64,000 nucleotides of DNA from Nesterenkonia xinjiangensis (GTDB taxonomy: Bacteria; Actinomycetota; Actinomycetes; Actinomycetales; Micrococcaceae): positions 3,038,001-3,102,000 of the forward strand of contig NZ_JACCFY010000001.1 in the NCBI RefSeq assembly GCF_013410745.1. Direction: 5' to 3'. The position numbers were made by a program, and so were the translations under genes. Below, one piece after another: positions 1 through 64,000 of this stretch; position 1 is the stretch's first letter, and each line of letters opens with the position of its first letter. Under the pieces are notes generated by a model, which saw only the letters and a program-made list of their open reading frames with translations, ran no database searches and was not told where the DNA came from.

Positions 1-362
1 GTCATCGCCGCGATGATGCCGAAGGGCACACCGAGGGCGAACCCCACCGTCACCGTGCCGAGCCCGACCAGCAGCGGCACCCGTGAGCCGGCCAGCAGCA
101 TCGACGCGATGTCCCGGCCCAGTCCGTCCGAGCCCAGCCAATGGTCGGCGCTGGGACCGGCCAGACGGTCGACCGCGTGGGTGGCTGTGGGGTCCTGGGG
201 GGTCCAGAAGAGGGAGACCAGCGCCATCAGCAGCACGGCAGAGACCAGTACGCTGCCGGCGAGGATCATCGGGCCGCCGCCGCGGCGGCGACGGCGCAGA
301 GGCGGCACCTCCTCAGTCTGCGGCGCGGAGCGGTTCTCCGGGCTGCTCTTCCTCGTGCTCAT
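1..362 (-). CDS. ABC transporter permease, DppC/OppC type (partial)
   Basis: This is the N-terminal 120 residues of an inner-membrane permease for a peptide/nickel-class (family 5) ABC importer; the rest lies beyond the left edge. A short basic cytoplasmic tail is followed by one hydrophobic helix, then the segment HWLGSDGLGRDIASMLLAGSR, a typical DppC/OppC signature, and the start of a second helix. The ATG overlaps the stop of the upstream dppB-type gene in an ATGA arrangement, so the two are translationally coupled. The substrate cannot be read from the sequence; neighbours suggest an amide or short peptide-like compound. Confidence 0.9.
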   Translation of the reverse strand, partial: MSTRKSSPENRSAPQTEEVPPLRRRRRGGGPMILAGSVLVSAVLLMALVSLFWTPQDPTATHAVDRLAGPSADHWLGSDGLGRDIASMLLAGSRVPLLVGLGTVTVGFALGVPFGIIAAM

Positions 363-1303
363 CTCGTGCTCCTGAGGCGGGGGTCGATGACGGGGCGCAC
401 CAGGTCCACCAGCAGGTTGACCACGAGCACCAGGATCACCACACACATCACGATCGACTGGATCATGATGAGATCGCGGTTGGCCACCGCCCGGATCAGG
501 GTGGACCCGAGCCCGGGGATGACGAACACCGTCTCGATGACCACGGCCCCGATGATGAGGTTGGCGAACTCGATGCTGGTCACCGTGACCACGGGCACCA
601 GGGCGTTGCGGAGTCCGTGACGGATCAGGGTCCTGCCCGGGGTGAGGCCCTTGGCCCGGGCGGTGCGCATGAAGTCCTCCCGCATCACCTCCAGCACCGC
701 AGCACGGGTGTAGCGTGCCAGGATGGCTCCGTTGACCAGGCCGAGGGCGAGTGCCGGGAGGGCCAGATGTCGGAGGAAGTCCACGCCCGCCGCCGGCGGC
801 GACCACCCTCCCGAGGGCAGCCACCCCAGGGCCACCGCGAAGACCGCGATGAGGAGCAGGCCGGCCAGGAAGTTGGGCACGGAGATGCCCAGCTGGCTCA
901 GGCCGGAGAAGAGCGCACCGTCGGGGCGGTGGTGACGCACGGCGGAGAGGATGCCCAGGGGCAGCGCGATGAGGACTGCCACGCAGATGCCGCCCAGCAC
1001 CAGCAGCAGCGACACCTGGAGCGCATCGAGGACCTGGGGGGCCACCGGCGTGCGGGACGCGTAGGACAGTCCCATGTCGCCGCTGAAGAAGCCGGTGACC
1101 CATTCCAGGTAGCGGACCGGCAGCGGCCTGTCCGCGCCCAGCTGCTGGCGCAGCGCCTGCACCTGCTCCTCGCTCGCCTGAAGGCCCAGCTGCGCCCTCG
1201 CCGGGTCACCGGGCAGCACCCCCAGCAGGAAGAAGACCACCACTGAGGCGACCATCACCGTCAGGACGAAGACGCCCAGCCGACGGATCACGTGCAGCAG
1301 CAT
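359..1303 (-). CDS. ABC transporter permease, DppB/OppB type
   Basis: This 314-residue multi-spanning permease is the partner of the downstream DppC-like protein. It begins MLLHVIRRLGVFVLTVMVAS, the usual DppB start, and contains the cytoplasmic coupling loop around EDFMRTARAKGLTPG that contacts the ATPase. An open frame extends further upstream, but the ATG at 1303 has a strong Shine-Dalgarno (GGAGGAGAACC) and matches the family N-terminus. It lies 22 bp after the binding-protein gene and overlaps the next permease by 4 bp. The ATPase genes of the transporter are not in the window and probably lie to the left. Confidence 0.93.
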   Translation of the reverse strand: MLLHVIRRLGVFVLTVMVASVVVFFLLGVLPGDPARAQLGLQASEEQVQALRQQLGADRPLPVRYLEWVTGFFSGDMGLSYASRTPVAPQVLDALQVSLLLVLGGICVAVLIALPLGILSAVRHHRPDGALFSGLSQLGISVPNFLAGLLLIAVFAVALGWLPSGGWSPPAAGVDFLRHLALPALALGLVNGAILARYTRAAVLEVMREDFMRTARAKGLTPGRTLIRHGLRNALVPVVTVTSIEFANLIIGAVVIETVFVIPGLGSTLIRAVANRDLIMIQSIVMCVVILVLVVNLLVDLVRPVIDPRLRSTR

Positions 1304-1325
1304 GGTTCTCCTCCACCCGCTCGGA

Positions 1326-2867
1326 TCACTCGGCGACGGTGACGTCGGACAGGTCGATGCCCACGCCCAGGTCGTTCTCGGGCAGGCCGGAGATGCCCTC
1401 GGTGGAGAGGACCACGTTCGGCGCGTTGTACAGCCACACCCCGGGGGTGTCCGCGACGATCTGCTCGGTGAGCTCCTGCATCGTCGCCACGTACTCGTCG
1501 TCATCGGTGGCGGAGGCGGCCTCGGCGAAGAGGTTCTGTGCCTCCGGAGAGTCGTAGCCCCAGTAGTAGTCGGCGTGGGCGTAGTTGGCCATGTTCCGGG
1601 GCTCCACGTGGTTCACCAGAGTGAGGTCGAAGTTCTGGTCGACCATGTTCTCCTCGACCCATACGGCGGGGAACTCCTGCGTCTGCAGGGTCACCTCGAT
1701 GCCGACCTCGTTGAGATTGTCCTGGATCACCTGGGCGGAGGCCTCCGCGTAGGCCCTGTTCGGCACGGTGAAGGTCAGCGAGAGGTCCTCGACCCCCGCA
1801 GAGTCCAGCTTCTCCCGGGCCAGCTCGGGGTCGTGCTCATAGGTGGTGGAGAAGTCGACGAAGTAGGGATCAGTGGGAACGGTCGGTCCGCCCAGGATCT
1901 CCCCGTAGCCGGCAGTGGCGGCCGCGAGGACCGATTCCCTGTCGATGGCGTGCTGGAGGGCCTCACGCACCGCGGGCTGGGCCAGGGCCTCGTGGTCGGG
2001 GTTCATCGACATCACCACCACGCCCTGGGTCGAGCCCACCAGGACGTCGACGTCGTCCTCGGCCTCGAGGCTCTCCAGCTGGTCATAGGCCTCGGAGCGA
2101 AGGATGGCGTCCACACCGCCGGTGCGGATGGCGTTGGCGGCGGCGGAGGCGTCTTCGTAGTAGACCAGCTCCACCGTGGCGGTCCCGGCCGGTTCGCCCC
2201 AGTACTCATCATGGCGCGCGAACTCCATGCGCACCGCGTTCTCGTAGGTCACGAATTCGAAGGGGCCGGTGCCGTTGGCCTCGGTGGCCAGGCTGTCGAC
2301 GCTGTCGGGGGAGAACATGGTGCCCAGCGGACCGGCCAGCCAGAAGAGCGCGTCGTAGTCCGGCTCGGAGAGCACCACGGTGACCTCGTGATCGTCCACG
2401 ACCTCCACCGAGTCGATGGCCGACAGGTCCTCGGGGGTGTTGGCGGACCACTCGTCCAGCCGCTCCAGCGAGAACTTCACGATCTCGGCGTCGAACTCAG
2501 TGCCGTCGTGGAAGGTCACTCCTTCGCGCAGCTGGAACGTGTACTCCAGGCCGTCGTCGCTGATCTCCCAGGACTCGGCCAGCAAGGGCTGGAGCTCGCC
2601 CTGGGAGTCGACGCGCACCAGACCCTCGTAGACGTTGTAGAGCAGCGCTTCGAAGATCGCGGCACCGCCTGTGGTGGTGAAGTCCAGGTTCGCCGGCACT
2701 GCGAACATGCCGATGCTGACGCTCGCGTCGTCGGCGACGACGCCGTCGCTGTCGGTGCCGTCGGCCGGAGAGGCGTCATCGGCGCCGGCGTCGCAGGCGG
2801 TCATCAGCGTCAGGGCGCCGATGGCCAGGACCGCGGTGAGTGCCGTGCTGGATGGGGCTGGTCTCAT
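1326..2867 (-). CDS. ABC transporter substrate-binding lipoprotein (SBP_bac_5 family)
   Basis: This 513-residue family-5 solute-binding lipoprotein would capture substrate outside the membrane for the two permeases downstream. Residues 1-24 form a lipoprotein signal ending in a lipobox (LMTAC, lipidated Cys25), followed by an Asp/Ala-rich linker. The mature part contains the family pattern QPLLAESWEISDDGLEYTF and FHDGTEFDAEIVKFSLERL. The AAGGA Shine-Dalgarno is 7 nt before the ATG. The gene is 17 bp downstream of the amidase gene, so the imported compound is plausibly the amidase substrate. The family binds peptides, nickel and diverse small molecules, so specificity is open. Confidence 0.93.
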   Translation of the reverse strand: MRPAPSSTALTAVLAIGALTLMTACDAGADDASPADGTDSDGVVADDASVSIGMFAVPANLDFTTTGGAAIFEALLYNVYEGLVRVDSQGELQPLLAESWEISDDGLEYTFQLREGVTFHDGTEFDAEIVKFSLERLDEWSANTPEDLSAIDSVEVVDDHEVTVVLSEPDYDALFWLAGPLGTMFSPDSVDSLATEANGTGPFEFVTYENAVRMEFARHDEYWGEPAGTATVELVYYEDASAAANAIRTGGVDAILRSEAYDQLESLEAEDDVDVLVGSTQGVVVMSMNPDHEALAQPAVREALQHAIDRESVLAAATAGYGEILGGPTVPTDPYFVDFSTTYEHDPELAREKLDSAGVEDLSLTFTVPNRAYAEASAQVIQDNLNEVGIEVTLQTQEFPAVWVEENMVDQNFDLTLVNHVEPRNMANYAHADYYWGYDSPEAQNLFAEAASATDDDEYVATMQELTEQIVADTPGVWLYNAPNVVLSTEGISGLPENDLGVGIDLSDVTVAE

Positions 2868-2884
2868 GATGGTGTCCTTGTCTC

Positions 2885-4321
2885 TCAGCGTCCGGGGATG
2901 ACATGGTCGGTGACTCGCCCGCGCGGCCAGGGTCGGGAGGCGTTCTGCGGACGCTCACCCTCGAAGAAGGCCGCCGCGGCCAGCGCGGTGCGATCCTGGT
3001 GGCGCTGGGCGGCGATCTGGAGGCCCACAGGGCTCCCCTCCGAGGTGAATCCGGCGTTCACGGAGGCGGCGGGCATGCCCGCGAAGTTGTAGCCCACACA
3101 GAAGTGGATGTGCTCCATGGCCCGATGCACGTCATTGGACGGCATCGGCCACTCCGCGGGGAAGGCCGCGCCGGGGGAGATCGGGGAGAGCACGATGTCG
3201 AGGCCGGCCGAGGCGTCCAGCACGGTGCGGCCCAGCTCGATCTGAGCATCATGGGCCTCCAGAGCCTCCTCGGCGCTGATCGACGAAGCTGCCCGGCACC
3301 AGTCGGCGATGAACGGCAGCATCTTCGCCTGCTGCTCTGGCGCGAGCTGCTGGTATCTCCTCCAATGGCTGGCGCGCCAGAACTTGTCGATGAGGTCCAC
3401 CGTGCCCGGCGTCAGATAAGGGGGCACCTCCACGACCTCCGCTCCCGCGGCGACGAAGGTCTCAGCCGCCCGCCGGATGAGGGCGGCGACCTCCGGATCG
3501 ACCGGGGCGCCGTCGCCGATGTCCAGCATCAGGCCCACGTGCAGCCCGATCGGGTCCAGCTCGAGGTCGAGCCAGTCTGTGCCGTCCTCACGCAGCGACC
3601 AGGGATCTGCCGGATGCGGCCCGGCGAGCACGCTCATCGCTCGGGCCAGGTCGGCCGCGCTGCGCCCCATCGGGCCGATCGTGCGTCCTGGGTAGGGCGG
3701 GTCCACGGCGATTCTGCCGTAGGTCGGTTTCAGCCCGGCGACCCCGCACCAGGACGAGGGCAGACGGATGGACCCGCCGATGTCCGAGCCGAGATTGATC
3801 GGGGCATAGCCGGCGGCAGAGGCGGCCCCGGCTCCTCCGGAGGAACCGCCTGGGCTCCATTCCAGGTTCCAGGGGTTGCGGGTGATCGGGTGGGCGGACG
3901 AGATGCCGGAGGAGAGCATGCCGAGCTCAGACATGGTGGTCCGTCCCAGCACGCAGGCTCCGCCGCGCAGTGCCCTGTCCAGCACGGGGGCGTTCTGCCC
4001 GGCCGGTATCGGGAGGTTGGATGCTGAGCCCAGGATGGTCGGCCGGCCCGCCACCTGTTGGTTCTCCTTCAGGGTGAGGGGGATCCCGTCCAGAGAGCCC
4101 AGGGGCCTGGACCGTTCCCAGCGCCGGGCCGAGGCTTCGGCGGCGGCCAGAGCCGCCTCGTCGTACCGGTCGTACATCGCTCTCAGGGAGGGTTCGAGGG
4201 CATCCATCCGGTGGAGGCAGGAGTCGACGACGTCGACCGGGCTCAGCTCGCCCGAGGCGTAGCCCGAGGCCATCTGCCCCGCGTCGAGATCCGAGAGATG
4301 AGGTGCGGACAGCGATTCCAT
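2885..4321 (-). CDS. amidase (amidase signature family)
   Basis: This 478-residue enzyme belongs to the amidase-signature family, which hydrolyses amide bonds with a Ser-cisSer-Lys triad. All three residues are visible: Lys85 in LTLKENQQ, Ser160 in PGGSSGG, and Ser184 in GSDIGGSIR. There is no signal peptide, so it acts in the cytoplasm. I chose the ATG at 4321 over an in-frame TTG at 4357; neither has a strong ribosome site. A palindromic operator candidate lies 60 bp upstream. Neighbouring importer genes suggest it cleaves an imported amide. AtzF- or GatA-like roles cannot be excluded, but no gatB or gatC is adjacent. Confidence 0.9.
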   Translation of the reverse strand: MESLSAPHLSDLDAGQMASGYASGELSPVDVVDSCLHRMDALEPSLRAMYDRYDEAALAAAEASARRWERSRPLGSLDGIPLTLKENQQVAGRPTILGSASNLPIPAGQNAPVLDRALRGGACVLGRTTMSELGMLSSGISSAHPITRNPWNLEWSPGGSSGGAGAASAAGYAPINLGSDIGGSIRLPSSWCGVAGLKPTYGRIAVDPPYPGRTIGPMGRSAADLARAMSVLAGPHPADPWSLREDGTDWLDLELDPIGLHVGLMLDIGDGAPVDPEVAALIRRAAETFVAAGAEVVEVPPYLTPGTVDLIDKFWRASHWRRYQQLAPEQQAKMLPFIADWCRAASSISAEEALEAHDAQIELGRTVLDASAGLDIVLSPISPGAAFPAEWPMPSNDVHRAMEHIHFCVGYNFAGMPAASVNAGFTSEGSPVGLQIAAQRHQDRTALAAAAFFEGERPQNASRPWPRGRVTDHVIPGR

Positions 4322-4380
4322 GGAGTGACCCCCGCAGCGTCGAGATTCAGTGTGCAATGCATCACGTGGACAGGTATGTT

Positions 4381-4395
4381 ACTGGCCTGGCCAGT
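4381..4395. promoter_or_regulatory. palindromic operator candidate, site 1 (upstream of amidase)
   Basis: The sequence ACTGGCCTGGCCAGT is a perfect odd palindrome of two 7-nt arms. It sits in the 96-bp gap between the SDR gene and the amidase gene. A near-identical site occurs at 6719-6733. The CTGG-N-CCAG symmetry resembles GntR-family operators. Binding is inferred; no regulator gene is visible nearby. Confidence 0.55.
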
Positions 4396-4417
4396 AGGAG
4401 GCCAGGGTGGGGAGTCC

Positions 4418-5197
4418 TCACGGGGGAGTCGGCGGGGTGAATCGGCCGTCGATCGCAGTCCACCCCCCGTCGACGCGAAGGCTGGTGCCGGTGACGTAGC
4501 CGGCGGCGTCCGAGGCGAGGAAGACCACCGCCCCGGCGAGCTCGGAGGGCACGGACCAGCGGCCCAGCGCGCTCTTGGAAGCGTAGGCCTGGTACCACTG
4601 CGGGTCGGACTTGATCTGGTGCGTCAGGGACGTCTCCACCACTCCGGGGGCGATGGCATTGACTCTCACCCCCGCCTCGCCGAACTCGGCGGCGGCGGTC
4701 TTCACCAGCTGCACGGCTCCCGCCTTGGTCGCGGCGTAGACCGACTGGCCCGGCTCCACCACCTCCTCGCGGATGGAGGAGAAGACGATGATGCTGCCGC
4801 TTCTGCGTGCCACCATCGGCGCCCCGAACTGTTGGATGACCATGAACGTGCCCTTGAGATTGAGCGACACCACGCGGTCGAACTCCTCTGGGGAGTAGTC
4901 CAGGATTCTCTTCCGGACGTTCATGGCGGCGGTGAGCACCACCGCGTCCAGCGGGCCCAGATCCTGGGCCGCCCGGCGGACGGCCGCGGCGTCGGTGACG
5001 TCCAGCTGCAGCGGGTCGCCCGCCACCTCCTCGGCGGCGGACTGTGCTGTGCCGATGTCCTGGTCTGCGCAGGTGACGTGGGCCCCGTGGTCCTTCAGGG
5101 CCTTGGCCGCCTCGAGGCCGATTCCCCCGGCGCCGATGACCAGCGCCCGGCGTCCGTCCAGGCGGAACAGGTCCCTGTACGTGTGCGTCGTGCTCAT
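4418..5197 (-). CDS. short-chain dehydrogenase/reductase
   Basis: This 259-residue classical SDR is a cytoplasmic NAD(P)(H)-dependent oxidoreductase. The Rossmann glycine motif is GAGGIG at residues 22-27, slightly off the usual TGxxxGIG. The catalytic residues are Ser140, Tyr153 and Lys157 (YAATK). Acidic Asp45 after the second beta strand (CADQD) suggests NAD preference. The C-terminal VDGGWTA is typical of the FabG-like subgroup. The ATG has an AAGGAG ribosome site and lies 16 bp after the aldehyde dehydrogenase gene. It probably oxidises an alcohol intermediate to a carbonyl in the same pathway; substrate is unknown. Confidence 0.92.
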   Translation of the reverse strand: MSTTHTYRDLFRLDGRRALVIGAGGIGLEAAKALKDHGAHVTCADQDIGTAQSAAEEVAGDPLQLDVTDAAAVRRAAQDLGPLDAVVLTAAMNVRKRILDYSPEEFDRVVSLNLKGTFMVIQQFGAPMVARRSGSIIVFSSIREEVVEPGQSVYAATKAGAVQLVKTAAAEFGEAGVRVNAIAPGVVETSLTHQIKSDPQWYQAYASKSALGRWSVPSELAGAVVFLASDAAGYVTGTSLRVDGGWTAIDGRFTPPTPP

Positions 5198-5213
5198 CGT
5201 GCTCCTTCGATGC

Positions 5214-6677
5214 CTAGTCCGGCCGGATGATGGCCATCCGGGTGACGGTGAGTTCCTCGATGGCGAATCTGGGCCCCTCGCGTCCTATGCCGGAGTCCTT
5301 CACCCCGCCGTAGGGCATGATGTCTGAGCGGAAGCCCGGCACCTCGTTGACGACGACGCCACCGACCTCGAGCTCGTCGATGGCCCGGAACGCGTTGGTC
5401 AGCGACCGGGTGAAGATGCTGGCATGGAGGCCATAGCGGGAACGGTTCACCATCTCGAGGGCCGCGTCGAGGTCAGGCACCGACCGGACCCCGATCACCG
5501 GCGCAAAGATCTCCTCGCCCCATGCCTGCGCCGACTCCGGCACGTCCAGCAGCACGGTGGGTTCCACGGCCCCGGCGGTGGCGTGGCCCCCGTGCAGGAT
5601 CCGGGCGCCGAGGCGTTCTGCCTCGGCCACCCAGCGAAGGGTGCGTTCGGTGGCCGCGGCATCGATGAGCGGCGCGACATCGGTGGCGGGGTCCCGCGGG
5701 TCACCGACCCGAAGGGCCTCGACCAGTGGGGTGAGCTCGGTCAGAAACGCCTCACGGACGGCCTCGCAGACCACCACCCGCTGCACCGCGATGCACGCCT
5801 GCCCGTTGAAGTAGTACCCACCGCGAACCACGGCCTCCGCGGCCCTGGCGGGATCTGCCTCGGCATCGACGATCAGCGCCGCATTCGACCCCAGCTCCAG
5901 GAGGGTCTTCCGTGGGGCCGCATCCCGGGCGATCTGGTGGCCGACGGCGTCTGAGCCGGTGAACGAGACTGCTGCCACCCGGGGGTCGGTGACCAGATGG
6001 CGGCCCACCTCGGCGTCTCCGGTGACCACCTGGATGATCTCCGGAGGCGCGCCGTGTGCGGTCGCCGCCTCTCGGACCAGGGTCGCCAGCCACAATGTCG
6101 TCAGGGGAGTGGCCGGGGCGGGTTTGCAGATCACCGGGCAGCCCGCGGCGAGAGAGGGTGCGATCTTGTGGCTGGCCAGCAGCAGGGGTGCGTTGAAGCC
6201 GGTGATGCCGACCACCAAGCCGATCGGCCGCCGGGTCCAGAACCCATGCATCCCGGCGCCGGAGGCCTGCAGGTCGAGCGGCACGGTCTCGCCATGGATA
6301 TGAGCGATCTCCTCAGCGGCGGCCGACCACGTGACCAGGGTGCGCGAGACCTCCATCTCGCAGTCCCTGCGCACCTTGCCGGTCTCTGCCACGAGCAGCG
6401 CTACGAACTCATCGGCGCGGCTGCGCAGTGCCTCGTGGACGTCCAACAGAATCTCCCTCCGGACCTTGGAGGTGAGCCTGCCCACGGTCCTGGTTGCTGC
6501 GGCTCCGGCGCCCAGTGCTCGCTGCGCATGCTCCACCAGTCCGACCGGCGCGTGGGCGACGACTGAGCCGTCGAAGGGGAAGACGACTTCGGAGGTCGGC
6601 ACATCCTGCACCCATCCAGGACCGAGGGGGAGCCCGTGGGGGATCGACGCCAGGCAGAGATCGGGTCGCTGGTCCAT
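5214..6677 (-). CDS. aldehyde dehydrogenase family protein
   Basis: This 487-residue NAD(P)-dependent aldehyde dehydrogenase converts an aldehyde to a carboxylate. The catalytic Cys295 (NGQACIAVQR), general base Glu261 (LELGSNAA) and the Asn of GITGFNAPL are present. Length is normal for the vanillin/salicylaldehyde-like branch, but I cannot fix the substrate. The ATG at 6677 has a GGAG site. It is the first gene of the leftward cluster and is followed after 16 bp by the SDR gene, so the two probably act in sequence on alcohol and aldehyde groups. An operator-like palindrome lies 42 bp upstream. Confidence 0.93.
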   Translation of the reverse strand: MDQRPDLCLASIPHGLPLGPGWVQDVPTSEVVFPFDGSVVAHAPVGLVEHAQRALGAGAAATRTVGRLTSKVRREILLDVHEALRSRADEFVALLVAETGKVRRDCEMEVSRTLVTWSAAAEEIAHIHGETVPLDLQASGAGMHGFWTRRPIGLVVGITGFNAPLLLASHKIAPSLAAGCPVICKPAPATPLTTLWLATLVREAATAHGAPPEIIQVVTGDAEVGRHLVTDPRVAAVSFTGSDAVGHQIARDAAPRKTLLELGSNAALIVDAEADPARAAEAVVRGGYYFNGQACIAVQRVVVCEAVREAFLTELTPLVEALRVGDPRDPATDVAPLIDAAATERTLRWVAEAERLGARILHGGHATAGAVEPTVLLDVPESAQAWGEEIFAPVIGVRSVPDLDAALEMVNRSRYGLHASIFTRSLTNAFRAIDELEVGGVVVNEVPGFRSDIMPYGGVKDSGIGREGPRFAIEELTVTRMAIIRPD

Positions 6678-6718
6678 GGTGAGGTTCTCCTGGTCCGGGA
6701 TGACGAGCGGCGCGGGGT

Positions 6719-6733
6719 ACTGGTCAGGCCAGT
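6719..6733. promoter_or_regulatory. palindromic operator candidate, site 2 (divergent promoter region)
   Basis: ACTGGTCAGGCCAGT differs from site 1 at 4381-4395 at only two positions, and both are followed by AG. It lies in the 168-bp divergent region between the aldehyde dehydrogenase and the LeuB-like gene, so it could control both directions. The same regulator probably binds both sites; this is inference from the repeat alone. Confidence 0.55.
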
Positions 6734-6845
6734 AGTGGGCCCCCTATAGTTTGATCCAGGTCACACTGAGCGGTCAAGGTCCGGAGCTCGCATGAGGAAT
6801 GGCCACCGCTCTCAGCCAGGTCAGGATGGAGAGGACAGGACCGCC

Positions 6846-7991
6846 ATGAGGACGTATCGGCTCGCCGTCGTCAAGGGCGACGGCATCGGCCCTGAGGTGA
6901 CAGAGGCCGCGTTGCGAGGGATGCATGCCGCGGCGCGGCGCTGCGGCTTCAGTCTGGACACGGCAGACGTCGATCTCGGGGCCGAGCGCTACCTGCGCAC
7001 CGGGGAGGTGCTGGACGAGGGGACCGTCTCCGCCCTGCGAACCCACGACGCCGTGCTCCTGGGCGCCGTCGGAGACCCCAGGGTGCCCCCGGGCATCCTG
7101 GAACGCGGCCTCATCGTCGCGCTGCGGGTCGCCTTCGCCCAGTCGGTCAACATTCGTCCCGTCCGGCTGTATCCGGGAGTGCAGAGCCCCATCCGCGGAG
7201 TCACTGCCCAGAACTGCGACCTGGTGGTCATCCGCGAGAACACCGAGGGTCTCTATACCGGGGGAGGGACCCTCGCCCATGCCGGCACTCCCCATGCGGT
7301 GGCCGTCCAGAACTCCCTGACCACGGTCGCCGCCACCACGGACACCGTGGAGTTCGCCTTCCGGCTCGCGCAGGAGCGACGTCGCCGGGTGACCTTGTGC
7401 CACAAGACGAACATCCTGATGCATGCCGGGCAGCTGTGGCAGGAGGTGGTGGACCAGGTGGCTCTGCGCTACCCCGAGGTGGAGCACGACTACGTCCACG
7501 CCGACGCGATGTGCCAGCATCTGCCGCTGGATCCGGGCCGCTTCGACGTGGTGGTCACGGACAACCTCTTCGGGGACATCATCAGTGATCTCGGGGCGAC
7601 GGTGCAGGGCGGCCTCGGCCTGGCCGCCAGCGCCAACTACAACGTGGCAGGCTCGGCTCCGAGCATGTACGAACCGGTGCATGGGTCGGCACCGGACATC
7701 GCGGGGAAGGGGTGGGCCAACCCCGCTGCTGCGGCCCTCTCGGCGGCGCTGTGTCTGGCCGGCCTCGGTGAGCGGGAGGCCGCACTGTGTCTGGAGGCGG
7801 CCACAGCCTCCGTGCTGGCGGAGCTGCCTTCTCTGGCCGGCCCCGGCATGGGCAGCGACACCGCCGCACTGGGTGAGCGCATCGCTGCCCGGGTCATGGA
7901 CGTCGACCCGGCACAGCACGCGGGTGGAGGCGGATCCCTGATGAGTGCTCTGAGTCGGCTCGCCCGGGAAGGGGCGACGGCCGTGATCTGA
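6846..7991 (+). CDS. isocitrate/isopropylmalate dehydrogenase family protein (LeuB-like paralogue)
   Basis: This 381-residue beta-decarboxylating dehydrogenase oxidises and decarboxylates a 2-hydroxy acid with NAD(P). The start KGDGIGPEV, the substrate-contact stretch SVNIRP, the RENTEGLY motif and the metal-binding Asp run [13 protein letters not shown] (residues about 237-249) are intact. The true leuB lies separately at 15220 within the leucine genes, so this copy is probably catabolic, like tartrate, D-malate or homoisocitrate dehydrogenases. The ATG at 6846 has a GGAGAGGAC site; an upstream in-frame start at 6792 is less likely. It diverges from the aldehyde dehydrogenase cluster and shares its operator region. 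Confidence 0.88.
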   Translation: MRTYRLAVVKGDGIGPEVTEAALRGMHAAARRCGFSLDTADVDLGAERYLRTGEVLDEGTVSALRTHDAVLLGAVGDPRVPPGILERGLIVALRVAFAQSVNIRPVRLYPGVQSPIRGVTAQNCDLVVIRENTEGLYTGGGTLAHAGTPHAVAVQNSLTTVAATTDTVEFAFRLAQERRRRVTLCHKTNILMHAGQLWQEVVDQVALRYPEVEHDYVHADAMCQHLPLDPGRFDVVVTDNLFGDIISDLGATVQGGLGLAASANYNVAGSAPSMYEPVHGSAPDIAGKGWANPAAAALSAALCLAGLGEREAALCLEAATASVLAELPSLAGPGMGSDTAALGERIAARVMDVDPAQHAGGGGSLMSALSRLAREGATAVI

Positions 7992-8024
7992 GCCGTCCAC
8001 TCAGTGAGACGGGTTCATGGTCTG

Positions 8025-8053
8025 TTGACACCCGTCATGCGCCCGGGAAGCAT
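8025..8053 (+). promoter_or_regulatory. ilv operon promoter
   Basis: A consensus -35 box TTGACA (8025-8030) is followed after exactly 17 bp by AAGCAT (8048-8053). That places the transcription start at or next to the A of the leader ATG at 8061, so the leader peptide would be translated from a leaderless mRNA. The -10 box is weak; the -35 match and spacing carry the call. Confidence 0.6.
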
Positions 8054-8060
8054 AGAGGCC

Positions 8061-8114
8061 ATGCGTCACCTGCTACGAGTAGCCGTACTCGCCGCCGGGG
8101 GAGAAGTGGAGTGA
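8061..8114 (+). CDS. ilv leader peptide (attenuation)
   Basis: A 17-codon open frame encodes [17 protein letters not shown]. Three Leu and three Val codons occur in it, clustered in LLRVAVL, as expected for a leader that senses charged Leu- and Val-tRNA. It is too short for routine gene calling. There is no clear ribosome site, and the promoter geometry suggests a leaderless start at the ATG. Its stop codon falls in a small hairpin (8106-8110 with 8115-8119), and competing stems follow. I infer ribosome stalling here controls ilvB transcription, as described for corynebacterial ilvBNC. Confidence 0.65.
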
Positions 8115-8245
8115 TCCACCTTCCTCAGGGTGGTCCGAGCCCTGTTCGTGGCGGGCGGGACGACGGTCGCACCCTGAGCTGACGTATACGCTCAACCCCG
8201 GTAGAGAGCCCCAGCAGGGACGCTTTTCTGTCGGGGTTTCTCCTT
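8106..8245 (+). promoter_or_regulatory. ilvB attenuator with alternative stems and terminator
   Basis: Three stems are visible. The first (8106-8110/8115-8119) spans the leader stop codon. The second is a perfect 9-bp pairing of 8124-8132 (CTCAGGGTG) with 8170-8178. The third is the terminator stem 8194-8200 (AACCCCG) with 8232-8238, followed by TTCTCCTTT. The terminator lies 50 nt before ilvB. How the stems compete is inferred; folding software would settle it. Confidence 0.6.
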
Positions 8246-8295
8246 TCCGGGTTCCCGCATCACCCGCCCAGGGACAGGACAACAGGAAGTCAACG

Positions 8296-10170
8296 ATGAG
8301 CACACCAGCTGCGACGAGCCCCGCGGCGCTGGCCGCGAAGAGGCCGCGCCCCAGTCACACGACCTCGACCGATCGTCGTCTCTACGGACCAGGCCAGCCG
8401 GTGGAACCTGTGCAGGTCACCGGCTCCCAGTCGATCGTCCGCAGCCTCGAGGCACTCGGCGTGACCGATGTCTTCGGCATCCCCGGCGGCGCCATCCTGC
8501 CGACCTATGACCCGCTCATGGACTCCGCCACGGTGAACCACATCCTCGTCCGTCACGAGCAGGGTGCGGGCCATGCGGCTCAGGGCTACGCGATGGTCAC
8601 CGGGGAGGTCGGCGTCTGCTTCGCCACCTCCGGACCCGGCGCCACCAACCTCGTCACGCCGCTGGCGGACGCGCACATGGATTCCGTGCCCATGGTTGCG
8701 ATCACCGGTCAGGTGAACGCGCAGGTGATCGGAACCGATGCGTTCCAGGAGGCCGACATCGTCGGGATCGCCACCCCGATCACCAAGCATTCCTTCCTGG
8801 TCACCGACGCCGACACCATCCCGCAGGTCATGGCCGAGGCGTTCCACCTGGCCTCCTCCGGACGGCCCGGACCGGTGCTGGTGGACATCACGAAATCCGC
8901 CCAGACCGCGCAGACGACCTTCTCTTGGCCGCCGAAGATCGGTCTCAACGGGTACCGGCCGGTGACCCGCGGACATGCCAAGCAGGTGCGTGAGGCGGCC
9001 AAGCTCATCCGCGAGGCGAGCCGCCCGGTGTTCTACATCGGCGGCGGCGTGATCAAGGCCGACGCCTCCGCGGAGTTCGCGGCCCTGGCGGAGACAGTGG
9101 GCGCGCCGGTCGTCAACACGCTGATGGCTCGCGGCGCCTTCCCCGACTCCCACGATCTCAACGTCGGCATGCCTGGCATGCATGGGACGGTCTCAGCCGT
9201 CGCCGCCCTGCAGCGCGCCGACCTGCTCATCACTCTCGGTGCCCGCTTCGATGACCGCGTCACCGGCCAGCTGGACAGCTTCGCGCCCGATGCCAAGGTC
9301 ATCCACGCCGACGTGGACCCGGCGGAGATCTCCAAGAACCGGCTCGCCGACGTGCCGATCGTCGGGTCGCTGAAGGAGATCGTCCCGGAGCTCGACGCCG
9401 CGCTGACCGACCTGTTCGAGAAGGAGGGCCGGACGGAGATCGAGGGCTGGTGGCGTCAGCTGCGGCGTCTTCGCGAGACCTACCCGCTGGGCTGGACCGA
9501 GCCCGAGGACGGCGCGATCGCGCCGCAGAAGGTCATCGAGCGCATCGGCAAGGCCGCCGGCCCGGAGGCGATCTACGTGGCCGGGGTCGGTCAGCATCAG
9601 ATGTGGGCCGCCCAGTTCATCGACTACGAGCGCCCCCGCCAGTGGCTGAACTCCGGCGGCCTGGGCACCATGGGCTACTCGGTGCCGGCCGCGATGGGCG
9701 CCCAGGTGGGCAATCCCGAACGGGTGGTCTGGGCCATCGACGGCGACGGCTGCTTCCAGATGACCAACCAGGAGCTGGCCACCTGCGCCATCAACGACAT
9801 CCCGATCAAGGTCGCGGTGATCAACAACTCCTCCCTGGGCATGGTCCGCCAGTGGCAGACGCTGTTCTACGAGTCGCGCTACTCCAACACGGACCTCAAC
9901 ACGTCGCTGAACCCCTCCGGCGAGGCCGTCGTGCGCATCCCTGACTTCCTCAAGCTGGCAGAGGCCTATGGCTGTGTGGGCCTGCGCTGCGAGCGGGAGG
10001 AGGACATCGACGACGTCATCGCCCAGGCGATGGCGATCAACGACCGTCCCGTGGTGGTCGACTTCGTGGTCAGCAGAGACTCGATGGTGTGGCCGATGGT
10101 GCCGGCAGGGGTGTCCAACAGCGACATCCAGGTCGCCCGCAACATGACGCCGGAATGGGACGAGGAGTAG
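8296..10170 (+). CDS. ilvB: acetolactate synthase large (catalytic) subunit
   Basis: This 624-residue ThDP- and FAD-dependent enzyme condenses two pyruvates, or pyruvate and 2-oxobutyrate, in the first common step of valine, leucine and isoleucine synthesis. The ThDP-activating Glu is in [10 protein letters not shown] (about residue 91), and the ThDP/Mg motif [12 protein letters not shown] runs to INN near residues 482-511. An approximately 35-residue Ser/Pro/Ala-rich N-terminal extension precedes the catalytic domain. The ATG follows CAGGAAG. It is the first gene of ilvBNC, 3 bp before ilvN, downstream of the attenuator. Confidence 0.98.
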
Positions 10171-10173
10171 ACC

Positions 10174-11797
<1,624 letters not shown>

Positions 11798-11808
11798 GCC
11801 GCTAGAGT

Positions 11809-11845
11809 GTGTGGGGCCGGGCCGGTCACCGGCCCGGCCCCACAC
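11809..11845 (+). terminator. 18-bp perfect hairpin after ilvC
   Basis: Arms 11809-11826 (GTGTGGGGCCGGGCCGGT) and 11828-11845 are exactly complementary around a single central base, so the real loop is a few bases larger. No T-tract follows, as is common for actinobacterial terminators. A TAGAGT box at 11803-11808 sits directly before the left arm, so a 5' leader structure for serA is an alternative. Confidence 0.75.
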
Positions 11846-11893
11846 GTCTGACCGGAGCATGACAGACCACCCATCACCGAGAAGAAGGACACT

Positions 11894-13495
11894 GTGAGCA
11901 TCAACCGCCCCGTCGTCGTACTCGCCGAGGAACTCTCTCCCGCCACCGTCGAGGCCCTCGGGCCGGACTTTGAGATCCGTCAGTCCGACGGGACCGATCG
12001 CCAGCGTCTCTTCGCCGATCTCTCGGACGCCGATGCGCTCATGGTGCGCTCGGCCACCACTGTCGACGCCGAGGTGCTCAGCCACGCGCCCCGGCTGAAG
12101 GTCGTCGCCCGCGCCGGCGTCGGACTGGACAACGTGGACATCAAGGCGGCCACCGCCGCCGGCGTCATGGTGGTCAACGCCCCGACGTCGAACATCATCT
12201 CCGCGGCCGAGCTGACCTGTGCTCACATCCTCGGTCTGGCCCGGCACATCGCGCCGGCCACCCGAGCGCTCAAGGACGGGGAGTGGAAGCGCTCCAAGTA
12301 CTCCGGCGTCGAGCTGCAGGACAAGGTCCTGGGCGTCATCGGACTGGGCCGCATCGGTGGCCTGGTCGCAGAGCGTATGAAGTCCTTCGGCATGGAGCTC
12401 ATCGCGTACGACCCCTACGTCACCTCGGCGCGCGCCCATCAGATCGGCGCCCAGCTGGTGACCCTCGAGGAGCTGTTCGCCAAGGCGGACGTCATCACCA
12501 TCCACATGCCGAAGACCCCCGAGACTCTGGGCATGCTCAACCGTGAGGCCTTCGAGAAGATGAAGGACACCGCGTTCGTGGTGAACGTGGCCCGCGGCGG
12601 ACTGGTCGACGAGGCAGATCTCGAGGCGGCTCTGGCGGAGGGCCTCATCGGGGGCGCCGCCATCGACGTCTTCGCCAGCGAGCCCTCCACCGACCTGCCG
12701 TTCTTCGGCCGGGAGAATGTGGTGGTCACCCCGCACCTGGGCGCCTCCACCTCCGAAGCCCAGGAGAAGGCCGGCGTCTCCGTGGCGCGATCAGTGCGCC
12801 TGGCCCTGGCCGGCGAACTGGTGCCCGACGCGGTCAACGTGGCCGGGGGCGCCATCGACGAGCTCGTCCGCCCCGGAATCCCGCTCATCGAGAAGCTGGG
12901 CCGGGTGCTCAACGCGCTGGCCTCGGATGCCTTCACCGACGTCGAGACCGAAGCCGCCGGCGAGATCGCCGAGCACAACGTCGACGCTCTGCAGCTGGCC
13001 GCCCTGAAGGGCCTGTTCACCGATGTCGTCTCCGAGCAGGTCTCCTATGTCAACGCGCCGATCCTGGCCGAGCAGCGCGGCATCGCCACCCGGCTGACCA
13101 CCACCCCTGACGTCGAGGACTACCGCAACGCGCTCACCGTCCGCGGCGCCACGGCCTCCGGGGTCAACCTGGAGGTCCGCGGCACGCTCACCGGTCCGAA
13201 GCAGATCGAGAAGATCGTGGGCGTCAACGGCTACGACCTCGAGATCCCGCTGACCGACCACCTGGTGATCTTCGAGTATGCGGACCGCCCCGGTGTGGTC
13301 GGCGCCCTCGGCCGGATCCTCGGCGAGGCCGAGGTGAACATCGCCGGGATGCAGGTCTCCCAGGACACCCGGGAGGAGCGCGCCCTGGCCGTGCTGGCGG
13401 TCGACGCGGCCCTGCCTGCCGGTGTGCTGGAGACCATCTCCCAGGAGGTCGGCGCGGCCCTGGCCGCTGAGGTCGACCTCGAAGAACGGAACTGA
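11894..13495 (+). CDS. serA: D-3-phosphoglycerate dehydrogenase
   Basis: This 533-residue NAD-dependent enzyme starts serine synthesis by oxidising 3-phosphoglycerate. The NAD motif GLGRIGGLVAERMKSFG is at about residues 151-167. The Arg/Glu/His relay is visible as VNVARGGLVDE and TPHLGASTSEAQ. A long C-terminal part, with an intervening (ASB) domain and a final ACT domain (VIFEYADRPGVVGALGRILGE), matches the actinobacterial type 1 enzyme that serine inhibits. The start is GTG after GAAGAAGGAC. It stands apart from ilvC by a strong hairpin and is 23 bp from metG. Confidence 0.97.
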   Translation: MSINRPVVVLAEELSPATVEALGPDFEIRQSDGTDRQRLFADLSDADALMVRSATTVDAEVLSHAPRLKVVARAGVGLDNVDIKAATAAGVMVVNAPTSNIISAAELTCAHILGLARHIAPATRALKDGEWKRSKYSGVELQDKVLGVIGLGRIGGLVAERMKSFGMELIAYDPYVTSARAHQIGAQLVTLEELFAKADVITIHMPKTPETLGMLNREAFEKMKDTAFVVNVARGGLVDEADLEAALAEGLIGGAAIDVFASEPSTDLPFFGRENVVVTPHLGASTSEAQEKAGVSVARSVRLALAGELVPDAVNVAGGAIDELVRPGIPLIEKLGRVLNALASDAFTDVETEAAGEIAEHNVDALQLAALKGLFTDVVSEQVSYVNAPILAEQRGIATRLTTTPDVEDYRNALTVRGATASGVNLEVRGTLTGPKQIEKIVGVNGYDLEIPLTDHLVIFEYADRPGVVGALGRILGEAEVNIAGMQVSQDTREERALAVLAVDAALPAGVLETISQEVGAALAAEVDLEERN

Positions 13496-13518
13496 GAGGA
13501 ACTGAGGGGCGACCACTG

Positions 13519-15126
13519 ATGTCACGACCCGCCTACTATCTGACGACGGCGATCACCTACCCCAACGGTGAGCCGCACATCGGCCATGCCTACGAGTACA
13601 TCTCGGCCGACGTGATGGCCCGCTTCAAGCGCCTCGACGGGTACGACGTCCGTTTCCTCACCGGCACCGACGAGCACGGGCAGAAGGTCCAGCAGACCGC
13701 TCAGGCTGAGGGGATCACCCCCTACGCTCTGGCCACGCGGAACGCCCAAGCGATCAAGAGGGTGGACGATGAGGTGCTCGGCATCTCCTATGATCGCTTC
13801 ATCCGCACCACCGACGACGACCACTACGTGGCCTCTCAGGCGATCTGGCGGCGGATGGTCGAGGCCGGGGACATCTACCTCGACAAGTACGCCGGCTGGT
13901 ACTCGGTGCGTGACGAGCGGTTCTTCGCCGACGACGAGACCGAGGTCCGTGAGGACGGCGAGCGATTCGCGATCGAGACCGGCACGCCGGTGACCTGGAC
14001 CGAGGAGGAGAGCTACTTCTTCCGGCTCTCCGCCTACCAGGAGAAGCTCCTCGAGCTCTATCGGTCCCACCCGGAGTTCGCCGCGCCGGCCAGTCGCTTC
14101 AACGAGGTCATCCGCTTCGTGGAGAGCGGCCTGGAGGACCTCTCCATCTCCCGGACCACCTTCGACTGGGGGGTCCCGGTGCCGAAGGATCTCACGGCCG
14201 GGCAGACGGAGCTGGACCATGTGATGTACGTCTGGGTGGACGCGCTGACGAACTACCTCACCGGGGCCGGGTTCCCGGACACCGAGTCCGAGGAGTTCCG
14301 GCGGCGCTGGCCCGCCGATCTGCACATCATCGGCAAAGACATCTCCCGGTTCCACTGCATCTTCTGGCCGGCGTTCCTGATGAGCGCCGGCCTGGAGCTG
14401 CCGCGCCGGGTGATGATCCACGGATTCCTGCACAATGCGGGGGAGAAGATGTCCAAGTCGGTGGGCAACGTGGTCGCCCCGGCCGCGTGGACCGAGGCCT
14501 ACGGCCTCGACGCCGTGCGGTTCTTCCTGCTGCGGGAGTTCCCCTACGGCCAGGACGGCTCCTACACCCATGAGGCCGTCGTCGGACGGAAGAACTCGGA
14601 CCTGGCCAACAACCTGGGCAACCTGGCGCAGCGTTCGCTGTCGATGATCGCGAAGAACTGCGAAGGCGCTCTGCCGGTCGCGGGTGAGCTCAGCGAGGAG
14701 GACCGGGCGATCCTGGACCAGGCCGCCGGGCTGCTGGAGATCTGCCGCGCCGCCTATGGGAAGCAGGACTTCCACCGGGCGCTCGAACGCACCTGGTACG
14801 TGCTCGGGGAGGCCAACGCCTATTTCGCCGAGCAGGCGCCCTGGCAGCTGAAGAAGACGGATGTGGAGCGCATGAACACCGTGCTGTGGGTGACCGCCGA
14901 GGTCCTCCGCCGGGTCGCTCTGCTCATCCAGCCGGTGATGCCGGGCTCGGCCACCCTGCTGCTGGACGCCCTGAGCGTGGATGCCGGCGGCGACGCCGGT
15001 GCCACCAACGCCTCCAACACCGGTCCGCGCAGCTTCGCCGCCTTCGATGAGGAGCTCGTCGCAGGCACTCCGATCGCGAAGCCGCAGCCGATCTTTCCGC
15101 GGCACGAGGAGCCGGTCGTGGTCTGA
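13519..15126 (+). CDS. metG: methionyl-tRNA synthetase
   Basis: This 535-residue class I synthetase charges tRNA-Met in the cytoplasm. The HIGH motif (GEPHIGHAYEY, residues about 18-28) and the KMSKS motif (EKMSKSVGNV, about residue 310) are present. The connective domain lacks the CxxC zinc knuckle seen in E. coli-type enzymes (YAGWYSVRDERF here), as in the zinc-free subgroup. No C-terminal tRNA-binding EMAP domain follows, which accounts for the short length. The ATG is 23 bp after serA, so co-transcription is possible; a strong hairpin follows. Confidence 0.96.
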   Translation: MSRPAYYLTTAITYPNGEPHIGHAYEYISADVMARFKRLDGYDVRFLTGTDEHGQKVQQTAQAEGITPYALATRNAQAIKRVDDEVLGISYDRFIRTTDDDHYVASQAIWRRMVEAGDIYLDKYAGWYSVRDERFFADDETEVREDGERFAIETGTPVTWTEEESYFFRLSAYQEKLLELYRSHPEFAAPASRFNEVIRFVESGLEDLSISRTTFDWGVPVPKDLTAGQTELDHVMYVWVDALTNYLTGAGFPDTESEEFRRRWPADLHIIGKDISRFHCIFWPAFLMSAGLELPRRVMIHGFLHNAGEKMSKSVGNVVAPAAWTEAYGLDAVRFFLLREFPYGQDGSYTHEAVVGRKNSDLANNLGNLAQRSLSMIAKNCEGALPVAGELSEEDRAILDQAAGLLEICRAAYGKQDFHRALERTWYVLGEANAYFAEQAPWQLKKTDVERMNTVLWVTAEVLRRVALLIQPVMPGSATLLLDALSVDAGGDAGATNASNTGPRSFAAFDEELVAGTPIAKPQPIFPRHEEPVVV

Positions 15127-15171
15127 ACCGGGCCGTCGGGTGTCGCCCGGGGTCTCAGATGCTGAGAGCTC

Positions 15172-15207
15172 AGGTGCTTCTCTCGCCGCCCGGCGGGAGA
15201 AGCACCT
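15172..15207 (+). terminator. terminator-like hairpin after metG
   Basis: Arms 15172-15182 (AGGTGCTTCTC) and 15197-15207 pair perfectly, and an inner CGCCG/CGGCG stem can extend inside. It lies 46 bp after the metG stop and ends 12 bp before leuB. There is no T-tract. Its position suggests it separates metG from leuB. Confidence 0.7.
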
Positions 15208-15219
15208 AGCCTGAGGGAC

Positions 15220-16311
15220 ATGTCTGACATCGTTGCGCAGAACCCCATCGGCACCACGTTCGACATCGCCGTCGTCCCCGGGGACGGCATCGGCCCCGAG
15301 GTGATCGCCGAGGCTCGCCGCGTGCTCCAGTCCGTGCTCGACGCGGCCTCAGTGGCGGTGACCTGGACCGAGTACTCGCTGGGCGCCGCCCACTGGGTGG
15401 AGACTGGGGAGACGCTCTCGGAGGCGACTCTGGAGCGGCTGCGCGGCCATGATGCCATCCTCTTCGGTGCCGTGGGCGCCGACCCGCAGGACACCCGCAT
15501 CCCCTCGGGGCTCATCGAGCGGGAGCTGCTGCTGAAGCTGCGGTTCAGCCTCGACCACAGCATCAACCTGCGTCCGGCCCGCACCTACCCGGGCACCGCC
15601 ACTCCGCTGGCCGGAGACCCGGAGATCGACTTCGTCGTGGTCCGGGAGGGCACCGAAGGGCCCTACGTGGGCAACGGCGGAACGATCCGTCGCGGCACCG
15701 CCCATGAGATCGCCACCGAGGTCTCGCTGAACACCGCGCACGGGGTGCGCCGTGTCGTCGCAGACGCCTTCTCCCGTGCCGCACAGCGCCGCGGCCGGCT
15801 GACTCTGGTCCACAAGCACAATGTGCTCACGCACGCCGGGGACCTGTGGCGCCGCACCGTGGAGGAGGCCGCCGCCGAGCATCCCGAGGTCAGCTGGGAC
15901 TACATGCACGTCGACGCCGCCACGATCCACATGGTGCAGGACCCTGCGCGCTTCGACGTCATCGTCACCGACAACCTCTTCGGTGACATCCTCACCGATC
16001 TTGCCGCGGCGGTCACCGGCGGCATCGGCCTCGCCGCCTCCGGGTCGATCAACGTCGAAGGCTCGGCGCCCTCGATGTTCGAGCCGGTGCATGGCTCCGC
16101 CCCGGACATCGCCGGCCGGCAGATCGCCGACCCGACCGCGGCCGTCCTCTCCGGCGTCCTGATGCTGCAGCACCTCGGACTCGCCGAGCCCGCCGCGCGC
16201 CTGGAGCAGGCCGTGCACGCTCAGCTCGCGGAGTGGGCCCGGGACCCCGAGGCGGCTCGCGGGCTGAGCACCGCCCAGCGCGGCGAGGCTCTCCTGGCCC
16301 GACTCGGCTGA
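15220..16311 (+). CDS. leuB: 3-isopropylmalate dehydrogenase
   Basis: This 363-residue enzyme oxidises and decarboxylates 3-isopropylmalate in leucine synthesis, using [13 protein letters not shown] near the N-terminus, the loop [19 protein letters not shown] (residues about 108-126) and the metal-binding [14 protein letters not shown] are typical of actinobacterial LeuB. It differs clearly from the paralogue at 6846, which has SVNIRP and RENTEGLY in these places. Its position next to ilvE, within the branched-chain region, supports the biosynthetic role. A short leader separates it from the metG hairpin. Confidence 0.96.
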
Positions 16312-16379
16312 GAGGTTCCCGAGCCGTCGGTCAGCGGTAGAGTGGACCGCACGCAGAGAACGAGCGAAAGGCTGTTCCC

Positions 16380-17453
16380 ATGACGTTCGACGTCACCTCA
16401 CACCCTGAGCCGACGACGGAGGCCCGTCGCCAGCAGATCCTGGCCGACCCGGGCTTCGGCACGAACTTCACCGACCACACCGCGGTGATCGACTGGACCC
16501 AGGGCGCCGGCTGGCACGGGGCCCGCGTGGAGCCCTACGGTCCCATCACCCTGGACCCGGCCGCGGCCGTGCTGCACTACGCGCAGGAGATCTTCGAGGG
16601 CATGAAGGCATACCGTCATGCCAACGGCGGAGTCCACACCTTCCGTCCGCGGGAGAACGCGCGCCGGATGAACCGCTCAGCCCGCCGGATGGCCATGCCG
16701 CAGCTCGACGAGGAGCTGTTCGTGCAGTCGCTGGAGGCGCTGGTCGGGATCGACGCCGACTGGGTCCCCAGCGGCGAGGGCGAGGCGCTGTACCTGCGCC
16801 CGTTCATGTTCTCCACCGAAGCCTTCCTCGGGGTGCGCCCGGCACGGGAGTTCACCTATCGGGTCATCGCCTCGCCGGCCGGCAACTACTTCGGCGGCGA
16901 GCTCAAGCCTGTCCGGATCTGGGTCACCCGGGACTTCACCCGTGCGGCGCCCGGGGGGACCGGCGACGCGAAGACCGGCGGGAACTACGCCGCCTCGCTG
17001 GCCGCCCAGGCGCAGGCCACTGAGAAGGGCTGCGACCAGGTGCTGTTCCTGGACCCGCTGCATGACAACGCCATCGAAGAGCTGGGCGGGATGAACGTCT
17101 TCCTGGTCACCGCCGACGGTCGGCTGATCACCCCCGAGCTGACCGGCACCATCCTCGAGGGGATCACCCGGGACTCCGTCATCCAGCTCGCCAGGGACCG
17201 CGGCCTCCAGGTCGAAGAACGTCGCGTCACCCTCGACGAGTGGGACCGCGGAGTGCAGGACGGCACCGTCACCGAGGTCTTCGCCTGCGGCACCGCCGCG
17301 GTCATCACGCCGATCGGCGAGCTGCTCGACGGCGACCGCACCATCGCCTCCACCGGAACCGGTGAGGTCACCCAGTCGATCCGTGCCGAGCTGCTCGGGA
17401 TCCAGACGGGGACGGTCGCGGATCGCCACGGCTGGATGCACCGTCTCGTCTGA
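16380..17453 (+). CDS. ilvE: branched-chain amino acid aminotransferase
   Basis: This 357-residue fold-type IV, PLP-dependent enzyme performs the last step of valine, leucine and isoleucine synthesis. The conserved YAQEIFEGMKAYRHANGGVH stretch (residues about 64-83), the PLP-lysine region GDAKTGGNYAASLAAQAQA (about 198-216) and EELGGMNVF are present. The family-typical long N-terminal segment is included. A TAGAGT -10 box at 16337-16342 and a GAGCGAAAGG site precede the ATG. It lies 68 bp after leuB and 24 bp before the FAH-type hydrolase gene. Confidence 0.97.
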   Translation: MTFDVTSHPEPTTEARRQQILADPGFGTNFTDHTAVIDWTQGAGWHGARVEPYGPITLDPAAAVLHYAQEIFEGMKAYRHANGGVHTFRPRENARRMNRSARRMAMPQLDEELFVQSLEALVGIDADWVPSGEGEALYLRPFMFSTEAFLGVRPAREFTYRVIASPAGNYFGGELKPVRIWVTRDFTRAAPGGTGDAKTGGNYAASLAAQAQATEKGCDQVLFLDPLHDNAIEELGGMNVFLVTADGRLITPELTGTILEGITRDSVIQLARDRGLQVEERRVTLDEWDRGVQDGTVTEVFACGTAAVITPIGELLDGDRTIASTGTGEVTQSIRAELLGIQTGTVADRHGWMHRLV

Positions 17454-17477
17454 GGCTCGCGCGATAGGGTGGTGAGC

Positions 17478-18251
17478 ATGCGCATCGCACGTTTCGTCAC
17501 TGACGCAGAGCCCACCTTCGGAGTCGTCACCGGAGAGCCCGGACAGGAGACCATCACCGAGCTGGTCGGAGATCCCTTCTACCAGGGGATCCAGCAGACC
17601 CAGACAACGCACGCCCTCGACGACGTGCGGCTGGTCGCTCCGATCATCCCGCGGAGCAAGGCGATCGGCGTGGGCCGCAACTATGCGGACCACGCCAAGG
17701 AGATGGGCCATGACCTGCCCGTCTCGCCGCTGCTGTTCCTGATCCCCAACACGGCAGTCTCCGGGCCCCACGAGCCCATCACCCTGCCCTCCTTCTCGGA
17801 GGAGGTCAGCTATGAGACCGAGCTGGCCGTGGTCATCGGCCGGATCTGCAAGGACGTGCCTGTGGAGCGGGCCGCCGACGTCATCTTCGGATACACCGTG
17901 GGCAATGACGTCACGGCCCGTGACGCGCAGCGGACCGACGGACAGTGGGCCCGGGCCAAGGGCTTCGACGGCTCGACCCCCCTGGGCCCCTGGATCGAGA
18001 CCGAGCTGGACCCCGAAGGGCTGCGCATCTCCGGCCGCCTCAACGGAGAGACGGTCCAGGACGGCACTACCGCGGACATGGTCTTCGGGGTGCCCGAGCT
18101 GGTCTCCTACATCTCCCAGGCCTTCACCCTGCTGCCGGGTGACGTCATCCTCACCGGCACCCCCGCCGGCGTCGGGCAGGTCTCCTCGGGAGACCGCTTC
18201 GAGGCCGAGATCGAAGGCATCGGCACCCTGGTCAACCACTTCCGCAGCTGA
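17478..18251 (+). CDS. fumarylacetoacetate hydrolase (FAH) family protein
   Basis: This 257-residue protein has the FAH fold found in metal-dependent hydrolases, isomerases and decarboxylases of acylpyruvates. [13 protein letters not shown] (about residues 60-72), the metal-binding Glu pair in [11 protein letters not shown] and [10 protein letters not shown] are intact. It resembles the bacterial FAHD1-like group (acylpyruvate hydrolase or oxaloacetate decarboxylase), but substrate is unassigned. The ATG at 17478 has TAGGGT exactly 7 nt upstream, which suggests a leaderless transcript. Its place between ilvE and gltX is common in Micrococcaceae by my recollection, so it is probably housekeeping. 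Confidence 0.9.
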
Positions 18252-18277
18252 ACACCCACAGGAGTCACCACACCACC

Positions 18278-19786
18278 ATGAGCATCCCCGTCGTCGACGC
18301 CTCCACCCCGGTCCGCGTCAGGTTCTGCCCCTCACCGACCGGCACGCCGCATGTCGGCCTGATCCGCACCGCGCTGTTCAACTGGGCCTACGCCCGGCAC
18401 ACCGGGGGGAAGCTGGTGTTCCGCATCGAGGACACCGACGCCGCCCGTGACTCTGAGGAGTCGTACCAGCAGCTCTTGGAGGCGCTGCGCTGGCTGGGGC
18501 TGGACTGGGACGAGGGTGTCGAGACCGGCGGTGAGCACGGCCCGTACCGACAGTCCCAGCGGGGTGAGATCTACGCCGACGTGCTGGAGAGGCTGAAGGC
18601 CGCCGGGCACGTCTACGAGTCCTTCTCCACTCCCGAGGAGGTCGAGGAGCGGCACCGCGCCGCCGGCCGTGACCCGAAGCTGGGCTATGACAACGCCGAC
18701 CGGGATCTCACCGGGGAGCAGATCGCCGCCTTCCGTGCCGAGGGCCGGGATCCGGTGCTGCGGCTGCGGATGCCGGCCGAGGACCTCACCTTCACAGACC
18801 TGGTGCGGGGGGAGATCACCTTCTCCGCGGGTTCCACCCCGGACTTCGTGGTGGCCCGTGCCAACGGGCAGCCGCTCTACACGCTCGTCAACCCCGTGGA
18901 CGACGCGCTGATGGAGATCACCCACGTGCTGCGTGGTGAGGATCTGCTGTCCTCGACGCCGCGCCAGATCGCCCTGTATCGGGCGCTGCACGACATCGGA
19001 GTGGCCCGGTACATGCCGCTGTTCGGCCACCTGCCCTACGTGATGGGGGAGGGGAGCAAGAAGCTCTCCAAGCGGGATCCGGAGGCGAACCTGTTCCACC
19101 ATCGGGACCGCGGATTCATCCCGGAGGGCCTGCTCAACTACCTGGCGCTGCTGGGCTGGTCGCTCTCCGCGGACGAGGACATCTTCACCGTGGACCAGTT
19201 GGTGGAGCACTTCGACGTCGCCGACGTCCTGGGCAATCCGGCGCGTTTCGACACCAAGAAGGCCGAGTCCATCAACGGCACCCACATCCGCCGACTGGAG
19301 CCCGCGGACTTCCGTGACCGCCTGGTGCCCCATCTGCGGGCTCTGGGGCTGGTGGGCGCGGAGCTCACCGCGCGGCAGGGCCGCATCCTCGACGGCGCCG
19401 CGCCCCTGGTCCAGGAGCGCATCGCGCTGCTCAGCGAGGGTGCGGACATGATGGGGTTCCTGTTCGTCGGCGACGAGGACCTGGAGATCGAGCCCAAGGC
19501 ATTCAGCGGTCTCGGGGAGGACGTGCTCGGCACCCTCGACGCGGGCGTCGCGGCGTTGGAGGGCGTGGCGGAGGATTCCTGGCACACCGAGGTCATCGAG
19601 GGGGCCCTGCGCGGGGCGCTGATCGACGGCCTCGGCCTGAAGCCCCGGAAGGCCTTCGGGGCAGTGCGCTCAGCGATCTCCGGACGCAGGGTCTCCCCGC
19701 CGCTCTTCGAGTCCATGGAGCTGCTCGGCCGGGAGTCCTCGCTGGCGCGCCTGGCACGCTTCCGTGCGGAGGTCGAGGCCCGGTGA
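18278..19786 (+). CDS. gltX: glutamyl-tRNA synthetase
   Basis: This 502-residue class I synthetase charges tRNA-Glu. The HIGH-like motif is [20 protein letters not shown] (residues about 13-32) and the KMSKS-like motif is [12 protein letters not shown] (about 261-272). Length is normal for actinobacterial GltX, which may also misacylate tRNA-Gln for the GatCAB route. A CAGGAGTCACC region precedes the ATG. The gene overlaps the HAD hydrolase by 4 bp, and its cognate tRNA-Glu genes lie about 1 kb downstream. Confidence 0.97.
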
Positions 19787-20514
19787 GCCCGGCCGGCGTC
19801 CTGTTCGACGTCGACGACACGCTCGTCGACCTGGAGGGTGCGATGCGGGCCACCTTCCGTGAGCTGGCCTCCGCACACCTCCTCCGCGAGGGGGTCGTCT
19901 GGGAGGACTCCGCCTGGGAGGCCGCGGAGAGCAGCTTCTGCGGCGACGCCGGTCAGCAGTACGCCCGATACCTCGCCGGGGAGCTGAGCTTCCTGGAGCA
20001 GCGGATCGCTCGGGTCCGGGACGCCTACCGGGCAGCCGGGGCGCCGGTTCCGGATCCGCAGAGCCTGCTCCACTGGGAGGACGGGTATGAGCAGGCGGTG
20101 AGACGGCGCTGGCGCCCCTTCAGCGACGTGCCGGAGGCCCTGGCCCGGCTGCGCTCTGCTGGCGTGGCGGTGGGCGCGGTGACCAACAACGTGGCCGCGT
20201 ATCAGCGGGCGAAGCTGGGCATCGCAGGGCTGGGCGGATTCGACGTCGTCGTCGGCACCGACACCGTCGGGGAGGTCAAGCCGGCGCCGGCGATCTTCCA
20301 CGAAGGCGCCCGGCAGCTGGACCTTGCCCCGGCCTCCTGTGCCTATGTAGGAGACAATCCCGTCGTCGACGGCGTGGGCGCGCGCGATGCCGGGCTGGAG
20401 TCTGTGCTGGTGGATCGCAAGGGCATCGTGGAGTCCCCCGAGGGGGTGACCAAGGTCGCCACCGTGGAGGCCGCCGTCGATTTTGTGCTCGGGGCACCTG
20501 CTCGTGTAGAGTAG
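19783..20514 (+). CDS. HAD-superfamily hydrolase
   Basis: This 243-residue haloacid-dehalogenase-type phosphatase shows motif [13 protein letters not shown] (nucleophile Asp near residue 8), motif II VTNN (about residue 138), the lysine in [10 protein letters not shown], and motif [15 protein letters not shown] (about residue 190). The large cap insertion suggests a subfamily I (GS-like) phosphatase acting on small phosphate esters; substrate is unknown. GTG start, overlapping the gltX stop by 4 bp, indicates translational coupling. Confidence 0.9.
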
Positions 20515-20588
20515 TTTCCCGTTGCGGGGCGCGCGGAAAGCCGGGACGAGAGATCCTCCAGGCGAGCCGAATGGCCAGCAACAGCCGA

Positions 20589-20660
20589 TGGGCTATGGTG
20601 TAATCGGCAACACAGCGGTTTCTGGTACCGTCGTTCTAGGTTCGAGTCCTAGTAGCCCAG
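20589..20660 (+). tRNA. tRNA-Gln (anticodon CTG)
   Basis: A 72-nt cloverleaf folds with acceptor arm TGGGCTA/TAGCCCA, discriminator G, a T-arm containing GGTTCGAGTCC, and anticodon loop TTCTGGT, which gives CTG and decodes CAG. No CCA is encoded. It precedes two tRNA-Glu genes. Confidence 0.95.
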
Positions 20661-20739
20661 CGCGATCCGATTTGCGGATCGAAAACCCAGTCGATAGGCT
20701 GGTGCAGCCCTCGGCGACGAGGGCATCATAATGACATAG

Positions 20740-20812
20740 GGCCCCATCGTATAGCGGCCTAGTACGCCGCCCTCTCACGGCGGTAACGCGGGTTCGAATC
20801 CCGCTGGGGTCA
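20740..20812 (+). tRNA. tRNA-Glu (anticodon CTC), copy 1
   Basis: A 73-nt cloverleaf has acceptor arm GGCCCCA/TGGGGTC, discriminator A, T-arm GGTTCGAATCC and anticodon loop CTCTCAC, giving CTC, which decodes GAG. No CCA is encoded (CGG follows the discriminator). The mature sequence is identical to copy 2. Confidence 0.95.
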
Positions 20813-20860
20813 CGGTCGATGGTCTCCTGTTCCTTTCGAGGGGCGGAGGCCATCTCTCCG

Positions 20861-20883
20861 TCAGCTGCCTTGACGGCAGCTGA
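20861..20883 (+). terminator. hairpin between the two tRNA-Glu genes
   Basis: Arms TCAGCTGCC (20861-20869) and GGCAGCTGA (20875-20883) pair over 9 bp around a 5-nt loop and are followed by AAAAG. It may end the first tRNA transcript or guide processing of a common precursor. Confidence 0.5.
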
Positions 20884-20894
20884 AAAGTGAATAT

Positions 20895-20967
20895 GGCCCC
20901 ATCGTATAGCGGCCTAGTACGCCGCCCTCTCACGGCGGTAACGCGGGTTCGAATCCCGCTGGGGTCA
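20895..20967 (+). tRNA. tRNA-Glu (anticodon CTC), copy 2
   Basis: This 73-nt gene is identical to the copy at 20740, with anticodon CTC. Here CCA follows the discriminator at 20968-20970, so the 3' end may be encoded, unlike copy 1. A 17-bp terminator hairpin follows at once. Confidence 0.95.
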
Positions 20968-20975
20968 CCATATTC

Positions 20976-21011
20976 AGAAATGCCTCGGATCACATGATCC
21001 GAGGCATTTCT
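20976..21011 (+). terminator. terminator of the tRNA cluster
   Basis: Arms 20976-20992 (AGAAATGCCTCGGATCA) and 20995-21011 are perfectly complementary over 17 bp around CA, and are followed by a T-rich TCTGTCTG. This is the strongest rho-independent-like terminator in the window. Confidence 0.9.
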
Positions 21012-21098
21012 TCTGTCTGCCGGCACCACCGGCCTTTCTCCCTTCTCCGGCGATCAGGGAATCTATAGGATGCAGGAGGAAGCTCCGAGAGGTTGCCC

Positions 21099-23531
21099 AT
21101 GACTGGTGCCCGTCCCCAGGCCGCCCCCGGCGGCGCAGACTTGATGATGGTCGAGGCAGACTGGAAGCGCGCGCTCGACCACTGGCAGTCGCGCCCGGCG
21201 GCGGCCCTCTTGGTCGAGGGTGAGCACGGTGCGCCGAGCGAACGCTTCATCCAGGAGCTGGCCCGAGCGACGGGAACCCGCCTGCATCTGCTCGGCGCCG
21301 ACGGGAGGGTTACGGCTGAGGCGGTCTCCACCGTGGTCTCCACCGTGCTGTGCCCCCACCTGGAGACGCCTGCCCACGGGCCCGGAGCCGTCCTGGTACC
21401 CGGAGCGGACCGCCTCGACACGAGTTCGCTGACCGCGCTGGATGGCCTGCTGCGGCAGGAACGCGTGCCCGTGATGCTGACCTGTTGGCCCGGTTCGGAC
21501 TTCGGGTATCGCTTCGCCCGGGTCGCGGGTGCGCCGCGAGGGCTTCGCGTGAGCCTGGACATGCTCCCGGTTGCCGCGACCCAGCGGCTGCTCACGCGGC
21601 TCTTGGGCGTCCCTCCCACCCAGACCCTGACCCGCTACCTCCACCAGGTCTCCGGGGGACATGTCCTCGAGCTGGAGGACGTGGTGGAGGTCGGACTCGT
21701 CGAGGGTTGGATCAGCGCCGCCGGCCGGCGGGCGTCGATCGCGCGACTGCCGGACTGGCTGGATCGGCGCACGGCGCGTGGGACGGTCCGCAGACTTCGG
21801 GAGGGCACGACGCCCGTGGGCCTCGACGTGCTTCAGCAACTCGCCGAGCTTGGGCCGCGCGACCTCTCCTCGCTGGCCGCAGACTCCACGACGCGGGACG
21901 CGGTCTTCGGGCTGGAAGCGGCAGGTCTGGTCGTCCTGGACCGTTCCACGGTCGGGCTCAGCTGTGCCGCGCACCAGCATGCCCTCTCCTGCGACACCGA
22001 GAGGTCGGAACGGTCGCGCGGTGAGCCGGCGCCGGAGTCCGCGCTGGGTAGGGCGCTGCGCGGTGAGCCGGTCGGGGAGGAGGAGGGAATCACCAGAGCC
22101 TCGCAGCTGCTGCGCAACGGGCTCCTGTCCCAGATGCGGGTGCTGCTGCGTCGCATGGATGCCCATGATCCCCGGGTGTCCTGTCTCGAGGCAGCCGCTC
22201 TGGCCGCACAGGGGGCACCGGCTGCAGGACTCGCGGTGTTGGACGCCGGGGATCCTCCCGTGACTGGCGGTGTCGCGACCCTCGCTCACGAGCTGCGGAG
22301 CTTCATCCGTTTCGGCCTCCTCGGCGACCAGGGTGACCCGTCGGGGCCGCGATCAGACCTCAGCGGTCGGCTGTGCACCTTCCGCGAGACCCGGGCCACG
22401 GAGTATCTGCGACGCTTCTGCGCGCCGGCTCCGGGCTCGTGGGCCCCGGTCCTGGGCGACACCGCCCTCAGCGGTGATCTGCAGCCCCTTCAGGTGGAGA
22501 CCTACACCCTGCTCGCACTCGATGCCTACGCCGCTGCGCTGGCCGGCCACAGAGACAGGGCCCGCACGGCGCTCCAGGCTCTCGAGCAGTTCGGTGAGCA
22601 GGGAATCCCCCTGGTGTGCCTGTCCTGGGTCGCCGAACGGGTCAGCGTCGCCCGTGTCCTGCTCGATGCCGCGGATTCGCTGCTCCCCGAGGACTGGACC
22701 ACCCGGCAGGTCCCGGAGCGCACGCTCGCCATGGCTCTGGCCGTCGGCATCGTCGAGGTGTTCCGCGACGTCGTCCGCGGGGTCCGCCCGGAGAGCCTCC
22801 ACGGCCGGCTGGAGGATCTCTGGAGCGAGTTCGAGGCCGGTGGGCCGGGCGGCCACGTCACGCGCATGCAGCTGGAGGCGCTGGACTTCCTCATCGACGG
22901 GGAGCGATCGAGGGATCTCATCGGGCCGCCAGGGGTCGCGGTGACGAGGGTGGGGGAGTCTTACGGGGATGCCTGGGTGACGGCGATGCTCGGGCTGGCG
23001 CGGCTGCTCCACGCCCCGGCTGAGGCCGTCGGCTCCCTCGTCCGGTCCCAGACGAGCGATGAAGCGACCGTCCCTGGGGTGCGTCGTCTCATGCTCCGCT
23101 GTCTGGCGCTGCGGCGCGCGCGGGAACTCGCGACGACGGACCTCGTCCTGCTGCTGCAGGCCTGCCGACGGGTCGACGTCGAGGAGGAGATCCTGGACAT
23201 GCTCTCTGCGCACATCGCAGGAGATGCAATCCAGATCAGGGCCTCCATACAGCGGCTGGGGACGAGCCATCCCCGGCTGCATGTCTGGGAGCATCTTGAC
23301 AGCTCGGGGGAGGGCCCCCTGCGGTGGAACGAGGTCTATGCGACGTTGTCGCCCCGTGAGCGAGAGACGGTCGCGCTTCTGATGAATGGGCTCCGATCCG
23401 CCGATGTGGCTGAGAGGCTGGGGATCAGCCCCCGCACGGTGCAGACCCATATCCGTCACGTGTACCGGAAGCTCGGCGTGGGCTCCCGCACGGCACTGCG
23501 TGCCCTTCTCACCCGGGGGAGTCCTCGCTGA
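21099..23531 (+). CDS. large LuxR-type transcriptional regulator, LAL-like, Walker A not recognisable
   Basis: This 810-residue protein ends in a LuxR helix-turn-helix (LSPRERETVALLMNGLRSAD, then ADVAERLGISPRTVQTHIRH, about residues 750-785). The N-terminal region is laid out like a STAND/LAL NTPase, with an LLVEGEHGAP strand where a Walker A should be and a VLVPGADRL Walker B-like strand, but no GxxxxGKS/T is present. The middle is helical and Ala/Leu-rich. The ATG has an AGAGG site; a TTG two codons earlier is less likely. Its stop overlaps the next gene's ATG by 1 bp. Ligand and targets are unknown. Confidence 0.85.
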   Translation: MTGARPQAAPGGADLMMVEADWKRALDHWQSRPAAALLVEGEHGAPSERFIQELARATGTRLHLLGADGRVTAEAVSTVVSTVLCPHLETPAHGPGAVLVPGADRLDTSSLTALDGLLRQERVPVMLTCWPGSDFGYRFARVAGAPRGLRVSLDMLPVAATQRLLTRLLGVPPTQTLTRYLHQVSGGHVLELEDVVEVGLVEGWISAAGRRASIARLPDWLDRRTARGTVRRLREGTTPVGLDVLQQLAELGPRDLSSLAADSTTRDAVFGLEAAGLVVLDRSTVGLSCAAHQHALSCDTERSERSRGEPAPESALGRALRGEPVGEEEGITRASQLLRNGLLSQMRVLLRRMDAHDPRVSCLEAAALAAQGAPAAGLAVLDAGDPPVTGGVATLAHELRSFIRFGLLGDQGDPSGPRSDLSGRLCTFRETRATEYLRRFCAPAPGSWAPVLGDTALSGDLQPLQVETYTLLALDAYAAALAGHRDRARTALQALEQFGEQGIPLVCLSWVAERVSVARVLLDAADSLLPEDWTTRQVPERTLAMALAVGIVEVFRDVVRGVRPESLHGRLEDLWSEFEAGGPGGHVTRMQLEALDFLIDGERSRDLIGPPGVAVTRVGESYGDAWVTAMLGLARLLHAPAEAVGSLVRSQTSDEATVPGVRRLMLRCLALRRARELATTDLVLLLQACRRVDVEEEILDMLSAHIAGDAIQIRASIQRLGTSHPRLHVWEHLDSSGEGPLRWNEVYATLSPRERETVALLMNGLRSADVAERLGISPRTVQTHIRHVYRKLGVGSRTALRALLTRGSPR

Positions 23532-26113
23532 TGCTGATGCCGCCCCTTCTTGTGGAGGCCCCGGACTTCCGCCCCTCCCGTGCACTGGCGGAGGCCCTGC
23601 TCACCGTCGACGACTACGACGTGGCCGCCGTGATGATCCCGGCCCTCTGGGGCGCCGACGAGCTGCTCGGCGAATTGGCGGGGCGGACCCGAGTGCATCG
23701 GCTGCGCCACGACGCCACATCGGGGGAGTCTCTCGCCTCAGCACTCGGGCCGCCAGGGGTGGAGAATGACGCGGGCGCAGTGGGCTTCATCGTTGTCCAG
23801 CACCCTGCAGAGCTGGAGGGACGGCGGTTCAGCGAGCTGCTGGAGTTCGTGTCCGGCCGGCCCCTGACCGTGTTGCTGATCCTGCGGAGCCAGCAGGACC
23901 TGCCGGAGTCGGTCATCCGGCACGGACGCACCGGCCGGGTGGTGACTCTTGCCGTGCGGGCGCTCACGCCGGAGGACACCGTTCGTGCGATGGTCCGAGA
24001 GCTGGGTGGTCCGGTGACTTCGCTGGCGGCCCGGCGCACGGTGCTGCTCAGCGGAGGCCACCCCCAAGCGGTGAACATGGTGCTCGACCGGGCGCGTCGC
24101 ACCCAGGTGCTGAGACCAGTCGACGGTGTCTGGAGGTGGGAGCCCGAGGAGCCCGCCTTCCGCCGCAGGCTGGCCGAAGAGCTTCCGGAGCTGATGCGTG
24201 GCTTGGAGGAGAAGGAGCATGAGCTCCTCCGCCTGATCTCCTGTGCCTGGCGACTGCCGGAGTCCTGGGCGGTCCGGGAGTTCGGAGTCTGCGTAGTGGA
24301 CAGTCTGCGGGCGCAGGGCCTCATCGGTGTGGATGCCCCGGCTCCTCATGGCCCTCCGGAGCTCAGGATCACCTCGGAGCTGCTGGAGAGCGGCATCGCC
24401 GACCGGATGCGCCCTGCCGAATCGGCTCGCCTCTGGCATGTCATGGGGGCGACGGTCCCCCGGGTCGGGATCGGCGCGACGGCCGAGATCGGCCTGATCT
24501 GGTGGGCGGCACGCGTGGGGGAGCAGGTCGGTGTCGAGGAGGCGCTGCGCGCGGCACGCGGGGCGATCTCACGCTCCTGGTACGGGCCGGGGATCGCGGT
24601 GCTGGACGCGATGGCGGAGGATCCCGGCCCCACGGCGCGGGTGCTCCGTGCCCGCGCCATGCTCGGACTGGGACGCGTGCGGGAGGCGCTCCAGGATCTC
24701 GGGCGGCTCGTCCGGCACTCTCCGGGGGACACCGCCCCGTCCTCTGAGCGGCTCGACGCGCTGCGGCAGGGGCTCCTCCTGGCGCGTAGGCTGAGCCTCT
24801 TCCAGCCGGCTGCGGCGGCCCCGCTGGTCCGGCAGCTCTCCGCGGTGCTGGGGCCGGGGACGACTCCGACACTCGACCGGATCGTCGGCATGGCCGACGA
24901 AGCCGTCTGCCCAGGAGATCCTGAGGACGTCGAAGGCGCCCGCCGGTGGCTCCAGGAAGTGCGCCGGATCCACCAGGAGGCCCCCTGTGACGAGGCTGCC
25001 GTGGCCCAGCTCCATGTCGGCGCCCGCCTCGGTCTCGGACGGCATCCGGACCTCGGACGCCTGGTCCTGTCCTTGCTGCTGGACCAGCTGGCCCGTGAAG
25101 GTGGCCGGCCGGATGTCGAGGAGGCCGCACACAGCCTCCTGCTGATGATCACCATGGTCACGGGGTGGCATACCGACACCCTGCGCCTCGACGTCGGGAC
25201 CTGGCGTCACGGGGCCGCGAACCCGGCGACGGGCGCCGCCGTGGCCGACACGGTCGGGGCCGTCGCCGCCATGCAGGAGGACCGCATGCACACCGCCGCC
25301 CAGTTCGCCGTCTCGGCGATGGCGTCCTGGGAGTGGGACGACCCCTACGGCCTTCTGCCGTTCGCCTCCGCCGTGCACGCCGCCTGCGCCTCGTACGTGG
25401 ACCCTGAGGTCGCCGCCGAGGCCCATCGTGATCTGCGTCTCCGTGGGTTCGAGGAGTCCGCGGGCTTCCCGGCGCTGCGCCTGGCCACTGCCGGAATGGC
25501 CCTGGTAGGGAGCGGCCCCGGTGCCTTCGAGGTCGCCGATGCCCTCGTGCGGCTCGCGGAGCGTGCCCGTGAGGCAGGGGAGTGGGCCCAGGAGCAGCAG
25601 CTGCTCCTGCTCGGAGCGCTCAGCGGCTGGCCTCCCGCTGCTGACGCGATCGGGGAGTCGTCGTGGGGGCGCAGCACGGGCCGGGCCCGCATGATCGGGA
25701 TCCTCGGGGAAGCGATGATCACCGAGTCCGACACGAGGGCCCTGGAGATCGCGGATGTGCTGCTGCAGGCCGGGGCCAGGTTCTTCGGTCTGGCGGTGCT
25801 CATGGTCCGTTGGCAGAGACGCCATGAACTCGACCTGTCCCAGCGGGCCTGGATCGTGCGGACCGTGCTGGAGGCGCGGAGACGGGCGCCGGAGGGCTCG
25901 TGGGTGTTGAGCACCTTCACCGAGCTCGACCTCTCGTCCCGGGAGGAGCAGGTCCTCGGGCTGTTGCGCCGCGGCGAGCCGACCCGCCAGGTGGCCCGCA
26001 TCCTGAGACTGTCACCACGTACGGTGGAGGCCACGATCTCCCAGCTGCTCCAGCGGTTCTCCTGTCGGAACCGCATGGAGCTGATGGAACTCGGACTGGT
26101 GGACCTGGAATGA
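23531..26113 (+). CDS. second large LuxR-type regulator, LAL-like, Walker A not recognisable
   Basis: This 860-residue protein shares the architecture of its upstream neighbour: a degenerate N-terminal ATPase-like region (DDYDVAAVMIPALWGADELL, no P-loop), a long helical repeat-like middle and a C-terminal LuxR helix-turn-helix (LSSREEQVLGLLRRGEPTRQ, VARILRLSPRTVEATISQLL). The ATG shares its A with the preceding TGA, so the two are translationally coupled and may form a heteromeric regulator. The proteins are only distantly similar by eye, indicating old duplication or separate origins. No ligand domain is recognised. Confidence 0.85.
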   Translation: MLMPPLLVEAPDFRPSRALAEALLTVDDYDVAAVMIPALWGADELLGELAGRTRVHRLRHDATSGESLASALGPPGVENDAGAVGFIVVQHPAELEGRRFSELLEFVSGRPLTVLLILRSQQDLPESVIRHGRTGRVVTLAVRALTPEDTVRAMVRELGGPVTSLAARRTVLLSGGHPQAVNMVLDRARRTQVLRPVDGVWRWEPEEPAFRRRLAEELPELMRGLEEKEHELLRLISCAWRLPESWAVREFGVCVVDSLRAQGLIGVDAPAPHGPPELRITSELLESGIADRMRPAESARLWHVMGATVPRVGIGATAEIGLIWWAARVGEQVGVEEALRAARGAISRSWYGPGIAVLDAMAEDPGPTARVLRARAMLGLGRVREALQDLGRLVRHSPGDTAPSSERLDALRQGLLLARRLSLFQPAAAAPLVRQLSAVLGPGTTPTLDRIVGMADEAVCPGDPEDVEGARRWLQEVRRIHQEAPCDEAAVAQLHVGARLGLGRHPDLGRLVLSLLLDQLAREGGRPDVEEAAHSLLLMITMVTGWHTDTLRLDVGTWRHGAANPATGAAVADTVGAVAAMQEDRMHTAAQFAVSAMASWEWDDPYGLLPFASAVHAACASYVDPEVAAEAHRDLRLRGFEESAGFPALRLATAGMALVGSGPGAFEVADALVRLAERAREAGEWAQEQQLLLLGALSGWPPAADAIGESSWGRSTGRARMIGILGEAMITESDTRALEIADVLLQAGARFFGLAVLMVRWQRRHELDLSQRAWIVRTVLEARRRAPEGSWVLSTFTELDLSSREEQVLGLLRRGEPTRQVARILRLSPRTVEATISQLLQRFSCRNRMELMELGLVDLE

Positions 26114-26140
26114 CAGGGGACGTCCCGGCCGGACGGTGAC

Positions 26141-26160
26141 GTCCCATGGGATCATGGGAC
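26141..26160. repeat. inverted repeat at the thiL start
   Basis: GTCCCATG (26141-26148) and CATGGGAC (26153-26160) are perfect inverted arms separated by GGAT. The right arm overlaps the proposed -10 box (GATCAT, 26150-26155) and ends 2 bp before the thiL ATG. It could be an operator or a short terminator for the LuxR pair. Confidence 0.45.
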
Positions 26161-26162
26161 CC

Positions 26163-27293
26163 ATGTCAGAGACCCGCCCCGCCGACCCCGCCGACCCTGA
26201 AGGCGCTGACACGGTCCAGCAGCTCGGAGAGGACGTGGTCCTCGCGGCCCTGCGCGAGGTCATCGATGCCCACAACGCTCACAACGCCCCTGATGCCCAT
26301 CGTGCCCCGGCCCCTCCTGGGCGAGGGGTGCCGGTGGGCATGCCTGTGGGTCCGGGCGACGACGCCGCAGTGCTCCGGCTGGAGGACCCTCGGCTGGTGG
26401 CCACCACCGACACCATGTCCCAGGACCAGGACTTCCGTCCCGGCTGGTGGGCCTATCCCGCCGAGGCCGCGCATGGCGTCGGGACCAAGGCCGCGGCTCA
26501 GAACCTCTCGGACCTCAGCGCCATGGGCGCTCGTCCGGTCGCACTGTTGGTGAGCCTCACTCTGCCTCCGCAGACCCGCCTGGACTGGGCAGTGGGCGTC
26601 ATGTCCGGGATCGCGGCGGCGGCCACGGCGCCCGGCGCTGCGGGGTGTGTGATCGCCGGCGGGGACCTCGGCTCCGGCGATGTCGTGTCGGTGACCATCA
26701 CTGCGCTGGGGACGCCGACCGGGGCGAGGAGCCTGCTGCGCTCGGGGGCGCGGCCGGGAGATCAGCTGGCCGTGTGCGGGCCGCTGGGTCGGGCCGCCGC
26801 CGGTCTGGCGGTGTTGGAAGGGGAGGTGTCGCCCGCGCGGGGCGCCGAATCTCTGCTGGAGGCCTGCCTCGATGCCCAGCGCCGTCCCGCCCCGGACCTG
26901 ACGGCGGGGCCCCGGGCGCTGGCCTCCGGCGCGACCGCGGGACTTGACGTCTCCGATGGGCTGCTGCGCGACGCGGACCGGCTGGCCCGGGCGTCCGAGG
27001 TCGCCCTCGTCCTCGAGGAGCAGTCTCTTGCCGAGGAGATCACTGCGCTGGGCCGTCTGGACGCGCACAGCTCCCGCGGGTGGGTGCTCGGCGGGGGAGA
27101 GGACTATGCCCTGCTCGCGACCTTCCCCGGTGAGGCAGACCTGCCCGAGGGTTTCCGTCGGATAGGAGAGGTGCGCAGTTGCGACGGTGCCCCCGGCGTG
27201 TTCGCCGGGGGCACCGTCAGCGCTGGATGGGACTCGCTCCGGCAGGGCGAGGGGCCCGCCTCGAGGTCCGGCTCTCAGTCCTGCGGGAAGTGA
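26163..27293 (+). CDS. thiL: thiamine-monophosphate kinase
   Basis: This 376-residue enzyme phosphorylates thiamine monophosphate to the active cofactor thiamine diphosphate. PGDDAAVL (about residue 64) and TTDTMSQDQDF bind Mg and nucleotide; GTKAAAQNLSDLSAMGARP, GGDLGSGDVVSV and GLDVSDGLLRDADRLA are typical ThiL/PurM-fold motifs, and GGGEDYALL is near the C-terminus. An upstream in-frame start at 26136 exists, but the ATG at 26163 fits the family and has GATCAT 7 nt before it. No TPP riboswitch is apparent. The 3' end overlaps the convergent ugd gene by 19 bp. Confidence 0.95.
   Translation: MSETRPADPADPEGADTVQQLGEDVVLAALREVIDAHNAHNAPDAHRAPAPPGRGVPVGMPVGPGDDAAVLRLEDPRLVATTDTMSQDQDFRPGWWAYPAEAAHGVGTKAAAQNLSDLSAMGARPVALLVSLTLPPQTRLDWAVGVMSGIAAAATAPGAAGCVIAGGDLGSGDVVSVTITALGTPTGARSLLRSGARPGDQLAVCGPLGRAAAGLAVLEGEVSPARGAESLLEACLDAQRRPAPDLTAGPRALASGATAGLDVSDGLLRDADRLARASEVALVLEEQSLAEEITALGRLDAHSSRGWVLGGGEDYALLATFPGEADLPEGFRRIGEVRSCDGAPGVFAGGTVSAGWDSLRQGEGPASRSGSQSCGK
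27183..27218 (-). terminator. 16-bp hairpin inside thiL, probable ugd terminator
   Basis: Arms 27183-27198 (GACGGTGCCCCCGGCG) and 27203-27218 pair perfectly around TGTT. It lies 57 bp past the ugd stop on the minus strand but within thiL codons on the plus strand, 75 bp before the thiL stop. It most likely ends ugd transcription; its effect on thiL is unclear. Confidence 0.7.
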
Positions 27294-28603
27294 CGGCCGA
27301 GCTGGGCGAAAGTCCAGCCGGCGCCCTCCCACTGCGCGGCGTCGAGCACGTGGCGGGCGTCAAGGAAGTTCTTCGCGGCCACCACTCCGTCCAGGTCGGC
27401 GGGAGTCAATGCCTTGAACTCATCCCATTCGGTGGTCAGCACCACCAGATCGGCGTCCTGGGCGGCTTCGGACAGGGAGTCCACATAGCCCAGGCGCGGG
27501 AAGCGCTTCGCGGCGTTCGCATTGCCTTCCGGATCATGGACGAAGACCTCGGCGCCGGAGTTGAACAACCGGTTGGCCACATCCAGACCGGGGGAGTCGC
27601 GCACGTCGTCCGAGAGCGGCTTGAAGCTCACCCCGAGGACAGCGATGCGGCGCCCGCTGAGGTCCCCTAGGATCTGCTCGGCGAGGGTGACGACCCGGTC
27701 GCGGCGTCGCAGGTTGATCTGGTCCATCTCATTGAGGAAGTTCATCGTGTGGTCCAGGCCGAGCTCGGAGACCCTGGTCTGCAGGGCGCGGATGTCCTTG
27801 GGCAGGCAGCCGCCGCCGAAGCCGACCCCCGCGTTGAGGAACTTCCGACCGATGCGGGCGTCGTGACCGATCGCGTCCGCCAAGGTGCGGATGTCACCGC
27901 CGACAGTCTCGGTGACCTCGGAGAAGGCGTTGATGAAGGAGATCTTGGTGGCCAGGAAGGCGTTGGCGGCGACCTTGACCAGCTCGGCGGTCTCGAAGTC
28001 GGTGGCGACCCACGGCGTCTCGCGGCTCAGCGCGTCGGCGTAGACCTCGCGCAGCGTGGCCTCGTCCTCGGGGGAGTCCGTGCCGACCACCAGGCGGTCC
28101 GGGCGCAGCGTGTCCTGCACCGCGAAGCCTTCGCGGAGGAACTCGGGGTTCCAGGCCAGGGCGACCCTGACGCCCTCGCGGGACTCCTCGGCGACCAGGT
28201 CGCGCAGCCGCCTGGCGGTGCCGACCGGCACGGTCGACTTGCCGACGATCAGCGCGTCCTTGGTGATGGCGCGTGCGAGTCCGGCGGCGGCCGTGTCGAC
28301 GAACGTCATGTCCGCCCCGGTGCCGCCGCTCTGCTGGGGAGTGCCCACCGCGATGAAGTGGATGTCCGCCCAGCTGCCGACCGCGTCGAGGTCGGTGGTG
28401 AAGCGCAACCTGCCCGAGTCCACGTGGCGGCGGATGAGCTCCGGCAGGCCGGGTTCATGGAAGGGCAGCTCCCCGCGCGAGAGGCGTTCGATCTTCTCCG
28501 GGTCGACGTCGACTCCGACCACGTCGAAGCCGAGCTCCGCCATGCACGCCGCGTGCGTGGCGCCCAGATATCCGGTACCGATGACACTGATGTTCTTGAT
28601 CAC
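27275..28603 (-). CDS. ugd: UDP-glucose 6-dehydrogenase
   Basis: This 442-residue NAD-dependent enzyme oxidises UDP-glucose to UDP-glucuronate for surface polysaccharides. The N-terminal Rossmann motif VIGTGYLGATHAACMAELG is followed by VDVDPEKI. The catalytic Cys is in GVGFGGGCLPKDI (about residue 262), with KVAANAFLATKISFINAFSE before it and LGVSFKPLSDDVRDSP in the C-terminal domain. GTG at 28603 is chosen because it begins right before the Rossmann strand and a TATGAT box lies 6 nt upstream, so the mRNA is probably leaderless. galU (44891) would supply its substrate. Confidence 0.93.
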   Translation of the reverse strand: MIKNISVIGTGYLGATHAACMAELGFDVVGVDVDPEKIERLSRGELPFHEPGLPELIRRHVDSGRLRFTTDLDAVGSWADIHFIAVGTPQQSGGTGADMTFVDTAAAGLARAITKDALIVGKSTVPVGTARRLRDLVAEESREGVRVALAWNPEFLREGFAVQDTLRPDRLVVGTDSPEDEATLREVYADALSRETPWVATDFETAELVKVAANAFLATKISFINAFSEVTETVGGDIRTLADAIGHDARIGRKFLNAGVGFGGGCLPKDIRALQTRVSELGLDHTMNFLNEMDQINLRRRDRVVTLAEQILGDLSGRRIAVLGVSFKPLSDDVRDSPGLDVANRLFNSGAEVFVHDPEGNANAAKRFPRLGYVDSLSEAAQDADLVVLTTEWDEFKALTPADLDGVVAAKNFLDARHVLDAAQWEGAGWTFAQLGRHFPQD

Positions 28604-28721
28604 GGACCCATCATAGGTGCGTGAGTGGGGGAGCCGGCGGCACAACGTCCGGGCGGCGGGTCTGTGACGATCCAGGCGTCCGAGGCCAATGCGCGAGGGG
28701 GCGGCGACGTCGGCGGCGACC

Positions 28722-29633
28722 TCAGGGGCGCCCGGGATCCTCTCCGAGTCCGTGCTCGGCGGCGTCGGGGTTCTTCCGGACCATCTCGGTCAGCTGATGA
28801 GCGGCCTGGACGACCACTTCAGCGTGCTGACGGCCCGGCTGGCGGGTCAGCCGCTCGATGGGCCCTGAGATGGACACGGCGGCGATCACCCGGCCGGAGG
28901 GGCCGCGCACCGGCGCCGAGACCGAGGCGACGCCGGGCTCGCGTTCACCCAGCGACTCGCCCCAGCCGCGTCGACGTACCCCGGCCAGCACCGTGGGGGT
29001 GAAGCGAGCCCCCTGGAGTCCTTCGACGAGGCGCTCGTGGTCCTCCCAGGCGAGGAGCACCTGGGCGGCCGAACCGGCTCGCATCGACAGCTGGGTCCCG
29101 ATCGGAATGGAGTCGCGCAGTCCGATGGGGCGCTCCGCAGAGGCCACGCAGACCCGCGCATCGCCCTGCCGGCGGTACAGCTGGGAGCTCTCGCCCGTGG
29201 CGTCACGCAGCCGCAGCAGGATCGGCCCGGCGGCGGAGACGAGCCGGTCGTCACCGGCGGCCGAGGCGAGTTCGGCCAGTCGGGAGCCGATCACGTAGCG
29301 GCCGCGGACATCTCGGCTGAGGAAGCGGTGATGGATCAGCGCCGAGGCCAGCCGGTGGACCGTGGGGCGGGCCAGGCCGGTGCATTCCACGAGCTGGGCC
29401 AGGGAGGCCGGGCCGGCCTCCAGGGCGTCGAGGATGAGGACCGACTTGTCCACCACGCCGATTCCTGAGGGGGAGTGCAGCGGGCGGGGCGGGCCCAGCG
29501 GCGGCTCCGCGGGGCTGGCCGGGTCAGCTGCGTGTCCGCGCTGCGGGACAGTGCCGGGCCGTTGAGGGCCGGACGCGGAAGCGGCGGGTCGGGAGGCTCG
29601 GGGTCGGGGAGCACCGGCTCGAGGGCTGGACAT
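28722..29633 (-). CDS. IclR-family regulator, LtbR/NdgR type
   Basis: This 303-residue repressor-type protein lies divergent from leuCD, where the actinobacterial IclR regulators LtbR and NdgR sit and control leucine genes. The winged helix-turn-helix covers about residues 62-120 (SVLILDALEAGPASLAQLVE, TGLARPTVHRLASALIHHRF), and the IclR effector domain follows. An unusual 60-residue Pro/Arg/Ala-rich N-terminal tail precedes the HTH. A much longer open frame runs upstream, but the ATG at 29633 lies 7 nt after TATGAT, so a leaderless start is likely. Two boxes in the shared promoter region are probable binding sites. Confidence 0.88.
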   Translation of the reverse strand: MSSPRAGAPRPRASRPAASASGPQRPGTVPQRGHAADPASPAEPPLGPPRPLHSPSGIGVVDKSVLILDALEAGPASLAQLVECTGLARPTVHRLASALIHHRFLSRDVRGRYVIGSRLAELASAAGDDRLVSAAGPILLRLRDATGESSQLYRRQGDARVCVASAERPIGLRDSIPIGTQLSMRAGSAAQVLLAWEDHERLVEGLQGARFTPTVLAGVRRRGWGESLGEREPGVASVSAPVRGPSGRVIAAVSISGPIERLTRQPGRQHAEVVVQAAHQLTEMVRKNPDAAEHGLGEDPGRP

Positions 29634-29665
29634 AGATGACATCATACTGCGAATCCGAGGAAATA

Positions 29666-29682
29666 TCTCAGATAGTGAGACC
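29666..29682. promoter_or_regulatory. probable LtbR/NdgR box 1
   Basis: TCTCAGATAGTGAGACC contains the inverted repeat TCTCA-N5-TGAGA and shares ATAGTGAGACC with a second box 66 bp away. It lies just upstream of the regulator's own -10 box, so autoregulation is likely. Confidence 0.6.
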
Positions 29683-29732
29683 TGGCTCCGCGCGGGGTCC
29701 TGAGCTGCGTGTCGCCGATTCGGCTCCCGCAG

Positions 29733-29748
29733 TTCATATAGTGAGACC
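29733..29748. promoter_or_regulatory. probable LtbR/NdgR box 2
   Basis: TTCATATAGTGAGACC repeats the 11-nt core ATAGTGAGACC of box 1. It is 75 bp upstream of leuC. From memory, corynebacterial LtbR boxes contain a CATATAGTG-like core; that match should be confirmed against the literature. Confidence 0.6.
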
Positions 29749-29822
29749 CGGGCGTCCAGGTCTGGATACCGCCTGGCAACGATGCTTCTGTAGTGGTATA
29801 GGGCCGACCTCAGGAGGATCCC

Positions 29823-31268
29823 ATGGAGGACAAGCCGCTGACGATGGCGGAGAAGGTGTGGCATGAGCATGTCGTCGTGCCCGGCGAGGAGAAGGGCGGG
29901 CAGCGCACGCCTGACCTGCTCTACATCGACCTGCATCTCGTCCACGAGGTGACCTCCCCGCAGGCCTTCGAAGGGCTGCGGCTCGCCGGTCGTGAGGTCC
30001 GCCGTCCCGATCTCACGATCGCCACCGAGGACCACAACACCCCCACGCTGGAGATCGACAAGCCGATCGCCGATCCGATCAGCCGCAAGCAGGTGGACAC
30101 CCTGCGCGCCAACGCCGTGGAGTTCGGCATCAGGCTGCACTCGCTCGGCGACGACGATCAGGGCATCGTCCACGTCGTGGGCCCGCAGCTCGGGCTCACT
30201 CAGCCTGGGATGACGGTGGTCTGCGGCGATTCCCACACCTCCACCCACGGCGCCTTCGGCGCGCTGGCCATGGGCATCGGCACCTCAGAGGTCGAGCATG
30301 TGATGGCCACCCAGACGCTCTCGCTCAAGCCGTTCAAGACCATGGCCATCACGGTCGAGGGCACGCTGAAGCCCGGGGTCAGCTCCAAGGACATCATCCT
30401 CGCGGTGATCGCGAAGATCGGCACCGGCGGCGGACAGGGCTATGTGCTCGAGTATCGCGGCTCCGCCATCGAGCAGCTCTCCATGGACGCCCGGATGACG
30501 ATCTGCAACATGTCCATCGAGGCCGGCGCCCGAGCCGGCATGATCGGCCCGGACGAGGTCACCTTCGAGTACATCAAGGGGCGCCCCCACGCCCCGGAGG
30601 GCGAGGACTGGGACGCCGCCGTCGAGAACTGGCGCTCGCTGCGCACCGACGAGGGCGCGGAGTTCGACGCCGAGGTCGTCATCGACGCCGACGAGCTGGA
30701 GCCCTTCGTCACCTGGGGCACCAACCCCGGCCAGGGGGTGAGCCTCTCCGACGTCGTGCCGGCGCCGGAGAACTTCGACGACCCGGGGGACCGCGACTCC
30801 GCAGAGCGAGCGCTGAAGTACATGGACCTCACCCCCGGCACGCCGATGCGGGACATCCGGGTGGACACTGTCTTCCTGGGCTCCTGCACCAACTCCCGCA
30901 TGGAGGACCTGCACGCCGCCGCGGAGATCCTCCGAGGCCGCCAGAAGGACCCGCAGGTGCGCATGATCGTGGTGCCGGGATCCCAGCGGGTGCGCCTGCA
31001 GGCGGAGGCGGAGGGGCTGGACCAGGTCTTCAAGGACTTCGGCGCCGAATGGCGCTTCGCGGGCTGCTCCATGTGTCTGGGCATGAACCCGGACCAGCTG
31101 CAGCCGGGGGAGCGCTGTGCCTCCACCTCGAACCGCAACTTCGAGGGCCGCCAGGGCAAGGGCGGCCGCACCCATCTGGTGTCCCCTGTGGTCGCCGCAG
31201 CGACCGCGGTGCGCGGCACGCTGTCCGCACCCTCTGACATCCTGGCCCCCGCGCCGCAGCCGGCCTGA
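29823..31268 (+). CDS. leuC: 3-isopropylmalate dehydratase large subunit
   Basis: This 481-residue aconitase-fold subunit isomerises 2- to 3-isopropylmalate with LeuD. The three Fe-S ligating cysteines are visible: one in [17 protein letters not shown] (about residue 358) and two in [13 protein letters not shown] (about 417-420). [17 protein letters not shown] is the conserved substrate-site segment. An AGGAGG ribosome site precedes the ATG. It is 32 bp from leuD, and the IclR-type regulator is divergent. Confidence 0.98.
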
Positions 31269-31300
31269 GCCGGCGTCCCCCACGAGGAGCTGAATCGAGC

Positions 31301-31900
31301 ATGGAACCCATCATCCGGCACACCGGCGTCGGCGTCCCGCTGCGCGCCTCCAACGTGGACACCGACCAGATCATCCCGGCGGTGTACCTGAAGCGGATCA
31401 CCCGCACCGGCTTCGAGGACGCGCTGTTCTCCTCCTGGCGCAGGGATCCTGAGTTCATCCTGAACCAGGACGCCTACCGTGAGGGCACAGTGCTGGTCGC
31501 CGGTCCCGACTTCGGCACCGGATCCTCGCGCGAGCACGCCGTGTGGGCGCTCAAGGACTACGGATTCCGTGTGATCATCGCCTCACGCTTCGCCGACATC
31601 TTCCGCGGCAACTCCGGCAAGCAGGGGCTGGTCACGGCCCAGGTGGCCCAGCCCGACGTCGAGCTCATCTGGAAGGAGCTCGAGAAGGAGCCCGGCGCCG
31701 AGGTGGAGGTGGACCTGGCGGCCCGCACCGTGCGCTGCGGTTCGGTGGAGTCGACCTTCGAGATCGACGACTACACCCGCTGGCGTCTCATGGAAGGCTT
31801 CGACGACATCTCGCTGACGCTCACCCACGCCGAGGACATCTCGCGATTCGAGGCGACGCGTCCCCGCTGGAAGCCCAGGACGCTCCCGGCCCGGATCTGA
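31301..31900 (+). CDS. leuD: 3-isopropylmalate dehydratase small subunit
   Basis: This 199-residue swivelling-domain subunit completes isopropylmalate isomerase. It begins with the family pattern [19 protein letters not shown] and contains [28 protein letters not shown] in two adjoining parts, the standard active-site loop. Length is normal. It follows leuC by 32 bp and shares its promoter; a weak hairpin follows. Confidence 0.97.
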
Positions 31901-31936
31901 TCCCTCCGGGGCAGTGACCTGGATCGCCGTGATGCT

Positions 31937-31970
31937 GGGGATCCGCTGGGAACCGGCTGGGAAGATCCCC
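31937..31970 (+). terminator. weak hairpin after leuD
   Basis: GGGGATC (31937-31943) and GATCCCC (31964-31970) pair over 7 bp around a loop holding the near-repeat GCTGGGAA twice. It is 37 bp after leuD and could end the leuCD transcript. The support is modest. Confidence 0.4.
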
Positions 31971-32084
31971 CGTCATGGAATCGTTGCCTTCCCGCGTGGC
32001 TGAATTGTCCGACGGCGTCCACGACGTTGGATACAGTGGCAAGGCCACATCTCCTGTGCATCACGAAGGGATCGTCGAGTCACT

Positions 32085-33407
32085 ATGGCCAAACTGCTCA
32101 CCATCCAGGGTGGAAAGCCCCTCGAGGGCAGCGTCCGGGTCCGCGGCGCGAAGAACCTTGTGCCGAAGGCCATGGTCGCCTCTCTGCTCGGCAGCGAACC
32201 TTCGAAGCTCCGCAACGTGCCGGAGATCAAGGACGTCGAGATCGTCACGAATCTGCTGACCATCCACGGGGTGACCGTCGACGTCGAGCCGGAGACCGGT
32301 GACCTCACCCTGGACCCGCGGCAGATGCGCAATGCGGAGCATTCCGAGATCGACACCCATGCGGGTGACTCGCGCATCCCGATCCTCTTCTGCGGTCCCC
32401 TGATGCATAAGAACGGGGAGGCCTTCATCCCGGATCTGGGTGGCTGCCGCATCGGCGACCGCCCGATCGACTACCACCTGGAGGTCCTGCGGACCTTCGG
32501 CGCCGTCGTCGACAAGCAGGTCACCGGCATCCATATCACCGCGCCCAAGGGCCTCAAGGGTGCCAAGCTCGACCTTCCCTACCCGTCGGTGGGTGCCACT
32601 GAGCAGGTGCTGCTCACCGCCGTCATGGCTGAGGGCATCACGGAGCTGAAGAACGCCGCGGTGGAGCCCGAGATCCACGACCTCATCGCGATCCTGCAGC
32701 AGATGGGCGCGATCATCTCGGTCAACACCGACCGGACGATCCGCATCGAGGGAGTGGACCGGCTCAGCGGATTCCGGCACCGGGCGATCCCGGACCGCAA
32801 TGAGTCCGCCTCTTGGGCCTCCGCCGCGCTGGTCACCCGCGGTGACATCTACGTCCGCGGTGCGGCCCAGCGCGACCTCACCGCGTTCCTGAACACCTAC
32901 CGGAAGATCGGCGGGGAATTCGAGGTCGACGACGACGGCATCCGCTTCTGGCACGCCGGGGACCCGCTGAAGCCCCTCGTCCTGGAGACCGACGTCCACC
33001 CGGGCTTCATGACCGACTGGCAGCAGCCGATGGTCGTCGCGCTCACCCAGGCCCATGGGGTCTCCATCGTCCACGAGACCGTCTACGAGAACCGCTTCGG
33101 ATTCACCGAGGCGCTCAAACGGATGGGCGCCTCCATCCAGCTCCACCGTGAATGCCTGGGGTCCAACCCCTGCCGCTTCGGCCAGCGGAACTTCCTGCAC
33201 TCGGCCGTCATCTCCGGGCCCTCCGAGCTGAAGGGCACCGACATCGATGTGCCCGACCTGCGCGGGGGCTTCTCCCACCTCATCGCGGCACTCGCCGCCC
33301 AGGGCACCTCTCGCGTCACCGGCATCGAGATCATCAACCGCGGCTATGAGCGGTTCATCGACAAGATCGCCGGACTCGGCGCTGACGTCGAGATGACTGG
33401 CCGCTGA
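32085..33407 (+). CDS. murA: UDP-N-acetylglucosamine 1-carboxyvinyltransferase
   Basis: This 440-residue EPSP-synthase-fold enzyme transfers enolpyruvate to UDP-GlcNAc, the first committed step of peptidoglycan synthesis. The active-site Lys lies in RGAKNLVPKAM (about residue 22), and the catalytic Cys (fosfomycin target) in GGCRIGDRPIDYH (about residue 122), so the Cys-to-Asp change known from mycobacteria is absent. DLRGGFSHLIAALAAQG is the conserved C-terminal segment. GGATACAGT about 50 bp upstream may be the promoter. It is 20 bp ahead of plsC. Confidence 0.94.
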   Translation: MAKLLTIQGGKPLEGSVRVRGAKNLVPKAMVASLLGSEPSKLRNVPEIKDVEIVTNLLTIHGVTVDVEPETGDLTLDPRQMRNAEHSEIDTHAGDSRIPILFCGPLMHKNGEAFIPDLGGCRIGDRPIDYHLEVLRTFGAVVDKQVTGIHITAPKGLKGAKLDLPYPSVGATEQVLLTAVMAEGITELKNAAVEPEIHDLIAILQQMGAIISVNTDRTIRIEGVDRLSGFRHRAIPDRNESASWASAALVTRGDIYVRGAAQRDLTAFLNTYRKIGGEFEVDDDGIRFWHAGDPLKPLVLETDVHPGFMTDWQQPMVVALTQAHGVSIVHETVYENRFGFTEALKRMGASIQLHRECLGSNPCRFGQRNFLHSAVISGPSELKGTDIDVPDLRGGFSHLIAALAAQGTSRVTGIEIINRGYERFIDKIAGLGADVEMTGR

Positions 33408-33427
33408 GGCTGGGTAGGCTCTCTGCT

Positions 33428-34171
33428 GTGACACCTCCTCGCCACACCCCGACCTCGCTCAGCATCCGTGCCGCCGCGAACGCGGTGCGTCCAGCTTTGA
33501 ACCTGGTCCTGAGCAAGCAGTGGGACGGCCTGGACCGTCTTCCGCGTGGGGGCTTCATCGCGGTGGTCAACCACATCACTGAGATCGACCCGCTGGTGGT
33601 CGCCCACGCCGTGTACAGCAGCGGCAGCACCCCGCACTTCCTGGCCAAGGACTCGCTGTTCAGGATCCCGGTGTTCGGCGGCATGCTGGGCCGACTGGAG
33701 CAGATCCCCGTGGCGCGGGACCAGCGGGGCGCGCAACGGTCCCTCCAGCAGGCCCGTGAGGCCCTGGCGGCAGGCGGGGCCATCGTCATCTATCCCGAAG
33801 GGACGCTCACCCGGGACCCTCAGCTGTGGCCCATGCGTGCCAAGACCGGCGCCGCTCGGCTGGCGCTGAGCACCGGGGTCCCCGTCGTGCCGATCACCCA
33901 TTGGGGAGTCCAGGGTCTGCTGGCTCCCTACGGGAAGGTCCCCAGGATCCTGCCACGCCCCCGGTACCGGCTGCGTGTGGGGGATCCGGTGGACGTCGCC
34001 GACCTGCGGGAGCTCCCCAGCACGCGCAAGGTGCTGGCCCGGGCCACCGAGCGCATCGAGGATGCACTCACCGAAGGGGTGGCCGCTCTGCGCGGCGAGG
34101 AGCCGCCCGAACTCATCTGGGACCGCGCGCTGCGCCAGCGGGTCCCGCGTCGTCAGGTCCAGGAAGGGTGA
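33428..34171 (+). CDS. plsC: 1-acyl-sn-glycerol-3-phosphate acyltransferase
   Basis: This 247-residue membrane-associated acyltransferase adds the second acyl chain in phosphatidic acid synthesis. The catalytic NHxxxxD motif is NHITEID (about residues 49-55), and motif III reads VIYPEGTLTRD (about 119-129). GTG start with TAGGCT exactly 7 nt upstream suggests a leaderless transcript. It lies between murA and gpsA, a conserved actinobacterial arrangement in which GpsA supplies glycerol-3-phosphate. Other lysophospholipid acyltransferases of the PlsC family are possible. Confidence 0.9.
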   Translation: MTPPRHTPTSLSIRAAANAVRPALNLVLSKQWDGLDRLPRGGFIAVVNHITEIDPLVVAHAVYSSGSTPHFLAKDSLFRIPVFGGMLGRLEQIPVARDQRGAQRSLQQAREALAAGGAIVIYPEGTLTRDPQLWPMRAKTGAARLALSTGVPVVPITHWGVQGLLAPYGKVPRILPRPRYRLRVGDPVDVADLRELPSTRKVLARATERIEDALTEGVAALRGEEPPELIWDRALRQRVPRRQVQEG

Positions 34172-34174
34172 TCC

Positions 34175-35248
34175 ATGAACGTGCAGAACATCGCCCGGCA
34201 GGCTGAACCGTCCTCCGGGGCGCAGCACGGCGCCCGGATCGCGGTGCTGGGCGCCGGCAGCTGGGGCACCACGTTCGCGAAGGTCCTCGGCGATGCGGCC
34301 CGATCCTCCGGCAGCCCGGTCGAGGTCGTGCTGTGGGCCCGCCGCGAGGAGGTCGCCCGAGAGATCACCGAGGACCACACGAACACCTCCTATCTGGGTG
34401 ACGTCCCTCTGCCCGAGTGTGTGCGGGCGACCACCGACATCGCCGAAGCGGTGACGGACGCGGAGGTCGTCGTCCTGGCCGTGCCGGCCCAGTCGCTGCG
34501 CTCGCACCTGACCGCCGTGGGAGAGGTGCTGGACGACGAGGCCGTGCTGGTCTCTCTGATCAAGGGGCTCGAGCGCGGCACCGACATGCGCATGTCCGAG
34601 GTGATCGCCGAGGAGCTCGGTGTGGGGCCTGCGCGCGTCGCCGTCGTCTCCGGGCCCAACCTGGCCATGGAGATCGCCCGGGAGGAGCCCACCGCCTCGG
34701 TGGTCGCCTGCGCGGAGGTGTCCGTGGCCGAGCGGATCGCCGCACTGTGCAACAACGCCTACTTCCGGCCCTACACGAACACCGATGTCGTCGGAGTGGA
34801 GATCGCCGGCATCGTCAAGAACGTCATCGCCCTGGCCGTGGGCATCTGCGACGGCCAGCGCCTCGGGGACAACTCCAAGGCCTCGGTGATCACCCGCGGC
34901 CTGGCCGAGACCACACGGCTGGCCAGCGTCCTGGGCGGCCAGCTGGAGACCTTCTCCGGGCTGGCCGGGCTGGGCGACCTTGTGGCCACCTGCGCCTCGC
35001 CGCTGTCCCGCAATCGCAGCGCCGGCCGGCTCCTCGGAGACGGCCTGACCGCCGAGCAGGTCACCGCCGAGCTGACCCAGACCGCCGAAGGGATGAAGTC
35101 AGGCTCGGCCGTGGTCGACCTGGCGCGCCGCCACGGTGTGGAGATGCCGATCTCTGAGGCGGTCGTGGCCGTGCTCGAGGGCACGCTCGTGGTGGACCGC
35201 ATCGCCTCGCTGCTGCTGGCCCGAGACCTCAAAGCCGAAGGGAAGTGA
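34175..35248 (+). CDS. gpsA: glycerol-3-phosphate dehydrogenase [NAD(P)+]
   Basis: This 357-residue enzyme reduces dihydroxyacetone phosphate to glycerol-3-phosphate for phospholipids. The NAD motif AVLGAGSWGTTFAKVLG is near residues 23-39. SGPNLAMEIAREEPTA, the catalytic Lys region GIVKNVIALAVGICDG, and GLAGLGDLVATC are typical. It starts 3 bp after plsC, and its stop overlaps a possible GTG start of ddl. Confidence 0.96.
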   Translation: MNVQNIARQAEPSSGAQHGARIAVLGAGSWGTTFAKVLGDAARSSGSPVEVVLWARREEVAREITEDHTNTSYLGDVPLPECVRATTDIAEAVTDAEVVVLAVPAQSLRSHLTAVGEVLDDEAVLVSLIKGLERGTDMRMSEVIAEELGVGPARVAVVSGPNLAMEIAREEPTASVVACAEVSVAERIAALCNNAYFRPYTNTDVVGVEIAGIVKNVIALAVGICDGQRLGDNSKASVITRGLAETTRLASVLGGQLETFSGLAGLGDLVATCASPLSRNRSAGRLLGDGLTAEQVTAELTQTAEGMKSGSAVVDLARRHGVEMPISEAVVAVLEGTLVVDRIASLLLARDLKAEGK

Positions 35249-35256
35249 CCCTCTCC

Positions 35257-36417
35257 ATGCCTGAACCAGTGCAGCCCGGACCTGCTCAGACTCGCCCTCG
35301 TGTGCTCGTCCTCTACGGCGGCCGCTCCTCGGAGCACGCAGTCTCCTGCGTGACCGCCGCCGGAGTGCTCAAGGCCGTGGACGAGGAGCAGTTCGACGTC
35401 GTGCCGGTGGGGATCACGGCCTCCGGCCAGTGGACCCGCCCCACCGTGGATCCGCGGACCCACACCTTCAACGGCGGGGCCCTGCCCCGGGTGGCGCCGA
35501 CCGCCTCCACGGTGACGCTGCACGGCGGCGCCGACGGGGCCGGAGCCCGCACCGGCGAGCTGCTCGAGGTCGGTCCTGCCGGCGAGAGCACGCTGCTGGG
35601 ACCTGTCGACGTCGTGCTGCCCCTGCTGCACGGCCCCTTCGGCGAGGACGGCACCCTGCAGGGGATGCTGGAGTCCGTCGGGGTGCCGTATGTGGGGGCC
35701 GGGGTGCTGGCTTCGGCCGTGGGCATGGACAAGCACTTCATGAAGGTCGCCTTCGAAGCCGCAGGACTGACGGTGGGTCGGTACGAGACGCTGAGCGCCC
35801 GACAGTGGCGCCGCGACCCGCAGGCGGCGCTGGACCGGGTGCGTCGGCTCGAGCTGCCGGTGTTCGTCAAGCCTGCACGCGCCGGCTCTTCCGTGGGGAT
35901 CACCCGCGTGGACGGCTGGGAACAGCTCGACGAGGCAGTGGCGGTCGCGCAGAAGCACGACCCCAAGGTGGTCATCGAAGAGGGCATCTCCGGCCGTGAG
36001 ATCGAGTGCGGGGTCCTGGACGGTCGCGAGGGGGAGTCCCCGCGCGCCTCGCAGCTGGGGGAGATCGTCGTCCACGACGGCGGAGAATCCCATCAGTTCT
36101 ATGACTTCACCGCCAAGTACACAGACTCTGCGGCGGCCGACCTCAGCTGTCCTGCGGACCTGCCGGCGGAGGTTGCCGAGGAGATCCGGCGGCAGGCGGT
36201 GATCGCCTTCGAAGCGGTGGATGCCGAGGGCATCTCCCGGGTGGACTTCTTCTACACCGACGCCGGGGAGATCGTGATCAACGAGATCAACACCATGCCC
36301 GGCTTCACTCCGATCAGCATGTACCCGCAGATGTGGAGAGCCACCGGGATCGACTACTCGGAGCTGATCACCGAGCTGATCACCCTGGCTCTTCAGCGTC
36401 CTGTCGGTCTTCGCTGA
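35257..36417 (+). CDS. ddl: D-alanine--D-alanine ligase
   Basis: This 386-residue ATP-grasp enzyme joins two D-alanines for peptidoglycan. YGGRSSEHAVSC (about residue 17) binds the first D-Ala; LPVFVKPARAGSSVGITRV holds the ATP-grasp lysine region; INEINTMPGFTPISMYP supplies Mg ligands near residues 340-356. The start could also be GTG at 35245, overlapping the gpsA stop; I prefer the ATG. Its last 38 bp overlap the convergent DUF3515 gene. Confidence 0.95.
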   Translation: MPEPVQPGPAQTRPRVLVLYGGRSSEHAVSCVTAAGVLKAVDEEQFDVVPVGITASGQWTRPTVDPRTHTFNGGALPRVAPTASTVTLHGGADGAGARTGELLEVGPAGESTLLGPVDVVLPLLHGPFGEDGTLQGMLESVGVPYVGAGVLASAVGMDKHFMKVAFEAAGLTVGRYETLSARQWRRDPQAALDRVRRLELPVFVKPARAGSSVGITRVDGWEQLDEAVAVAQKHDPKVVIEEGISGREIECGVLDGREGESPRASQLGEIVVHDGGESHQFYDFTAKYTDSAAADLSCPADLPAEVAEEIRRQAVIAFEAVDAEGISRVDFFYTDAGEIVINEINTMPGFTPISMYPQMWRATGIDYSELITELITLALQRPVGLR

Positions 36418-36928
36418 CGTCCGAGCCGTCCGCGGTGTCCTCGATGTCCTGCTCGGTGGAGGTGCATTCGCGGGTCTGATCGATCCGCTCCACTGCTCCG
36501 GAGAGCGCCAGCATCACCGTCGAGGATGGGACCTCTTCGACATCGAGCAGCACCTCCACCGCGGGCTGCCGGCCGTAGCTGATCAGCCGCCAGTCGGCTG
36601 AGTCCTCCTCCAGCGCGAGCCAGTCGACGCCGTCGGCGCTCACACAGTGCTCCGGGCTGGGGCCCGGCGGCTCCACTCCGCAGCGCACGACCACCTGACT
36701 CGGGTCGCCCCAGACCGCGGTGCCCTGCGAGTCGGTCTCGCGCTGGTCGTGCTCGCCGATCACCTCCGGCAGGGCCAGCATCACGTGGGCGCACAGCGGG
36801 TCGGCGGCGTGCGGGGCGGGCTCCACAGAGGCCACGCCCCCGGAGCAGGCGGTCAGTGTCGCGACGACGGGGATCAGGGCCGGGACGTGCAGTCGGCGGC
36901 GGCTCGTGTCGGTCCGGAGAACGGGCAT
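36380..36928 (-). CDS. DUF3515-family lipoprotein
   Basis: This 182-residue secreted lipoprotein has a signal peptide with lipobox LTAC (Cys near residue 28). The mature part contains PLCAHVMLALPEVIG, AVWGDPSQVVVRCGVEPPGP and VDWLA, features of the actinobacterial DUF3515 family. Function is unknown. The family usually sits next to ddl or thiL, as here. Its acidic C-terminus (DTADGSDVSEDRQDAEEPG) is encoded in the stretch that overlaps the 3' end of ddl on the opposite strand. Confidence 0.82.
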   Translation of the reverse strand: MPVLRTDTSRRRLHVPALIPVVATLTACSGGVASVEPAPHAADPLCAHVMLALPEVIGEHDQRETDSQGTAVWGDPSQVVVRCGVEPPGPSPEHCVSADGVDWLALEEDSADWRLISYGRQPAVEVLLDVEEVPSSTVMLALSGAVERIDQTRECTSTEQDIEDTADGSDVSEDRQDAEEPG

Positions 36929-37027
36929 GCACGACACCGTAGCTGAGCGGCCCACCGAAGGGCTGTCACGGCTCGTCACAGTTCTGGCATATCCTGGGAC
37001 GACGTCGACCCGTTCATTGCACGTCGA

Positions 37028-37067
37028 CCGTCGGACGCCGTTCGCGGGGAGACCCGCCGTCCGACGG
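37028..37067 (+). promoter_or_regulatory. structured 5' leader of the first LCP gene
   Basis: CCGTCGGACG (37028-37037) pairs with CGTCCGACGG (37058-37067), and GCGGG (37044-37048) with CCCGC (37053-37057) stacks directly on it, leaving a 6-nt bulge and a GAGA tetraloop. It lies between a TATCCT box (36990-36995) and the LCP ribosome site, so it belongs to a roughly 95-nt leader. Confidence 0.5.
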
Positions 37068-37095
37068 CAGGGGCGCGCCCAGCTGAGGAGCACAT

Positions 37096-38130
37096 ATGGC
37101 AGAAGAGACCGTCGAGACGGCGCGTCAAAGACGGAAGAAGCGCAGCCGGATCACCATCGGCATCGTGCTGGGTTCCTTGGTGATCCTGGTCGCAGGCGCG
37201 CTCGTCGCCGCGCTGATGTATCTGAACTCGCTCTCCCGGAGCTACGAGGACAATGTCCAGACCTTCGCCGAGGAGGATGTCTTCCCGGACGAGGAGGGGC
37301 GTCCCGCCAAGGACGACGACTCGATCAACGTCCTGCTGATCGGTTCGGACGACCATGGCGGCTCCGGCGAGTCCGAGGACCTTCCCCGGGTGCCGCAGGG
37401 TGGGCGCTCCGACACGATGATGCTGGTGCACATCCCGGAGGACCGGGACAGCCTGCAGGTGATGTCCATCCCGCGTGACCTCTGGGTGGAGGTGCCTGAG
37501 CACGGTTGGCACAAGGTCAACGCGCCGCTGGCTCTCGGTGGGATCGCGCTGACCGTCGACACCCTCGAGGGCCTGTTCGACGTGCGCATCGACCATGTCA
37601 CCTCGGTGGACATGCTCGGCTTCATCGGCCTGGTCGAGGCCCTGGGGGGAGTGGACGTCAACTCCAGTTACTCCGAGGCCTTCACCACCGGGGAGGGGCA
37701 CACCTTCGAACCGGGCGTTCAGCACATGGACTCCGAGCAGGCGCTCTCCTTCGTGCGGCACCGCGCGACGTTCCCCGACGGGGACCTGCAGCGGGTGCGT
37801 AATCAGCAGGCCTTCATCCGCGCGGTGGTCCAGGAGTCGCTCTCACCCTCGAACCTGACCAACCCCGGCCAGGTGCAGGACATGGTGGAGACCTTCTCGC
37901 CGCATCTGGTGGTCGACGACACCCTGGACGCTCGGGCCGTGGGCTCGCTGGCCTGGCAGATGCGCGGCGCCGCCGGAGACATCCAGCTCTTCACGCTCCC
38001 GACCGGCGACTCCGGACGTTCTCCCGACGGCCAGTGGATCTGGAACCAGGACACCCAGTCGATGGCGGAGATCTCCGAGGCCCTGAACGACGGCACGCTC
38101 CAGGAGTACGTGGACGAGCGCGACCTCTAG
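37096..38130 (+). CDS. LytR-CpsA-Psr (LCP) family glycopolymer ligase
   Basis: This 344-residue membrane protein belongs to the LCP family, which transfers lipid-linked glycopolymers onto peptidoglycan. A basic cytoplasmic start and one TM helix (about residues 18-42) precede the extracellular LCP domain. Conserved residues appear in NVLLIGSDD, GRSDTMMLVHIP (Arg and Asp), VMSIPRDLWVEVP (Arg) and SFVRHRATFPDGDLQRVRNQQ. A GAGGAG site precedes the ATG. It has a paralogue at 56227. The two proteins differ in linker and C-terminal tail. Confidence 0.93.
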   Translation: MAEETVETARQRRKKRSRITIGIVLGSLVILVAGALVAALMYLNSLSRSYEDNVQTFAEEDVFPDEEGRPAKDDDSINVLLIGSDDHGGSGESEDLPRVPQGGRSDTMMLVHIPEDRDSLQVMSIPRDLWVEVPEHGWHKVNAPLALGGIALTVDTLEGLFDVRIDHVTSVDMLGFIGLVEALGGVDVNSSYSEAFTTGEGHTFEPGVQHMDSEQALSFVRHRATFPDGDLQRVRNQQAFIRAVVQESLSPSNLTNPGQVQDMVETFSPHLVVDDTLDARAVGSLAWQMRGAAGDIQLFTLPTGDSGRSPDGQWIWNQDTQSMAEISEALNDGTLQEYVDERDL

Positions 38131-38165
38131 CGCCGCCGGCACCAGAACGCAGCACGAGGAGGACG

Positions 38166-39185
38166 ATGAGGGGCAAGGTCAAGGGCCGCCAGGCGGTGCA
38201 GGGCTGGTTCGCGCTCGCGGAGCAGTCCCTCGACGCCCGAAGGGGCCAACTGGACCTGCTCAACGTGTTCCCCGTCCCGGACTCGGACACGGGGACGAAC
38301 ATGCTCGCCGCGGTGCGCACCTGTCGTCGTGCTGTGGAGAGCTCTGAGCAGGAGGATCTGGGCGAGCTGCTGGCCGCTGTGGGATCTTCGGCCATGGTGG
38401 AGGCCCACGGCAACTCCGGGACCCTGCTGGCGGTGCTGCTCTCCGGCATCGCCGAGCCCCTCCACGGGCATCAGCGGCTCACCGCGCCCGGGCTGGCCGA
38501 CGGTCTGGAACGGGCCAGCCTGCGGGCGTGGAGCGCCCTGTCCGAACCCGTAGTCGGGACCATGCTTTCGGTGCTCGACGCCATCGCCGCGGAGATCCGT
38601 TCCAGCGCCCTCGCCGCTGAGGAGCCGGAGAGCCGCGCCGCGCTCCAGGAATGTCTGCACCGGGCGCTGCGCTCCGGTCGAGCCGCGGTGGAGGCCACCG
38701 TGGATCAGCTGGACGAGCTGCGCGCCGCCGGGGTGGTCGACGCCGGCGGCACCGGCCTGCTGCTGATCTTCGATGCGCTGCGTGCCACAGTCTGTGGGGA
38801 GGAGCTCGCCGAGGACCTCCTGGACGGGCTGCCCGGCCTGCTCGGCCCGGCGCCGCAGCAGACCGTCGAGGCCGCGCAGGGTGGGTCCCCTATGCGCCCT
38901 GCCGCGTCAACGACCCCGCAGCAGACCGAGCATGCCGCCGCGATCCGCCTGGTGGAGATCATGGCCACCGTCCGCCTGGACCCGCTCGGCGCCGCGTCGC
39001 TGAGGCACCGGCTCGATGAGCTCGGGGATTCGGTCATCATCACCCCCGTCGATGTCGAGGCGGATGCCGCGGGAGCCTACCGCTGGCGGGTGCACGTCCA
39101 CACCGCCCGGCGTGGGCCCACTGCTGAGGCGATCCGCGCCGCCGGATCGGTCGAGGCGCTCACCCTCACGGAGCTCGGCGGATGA
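38166..39185 (+). CDS. DAK2/DhaL-domain protein (FakA-like, short form)
   Basis: This 339-residue protein has an N-terminal DhaL-type domain. The Mg-binding Asp residues lie in NVFPVPDSDTGTNM (about residues 35-48), nucleotide-site patterns are AHGNSGTLLAV and VVDAGGTGLLLI (about 190-201). Related full-length FakA proteins are fatty acid kinases that work with DegV-type FakB. This one is much shorter than the roughly 550-residue FakA and has only a small C-terminal extension. It overlaps recG by 4 bp, a common gene pair in actinobacteria. Substrate is uncertain. Confidence 0.87.
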   Translation: MRGKVKGRQAVQGWFALAEQSLDARRGQLDLLNVFPVPDSDTGTNMLAAVRTCRRAVESSEQEDLGELLAAVGSSAMVEAHGNSGTLLAVLLSGIAEPLHGHQRLTAPGLADGLERASLRAWSALSEPVVGTMLSVLDAIAAEIRSSALAAEEPESRAALQECLHRALRSGRAAVEATVDQLDELRAAGVVDAGGTGLLLIFDALRATVCGEELAEDLLDGLPGLLGPAPQQTVEAAQGGSPMRPAASTTPQQTEHAAAIRLVEIMATVRLDPLGAASLRHRLDELGDSVIITPVDVEADAAGAYRWRVHVHTARRGPTAEAIRAAGSVEALTLTELGG

Positions 39186-41416
39186 GCGGACACGGACCCC
39201 AGACGCCGCTGGACCGGCTGCTCGGTGAGGCCTCCGCGCGCACTCTGGAACGTGAGCTCGGACTGCGCACCGCTGAAGATCTGCTCGAGCACATCCCGCG
39301 CCGCTGGGTCGAGCACGGGCAGCTCTCCTCGCTGGCCGAGCTGCGCGAGGACGAGCACGTGACCTTCGTGGCCCGGGTGGTCAGCTCGTCCAAACGGCGC
39401 ATGCAGCGTCGCCGCGGCTTCCTGGTGGAGGTGCTCGTCGAGGACGACGACGGCGTCCGCCTCCAGATGGCCTTCTTCCAGGGACACGGGGCCTTCCGTG
39501 ATCTGAACTCCGGGGTCCGGGCGATGTTCCACGGCAAGGTCGGCAGCTATGGGGGCCGGCTGACCCTGAACAATCCCGACTATTCGGTCCTGCGGGAGGA
39601 CGCCGAGGAGCCGCCGGGGCTCCCCGCCCATGGACCGTCGGGCGCTCCGCTTCCGGGGGAGGGGCGGACCACTCCGGTCCCGTTGTATCCGGCCACGGCG
39701 AAGGTCTCGAGCTGGGAGATCTACCGCTGCGTGCGACTGGTGCTGGAGATGGTCGACCTCGACACCTGGCCGGATCCGGTGCCTGTCGAGGTGGCCGACT
39801 CCGAGGACCTCTGCGGTCTGGCCACCGCCTACCTGCTGATCCACCGGCCCGCGCGCATGGAGGATCCCGCTGAGGGGCTGCGTCGGCTGCGATTCCAGGA
39901 GGCCTTCCTGCTGCAGGCGCTGCTGGCCCGGCGTCGTGCGGTGGCGGGCCTCGGGGTCGGGCACCCGCGGCCGCGTCGCGAGGACGGGCTGCTCGGGGTC
40001 TTCGAGGCCGCCCTGCCCTTCACCCTCACCGCCGGACAGCGAGGCTGCGGGGAGCTGATCGCCGCGGATCTGGCCGGCGCCGAGCCGATGAACCGCCTGC
40101 TGCAGGGCGAGGTCGGCTCCGGCAAGACGCTGGTGGCGCTGCGTGCGATGCTCCAGGTCGTGGACGCCGGGGGCCAGGCGGCCCTGGTCGCGCCCACGGA
40201 GGTGCTGGCCGCCCAGCACGAGCGGTCGCTGCGGGGGATGCTCGGCGCGTTGGCCGGCACGGATCTGCTCTCGGCCTGGGACAGCCCGGATGACGCCCCG
40301 GCGGTGAAGGTCACTCTGCTGACCGGCTCGATGAGCACCGGGGAGCGTCGACAGGCGCTGCTGGACATCGCCTCCGGAGCGGCGGGCATCGTCGTCGGCA
40401 CCCATGCCCTGCTGGGGGAGAAGGTGCAGTTCGCCGACCTGGGGATCGTCGTCGTCGACGAGCAGCATCGTTTCGGCGTCGAGCAGCGTGACGCTCTGCG
40501 GCACCGCTATGCGGTCACCCCGCACATGCTGGTCATGTCGGCCACCCCGATCCCTCGATCGGTTGCGATGACGGTGTTCGGCGATCTCGAGCTGACCATC
40601 CTGGACGGGCTGCCGGCCGGCCGGCAGCCGATCCGCACCCATGTGGCTCGGATGGTCCAGGGCCCGCGGGTCATCGGCCGGGTCTGGGAGCGCATCGCTG
40701 AGGAGGCCGCCGCCGGGCATCAGGCCTATGTGGTCTGCCCGAAGATCTCCGAGTCGGACCAGCGTGAGAACCCGGAGACGGGGGTGCAGATCGAGCAGGA
40801 CGCCTCCGTGGAGCTGCTCGCCGAGCGGCTCGCGGAGCATCCGCTGATCGGCAGACTGCGCCTGGCGAGCCTGCACGGTCGGATGGACGCGACCCAGAAG
40901 GAGGCGGTGATGACGGCCTTCGAACGCGGAGAGATCGATGTGCTGCTTTCCACCACCGTCATCGAGGTCGGGGTGGACGTCCCCAACGCCACCGTGATGG
41001 CGGTGCTCGACGCTGACGCCTTCGGCATCTCCACGCTGCATCAGCTCCGCGGCCGCATCGGCCGCGGTTCCGCGCAGGGTCTCTGTCTGCTGGTCACCCG
41101 GCTGCCGGACGAGCACCCGTCCCTGGAGCGTCTGGAGGAGGTCGCCGCGCACAGCGACGGCATGGAGCTGGCTCGGCTGGACCTTCAGCGTCGGCGCGAG
41201 GGCGATGTGCTCGGCGCCTCCCAGGCCGGCCGCAGCACCACGCTGAAGCTGCTGCGCATCGTCCGGGACGAGCAGGTCATCACCGGTGCCGCCGACCATG
41301 TGCAGGCCATGACGGCGGCGGATCCGCAGTGGGAGGGCCACGCCGTGCTGCGGGAGGCGATCGACGCCTGGATCGCCCGCAGCGACGGTGCCGACGCCTA
41401 CCTGGAGCGCGGCTGA
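39182..41416 (+). CDS. recG: ATP-dependent DNA helicase RecG
   Basis: This 744-residue helicase remodels stalled replication forks and Holliday junctions. An N-terminal wedge/OB domain (about residues 60-160) is followed by the SF2 motor: Walker A LLQGEVGSGKTLVAL (about 308-322), motif II VVDEQHRFG (DEQH, about 421), MSATPIPRS, and motif VI QLRGRIGRG. Length is normal. It overlaps the DAK2 gene by 4 bp. A 16-bp tandem repeat follows its stop. Confidence 0.97.
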   Translation: MSGHGPQTPLDRLLGEASARTLERELGLRTAEDLLEHIPRRWVEHGQLSSLAELREDEHVTFVARVVSSSKRRMQRRRGFLVEVLVEDDDGVRLQMAFFQGHGAFRDLNSGVRAMFHGKVGSYGGRLTLNNPDYSVLREDAEEPPGLPAHGPSGAPLPGEGRTTPVPLYPATAKVSSWEIYRCVRLVLEMVDLDTWPDPVPVEVADSEDLCGLATAYLLIHRPARMEDPAEGLRRLRFQEAFLLQALLARRRAVAGLGVGHPRPRREDGLLGVFEAALPFTLTAGQRGCGELIAADLAGAEPMNRLLQGEVGSGKTLVALRAMLQVVDAGGQAALVAPTEVLAAQHERSLRGMLGALAGTDLLSAWDSPDDAPAVKVTLLTGSMSTGERRQALLDIASGAAGIVVGTHALLGEKVQFADLGIVVVDEQHRFGVEQRDALRHRYAVTPHMLVMSATPIPRSVAMTVFGDLELTILDGLPAGRQPIRTHVARMVQGPRVIGRVWERIAEEAAAGHQAYVVCPKISESDQRENPETGVQIEQDASVELLAERLAEHPLIGRLRLASLHGRMDATQKEAVMTAFERGEIDVLLSTTVIEVGVDVPNATVMAVLDADAFGISTLHQLRGRIGRGSAQGLCLLVTRLPDEHPSLERLEEVAAHSDGMELARLDLQRRREGDVLGASQAGRSTTLKLLRIVRDEQVITGAADHVQAMTAADPQWEGHAVLREAIDAWIARSDGADAYLERG

Positions 41417-41426
41417 GCCGAGCCGG

Positions 41427-41496
41427 CCGACATCCCGCACGACCGACACCCCGGACGGCCAACACCCCGCACGACCGACATCCCGCACGACCGACA
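41427..41496. repeat. 16-bp tandem repeat between recG and rsmD
   Basis: The unit CCGACATCCCGCACGA occurs at 41427-41442 and exactly again at 41475-41490. Two variants lie between them (41443-41458 and 41459-41474), and a fifth copy is cut after CCGACA. The unit length is not a multiple of three. It fills almost the whole intergenic gap and may vary in copy number between strains. Confidence 0.9.
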
Positions 41497-41509
41497 GAGA
41501 GGCGCATCA

Positions 41510-42061
41510 GTGGCGCGTATCATCGCCGGCACGCACAAGGGCCGCCGTCTGGCGTCGGTCCCCGGGGAGGGGACGCGGCCCACGAGCGATCGGGTCAAGG
41601 AGTCGCTGTTCTCCCGCCTCGAGGTCTATGACGCCCTCGAGGACGCCGTCGTCGTGGACCTCTTCGCCGGCTCGGGGGCGCTGGGGCTGGAGGCGCTCAG
41701 CCGCGGCGCCCGCCACGTGGAGCTGGTGGACCGGGCCGAACCGGCGTTGCGCACCCTGCGGCGCAACGTGACGTTCTTCGAGGCGCACCGGGCCACAGTG
41801 CACCGCTGTGACGCGCTGCGCCACCTGCAGCGGCGTGACGACGCACCGATCGAGCTGCTCTTCCTCGACCCGCCCTACGCCCTCGAGGAGCAGGAGCTCA
41901 CCGCTCTGCTGGCCGCGGCGGTCCCGCAGCTCCATCCCGCGGCCACCGTGGTGGTCGAGCGGGACGCCCGGAGCCCGGAGCCCAGCTGGCCGGAGGGCCT
42001 GGAACGTTTCCAGGAGCGCGCCTACGGCACCACTCAGGTTTGGTTCGCCGAGCCCTCCTGA
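41510..42061 (+). CDS. rsmD: 16S rRNA (guanine966-N2)-methyltransferase
   Basis: This 183-residue SAM-dependent enzyme methylates G966 of 16S rRNA. It begins RIIAGTHKGRRL with PTSDRVKESLFSRL, the usual RsmD start. The SAM motif VVDLFAGSGALGLEALSRGA is at residues about 46-65, and the catalytic DPPY is in LLFLDPPYAL (about 124). GTG start follows GAGAGGCG. It is 93 bp from recG across the tandem repeat, and its last 28 bp overlap the convergent methyltransferase. Confidence 0.95.
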   Translation: MARIIAGTHKGRRLASVPGEGTRPTSDRVKESLFSRLEVYDALEDAVVVDLFAGSGALGLEALSRGARHVELVDRAEPALRTLRRNVTFFEAHRATVHRCDALRHLQRRDDAPIELLFLDPPYALEEQELTALLAAAVPQLHPAATVVVERDARSPEPSWPEGLERFQERAYGTTQVWFAEPS

Positions 42062-42930
42062 GCCGCGAGCCAGATCTGGAGCTCATGCCCGCTGAGCACC
42101 TCGCACGGATGTGGTCCGGCGGCCCAGACCGCCTCAGCGGCGCGGGACCGGATCGGAGCGTCGGCGACGGCGACCACCAGGTTCCCCGCGACGGCGCCGT
42201 CGAGGACATCGGCAGGGGCGGTGACCAGGCACCGTGCGGCGTCCGCGGCCCCGGCGCCGGCCACCAGTCGGCTGATCAGCGGGCGGGCGAAGGCCAGTCC
42301 CGGTTCGTCACCGAGGTTCATCACCAGCACCCCGCCGGGGGCCACGATCGCTCCGAGCCGGCGGCAGAACTGCGTGGAGGTGACCGCCTCGGGGGCGTCG
42401 GCACTGTTGAAGAGGTCGACGACGACGGCGTCGTGGTGACGTCCGGCAAGCGCCCCGCCGGGAGCCAGGGCTGCGGCGGCGTCCGCGACGATCGTGTGCG
42501 GGCGGGTGCGCATCGGCAGCGTCTCGAGCACGAAATCCATCAGCTCGGGCTCGAGGTCCAGCACGATCTGCTCGGGGGCGGGCAGGTGTCGTTCTGCAGC
42601 TCGGTGCTCCACCCAGCGCGGCAGGGTCAGGGCCCCGGCGCCGAGGTGCAGCACGCGCCGTCCTCTGGTGGAGGCGGCCTCGTCTCCCAGCGCGTCGAGC
42701 ACCGCGCCGATCCGCACCGTGTAGTCATGCAGCAGCCAGCCGGGGTCATCCGTCTCGACGTGGGACTGCTCGACGCCGTCGATGGTCAGCACCACTCCGG
42801 CCTCGGTGAGATCGTCGGCTCGCAGCTCGGCCAGAGTGCCCGAGCCGGAGAGCCGGATGCTGCGCGGAAGGGTGTGCGGCGGGCTGGGTGTCGGCGTCCG
42901 CGCCGCGGGGTTCTCCTCGGGGTGGACCAT
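42034..42930 (-). CDS. spermidine synthase-like SAM-binding protein
   Basis: This 298-residue protein has a Rossmann-type SAM-dependent fold with motif VLHLGAGALTLPRW (about residues 91-104), an acidic residue after strand 2 (VLDLEPELMDF) and VVVDLFNSADAPE (about 166-178). The pattern matches spermidine-synthase-like (fused MFS/spermidine synthase) domain proteins common in actinobacteria that lack proven polyamine activity. No second polyamine gene is near. It lies 5 bp downstream of the aminotransferase on the same strand, so the two are co-transcribed. Confidence 0.75.
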   Translation of the reverse strand: MVHPEENPAARTPTPSPPHTLPRSIRLSGSGTLAELRADDLTEAGVVLTIDGVEQSHVETDDPGWLLHDYTVRIGAVLDALGDEAASTRGRRVLHLGAGALTLPRWVEHRAAERHLPAPEQIVLDLEPELMDFVLETLPMRTRPHTIVADAAAALAPGGALAGRHHDAVVVDLFNSADAPEAVTSTQFCRRLGAIVAPGGVLVMNLGDEPGLAFARPLISRLVAGAGAADAARCLVTAPADVLDGAVAGNLVVAVADAPIRSRAAEAVWAAGPHPCEVLSGHELQIWLAAQEGSANQT

Positions 42931-42935
42931 GGTGC

Positions 42936-44237
42936 TCAGCCCAATGCTGCGGGAAGGCGCTCGCGCAGTCGGCGCATGGCCTCCTCGATGGTCCGCGGCT
43001 CCTTGCAGAACGCGAAGCGGACCAGTCGCTGCAGCTCGTCATCCGTGCTGGCGCGATGCTGGATGGTCAGCGCGGCGACCGGAATCGCGGCGACGCCGAC
43101 CTCGCGCGTCAGCACCTCGCAGAACTGCGGGCCGGAGAGCTCGGTGACCTCGGCGATGTCGGCGACCACGAAGTACCCGGCCTCCGCCCGATTCGGGCGC
43201 AGCCCGGCCTCCCGGAGGCCTTCGCGCAGCAGGTCGCGACCGGCGGCGAGCGCGGCGGCGTTGGCGGCGAAGAACCCGTGGTCATCACGCAGGCCCTGGG
43301 CGATCGCCCACTGGTAGGCGGGTCCCGAGGAGAAGCTGAGGAACTGCTTGACCCCGCGCACTTTGTTGAGCAGCTCCGTGGAACCGGTGATCCAGCCGAC
43401 CTTCCAGCCGGTGAGCGAGAAGGACTTTCCGGCCGAGCCCACGGCCACGGCCACTTCCTGAGCGCCGGGGACCGAGAGGATCGTGCGGTGGCGGTGGGCG
43501 GCGTCGTCGAAGACCAGGTGCTCATAGACCTCGTCACACATGATGCGCAGCCCATGGCGCCGGGCGATGTCGACCACCCGGCGCAGCTCCTCCGGGCTGA
43601 AGACCGTTCCCGTCGGGTTGTGGGGGGTGTTGATCAGGATGAGCGATGTCCGGTCCGTGACGGCGGCCTCCAGGGCGTCGACGTCCGGGCGGAAGTCCGG
43701 TGCGCGCAACGGCACGCCCTTCAGCTCGGCGCCGGCCAGGGCGGTGCAGGCGCCGTAGGAGTCGTAGTGCGGCTCGAAGGTCAGGACCTCGGAGCCGGGT
43801 TCGGCGAAGGCCAGGATCGCCGCCGTGATGCCCTCCGTGGCGCCGGTGGTGATCATGACCTGCTCGGCGGGGTCCAGGGTGACGTCGTATCGCCGCCGGT
43901 GGTCCTCGGCGACGGCTTCGCGCAGCACCGGCAGTCCGAGTCCGGGGGCGTACTGGTTCGGCGGGCCCACCTGCGGATCCGTGATGGCCTCCGCGGCGGC
44001 CGCCAGGAGCCAATCCGGGCCCTCCCGGTCAGGGAAGCCCTGTCCGAGGTTCACAGCATCATGGGCCAGAGCGGCGGCGGTGGTGCGCTCATAGATGGTG
44101 GGCAGCACCGTGGCGGTCTCGAAGTCGAACGTGTTGGCCCCGATCGCCGCCTTGGCCCAGAGGGGGCGGTGGTCCAAGGGGACGCGGGAGAGGGCGGCGG
44201 AGGCGGATTCAGACTGGTGGCCGGAGCGGGAGAGCAT
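42936..44237 (-). CDS. class I/II PLP-dependent aminotransferase
   Basis: This 433-residue fold-type I aminotransferase shows NLGQGFPDREGPDWL, substrate/PLP patterns ATEGITAAILA, INTPHNPTGTVF, the Asp/Tyr in CDEVYEHLVFD, and the PLP lysine in GSAGKSFSLTGWKVGW (about residue 257). It resembles kynurenine/methionine aminotransferases and the DapC-like group, so exact substrate is open. Several starts exist; the ATG at 44237 is chosen because TACGAT lies 7 nt upstream and implies a leaderless mRNA. The promoter is back-to-back with that of coaD. Confidence 0.87.
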   Translation of the reverse strand: MLSRSGHQSESASAALSRVPLDHRPLWAKAAIGANTFDFETATVLPTIYERTTAAALAHDAVNLGQGFPDREGPDWLLAAAAEAITDPQVGPPNQYAPGLGLPVLREAVAEDHRRRYDVTLDPAEQVMITTGATEGITAAILAFAEPGSEVLTFEPHYDSYGACTALAGAELKGVPLRAPDFRPDVDALEAAVTDRTSLILINTPHNPTGTVFSPEELRRVVDIARRHGLRIMCDEVYEHLVFDDAAHRHRTILSVPGAQEVAVAVGSAGKSFSLTGWKVGWITGSTELLNKVRGVKQFLSFSSGPAYQWAIAQGLRDDHGFFAANAAALAAGRDLLREGLREAGLRPNRAEAGYFVVADIAEVTELSGPQFCEVLTREVGVAAIPVAALTIQHRASTDDELQRLVRFAFCKEPRTIEEAMRRLRERLPAALG

Positions 44238-44244
44238 GCCTCCC

Positions 44245-44299
44245 ATCGTAGACACATCCGTCTTCCCTCCCGCCGAGGAGGGGTCACCTGCAGTAGTGT
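44245..44299. promoter_or_regulatory. divergent leaderless promoters of the aminotransferase and coaD
   Basis: On the minus strand TACGAT (44245-44250) is 7 nt before the aminotransferase ATG. On the plus strand TAGTGT (44294-44299) is 7 nt before the coaD ATG. Both distances place transcription start at the start codon. The -35 boxes are not clear. Confidence 0.5.
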
Positions 44300-44306
44300 C
44301 CTGTAC

Positions 44307-44789
44307 ATGCAGTCAGCCGTGTGCCCCGGATCCTTCGACCCCCTGCACAACGGGCATGTCGAGATCATCGCTCGTGCCTCCAACCTGTTCGACGAGGTCA
44401 TCGTGGCGGTGTCCCCGAACATGCACAAGAGGCCCATGTTCTCCGTGGAGGAACGCATGGAGATGGTCCAGGAGACCTTCGCCTATGTGCGCGGAGTGAC
44501 GGTGAGGCCGCTGGGCGAGGGACTGCTGGCCGAGTTCTGCAAGGCCCACGGCGCCAACGCGGTCGTCAAAGGGCTGCGGGATGCCAAGGACCTGTCCTAT
44601 GAGACTCCGATGGCGACGATGAATCGCCACCTCTCCGGGCTCGAGACGATCTACCTGCCTGCCGACGGTCGTTACACACATCTGTCCTCCACCCTGATCA
44701 AGGAGGTTCACAGCCTGGGCGGAGATGTCTCCGAACATGTGCCTCGGGCCGCGCAGCGGCGTCTCGCGGAACGGCGTCACGAGGCCTGA
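44307..44789 (+). CDS. coaD: phosphopantetheine adenylyltransferase
   Basis: This 160-residue nucleotidyltransferase makes dephospho-CoA from 4'-phosphopantetheine and ATP. The signature CPGSFDPLHNGHVEII (HNGH nucleotide motif) is at residues 6-21, with KGLRDAKDLSYETPMATMNR and THLSSTLIKEV downstream. A much longer open frame runs upstream, but this ATG matches the family N-terminus exactly and has TAGTGT 7 nt before it. The location after recG and rsmD is typical. Confidence 0.96.
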   Translation: MQSAVCPGSFDPLHNGHVEIIARASNLFDEVIVAVSPNMHKRPMFSVEERMEMVQETFAYVRGVTVRPLGEGLLAEFCKAHGANAVVKGLRDAKDLSYETPMATMNRHLSGLETIYLPADGRYTHLSSTLIKEVHSLGGDVSEHVPRAAQRRLAERRHEA

Positions 44790-44890
44790 ACCACGCCGCG
44801 GCGGAGTCGGTGACATGCTAGATTCCCCGATACTGCGGTCCTTCGTACCATCAGTCCTCGGTACCCGAGGCGTGAACCAGAGAGAGGTCG

Positions 44891-45811
44891 ATGAGCAGCA
44901 TGAAGCCGATCAGCAAGGCCGTGATTCCAGCGGCGGGCCTGGGGACCCGCTTCCTCCCGGCGACGAAGGCCATGCCCAAGGAGATGCTGCCGGTGGTGGA
45001 CGAGCCGGCCATCCAGTACGTGGTGGCGGAGGCCTCCGCCGCGGGCCTGGATGACATCCTGATGATCACCGGGCGCAACAAGCGTTCGCTGGAGGATCAC
45101 TTCGATCGGGTTCCGGCGCTGGAGGCCACTCTGGAGGCCAAGGGAGACACCGCGAAGCTGGCGGCGGTCCGGGAGGCCACCGAGCTCGGCGACATCCACT
45201 ATCTGCGCCAGGGGGATCCCAAAGGGCTGGGGCACGCAGTGCTGTGTGCTCGTCAGCACGTCGGGGATGAGCCCTTCGCGGTGCTGCTGGGCGATGACCT
45301 GATCGACCCCCGGGACGAGCTGCTGACCACGATGCTGAACACCCAGCGGGAGCTCGGTGGATCGGTGATCGCGGTGATGGAGGTCCCGGTCGAGGACATC
45401 AGCGCCTACGGGGTGGTCGACACCGGGCGTGCGGGTGCCGGGCTCACGGAGAACGGTGACGAGACCGTGGTGCCGGTCACCGGGCTCGTGGAGAAGCCCC
45501 CCGTGGAGGAGGCGCCGTCGAATCTGGCGATCATCGGCCGATACGTGCTGCATCCGGCGATCTTCGATCAGCTCGAGCAGACCCCTCCGGGACGTGGTGG
45601 TGAGATCCAGCTGACCGATGCGTTGCAGACGATGGCCTCGACTCCGGCCGAGCAGGGTGGCGGGGTGCACGCGGTGGTCTTCCGCGGACGCCGCTATGAC
45701 ACCGGGGACAAGTTGAGCTACATCAAAGCCGTGGTGACCCTGGCGGTGGACCGCGAGGATCTCGGCGCGGACCTGCGGACCTGGCTCAAGGAGTTCGTCC
45801 CCGGTCTGTGA
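44891..45811 (+). CDS. galU: UTP--glucose-1-phosphate uridylyltransferase
   Basis: This 306-residue enzyme makes UDP-glucose. The nucleotide-binding signature AVIPAAGLGTRFLPATKAMPKEML is near residues 10-33, followed by PVVDEPAIQYVVAEA; LLGDDLID binds metal, and VEKPPVEEAPSNLAIIGRYVL is the sugar-binding region. An AGAGAGG site precedes the ATG. Its product feeds ugd at 27275 and the glycosyltransferases at 57420-64000. A TAGATT box lies about 70 bp upstream. Confidence 0.95.
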   Translation: MSSMKPISKAVIPAAGLGTRFLPATKAMPKEMLPVVDEPAIQYVVAEASAAGLDDILMITGRNKRSLEDHFDRVPALEATLEAKGDTAKLAAVREATELGDIHYLRQGDPKGLGHAVLCARQHVGDEPFAVLLGDDLIDPRDELLTTMLNTQRELGGSVIAVMEVPVEDISAYGVVDTGRAGAGLTENGDETVVPVTGLVEKPPVEEAPSNLAIIGRYVLHPAIFDQLEQTPPGRGGEIQLTDALQTMASTPAEQGGGVHAVVFRGRRYDTGDKLSYIKAVVTLAVDREDLGADLRTWLKEFVPGL

Positions 45812-45951
45812 TCCGCGTCCGGTGAGAGGGCCCACGACGACACGCCGCCGAGGGTGCTCCGGCCGGATTCGTCACCGGCGCCGGGGTGGGATAGACTGGC
45901 ACGTCGGTCCTCGAGGATCGAATCGTTCGTCGTCCGCAGGGAGTCTCCACC

Positions 45952-46509
45952 GTGGCTGCACCGCACGGAAGTGCCCTGGTGATCGATGCGAAGGAGCTCC
46001 GGGGCAGACCCGGGACCCAGCAGCATCTCGCCAGGACCGTCGGCGTGCCCGCCGGTTTCTCCACGGTGCTCGTGGGATTCCCCGAGGGCGAGGATCTCGA
46101 GCTGGATCTGCGGATCGAGTCGGTGCATGAGGGCGTGCTCCTCACCGGCACCGTCTCGGCACGGATGTCCGGCCAGTGCGGGCGCTGTCTCGGGGAGCTG
46201 GGACAGCCGCTCGAGGTGGACGTCATGCAGCTGTTCACCTACCCGGAGCGCGCCGCCGACGCGTCCGAGGAGGACGAGGACGAGCGTCTCATCGGCGAGG
46301 ATCTCAGGATCGACCTGGAGCCGGTGCTCCGTGACCTCATGGTCTCGGCCCTGCCGTTCCAGCCGATCTGTCGCGAGGAATGCCCCGGGCTGTGCTCCCA
46401 GTGCGGACTCCGCATGGAGGACGACCCCGAGCATTTCCACGAGCAGATCGACCCCCGCTGGGCGGCCCTGGCCGACCTGCGGGACGGGCTGGACGAGCCC
46501 GAGGACTGA
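45952..46509 (+). CDS. YceD/DUF177 family protein
   Basis: This 185-residue protein belongs to the YceD (DUF177) family, which is typically encoded directly before rpmF and linked to rRNA or ribosome assembly. It carries two Cys clusters, CGRC (about residues 73-76) and CREECPGLCSQCG (about 138-150), a likely zinc site. The GTG start follows GGGAG. A GATAGACT promoter-like box lies at 45890-45897. It is 72 bp upstream of rpmF. Confidence 0.88.
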   Translation: MAAPHGSALVIDAKELRGRPGTQQHLARTVGVPAGFSTVLVGFPEGEDLELDLRIESVHEGVLLTGTVSARMSGQCGRCLGELGQPLEVDVMQLFTYPERAADASEEDEDERLIGEDLRIDLEPVLRDLMVSALPFQPICREECPGLCSQCGLRMEDDPEHFHEQIDPRWAALADLRDGLDEPED

Positions 46510-46581
46510 CAAGACCCCACCGGGGAGGGGCCGCGGCCCCTGCCGATGACCTGACCGACACCGAGAGAGAAGAGAGACACA

Positions 46582-46785
46582 GTGGCTGTTCCGAAGCGGA
46601 AGAAGTCCCGTGCCAACACCCGTCACCGCCGTTCGCAGTGGAAGGCCCAGGCGCCTTCGCTGGTCAAGACGGTCGAGAACGGTCGTGTCGTCTACAGCCA
46701 GCCGCACCAGGCCAAGCTCGTGACCGACTCGGCCGGCACCCCGCTGTTCTACGAGTACAAGGGTCGCAAGGTCGCCGACGCGTGA
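46582..46785 (+). CDS. rpmF: 50S ribosomal protein L32
   Basis: This 67-residue ribosomal protein begins with the invariant [19 protein letters not shown]. The zinc-ribbon cysteines of the C+ form are absent, so this is the cysteine-free (C-) version, which in other bacteria is often paired with zinc limitation. No second copy is in the window. It has a GAGAGAAGAGAG site and a GTG start, and its stop overlaps the rnc start by 3 bp. Confidence 0.96.
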
Positions 46786-47558
46786 CCTCGACGGCTCCTC
46801 CCGGCGGACCCGTCGGAGCGGATGACCAAGAATCACTGGTGAAGAGTCTCGGGGTGCACATCGCCCCCGAGACTCTTCGCTGTGCCCTGACGCACCGGTC
46901 CTACGCCTACGAGAACGACGGGATGCCCACCAACGAGCGTCTGGAGTTCCTCGGTGACTCGGTGCTGGGCTATGCCGTCACGGACTACCTGTTCCGCACC
47001 TATCCGGATCACTCCGAGGGGGATCTGGCCAAGCTGCGCTCTGCGCTGGTGAGCACCCGGGCTCTGGCCCGGATCGCTCGCGCCCTGCAGGTCGGGCCGC
47101 ACATCAGCCTCGGCACCGGCGAGCTGCGCACCGGCGGCCAGGACAAGGACTCGATCCTCGCCGACACCATGGAGGCGCTCATCGGGGCCGCCTACCTCTC
47201 GACCTCCTTCGAGACCGCCCGCCGCCTGGTGCTGCGACTGGTGGTCCCGCTGCTCTCCGATGCGCAGGCGATGAGTGCCGGCAAGGACTGGAAGACGACG
47301 ATCCAGGAGATCTCCGCCCAGCGTGGGCTGGGAGACATCCGCTACGGGATCGAAGGGTCGGGACCGGACCATGACAGGAGCTTCACCGCGACACTGATCA
47401 TCGGTGGCGTGGCCTACGCCTCGGGGACCGGCAAGTCCAAGAAGGACGCCGAGCGGGAGGCTGCTCGACGCTCCGTGGAGAAGCTGGCCGGCGGCTCATC
47501 TGACGCCGTCCGGGACGATGTGCTCGACGACGTCCTCGGTGACGTCCTGGACCGTTGA
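46782..47558 (+). CDS. rnc: ribonuclease III
   Basis: This 258-residue endonuclease cleaves double-stranded RNA during rRNA maturation. The signature [14 protein letters not shown] (about residues 45-58) holds the catalytic acidic residues, and [12 protein letters not shown] supplies the second set. A C-terminal dsRBD ([20 protein letters not shown] to [16 protein letters not shown]) follows, then a short Asp-rich tail ([12 protein letters not shown]). Long open frames continue upstream, but the GTG at 46782 overlapping the rpmF stop is the likely start. Confidence 0.95.
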
Positions 47559-47576
47559 CCCGGAGAGCGCCCCGCC

Positions 47577-48554
47577 ATGCCTGAGCTGCCCGAGGTCGAG
47601 GTCGTCCGTCGTGGACTCGCCGCCTGGGTCGCCGGCCGTCAGGTGATGGACGTCGACGTCCATGACGCGCGCAGCCTTCGTCGGCATGAACCGTCCCCAG
47701 GCTCTGACCCGGGGAATCCTGCTGACGCCCCCACCCAGCCCGACCCGACGCCCTTCGCCCGCGGCGAGGACTTCCGTGCCCGGCTTCGCGGCCGGACGTT
47801 GCAGGAGCCGCAGCGCCGCGGGAAGTATCTTTGGCTTCCGCTGGACTCTGCCGACTCCGCGCTGCTGATCCATCTGGGCATGAGCGGTCAGGTCCTGGTG
47901 GAGGATCGCGCCGCCGCGGCGGAGAAGCACCTGAAGATCTCTCTGGACCTCTCCGCCCGCCCTGGTGCACCGGAGCAGCTGCGCTTCGTGGATCAGCGGA
48001 TCTTCGGAGGCATGCAGGTCACTCGACTGATCGCCGCCGACCATGCCTCCGGCGCGGTGCCGGCCCCGGTGGCGCATATCGCGGCCGACCCCTTCGAGAC
48101 GGCCGCCGACCCCTCCGCTGATGAGCGGCTCTTCCGGGCTCTGCGCCGCAGGCGTTCCGGGCTGAAGCGCGCCCTGCTCGACCAGTCGCTGATCTCCGGA
48201 ATCGGAAACATCTACGCCGATGAGGCACTCTGGCGCGCCGGGCTGCACTTCGCCCGCCGAACCGAGACGGTCACCCGCGACGAGACCTCCCGGCTGCTCA
48301 CCGCCGCCCGGGCGGTCATGTCCGCCGCGCTCGAGGCCGGAGGGACCAGCTTCGACTCGCTCTACGTCAACGTCAACGGCGCCTCGGGGTACTTTTCCCG
48401 TTCGCTGCAGGCCTATGGGCAGGCGGGCGGCGAATGTTCCCGCTGCGCGGTGGACGGTCGCAGCGCCGGGGTGATCCAGCGGGCCAAGTTCATGGGCCGC
48501 TCCTCCTATTGGTGCCCGGTCTGCCAACCGCGGCCCCGCAACGGCCGGTGGTGA
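47577..48554 (+). CDS. mutM: formamidopyrimidine-DNA glycosylase
   Basis: This 325-residue base-excision enzyme removes 8-oxoguanine. The catalytic N-terminus [13 protein letters not shown] (Pro2, Glu3) is intact, with HLGMSGQV, the helix-two-turn-helix segment [15 protein letters not shown], and the zinc finger CSRC (about residues 286-289) with CPVC (about 312-315). An insertion of about 20 residues ([20 protein letters not shown]) lies after residue 40. Its stop marks the left edge of a probable island; a diverged duplicate of its last 20-40 codons lies 7.5 kb downstream. Confidence 0.95.
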
Positions 48555-49056
48555 GCCATGTACCAGAGGCCGCCGTTCTCGTGCAGTGACTTATCTCGGG
48601 CGTGTTCGTTCGAGGAGCTCGCTGACTAAGCCCACCGCTTCCTCGCCCGGACCACGGCAGGGAGCGTTTCGGTGAATCCTCCAATACACGCGTTCATGGG
48701 GCTCAAGTTTTCGGGGTCTGCTCTGTCATGCAGCGTCGCATCGGCATAGTGCGCCCCAGAATGGGCCCTTGTGGGAGTTTTCTGGGCATTCTGTCGGTCT
48801 GTGGCTTGTGAGCGTGAGTCTGGGAGCGACACACGGCGGTGTTCTGGACCGCGTCATACAAACGCACTCTCCGAATGTGATCAGATCGGGCGTCGATCTC
48901 CTACTACAGGGGGAGATGGCCTAATCACGAAGACTCAGTCACCTGAGAATCTCTGAAAAAGTCCTACTCAGGAATGTTCCTGGGCAGTTGTGCGCCTCAT
49001 ATTCTCGATGCAGTAGATATTCGTCATGCCCCTGAACGGGAGTTAAGGAGAATGAG
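48555..49056. other. non-coding left part of the mutM-bounded island
   Basis: No convincing gene is seen in these 502 bp. The base composition is visibly more AT-rich than flanking DNA. A 68-codon minus-strand open frame (48626-48832) has no recognisable family. Short inverted repeats occur near 48890-48985. A TAGATAT box at 49014-49020 and AAGGAG directly before 49057 belong to the lipoprotein gene. Confidence 0.5.
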
Positions 49057-49509
49057 ATGACTGAGGTATGTGTCCACGGGAAGCAAAGTCTGACGACCCC
49101 GAGGAGAGTCCATCGCGCGATGTCGCTCAGCGCGGTCGGATTGGCACTCGGGCTGGTCCTGAGCGGGTGTGGGTTCTTCGAGGAAACACGAGCTGTGACC
49201 TACGAGGTCGAGACAGTGTCCGACGGAGCCGATGCTGAAAACTTGCGGGTTGAGTATCTCGGACGTGAATCCGGGGTAAGTGGGCAGGAGACAGTGGGAT
49301 CCACGGTGACGAACGGCTCTCTTCCAGCACAGTTTGAGACGCTCGGTCGAGTCGATGATGATGTGTCGGTCTCCGTCGCCGGGGTTGCCGACGTCGTCCT
49401 GCGTTGCGTGGTCATCGTCGATGACTCCCACACTTTGGCGGAATCGGAATCGAGTGCTCCAGGTGAGGGCGTGGAGTGCAGTGCCACAGTGCCTGCGCCG
49501 GAAGATTAG
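49057..49509 (+). CDS. putative lipoprotein, MmpS-like pattern
   Basis: This 150-residue secreted lipoprotein has a long N-region, hydrophobic core and lipobox LSGC (Cys near residue 38). The mature part (VTYEVETVSDGADAENLRVE, GSLPAQFETL, VSVSVAG, LRCVVIVDD, GVECSATV) follows the strand and Cys pattern of MmpS-type small proteins that assist membrane exporters. This is a pattern-level resemblance, not a firm family call. The AAGGAG site and ATG are clear. It is the first intact gene of the island, and codon use is less GC-biased than in the core genes. Confidence 0.6.
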   Translation: MTEVCVHGKQSLTTPRRVHRAMSLSAVGLALGLVLSGCGFFEETRAVTYEVETVSDGADAENLRVEYLGRESGVSGQETVGSTVTNGSLPAQFETLGRVDDDVSVSVAGVADVVLRCVVIVDDSHTLAESESSAPGEGVECSATVPAPED

Positions 49510-49625
49510 CGATGATGCTCTTATGGACGTGGCAGATACTGTGACTGTGCGGACTTGGGACAGCGGGTTGGGGGCTGACGAGGTATTTCCGTGACGGACG
49601 CCGACTGGGATCCTTCGTCCGAGGA

Positions 49626-50571
49626 ATGTTCGGAGCGTTGGCCGCACTTGTCGCTGGTGGACTTCTCGCGCTGGAACATGGCCACCCCGAGGTGCTTATC
49701 GGTACTGGGCTCACTGCCGTGGTGATCCTGGTCGCAGGAAATGTTCTTGGCTACCGGGTTCTGACCGTGTTCCTCTTGTGGAGCGGCGTCACCGTGCTGC
49801 GTCGAGAGAGCCGCTCACTGGGCAACGCTTCTGCCCTCGTCACTGGGATCGCGCTAGTCTCTCCCGACCACATTGCGATTGCTTGAGCCCTCCGGTGCGG
49901 TCCATGATGATGTGGGCTACTTGATTCGCTATGGCCTCCACCTCGCGGCGACGCTCTTCGTGGGTTATTTCGAGTTCTGTTTCTCTGTCTTTCTCGTGGC
50001 GTCGTTGCTCTACCGGTGAAGACGGGTTCAGCTCACCCCTGAGGCTGTCATCGTGCTCGGGGCGGGCCTCATCAACGGTCAGGTCCTGCCATTGCTGGCC
50101 GGCCGGCTCTGCCGTGGGCTCCACGCCCAGCGCCAGTACGGTGCGAAGCTACTGGTCACCAGTGGCGGTCAGGGGCAAGACGAACCGGTCCCCGAGGGTG
50201 ATGCGATGCGTGACTACCTGATGAGCCAGGGAGTCACACCGGACCGGGTCATCGCGGAGACAGCTTCGAGCAATACAGCGGAGAATCTCAAGTTCTCTCG
50301 CGAGCTGTTGGGTGACCCGCAGTCGTCTGTGCTGGTCGTGACCAGCAGCTACCACGTATTTCGAACCGCTCTCCTGACTCGGAAGCTTGGCATGAGGGCC
50401 CATGTCATTGGGCCGAGAACTGTATGGTATTACTTCCCCAGCGTAGTGATCCGGGAGTTCATAGGGATCCTACGTGACCAGCTGAGGTTCCATGTGGCAG
50501 CAGGCGTGATCATCATCGCTGTCAGTGTCCTCAGCGTTGCCTTCTCCTCTACTAGGTCCGCCCCGGGGTGA
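49626..50571 (+). pseudogene. YdcF/DUF218-family membrane protein, broken by a frameshift and a stop
   Basis: Two frames carry parts of one YdcF-type protein. The first part (49626-49886) has N-terminal TM helices ending in VLRRESRSLGNASALVTGIA. A +1 shift near 49857-49886 is needed to reach LIRYGLHLAATLFVGYF and VFLVASLLYR, then an in-frame TGA (50017-50019) interrupts before VQLTPEAVIVLGAGLINGQ. The rest (VLGAGL, TSGGQG, SNTAENL, VVTSSYHVFRTALLTRKLG) is a good DUF218 domain with a final TM helix. The original start is unclear because the frame may extend upstream of 49626. It is probably inactive. Confidence 0.75.
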
Positions 50572-50578
50572 CTGAGAA

Positions 50579-50598
50579 TCACCAGACGTGACTGGTGA
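50579..50598. terminator. hairpin between the ydcF-like pseudogene and merR
   Basis: TCACCAG (50579-50585) and CTGGTGA (50592-50598) pair perfectly around 6 nt. It lies between convergent genes, 8 bp after one stop and 51 bp from the other, so it may act in both directions. Confidence 0.5.
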
Positions 50599-50648
50599 CC
50601 AGATCGTCGCTCCGAACGAGGCGAGCGATCGCCGCGGAACCCTAGCAC

Positions 50649-51419
50649 TCAGGGCCGTTCGTTCTGGCTGAACCGTTGGGCAAGCACGCTCAGGGCTTTG
50701 CGCTGTTGCGGGTTGTAGGTTTCGGTGCTGTATTTGTCCAGCAGTTCTGCTGCTCGCCCCAGATCGGTGGGGTGGTCGTCTGTGGTGAGGGGTGAGTCTA
50801 GTTCCGCGAAGAACGCGGTAAAGTCGTCAACCAGCTCGGCGATCTGCGCCTCACTGCTAGTCGAATCAAGAGCCTCGAAGCGCCGAGAGATGTCGGCAGA
50901 GGAGGCAAGAAGGGCTGAGTCCTCGCTGAGCTTCTGGTAGACAGCCATCAGGTATGCCTTGCCTGTCTCGTCGGAGAAGTGGCTCCACAGGATGGCCTGG
51001 TCACGGTCCATCTGAGCCACACGCTCGGGGTAACCGGCCATGTCAAACGGTGGGTAGAACGGCACCAGCTCCGCCGGTAGATCCGGGGCAGCCTGATGCG
51101 CGCGCAGGTGGGCGATCACTTTTCGCTGTGCGGTGAGCTGTTGGATCTGCTGCAGCAGTTCCTGGTCAAGGTCATCCAGGTATTGGCCCTGAGCCAGCCC
51201 GTCTGTCTCAACATCATCGAGAACGGAGTCCATCTGGTCCAGGGGCATGCCCAGGCTGCTCAGTTGCCTGATCCGCAGCAGCCGGACCAGATCAGTCACA
51301 CTGTACTCGCGGTAGCCGTTGCTGGTCCGTGGCGGCTCTGCAAGCACGCCGACCTGGTGGTAGTGGCGCAGGGTGCGCACGGTGACACCGGCCAGGCGGG
51401 CTATTTCAGCGCTGCGCAT
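50649..51419 (-). CDS. MerR-family regulator (TipA-like layout), copy 1
   Basis: This 256-residue regulator has the N-terminal MerR helix-turn-helix (IARLAGVTVRTLRHYHQVGV, NGYREYSVTDLVRLLRIRQL, residues about 5-55), a coiled-coil helix (about 75-105) and a long acidic C-terminal domain. No metal-binding Cys is seen, so organic ligands are likelier than metals. It is a paralogue of the regulator at 53649, with shared residues throughout. AGGAGG lies 6 nt before the ATG. A remnant of a membrane protein lies just upstream in place of an intact target gene. Confidence 0.88.
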   Translation of the reverse strand: MRSAEIARLAGVTVRTLRHYHQVGVLAEPPRTSNGYREYSVTDLVRLLRIRQLSSLGMPLDQMDSVLDDVETDGLAQGQYLDDLDQELLQQIQQLTAQRKVIAHLRAHQAAPDLPAELVPFYPPFDMAGYPERVAQMDRDQAILWSHFSDETGKAYLMAVYQKLSEDSALLASSADISRRFEALDSTSSEAQIAELVDDFTAFFAELDSPLTTDDHPTDLGRAAELLDKYSTETYNPQQRKALSVLAQRFSQNERP

Positions 51420-51778
51420 CTCATGCCTCCTCGGCAGCTTCGGGCGGGGGCTACTCCAGGTTACGGAAGGCCGAGGAGAAGACGGCATAGACCACGAAGA
51501 TTACCCACAGCCCCAGGAAGATCAGCGCGCCCGCATCAAGACTTAACTAGGCGACGCCCGACGGCCGCCGTGGCTCACTGTGTCAATGACGCGTGAACCC
51601 TGGTCACCCAGCGACGGGGCGGTCTTCGCCAGTTACTTGCGATTCCTTGGCTGGTAAGCCAAGAGGCGCGATGGTGTGATCTTGGCCTGCTCGGTGAGTT
51701 CGACAATTTCTTCTGCACGGCGAAGTCTCCTTCTCCTTCAGCTGCCCGGAGGGGAAGTGTCTTGCACGACGAAGAGCA
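51420..51778. other. gene-poor stretch inside the island
   Basis: Apart from the membrane-protein fragment (51451-51546) I see no supported gene here. The minus strand around 51640-51730 carries a stretch reading AEEIVELTEQAKITPSRLLA before a stop, and an overlapping GTG with AAGGAGAAGGAG upstream, but neither matches a family I know. It looks like decayed coding DNA. Confidence 0.4.
51451..51546 (-). pseudogene. C-terminal fragment of a membrane protein
   Basis: On the minus strand an open stretch of about 31 codons reads LSLDAGALIFLGLWVIFVVY then AVFSSAFRNLE and a stop. It forms one transmembrane helix with a basic cytoplasmic end, but the frame is closed by a stop upstream at 51547-51549. 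It ends 31 bp before the merR start, so it probably is the tail of a lost transporter gene once in the merR operon. Confidence 0.4.
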
Positions 51779-52939
51779 TCAGTTCGTTGATGGGGCGCTG
51801 AAGACGCCGTGCCTGCCGAAGGCCGCCACGGCGAAGCGTTCACCTATGAGTTCGTGCGAGGCGGTGTCAGGGTGCAGGGAATCCGGAAGCGGCAGACGCT
51901 CCGCGTCCTTCTGGCCGTAGAGCCTCAGCCCGTCCAGGTAGGACAGGTTCGGATCGTCCGTGCGCGCATCGACGAGGCTCTTCAATGCGGTGCGGATCAC
52001 CTGCAGGGTCAGTCGGCCCTGTGCGGTGTCACCGGGCCGACCCGTTGCGGTGAACCGCGCGGTGCCGGTGCCGAAGGATTCGGGGTCAATGGCCCCCGGC
52101 CCGGGAGTCTCTTCGTGGATTCCGCAGAAGATCGGCGATATCAGCAGAATCGGTGTGGTTGGGTGGCCCTCCCGGATCGTGTCGAGGAACCCGTGCACAG
52201 CGGGCACGAAAGCGCGCAGCCGCATCGCATCCGCGTTCACGATGTTGATGCCGAGCTTGACGCTGATGTAGTCCGCCGAGGTGTCGCGGATGACGCGCGC
52301 CATGAACGGGTCTGCGAAAGCGCTGCCGCCGAAGCCGAAGTTGTGCAGGCTCACGTCGGCCCGCTTGGCAGCGACGGCGGGCCAGATGCGGGTGGGGGAG
52401 ATGGAGTTCGAGCCGTGGCTGATGGAACTGCCGTGATGCACCCACACCGGACGGGTCTGTTCTCGAGGGGACAAGGGCTGATCAGAGTGCATCGACCTCA
52501 GCTCGATCGCCTCGTTGTGCGGCAGCCAGAGTTCCACGAGCTTCTCGCCGTGGGGGAGTCCGTCGATCTGCACGAGGTCCGCCGCGCCCTCGATCACTGC
52601 TGTGCGGCCAGTCTCCATGTCGAACTCGAATTGGTCACCCTGGGCGAGGACCCGTGAGTCCCAGTCGGCACCGTCCACGACGACGTCGACCGCACCTCGC
52701 GCGCGCTGCAGTCCGCGATAGGTCACGCGCGTGGAGTGGATCTCGAGGGTGATCGAGCGGGCCTCGGTGGTGAACTCCAGACGAACGCCGGAGGGCTGGG
52801 TCTCCATCAGAGAGAGCTGGTGGTCTGCGTGACGTTCTCGGGTGGCCTGCGGGAGCCGGTGCGGCTTGATGCCGCGGGCGGTGTGCTCAAGTTCAGTGGT
52901 CCCGTGGATGAACTCGGCGGAGATGGGGGTCGCGATCAT
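51779..52939 (-). CDS. SGNH/GDSL-type hydrolase
   Basis: This 386-residue protein has an N-terminal beta-sandwich-like half (residues about 1-160) and a C-terminal SGNH hydrolase domain. The nucleophile Ser is in VHHGSSISHGSNS (about residue 172), the oxyanion Gly in GFGGSAF, the Asn in GINIVNAD, and the Asp/His pair in PDSLHPDTASHE near the C-terminus. It resembles carbohydrate-esterase-like lipases; substrate is unknown. No signal peptide is seen, so it is cytoplasmic. The ATG overlaps the upstream tetR stop (ATGA), so the two are coupled and the regulator may sense its substrate or product. Confidence 0.85.
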   Translation of the reverse strand: MIATPISAEFIHGTTELEHTARGIKPHRLPQATRERHADHQLSLMETQPSGVRLEFTTEARSITLEIHSTRVTYRGLQRARGAVDVVVDGADWDSRVLAQGDQFEFDMETGRTAVIEGAADLVQIDGLPHGEKLVELWLPHNEAIELRSMHSDQPLSPREQTRPVWVHHGSSISHGSNSISPTRIWPAVAAKRADVSLHNFGFGGSAFADPFMARVIRDTSADYISVKLGINIVNADAMRLRAFVPAVHGFLDTIREGHPTTPILLISPIFCGIHEETPGPGAIDPESFGTGTARFTATGRPGDTAQGRLTLQVIRTALKSLVDARTDDPNLSYLDGLRLYGQKDAERLPLPDSLHPDTASHELIGERFAVAAFGRHGVFSAPSTN

Positions 52940-53532
52940 GGGCTCTTCCTCGTCGGGTTGGTGGACCGGGTGGTCCAGGTGTCGAGGATGGTGTCCAGAG
53001 CTCCCAGTAGTTCTGGCCAGGTGCAGTCGGCCTCGGGCTGGCTGTGCGCGAAACTTCCGACTCGCTCGAGATTGACAAAACCGTTGATCGCGCTGCCCAC
53101 GATCCGGGCCGGGTGCACGTGATCCCGTTTTGCGATCCCGTATCCCCACAGCACAGAGTTGGCCGTCTGGACCAGGCGGTGCGCTGCGGGGTTCTTGGCG
53201 ACTTGCACTCCCATGGGCTTCTGAAGCGCCTCCCAGCACCCAGGGCGGCTCCGGGCGTAGCGGCGATGCGCGTCCGCGAACCCGGTCAGCGCGCTTTTTC
53301 GTGAACGGCCCATGATGGCGTCAGCGATCATCTCCGATAGTTCCTGCAGCGCGAGAATGGCGATTCCGTCGCGCAGAGCGGCGATGCTCCCCACGTGGGT
53401 GTATAGGCTCGGAGCCTGCACGTTCAGTGAGCGAGCTACTGCGGAGAGAGTGAGTGCGCTGTAGCCCTGGGTGTCTGCCAACGCCGCGCCGCGTTCAATG
53501 ACCGCAGACCTCGACAACATCACTCTGTTCAT
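52936..53532 (-). CDS. TetR-family regulator
   Basis: This 198-residue one-component regulator has the TetR helix-turn-helix (GYSALTLSAVARSLNVQAPS then LYTHVGSIAALRDGI, residues about 23-58) and a C-terminal ligand domain of the TetR_C_33/WHG type (GSAINGFVNLERVGSF). The start is the ATG at 53532, although a second ATG lies four codons inside. The region just upstream is full of CCTAWTAGG-type inverted repeats, a likely auto-operator. It is translationally coupled to the SGNH hydrolase. Confidence 0.9.
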   Translation of the reverse strand: MNRVMLSRSAVIERGAALADTQGYSALTLSAVARSLNVQAPSLYTHVGSIAALRDGIAILALQELSEMIADAIMGRSRKSALTGFADAHRRYARSRPGCWEALQKPMGVQVAKNPAAHRLVQTANSVLWGYGIAKRDHVHPARIVGSAINGFVNLERVGSFAHSQPEADCTWPELLGALDTILDTWTTRSTNPTRKSP

Positions 53533-53546
53533 GCCACTAGTCTACA

Positions 53547-53576
53547 CCTAATAGGCTCTATCCTATTGGCCATAGG
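53547..53576. promoter_or_regulatory. TetR operator candidate
   Basis: Three overlapping inverted repeats are present: CCTAATAGG (53547-53555), AATAGG-N6-CCTATT (53550-53567) and CCTAT-N5-ATAGG (53562-53576). They begin 15 bp before the tetR start codon and cover its probable promoter. Confidence 0.6.
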
Positions 53577-53648
53577 AGGACGGCCGTGTAGGTGTGCCCG
53601 CGCTGGGATCCGTGCTCATCGCGTCCCGCAGATTGAAGGGTCCTTGTC

Positions 53649-54428
53649 TCATGGGTACTCAGACGTGGAACTCTCGTCATTTCGGTCGTCGAGGTCGGAC
53701 CGAACCTTGTCCAGGACGGTCCGCTGGGCGGAGCTGAGGTAGTTCGTCGTGTGCATTCTGAACCAGGCTTCCGGCGGTGGAGGGAACTCGGGCAGGTCTT
53801 GAGTGGCGAGTTCAGCCAGTACGGGCAGGAACAGCTCCGTGATCTGATCAGCGAGAGTCATCATCTCTTCACGCGAAGATTCTTCGTCAAGGTCCGCCCA
53901 TGCTGTCATTGCTGCCGCAGCGGCCGAGGCCCGGTGAGGGTGGCTGAGTAGTTCATAGATCGCCGTCAAGTAGCCCTGGCCCTGGCTCCCGATCAGATGC
54001 ATCAGCAGCAGAGTGTGGTCGCGATCGACGGCGGCCGCGCGTCCAGTCAGGCCAGAGTGGCGCAGAAGATTGTGGAACGATGCGATCTCCGGAGGAAGGT
54101 CAGGCAACGCCTCGTATCGTCTGAGGTGTGAGAGGAGCTCGCGTTGTCGGGTCAGGTTCTCGATCTGCGTCGCGTATTCCTCGTCCAGGGCGTCGAACAG
54201 CGCACTGGGAGGTGGATCGTCGCCCTCGAGCATGGTCGAGATCTGGGGCAGGGAGAAGCCGAGTTCGACCAGGCGTCGGATTCGTAAGACTCTGACCAGC
54301 GCGTAGGTGTTGTAGTCGCGGTAGCCGTTGCTCGACCGCGCCGGCTCCTCCAGCAGCCCGATCTGGTGATAGTGCCTAAGCGTCCGGACGGTGATGCTGG
54401 CACGGTCAGCGAGGTCACGGCTACGCAT
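53649..54428 (-). CDS. MerR-family regulator (TipA-like layout), copy 2
   Basis: This 259-residue regulator matches copy 1 in layout: MerR helix-turn-helix (SITVRTLRHYHQIGLLEEPA, NGYRDYNTYALVRVLRIRRL), a coiled-coil dimer helix around residues 80-105, and a C-terminal effector domain. Shared blocks include TVRTLRHYHQ, SSNGYR and AALPDLPxE-like segments. It starts 6 bp after the MFS stop on the same strand, so it is the second gene of an exporter-regulator operon and probably controls that exporter. Confidence 0.9.
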   Translation of the reverse strand: MRSRDLADRASITVRTLRHYHQIGLLEEPARSSNGYRDYNTYALVRVLRIRRLVELGFSLPQISTMLEGDDPPPSALFDALDEEYATQIENLTRQRELLSHLRRYEALPDLPPEIASFHNLLRHSGLTGRAAAVDRDHTLLLMHLIGSQGQGYLTAIYELLSHPHRASAAAAAMTAWADLDEESSREEMMTLADQITELFLPVLAELATQDLPEFPPPPEAWFRMHTTNYLSSAQRTVLDKVRSDLDDRNDESSTSEYP

Positions 54429-54434
54429 CGCGCA

Positions 54435-55670
54435 TCACCTCTTGATCCTGTCCAGCGGGGCAAGTTTTTCAAGGCTGCGCATCGACCGGGCGAACAGTGC
54501 CACCAGGAGTCCAAGAGACCACAGCGCGGCGAGTGACACAAGCGCTGTATGGAGGCCCAAGAATTCTGTCATTGCTCCGGCGAGGAAGATGCCCAGAGGT
54601 GTGGCTGCCGTGACGAACGTGTTCTGCGTACCGAGGACGCGTCCGCGTTTGTCTTCCGGGATCCGCTCGATCGAGAGCACCCCGACCAGCGCTCCGAAGA
54701 GCCCGACGGAGAAGCCAAGGACGAACGCCCCGACGAAGAGTATCCACACCGATATCAAAGAGGCCACGATCGCGAGGCCGAGCACGCTGCCCAGAGAGCC
54801 CGTGACGAACCATGCGCGACGAGAACCCCGCGTTCCAGCAACGGCGTAGATCGCGCCTCCGACCAGTGACCCGGCGGCGATGGCACTCATGACCAGACCA
54901 AGCAGACCTGGACGATTGATCTCGGTGAAGTAGAGCGGCAGGATGATGCCTTGGAGTCCTCCGATGGCGATGACTGCAGAGGTGGTCAGGATCGTGGTGA
55001 CCAGGACGAACTTGTTGCAGATCATCTCGGCCCACCCTTCTCGCAGCTGCCCCCAGACGCGGCGGACTGGGGCCTCGCTGGCCTTGGCTGTTCGTTCGAG
55101 TGTTCCCACACGGTGGGGAATCATCAGGGTCAGCAGCGCCGCGGCCAGTGAGGTGCTGGCCGTGACCCATAGGGCTGTGGTGCCGTCCCAAGTGGTGAGC
55201 ATGAACCCGGCGGCTGCGGGACCAACGACGATCGCGACCGCGCCTAGTGCTTCGCGGGTGCCTGTGATGCGTTCCGCAGACATCCCGCCGTGGCGGATGA
55301 CGGCAGGGAGTAGGGCTTCGCGTGCGGTGATTCCTGGGACATCACCGATGGCGCCGATGATTCCGAACAGGACGAACCAGCCGACAGAGAGTCCGGTAAT
55401 CATGTCGACGAGGGGAAGTGCGCCCATCGCGGCAGCAGAGATGAGGTCGGTGAACACGGATGAGGTTCGTCTGTTGATTCTGTCGATGACCACGCCCATG
55501 AAGATTCCCGCGAGGATGGCGGGGATGATGGTGGCGGCTGCGACGGTGCCTGCGGCGAGGGCACTTCCGGTGGTGTGGAGCACAAGCAGAGGCAGCACGA
55601 TGGCCGCGATGGAGTTCCCCAGTGCGGAGAGGGTATAGGAGGCAAGGTATGTAGCGGGTAGAAGTCTCAT
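54435..55670 (-). CDS. MFS transporter (probable drug exporter)
   Basis: This 411-residue membrane protein has about 12 hydrophobic helices. Features include GIFMGVVIDRINRRTSSVFTD (motif A-like loop between TM2 and TM3), GDVPGITAREALLPAVI and DKRGRVLGTQNTFVTAATPLG in the second half. It resembles MFS_3/enterobactin-exporter-like macrolide efflux proteins. The start is ATG 55670; a TTG four codons upstream is possible. No ribosome site is evident, so translation may be leaderless. merR copy 2 follows 6 bp downstream and is its likely regulator. Confidence 0.9.
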   Translation of the reverse strand: MRLLPATYLASYTLSALGNSIAAIVLPLLVLHTTGSALAAGTVAAATIIPAILAGIFMGVVIDRINRRTSSVFTDLISAAAMGALPLVDMITGLSVGWFVLFGIIGAIGDVPGITAREALLPAVIRHGGMSAERITGTREALGAVAIVVGPAAAGFMLTTWDGTTALWVTASTSLAAALLTLMIPHRVGTLERTAKASEAPVRRVWGQLREGWAEMICNKFVLVTTILTTSAVIAIGGLQGIILPLYFTEINRPGLLGLVMSAIAAGSLVGGAIYAVAGTRGSRRAWFVTGSLGSVLGLAIVASLISVWILFVGAFVLGFSVGLFGALVGVLSIERIPEDKRGRVLGTQNTFVTAATPLGIFLAGAMTEFLGLHTALVSLAALWSLGLLVALFARSMRSLEKLAPLDRIKR

Positions 55671-55977
55671 GGGATGAGCCAAAACTATGACGTCGCGGCG
55701 GAGTCAACTGGACTGGTTTGCCTCTGCCGCTCTTGCTCCTACAGCCGACAGCTGAACCATCCTCTCCCGGGCTTCTATTCGAACTCAACATCACCAGTGG
55801 CGCCGCACTGGCCGAGCCTCACGGCTCCAGAGCCCGGACTCCTACTGTGCGGACCGTTCACGCTCTGATCGAGGCGCTTGCACAACGACCTGCGGAGCTC
55901 GCCGAGCGGCTGCCAGTCAACCTCCGGCGTCAGTTCAGATGGGCTGCGGCGTTCCATGAGGGGGAGAGCCCAGCGCG
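55671..55977. other. gene-free right end of the island
   Basis: No gene is supported here. A plus-strand open frame (55718-56026) reads ALIEALAQRPAELAERLPVN in its middle, which looks like real decayed coding sequence, but I cannot assign it to a family. The stretch separates the MFS promoter from the mutM remnant. Confidence 0.4.
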
Positions 55978-56106
55978 ATGGGAGAGCCGTGCGACACCTT
56001 CGCCGACACGCCCCGTGCGACGGTGATCTGCCGCACGGCGTTCATGGGCAGATCCTCCTACTGGTGCCCCGGATGTCAGCGCCGGCCAAGGACGGGGCGC
56101 TGGTGA
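55978..56106 (+). pseudogene. second copy of the mutM 3' end
   Basis: The frame reads GEPCDTFADTPRAT, then [19 protein letters not shown], and ends RRPRTGRW followed by TGA. This matches the MutM zinc-finger tail [21 protein letters not shown] of the intact gene at 47577-48554. At DNA level 56041-56070 and 48489-48518 differ at only a few positions. The first zinc-finger pair is damaged (CDTF instead of CxxC), and a stop closes the frame upstream. It is a remnant that marks the right border of the inserted region. Confidence 0.85.
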
Positions 56107-56226
56107 GCTCTCGCATGTCCGCTAGCATGGCTTGGATGACTGCAGGGCTCGAGAGGGGCCCGCGAGTCCGGGGCACATGTGACGACGCTCCGAGCACACG
56201 ACTGTTCCGTTCCCAGGGGAGGACCT

Positions 56227-57423
56227 GTGGCTGATCACGACTCCGCCGCGGGGCGGCAGCCTCACCGACCGCGTCGGGCCAGGCGGCTCAGCGATTCCGC
56301 ACCGCCGGCCGGCTCCGCCGCCGGGCCGGAGACGCGTGCCGATCGGGAGCAGCGGAAGGCCCGCCGCCGACGCAGACGTCGCATCGCCGGCTGGACGACC
56401 GGTGTGATGGCTGTGCTCGTCGCCGTCGCCGTGGTGACCGCCGGCCTCTATCTGCGCGGCCTGCAGACCGACTTCGACGAGAACCGCAACGTCCTGCAGA
56501 TGGATCTGGAGGACGAGACGGCGGGCCGCACCAACGACGGCGTGATCAACATGCTGCTGCTGGGCTCCGACAGTCGGGGCGACGGTCTCGACCTCGCAGA
56601 GATCAAGGGTGAGGACGGGGAGCGCTCGGACACGATGATGTTCGTGCACATCCCTGCTGACCGGTCCGGGGTGTACGTGATGTCCATCGTCCGCGACCTC
56701 TGGGTCGACGTCCCGGGCCACGGCGAGGGGCGTATCAACTCTGCCCTGGACGCCGGCGGCTACGAACTGGTGATCGACACTGTCGAAGAGCTGCTCGACA
56801 CCCATATCGACCACATCGGGATCATCGACTTCGACGGATTCGAGGACCTCACTCAGGCGCTTGGCGGGGTCTACGTCGACAATCCCGTCGCCTTCTCGGC
56901 CGGACAGCTGAACCCCTCCTTCTACCCGCAGGGCACTGTCCGCCTCGAGGGATCCGACGCCTTGCGGTACGTGCGCGAGCGAAAGTCCTTCCTCGAGGGA
57001 GACTTCATGCGGGTGGAGAACCAACAGCGCGTGGTCCAGGCGATCGTGGACCGATTCCTCAGCGCCGAGACGCTGACCAGTCCGCAGCGCATCTCCGACG
57101 CGGTCAACAGCTTCGTCCCCTACCTCTGGATGGACGAGGGCCTGGACTCCGGGACTGTGGTGGACTATGCGCTGCAGATGCGCGACGTCCGCTCCCAGGA
57201 CATCCACATGTTCACCATCCCCACCGGGGAGCCCACCACCACCTCCGGCGGGGCGCAGGTCCTCCTCCAGGACGAGGAGGCGCTGCAGACGCTCAGCACC
57301 TCGCTGCGCCAGGAGAACATGGACGGGTTCCTGGAGCTCATGGAGACCCGGGAGCAGGAGGACATGCCCGAGGACCTCACCGAGGACCCCGAGGCCGAGT
57401 CCACTGAGGTGCCGCAGCCGTGA
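56227..57423 (+). CDS. LytR-CpsA-Psr (LCP) family glycopolymer ligase, second copy
   Basis: This 398-residue protein has a basic cytoplasmic start (residues 1-58), one TM helix (TGVMAVLVAVAVVTAGLYL) and an extracellular LCP domain with INMLLLGSDSRGD, ERSDTMMFVHIP (Arg, Asp), VMSIVRDLWVDVPG and ALRYVRERKSFLEGDFMRVENQQ. An acidic tail rich in Glu and Pro ends the protein. GTG start with GGGGAGGACC before it; TAGCAT at 56123-56128 may be the promoter of a roughly 95-nt leader. It overlaps the glycosyltransferase gene by 4 bp, tying glycan assembly to cell-wall attachment. Confidence 0.93.
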   Translation: MADHDSAAGRQPHRPRRARRLSDSAPPAGSAAGPETRADREQRKARRRRRRRIAGWTTGVMAVLVAVAVVTAGLYLRGLQTDFDENRNVLQMDLEDETAGRTNDGVINMLLLGSDSRGDGLDLAEIKGEDGERSDTMMFVHIPADRSGVYVMSIVRDLWVDVPGHGEGRINSALDAGGYELVIDTVEELLDTHIDHIGIIDFDGFEDLTQALGGVYVDNPVAFSAGQLNPSFYPQGTVRLEGSDALRYVRERKSFLEGDFMRVENQQRVVQAIVDRFLSAETLTSPQRISDAVNSFVPYLWMDEGLDSGTVVDYALQMRDVRSQDIHMFTIPTGEPTTTSGGAQVLLQDEEALQTLSTSLRQENMDGFLELMETREQEDMPEDLTEDPEAESTEVPQP

Positions 57424-59570
57424 GGCGCGTCCAGCTGCTCACCCATTCCTACTGGCCGGAGTCCACGCCCCCGCAGCGACGCTGGCAGCGCCTCACCGCG
57501 TCGCTGGTCGACGAGGGCTGGGAGGTGGACGTCGTCACTCCCGCGGCCGATCCGCGGCAGACACCGGCCGCTCATCAGGACCAGGGGCGGATGAGCCTGC
57601 GCGCGGTCGCCGGCCCTGCCGGAGAGCGGATCCTGCGCCTGCCGCGGCTCCTGCTTCGGGACTCCCGGATGGGCCGCTTCGCCTCAGACGCCGCCGCCGC
57701 TGCGCTGATGGTGCCGCGCGCCCTGGGCGCCCGGCGCCCCGACGTGGTGGTGGCCACCGTGCCGGCCCTGCCGGTGATCTGCGCGGGCTGGATGGCAGCC
57801 CGGCTGCGTCGGGTCCCGCTCGTGGTCGACATGCGGGACGCCTGGCCTGATCTCGCCCGCGAGGCCGGAGTCCGCGCGGGCCCTGCGGGTCGGCTCATGG
57901 AATCAGTGGTGACCGGGGTCCAGCGCGACGCCGCGCTCGTGGTGACCGTCACCTCCGGATTCGCCGACCGGCTCGCCGCCCGCGGAGTGCAGCGGGTCGC
58001 CACGATCAGCAACGGTGTGGACCTGGCCGGCGTCCCGGAGCTGACGCACCGGCCCCGAGAGGCCGGGACGCTCCGCGTCGCCTACCTGGGCAATCACGGG
58101 GAGAGCCAGGCTTTGGATGCGGCCATCGACGCCGTCAGGACTGTGCACAGGGCCGGCGAGGTCGACGTCGTGCTGCGCCTCATCGGCTCCGGCACGCAGA
58201 AGGAGCGACTGCGTGACCGTGCGGGTGACTGCCCGGCGATCGAGTTCCATGATCCCTGCCACGGCGAGCAGGTCTGGGAGCACTACCGTTGGGCGGACTC
58301 CGCCCTGGTCAGCCTGCGCACCGACTGGGCCTCCTTCGCCTGGACCGTGCCGTCGAAGACCTTCGAGCTGCTCGGTCTCGGCAAGCACATCACTGCCGCC
58401 GTGACCGGGGAGGCCGCTGAGACCCTCCGCCAGGCGGAGAACGTGCGGGTGCTCGACGACGCCGGTGAAGGCCGGGCACCCGTCGATCGCCTGGCCGAAG
58501 CCCTCACCTCGCTGGCCCGTGATCCCGACTCCACTCCGATCTCGCGGTCCGGTCGCCGGTGGGTGGCTGAGCACGCCGACCTGCCGGCCCTGGGACGACG
58601 CTATTCCGCGCTGCTCGAGGAGCTCGTGCCTCACGGATCGTCGACCGACCCCCGGGCGAACGCGGCACGCAGTCCGGTGGACTGGGACCGCCTGTGGGTC
58701 TGCGTGTGCACGTATCGGCGTGATGACCTGCTCGTCGAGCTGCTGGAGTCCCTGCGCGCTCAGCGTGCCCCGCAGCTGCCGCGTCTGCTGGTGGTGGACA
58801 ACGACCCCGACGGCGGCTCGGCCGACACGGTGCGCCGGCTCTGGCCCGAGGCGCGTTGGGTGCATCAGCCGCGGCCAGGGATCGCTGCGGCCCGTAACGC
58901 CGGGCTGGACGCCCTGCCCGAGGACGCCGACGCAGTGGTCTTCGTCGACGACGACGAGCGCGCCGCCCCGGACTGGCTCGCCGCGCTGGTGCGCACCGCC
59001 GACGCCTCAGGGGCGGACACGGTCTCCGGTCCGGTGCGGTCCCTGCTGCCGCCGGGGATCCCTGCGGATCTCGCTGACGAAGGTTTCATCCGCCGCATCG
59101 ACTTTCCGACGGGGCCGTGGGCCTTCCGCCCGGCGACGAACAACGTGCTGGTCCGAGCCGACTGGTTCACCCAGGAGCCGGCCTTCCGCTTCGACGAGGA
59201 TTTCAACTTCAGCGGGGGCGAGGACTCCGAACTCTTCGGCCGACTGCAGGCCGCGGGCGCACAGAGCTGGTGGTGCGCCGAAGCCGAGGTCAGCGAGGAC
59301 GTCCCCGCCGAGCGGGCGACGCCTGAATGGATGCGTGCCCGCGGGGTGCGGTCCGGTCACGTACGGGCCAAGAAGGCGGCCAAGGTCGGCCACGGGAGCG
59401 CCCGCATCGCCGGAGAGGCCATGACTCGCATCGCTCTGGGAGCCGGCCGGGTGGCCCTGCGCCGGCTGCAGCGCCGCCGCGTCGGCTATCAGGACAGCCT
59501 GTGGCTGCGGGAGGGCGTCGGCATGCTGCAGACCGTCACCGGCCGCGCACGTGAGGAGTACGCCCGCTGA
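57420..59570 (+). CDS. bifunctional glycosyltransferase, GT4-like plus GT2 fusion
   Basis: This 716-residue protein joins two catalytic folds. Residues 1-405 are GT-B (GT4-like): VQLLTHSYWPESTPPQRRW, VVVDMRDAWPDLAR, and a C-terminal half with AYLGNHGESQALDAAIDA and FELLGLGKHI. Residues about 425-640 are a GT-A (GT2) domain with VCVCTYRRDDLLVELLESL, VFVDDDERAAPDWL (DxD-type metal site) and GGEDSELFGRL. A basic amphipathic C-terminus follows. Such fusions can add two sugars in sequence. GTG start overlaps the LCP stop by 4 bp. Donor and acceptor sugars are unknown. Confidence 0.88.
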   Translation: MRRVQLLTHSYWPESTPPQRRWQRLTASLVDEGWEVDVVTPAADPRQTPAAHQDQGRMSLRAVAGPAGERILRLPRLLLRDSRMGRFASDAAAAALMVPRALGARRPDVVVATVPALPVICAGWMAARLRRVPLVVDMRDAWPDLAREAGVRAGPAGRLMESVVTGVQRDAALVVTVTSGFADRLAARGVQRVATISNGVDLAGVPELTHRPREAGTLRVAYLGNHGESQALDAAIDAVRTVHRAGEVDVVLRLIGSGTQKERLRDRAGDCPAIEFHDPCHGEQVWEHYRWADSALVSLRTDWASFAWTVPSKTFELLGLGKHITAAVTGEAAETLRQAENVRVLDDAGEGRAPVDRLAEALTSLARDPDSTPISRSGRRWVAEHADLPALGRRYSALLEELVPHGSSTDPRANAARSPVDWDRLWVCVCTYRRDDLLVELLESLRAQRAPQLPRLLVVDNDPDGGSADTVRRLWPEARWVHQPRPGIAAARNAGLDALPEDADAVVFVDDDERAAPDWLAALVRTADASGADTVSGPVRSLLPPGIPADLADEGFIRRIDFPTGPWAFRPATNNVLVRADWFTQEPAFRFDEDFNFSGGEDSELFGRLQAAGAQSWWCAEAEVSEDVPAERATPEWMRARGVRSGHVRAKKAAKVGHGSARIAGEAMTRIALGAGRVALRRLQRRRVGYQDSLWLREGVGMLQTVTGRAREEYAR

Positions 59571-62500
59571 GATCGGCGGTTTCCCCATCAGGTTCCTCAG
59601 CCGATTCCTCACCACGTTCCTCAGCAGTCCGCGAGGGAGCCGCCAGTGCCTGATCCAGTGCCTGCTCGGCGGCCATCACCGCATCCCACGGACCCCCTGG
59701 GGCCTCGAGGTGCCGCTGGTCCTCGCGCAGCTCGGCCATCATCGCCAGCTGGGCCGTCGGCTCCGGCTTGAGCGTGCGCCGATACACGGTGCCCAGAGCC
59801 CGCCCCGGCAGAGTGGCCTTGAAGGCGACGGCCTGCCGAGAGGCCTCCTTGAGGAGACGCCGTCGGGAGGCGCCCAGGGCGGGTCGCAGCGCCGCGGGCG
59901 CAGGCAGCCGACCGCGCAGCGCCTGCTGGGGGTTCGCTAGCCCGAAGAAGCGCAGCGCCTTGGGGGAGCGCCACCGGTGGGAGGTCGGGTTCGGGACGTA
60001 CTCGGCGATGATCTGGCGGATGATCCTCTCGGACTCCTCCCGGTGCTCCGGCGCCACTCGGGTGAGCTTCCACAGGTACCAGGTCACCAGGAAGTGTTCG
60101 AAGCGGGTCTCCAGATAGTCCCGCATCAGTCCCGTCTCGCGCAGCCAGGCCGCGCGGGCGGACTCGAGGATGAGGTACTTGCGGAAGTACTTCGGGGTCA
60201 CCACGTTCACGATGGAGGTGTCCACCGCCCCGTAGTAGACGTAGACCGGGCGGTCCACGGCCAGGTAGGCCTTGGTGTGGTGCAGCAGCTGCTGGAAGAA
60301 GAAGGTGTCCTGACCGGTGGCGCCTTCCGGCTGGGTCAGCCCGAGGCTCTTGAGCCAATAGGTGCGGGCCACCATGCCCTCGATGCTGGCCGGTCGGAAC
60401 TTGACCGCGCGCAGCGCGTCGCGTGTCGGACGCCGCAGACCGTCGACCTCGGGGATCCCGGCGTTGAGCCACCGGTGCACGTCCAGCACGGTGCGCCGAT
60501 GGGTCCAGGTGATCTGGGTCCCGAGCGCAAAGTCGGCCTCCTCGGCGTCCTGGAGGCTCTCCATCAGGTGGATGTAGCCGTCCTCGTGCTGCTCGTCATC
60601 GGGGTCGAGGTAGGTGACGAACGGGGTGAAGGTCAGCTCCAGCCCGGTGTTGCGCGGCCGGGAGGCGGAGCCGGAGCCGCCCGGGGCGTGGTGGAAGGCC
60701 GAGACGTTGGGGTGGATCCGGGCGAGCTCGTCCACCACGGCCGCGGTGGAGCCATCGGTGGAGCCGTCGTCGATGAGCAGCACATGCATCTGCTCGAAGG
60801 ACCGCGAGCGACGCAGTGAGGCGAAGGCCTTGTGCCGCAGGTGGTGTCCGTTGTTGTAGATCGGCACGATGACCGCCAGATCCAGGCCCAGCTCCTCGGC
60901 GGTGCGGCGAAAGACCCGGCGTGCCGTCGCAAGCTCCTCATCGCCTTCCGGGAGCCCAGGCTCGGCGCCTGCCCGGTTGCCTGCCCGGCTGCCTGCCCGG
61001 CTGCTCTGCCCGGTGGGGCGGTGCTGCAGGTGGTCGGTGGCATAGGTCCGCTCACCGAGCAGCGCCTGGGCGAGACGGTCGGGTGTCCGGAGCGCCTCAG
61101 GGGCCAGCGCGCCGGCCGCGATCCTGTCGGCAGGCCGGCGCAGCGCGGAGAGCTCCAGCGCGCCGCCGCCGTCCAGGGAGCCGAAGCGGTGGTGCCGGTG
61201 GGCCTGGGGATCTGTGCCCGCCGCATCGCCGTCGAGCTTGACCGTCAGCGCGGCGGACTGCAGGCGGAAGGCCGCCGTGTGGTCGGCGGCGTAGTCCGGC
61301 TCGTAGCGACGCGCGGGGCTCACCGGCATCAGGATATCGGTCTCCTCGAGGCGGGCCGGAAGCTCCTCCCAGCCGACCACGTCCACGGGGCCGCGACTCT
61401 GTGCGGCCAGATCTGCCCGCAGCTGGTCGGTGGGCTGCTCGGCCACGGCGAGCAGGCGATCCCCGGGCAGCTCCACGCTGGCGCCGACGATTGCGGCCAG
61501 CCGGGCCAGCAGATCAGCGCCGTGGCTCTCCAGGAAGACCTGCCTGATGCCGTCGCCCTGGGCACGGCGCAGGGTCTCCAGGTCCAGGTCGCGCAGCGTC
61601 GCGGCGACCTCGTCGGAGGAGTTCGCGATGCGCACCTGCGGATAGTAGGAGTTCAGGCCCTGGTTGTAGGTGGAGAGGACCAGGGTGCCCGCCGCCTGCA
61701 GCTCGAGGGCACGGTTGGCGAACATCGTCTGGCTGGCCAGCACCGAGTTCAGGTTCACCGCGACGTCGGTCACCCGCTGCAGACCCATCAGCTCGTGGTG
61801 GTCCAGGGCCGGGACGCGGTAGGGCCAGTACTCGTAGGGGAGGAGCTGATTGGGGCTGGGCAGCTCGGCGTCGTGGTAGCGGTCCACCACGGCCAGCGGG
61901 CGGCCGGCCTGAAGGACACCGTCGAGGATCCACCGGCCGTAGGCGGCACGTTCAGGATACTTCCTGCCCATCCAGGAGCCGGCGAAGATCACCGGTCGAC
62001 GAGCGGAGGTCCAGTCCGGCTCCCCGGCGGCGGGCCGGGACCCGATGGGGGAGTGCAGCAGCGGGTTGATCGCGAAGGGCAGCACATCGACGCTGCGTGC
62101 CTGGGGGCAGTCATGCCGGTAGTCCTCCACCACTTCGGCGGCCGTGGTGAGGATGTGCTCGCAGGCCCGGGCGACGTCGAGGAACTGCCGGTAATCCGGC
62201 GGATCCTCCTTGCCGTAGTAGACGGTGGGGACACCGGCCTCGCGGAAGGCCGGGATCAGCGTTTCGGTGAGGAGCCGGCGGCGGCGCCTGGCCTGCGGGC
62301 CGGTGACGTCCCAGGAGTGCCCGTCATGGCCCCGCCAGGTTGCGGCGACCAGCAGCACGTCCACCTCGTGGAGATGACGGCGCCAGGTGGTGGGGGTCAG
62401 CGGGACGAGCTGCGCCAGCCCGGAGAACGTGTCGAAGAGGAACCGGTCGCAGATGATCCCGATGCGCAGCCCCAGGCGAGGGCGTGAGATCCCCTCCTCG

Positions 62501-62781
62501 GGCGCTGGCAGTGCGGCGGCGGCCTCGAGGGCCTCCTCGACTCCGCGGCGCGCGGTGGCGCGGGCCTGAGCGGACTCGACGAGGGGAGTGTCGCAGGGTT
62601 CGAGCTCCGCGGCACGGGCGCGCATCGCCTCGGCGCGACAGCGATGTGCCTCAGCCAGCGGGGACCAGATCTGGGGTCGGTGCGTGCGGACCAGCGCGGC
62701 GGCGGCGTCGTCGTGCGCGACGGCCGCGGTGACCAGGGGCGTCGCGGGCCGCGCCTCGGGACGGGGAAGCTCGGAACTCAC
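59536..62781 (-). CDS. very large glycosyltransferase (CgeB-like GT-B plus GT2)
   Basis: This 1,081-residue protein combines a CgeB/DUF3880-like GT-B part (residues about 90-470; GLRIGIICDRFLFDTF, DVLPFAINPLLHSP, VIFAGSWMGRKYPERAAYGR, QTMFANRALELQAAGT) with a GT2 domain (about 635-870; VIVPIYNNGHHLRHKAF, LLIDDGSTDGST, YLDPDDEQHEDGYI). A long helical C-terminal region and acidic tail follow. It resembles teichoic- or mannan-type surface glycan polymerases. GTG at 62781 is preferred over a TTG at 62811 because TACCCT lies 6 nt upstream. Its 3' end overlaps the convergent GT fusion by 35 bp. Confidence 0.85.
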   Translation of the reverse strand: MSSELPRPEARPATPLVTAAVAHDDAAAALVRTHRPQIWSPLAEAHRCRAEAMRARAAELEPCDTPLVESAQARATARRGVEEALEAAAALPAPEEGISRPRLGLRIGIICDRFLFDTFSGLAQLVPLTPTTWRRHLHEVDVLLVAATWRGHDGHSWDVTGPQARRRRRLLTETLIPAFREAGVPTVYYGKEDPPDYRQFLDVARACEHILTTAAEVVEDYRHDCPQARSVDVLPFAINPLLHSPIGSRPAAGEPDWTSARRPVIFAGSWMGRKYPERAAYGRWILDGVLQAGRPLAVVDRYHDAELPSPNQLLPYEYWPYRVPALDHHELMGLQRVTDVAVNLNSVLASQTMFANRALELQAAGTLVLSTYNQGLNSYYPQVRIANSSDEVAATLRDLDLETLRRAQGDGIRQVFLESHGADLLARLAAIVGASVELPGDRLLAVAEQPTDQLRADLAAQSRGPVDVVGWEELPARLEETDILMPVSPARRYEPDYAADHTAAFRLQSAALTVKLDGDAAGTDPQAHRHHRFGSLDGGGALELSALRRPADRIAAGALAPEALRTPDRLAQALLGERTYATDHLQHRPTGQSSRAGSRAGNRAGAEPGLPEGDEELATARRVFRRTAEELGLDLAVIVPIYNNGHHLRHKAFASLRRSRSFEQMHVLLIDDGSTDGSTAAVVDELARIHPNVSAFHHAPGGSGSASRPRNTGLELTFTPFVTYLDPDDEQHEDGYIHLMESLQDAEEADFALGTQITWTHRRTVLDVHRWLNAGIPEVDGLRRPTRDALRAVKFRPASIEGMVARTYWLKSLGLTQPEGATGQDTFFFQQLLHHTKAYLAVDRPVYVYYGAVDTSIVNVVTPKYFRKYLILESARAAWLRETGLMRDYLETRFEHFLVTWYLWKLTRVAPEHREESERIIRQIIAEYVPNPTSHRWRSPKALRFFGLANPQQALRGRLPAPAALRPALGASRRRLLKEASRQAVAFKATLPGRALGTVYRRTLKPEPTAQLAMMAELREDQRHLEAPGGPWDAVMAAEQALDQALAAPSRTAEERGEESAEEPDGETADLSGRTPHVRGR

Positions 62782-62889
62782 CCTTCGAGGGTATCCCGAG
62801 CGGGACGGCAATCCGAGACGGCGCGTCGGTTTTGGAGGGTGCGCGGTGCCTTGCTAAGCTGAGTCACCGTTGCGGCTGCGGTCGCGAAC

Positions 62890-62960
62890 GGGGATGTAGC
62901 TTAATGGTAAAGCTTTGGTCTTCCAAACCAACGACGCGGGTTCGATTCCCGTCATCCCCT
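62890..62960 (+). tRNA. tRNA-Gly (anticodon TCC)
   Basis: A 71-nt cloverleaf has acceptor arm GGGGATG/CATCCCC, discriminator T, T-arm GGGTTCGATTCCC and anticodon loop CTTCCAA, giving TCC, which decodes GGA. CCA is encoded at 62961-62963. No integrase or direct repeat of its 3' end is seen in the window. Confidence 0.95.
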
Positions 62961-63001
62961 CCATCTCCTTCCTGATCTCCTCTGCCTCCTCAGGAGCGTG
63001 C

Positions 63002-64000
63002 ATGCGAGTCCCCCGCCGTCGCACGTCGCGGGACCGTGACTCCCGGCCGAGGGTCCATCTGGTCGTCCAGCCGACCGTTTCCCACTACCGCGAGCCGCTG
63101 CTCCGGCGTCTGCTCGCCAGCACTCGGCTCGACGTCGACCTGGTGGGCCGGTACCGCAACAGCGAGGGATCCGCCGCGGACCGCATCCAGTCCGCCTCCC
63201 CGGAGCTCCTTGAGCAGGTGACCCCGTTGCGCTTCCTCTCCTGGGGAGAGCTGTGGTGGGAGCGGGGCCAGGTCGGGGCGGTGCTCTCCGGCAAGCATGA
63301 CGCCTACGTCCTGGCCGGGAGGATCTACACGCTCTCTGCCTGGGTCGCGCTGCTGGCCGGGCGGCTGACCGGCCGCACGGTGCTCCTCTGGGGCCATGGG
63401 TGGAAACGGCCCGAGGACGGGCTGAAGCGCCGACTGCGCCTGGCGTTCTACGCGCTCTGTGACGGGCTGCTGGTCTATGGCGACCGTGCTCATGACCTCG
63501 GACGCTCCTACGGGGTGGCCGAGGAGAAGATCGCCGTGGTCTACAACAGCATCTATTCGGAGGACCAGCTGGCCGAAGGCCCTGCCGAGGAGCAGCCGGA
63601 GCCCGGCCACCCCGGCGAGGATCTGGCGCGTGGCGCGGAGGCTGCGCGGCGCCCCACCCTGATCTACAGCTCCCGGCTGACCGCGCGCCACCGCCTGGAC
63701 ACGCTCGCGGAGGCATTGGAGATGATGCCGGCACGGACCCGTCCCCGGGTGCTCGTGGTCGGCGACGGCGTCGAGCGGCCCCGGCTGGAACGACGCTTCG
63801 CCGAGGCCGAGGTGGACGCGGACTTCCTCGGCGCCGTCTATGATCTCCCCACGCTACGTCGGCTCTACGCCCAGGCCGACGCGGCGGTGTCCATCGGCGG
63901 GGCCGGGCTCAACGTCACCCAGGCGCTCAGTCTCGGAGTCCCCGTGGTCGCCGAGGGCGGCAACCCGGACTCCAGCCCGGAGATCGAGGCCGTCATCGAT
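63002..64000 (+). CDS. glycosyltransferase, GT4 type (partial)
   Basis: The first 333 residues of a GT-B glycosyltransferase are present; the gene runs off the right edge. HLVVQPTVSHYREPLLRRLL starts the N-terminal Rossmann half, and LIYSSRLTARHRLDTLAEAL, LVVGDGVERPRLERRF and IGGAGLNVTQALSLGVPVV form the GT4 donor-binding half. The unusual SIGGAGLNVTQALSLG replaces the common EGFG pattern, as in some wall-polymer transferases. CAGGAG precedes the ATG. It continues the surface-glycan locus beyond tRNA-Gly. Confidence 0.87.
   Translation, partial: MRVPRRRTSRDRDSRPRVHLVVQPTVSHYREPLLRRLLASTRLDVDLVGRYRNSEGSAADRIQSASPELLEQVTPLRFLSWGELWWERGQVGAVLSGKHDAYVLAGRIYTLSAWVALLAGRLTGRTVLLWGHGWKRPEDGLKRRLRLAFYALCDGLLVYGDRAHDLGRSYGVAEEKIAVVYNSIYSEDQLAEGPAEEQPEPGHPGEDLARGAEAARRPTLIYSSRLTARHRLDTLAEALEMMPARTRPRVLVVGDGVERPRLERRFAEAEVDADFLGAVYDLPTLRRLYAQADAAVSIGGAGLNVTQALSLGVPVVAEGGNPDSSPEIEAVID

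Follow-up and report, generated by a model that had tools for sequence, protein, structure and literature searches.

Two adjacent genes of Nesterenkonia xinjiangensis, here called A and B, encode large LuxR-type regulators which are translationally coupled, were never found apart in the genomes searched, and retain a STAND-like NTPase fold from which the Walker A and Walker B signatures have been lost. They resemble and derive from LAL/STAND regulators but fail the defining nucleotide-binding features. On balance, we favour the reading that A and B are an obligate pseudo-STAND LuxR pair descended from ATP-switched ancestors, and that they probably act as an ATP-independent complex controlling surface-polymer genes.

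The gene pair and its surroundings

The pair was analysed in a stretch of 64,000 nucleotides (the window), part of a genome of the genus Nesterenkonia consisting of a single contig of 3.57 Mb. Gene A, the upstream partner (21099..23531, + strand), encodes an 810-aa LuxR regulator with a STAND-like N-terminus lacking a P-loop. Gene B, the downstream partner (23531..26113, +), encodes an 860-aa LuxR regulator with a STAND-like N-terminus in which the P-loop is deleted. An earlier note, made from the sequence alone, had described proteins of these lengths with C-terminal LuxR helix-turn-helix (HTH) domains, and both the open reading frames and the domain matches bore this out. The LuxR/GerE HTH (Pfam PF00196) was located at residues 749–800 of A (23343..23498, +; E 4.5e-16) and residues 801–852 of B (25931..26086, +; E 1.1e-11), above the cut-off in both, as expected of LAL regulators, which have a C-terminal LuxR HTH and about 800–1000 aa. 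The two proteins differed from each other in HTH sequence.

The genes overlap at TGATG (23529..23533, +), as had also been noted earlier; the stop codon of A (TGA, 23529–23531) and the start codon of B (ATG, 23531) have a single base in common. A Shine-Dalgarno-like run, GGGGGAG, lies about 10 nt 5' of the B start codon. Since the pair is conserved as neighbours in other genomes and both genes are under purifying selection, this arrangement is more than chance.

Directly upstream of A is a cluster of tRNA-Gln(ctg), tRNA-Glu(ctc) and tRNA-Glu(ctc) genes (20589..20970, +; ARAGORN). The two tandem tRNA-Glu(ctc) genes (20740–20970) are near-identical. Between the tRNAs and A, an inverted repeat, AAATGCCTCGGATCA-CATG-ATCCGAGGCATTT, followed by a T-rich tail (20978..21009, +), was recognised by reading the sequence; the consensus scan did not flag it. 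We read these 32 bases as the putative terminator of the tRNA-Gln/Glu/Glu operon, and a similar structure was also present downstream of the tRNA in genome G001. A search for an inverted repeat common to the regions upstream of the A genes gave none; the strong repeat of the window is the presumed tRNA terminator. No sigma-70-like promoter was detected by consensus scan.

Downstream of B lies a thiL-like gene (26136..27293, +), a neighbour outside the module. In several congeners without A and B, the tRNA-Glu cluster adjoins thiL (empty sites at L123, L124, L138, L141 and L147), and A and B thus constitute an accessory module at the thiL site. The gene ugd beside thiL was considered as a functional link to the pair and ruled out, because ugd and thiL are also adjacent in congeners without A and B.

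Hidden NTPase fold and loss of nucleotide-binding residues

No AAA/STAND domain was matched by Pfam in A or B, for which only the C-terminal GerE HTH was reported. Structure and profile comparison, in contrast to Pfam, revealed a hidden NTPase fold, which upheld the STAND/LAL-like layout proposed in the earlier note, and uncovered no intact Walker A or B residues; finding them would, by that note, have refuted its suggestion of a regulator type that has given up ATP. In the AlphaFold (AF2) models (pLDDT 77.8 for A and 83.7 for B), the N-termini of both proteins are predicted to adopt a P-loop NTPase fold of the NOD-type/STAND class. In A, this fold spans residues about 14–307 (21138..22019, +), as delimited by VIA alignment to 2qen, CED-4 and RPP1 and by hhalign; the VIA Z scores of the N-terminal third were 16.4 for 2qen (rmsd 4.7, 262 aligned), 15.9 for RPP1 and 15.4 for CED-4. 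In B, it spans residues about 9–353 (23555..24589, +), based on Foldseek, VIA and profile matches to intact STAND-LuxR proteins, with Z scores of 12.8 for 2qen (rmsd 5.0, 264 aligned) and 12.3 for CED-4. The best Foldseek match of the B model was the STAND protein 6mfv (E 2.1e-7), followed by MalT (8bob, E 1.3e-3).

The profile of B matched proteins of about 900 aa from other Micrococcaceae over profile positions 16–425, with E values down to 3e-28. With hhalign, E values of 1.4e-25 were obtained for A against the upstream intact relatives and of 8.6e-42 for B against the downstream ones. All three intact relatives that were scanned contained AAA_16 and GerE domains. Beyond the NTPase fold, residues about 362–790 of B (24614..25900, +; DSSP on the model, VIA) were modelled as a helical-repeat (TPR-like) superhelix, a putative sensor, and matched TPR superhelices with Z up to 17.9. 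The A model is all-helical past the NTPase region, a part barely covered in the structure search.

The Walker A motif of STAND NTPases, GxxxxGK[ST], was present in none of 12 A and 11 B proteins. In the alignment, GK[ST] occupied the P-loop in 28/28 intact STAND-LuxR relatives of about 900 aa versus 0/23 A and B proteins (0/9 A and 0/8 B in Nesterenkonia; 0/3 A and 0/3 B in a second family). The N-terminal ATP-binding motif expected of LAL regulators was accordingly missing from A and B in both Pfam and the alignments. The earlier claim that neither protein has a Walker A sequence can be refined: GK[ST] is missing at the aligned position in both, and A keeps a recognisable, eroded P-loop. In the window this is GEHGAPSER (residues 41–49; 21219..21245, +), identified by alignment with the 28 intact relatives. 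Across the A family the P-loop decays stepwise, through GPFG[AS]GKG, GPYGAGHT, GFVGAGRR and GQHGCGFT to GEHGAPSER. The first form retains GxxGxGK, including the lysine, and belongs to A of G007, G018 and G028; the lysine is gone in the remaining 9/12 A proteins.

In B, the P-loop is about six residues shorter than that of the intact relatives. In its place, all 11 B proteins carry a P-x-[LYH]-W motif, conserved across two families (PALWGAD in the window, residues 37–43; 23639..23659, +). The former Walker B strand reads AVLVPGADRLD in A (residues 97–107; 21387..21419, +) and FIVVQHPAELE in B (residues 86–96; 23786..23818, +). At the position of the acidic pair, D[DNS] in most intact relatives, A has P-G (VLVPG), and B likewise lacks the pair (IVVQH).

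Distribution, origin and genomic neighbourhood

Full-length A was encoded by 7/30 genomes of the genus and B by the same seven; the other 23 had neither. The pair-carrying congeners were Nesterenkonia salmonea, N. sphaerica, N. haasae, N. massiliensis, Nesterenkonia sp. PF2B19 and Garicola koreensis. Two pairs each were present in the genome of the window (G000) and in G001, where the B gene of one pair runs off the contig end. The second pair of G000 (L009:7191-12241) overlaps by ATGA and is followed by a cluster of WecG, GT2, flippase and sugar-transferase genes. Among 396 genomes of the order, full-length relatives outside Nesterenkonia were restricted to one genus of another family (2/57 genomes), with one pair in G595 and two in G603, all three adjacent with a 4-base overlap. 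Sampling 394 genomes of the class brought up no further full-length relatives.

None of the 11 complete pairs was split, and all were adjacent in the order A-B. Of the eight complete pairs in Nesterenkonia, that of G018 has its genes 2 bases apart, and the other seven show overlaps of 1 or 4 bases. The earlier note had proposed that the two genes may work as a pair and had named their independent occurrence as an argument against this; in the genomes searched, A and B never occurred apart. In phylogenetic trees, A and B each formed a 100% clade, with closely similar, mirrored branching. Pairwise distances of A and B correlated at 0.95 over 55 comparisons, a correlation that shared species history would also produce. 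In both trees, the second pair of G000 grouped with that of G001, so duplicates stay matched.

Coupled tandems of giant LuxR/STAND regulators are by themselves no novelty: other Micrococcaceae have intact, P-loop-positive versions. These are profile-level homologues of A and B and, like them, have about 900 aa, an NTPase (AAA_16), repeats and a GerE HTH, and often come in coupled pairs of an upstream and a downstream member that overlap by 4 nt and adjoin polysaccharide genes. They differ from A and B in that GK[ST] is invariably retained, as are the Walker B acidic residues in most of them, and in forming arrays of up to five genes. At L073–L082, up to five intact genes encoding such proteins of about 900 aa, mostly in coupled pairs, lie near glmU-prs-rplY-pth. 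No characterised member of the group was found.

The A profile scored highest on upstream members and the B profile on downstream members; since the intact relatives are coupled as well, coupling is probably older than the loss of the P-loop. Best HMM matches and leave-one-out trees fit descent of A from the upstream lineage and of B from the downstream one. Joint trees placed A and B apart, with a long-branch warning in one tree; the AU test did not reject the upstream/downstream origin (p 0.12).

Surface-polysaccharide genes adjoin at least 7 of the 11 complete pairs, as they do the intact STAND-LuxR arrays. Genes for WecG/TagA, GT2, a bacterial sugar transferase, Wzz or a flippase were found beside the second pair in each of G000 and G001, the pairs of G010, G018 and G028, and the first pair of G603; a polysaccharide flippase and MurT-like genes lie beside the G595 pair and the second G603 pair. 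The neighbours in G001 and some others were assigned by reading translations by eye. No polysaccharide cluster lies beside the window pair. The earlier description of the genes as sitting alone between the tRNAs and thiL therefore holds for the window locus and not for other copies that adjoin polysaccharide genes.

Every other GerE gene of the genome sits in a frame no longer than 626 aa, and the longest of these frames encodes a response regulator. An intact LuxR-STAND partner acting in trans was ruled out on these frame lengths; AAA_16 matches do exist in the genome. A role as a defence system was likewise dismissed, because A and B, scanned with Pfam, NCBIfam and PADLOC, yielded essentially the HTH alone.

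Proposed mechanism and alternative explanations

An ADP/ATP switch is what STAND proteins such as MalT, APAF1 and NLRs are known for. We hypothesize that A and B descend from a coupled, ATP-switched STAND-LuxR pair of the MalT/LAL-like type that is still intact in other Micrococcaceae. The NTPase fold would have been kept as a scaffold, together with the helical-repeat, sensor-like region and the C-terminal HTH, while the Walker A and B residues were lost. A would assemble with B. The loss of MalT-type nucleotide control implies another switch: the on-signal could be the binding of a ligand or partner at the repeats, or complex formation itself, instead of ADP/ATP exchange. The paired HTH domains would then be placed on promoters, mostly of surface-polysaccharide genes. 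A more tentative extension is that the former ATP pocket was rebuilt, as P-x-L-W in B, into a fixed docking or ligand site between A and B, so that hetero-assembly might replace ATP as the on-signal with both partners nucleotide-free.

Continued use of ATP in a non-canonical way, by A or by a composite A-B site with a degenerate pocket, would mean that the pair works as a regular STAND/LAL switch whose P-loop has diverged. We regard this as rather unlikely. Judging by its motif, A of G007, G018 and G028 (GPFG[AS]GKG) might still bind nucleotide, and purifying selection acts on the NTPase fold: between G007 and G018, dN/dS was 0.11 for A and 0.07 for B, and the NTPase remnant of either protein gave 0.07 as well, rough ratios given a dS above 1. 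The remnant is thus constrained. However, the lysine is missing from the other nine A proteins, the entire loop from all 11 B proteins, and the Walker B acidic residues are gone as well.

The same ratios, at about 0.1, indicate that A and B are not pseudogenes, and it is very improbable that the pair is a decaying remnant without current function and on its way to loss. Progressive motif erosion, the absence of the module from 23/30 congeners and the higher dN/dS of the window A against its G001 orthologue (0.48) would fit such decay, but the reading frames are intact in all 12 A and all 11 complete B genes, the HTH is conserved, and the new P-x-[LYH]-W motif has been conserved across two families. 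It also seems improbable, if less so, that A and B act independently on targets of their own and are coupled by operon structure alone. Their HTH sequences are unlike, and GdmRI and GdmRII, LAL regulators of one Streptomyces cluster, have non-redundant roles (PMC6784220); against this, A and B never occur apart, keep a fixed order and are inherited as units where a genome has two pairs.

Among characterised regulators, the proposed nucleotide-free pair resembles E. coli MalT in layout, which likewise combines a STAND NTPase, a helical-repeat sensor and a LuxR HTH. MalT is encoded by a single gene and is ADP/ATP-switched, the nucleotide state of its NOD governing activity (PMC4381067), whereas A and B are without the switch residues. 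IniR, the top NCBIfam match of A (E 4e-10, mostly over the HTH), is a large mycobacterial STAND regulator of cell-envelope genes under envelope stress (PMC5760070) and differs in being a single gene and a named ATPase. A scored 38.7 bits against the curated cut-off of 750 bits for this family (NF038181), and B was not listed. In paired NLRs, a degenerate P-loop may be tolerated in the sensor. The resemblance to A and B is an analogy only; NLRs have no DNA-binding LuxR domain. In plant sensor/helper receptors, two STAND proteins function as a genetically linked pair (PMC7491719, PMC9975940). LuxR-STAND pairs lacking a P-loop were not reported in the literature searched, which covered few subscription papers.

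If the proposed reading is true, a selectively maintained, DNA-binding STAND pair with both partners switchless would show nucleotide-free scaffold signalling, in parallel to pseudokinases. The graded P-loops make the transition testable, from GKS/GKT in the relatives through GKG, GHT and PSE in the A family to none in B. The intact arrays beside polysaccharide clusters hint that Micrococcaceae have a family of envelope-polymer regulators yet to be characterised.

A degenerate giant LuxR protein outside A and B was also encountered. It has 816 aa and is encoded in two Nesterenkonia genomes (L105:7577-10027 and L106:7378-9828), with P-loops reading SEPGFGVTT and SDPGFGVTT, respectively, in which the lysine is replaced by valine.
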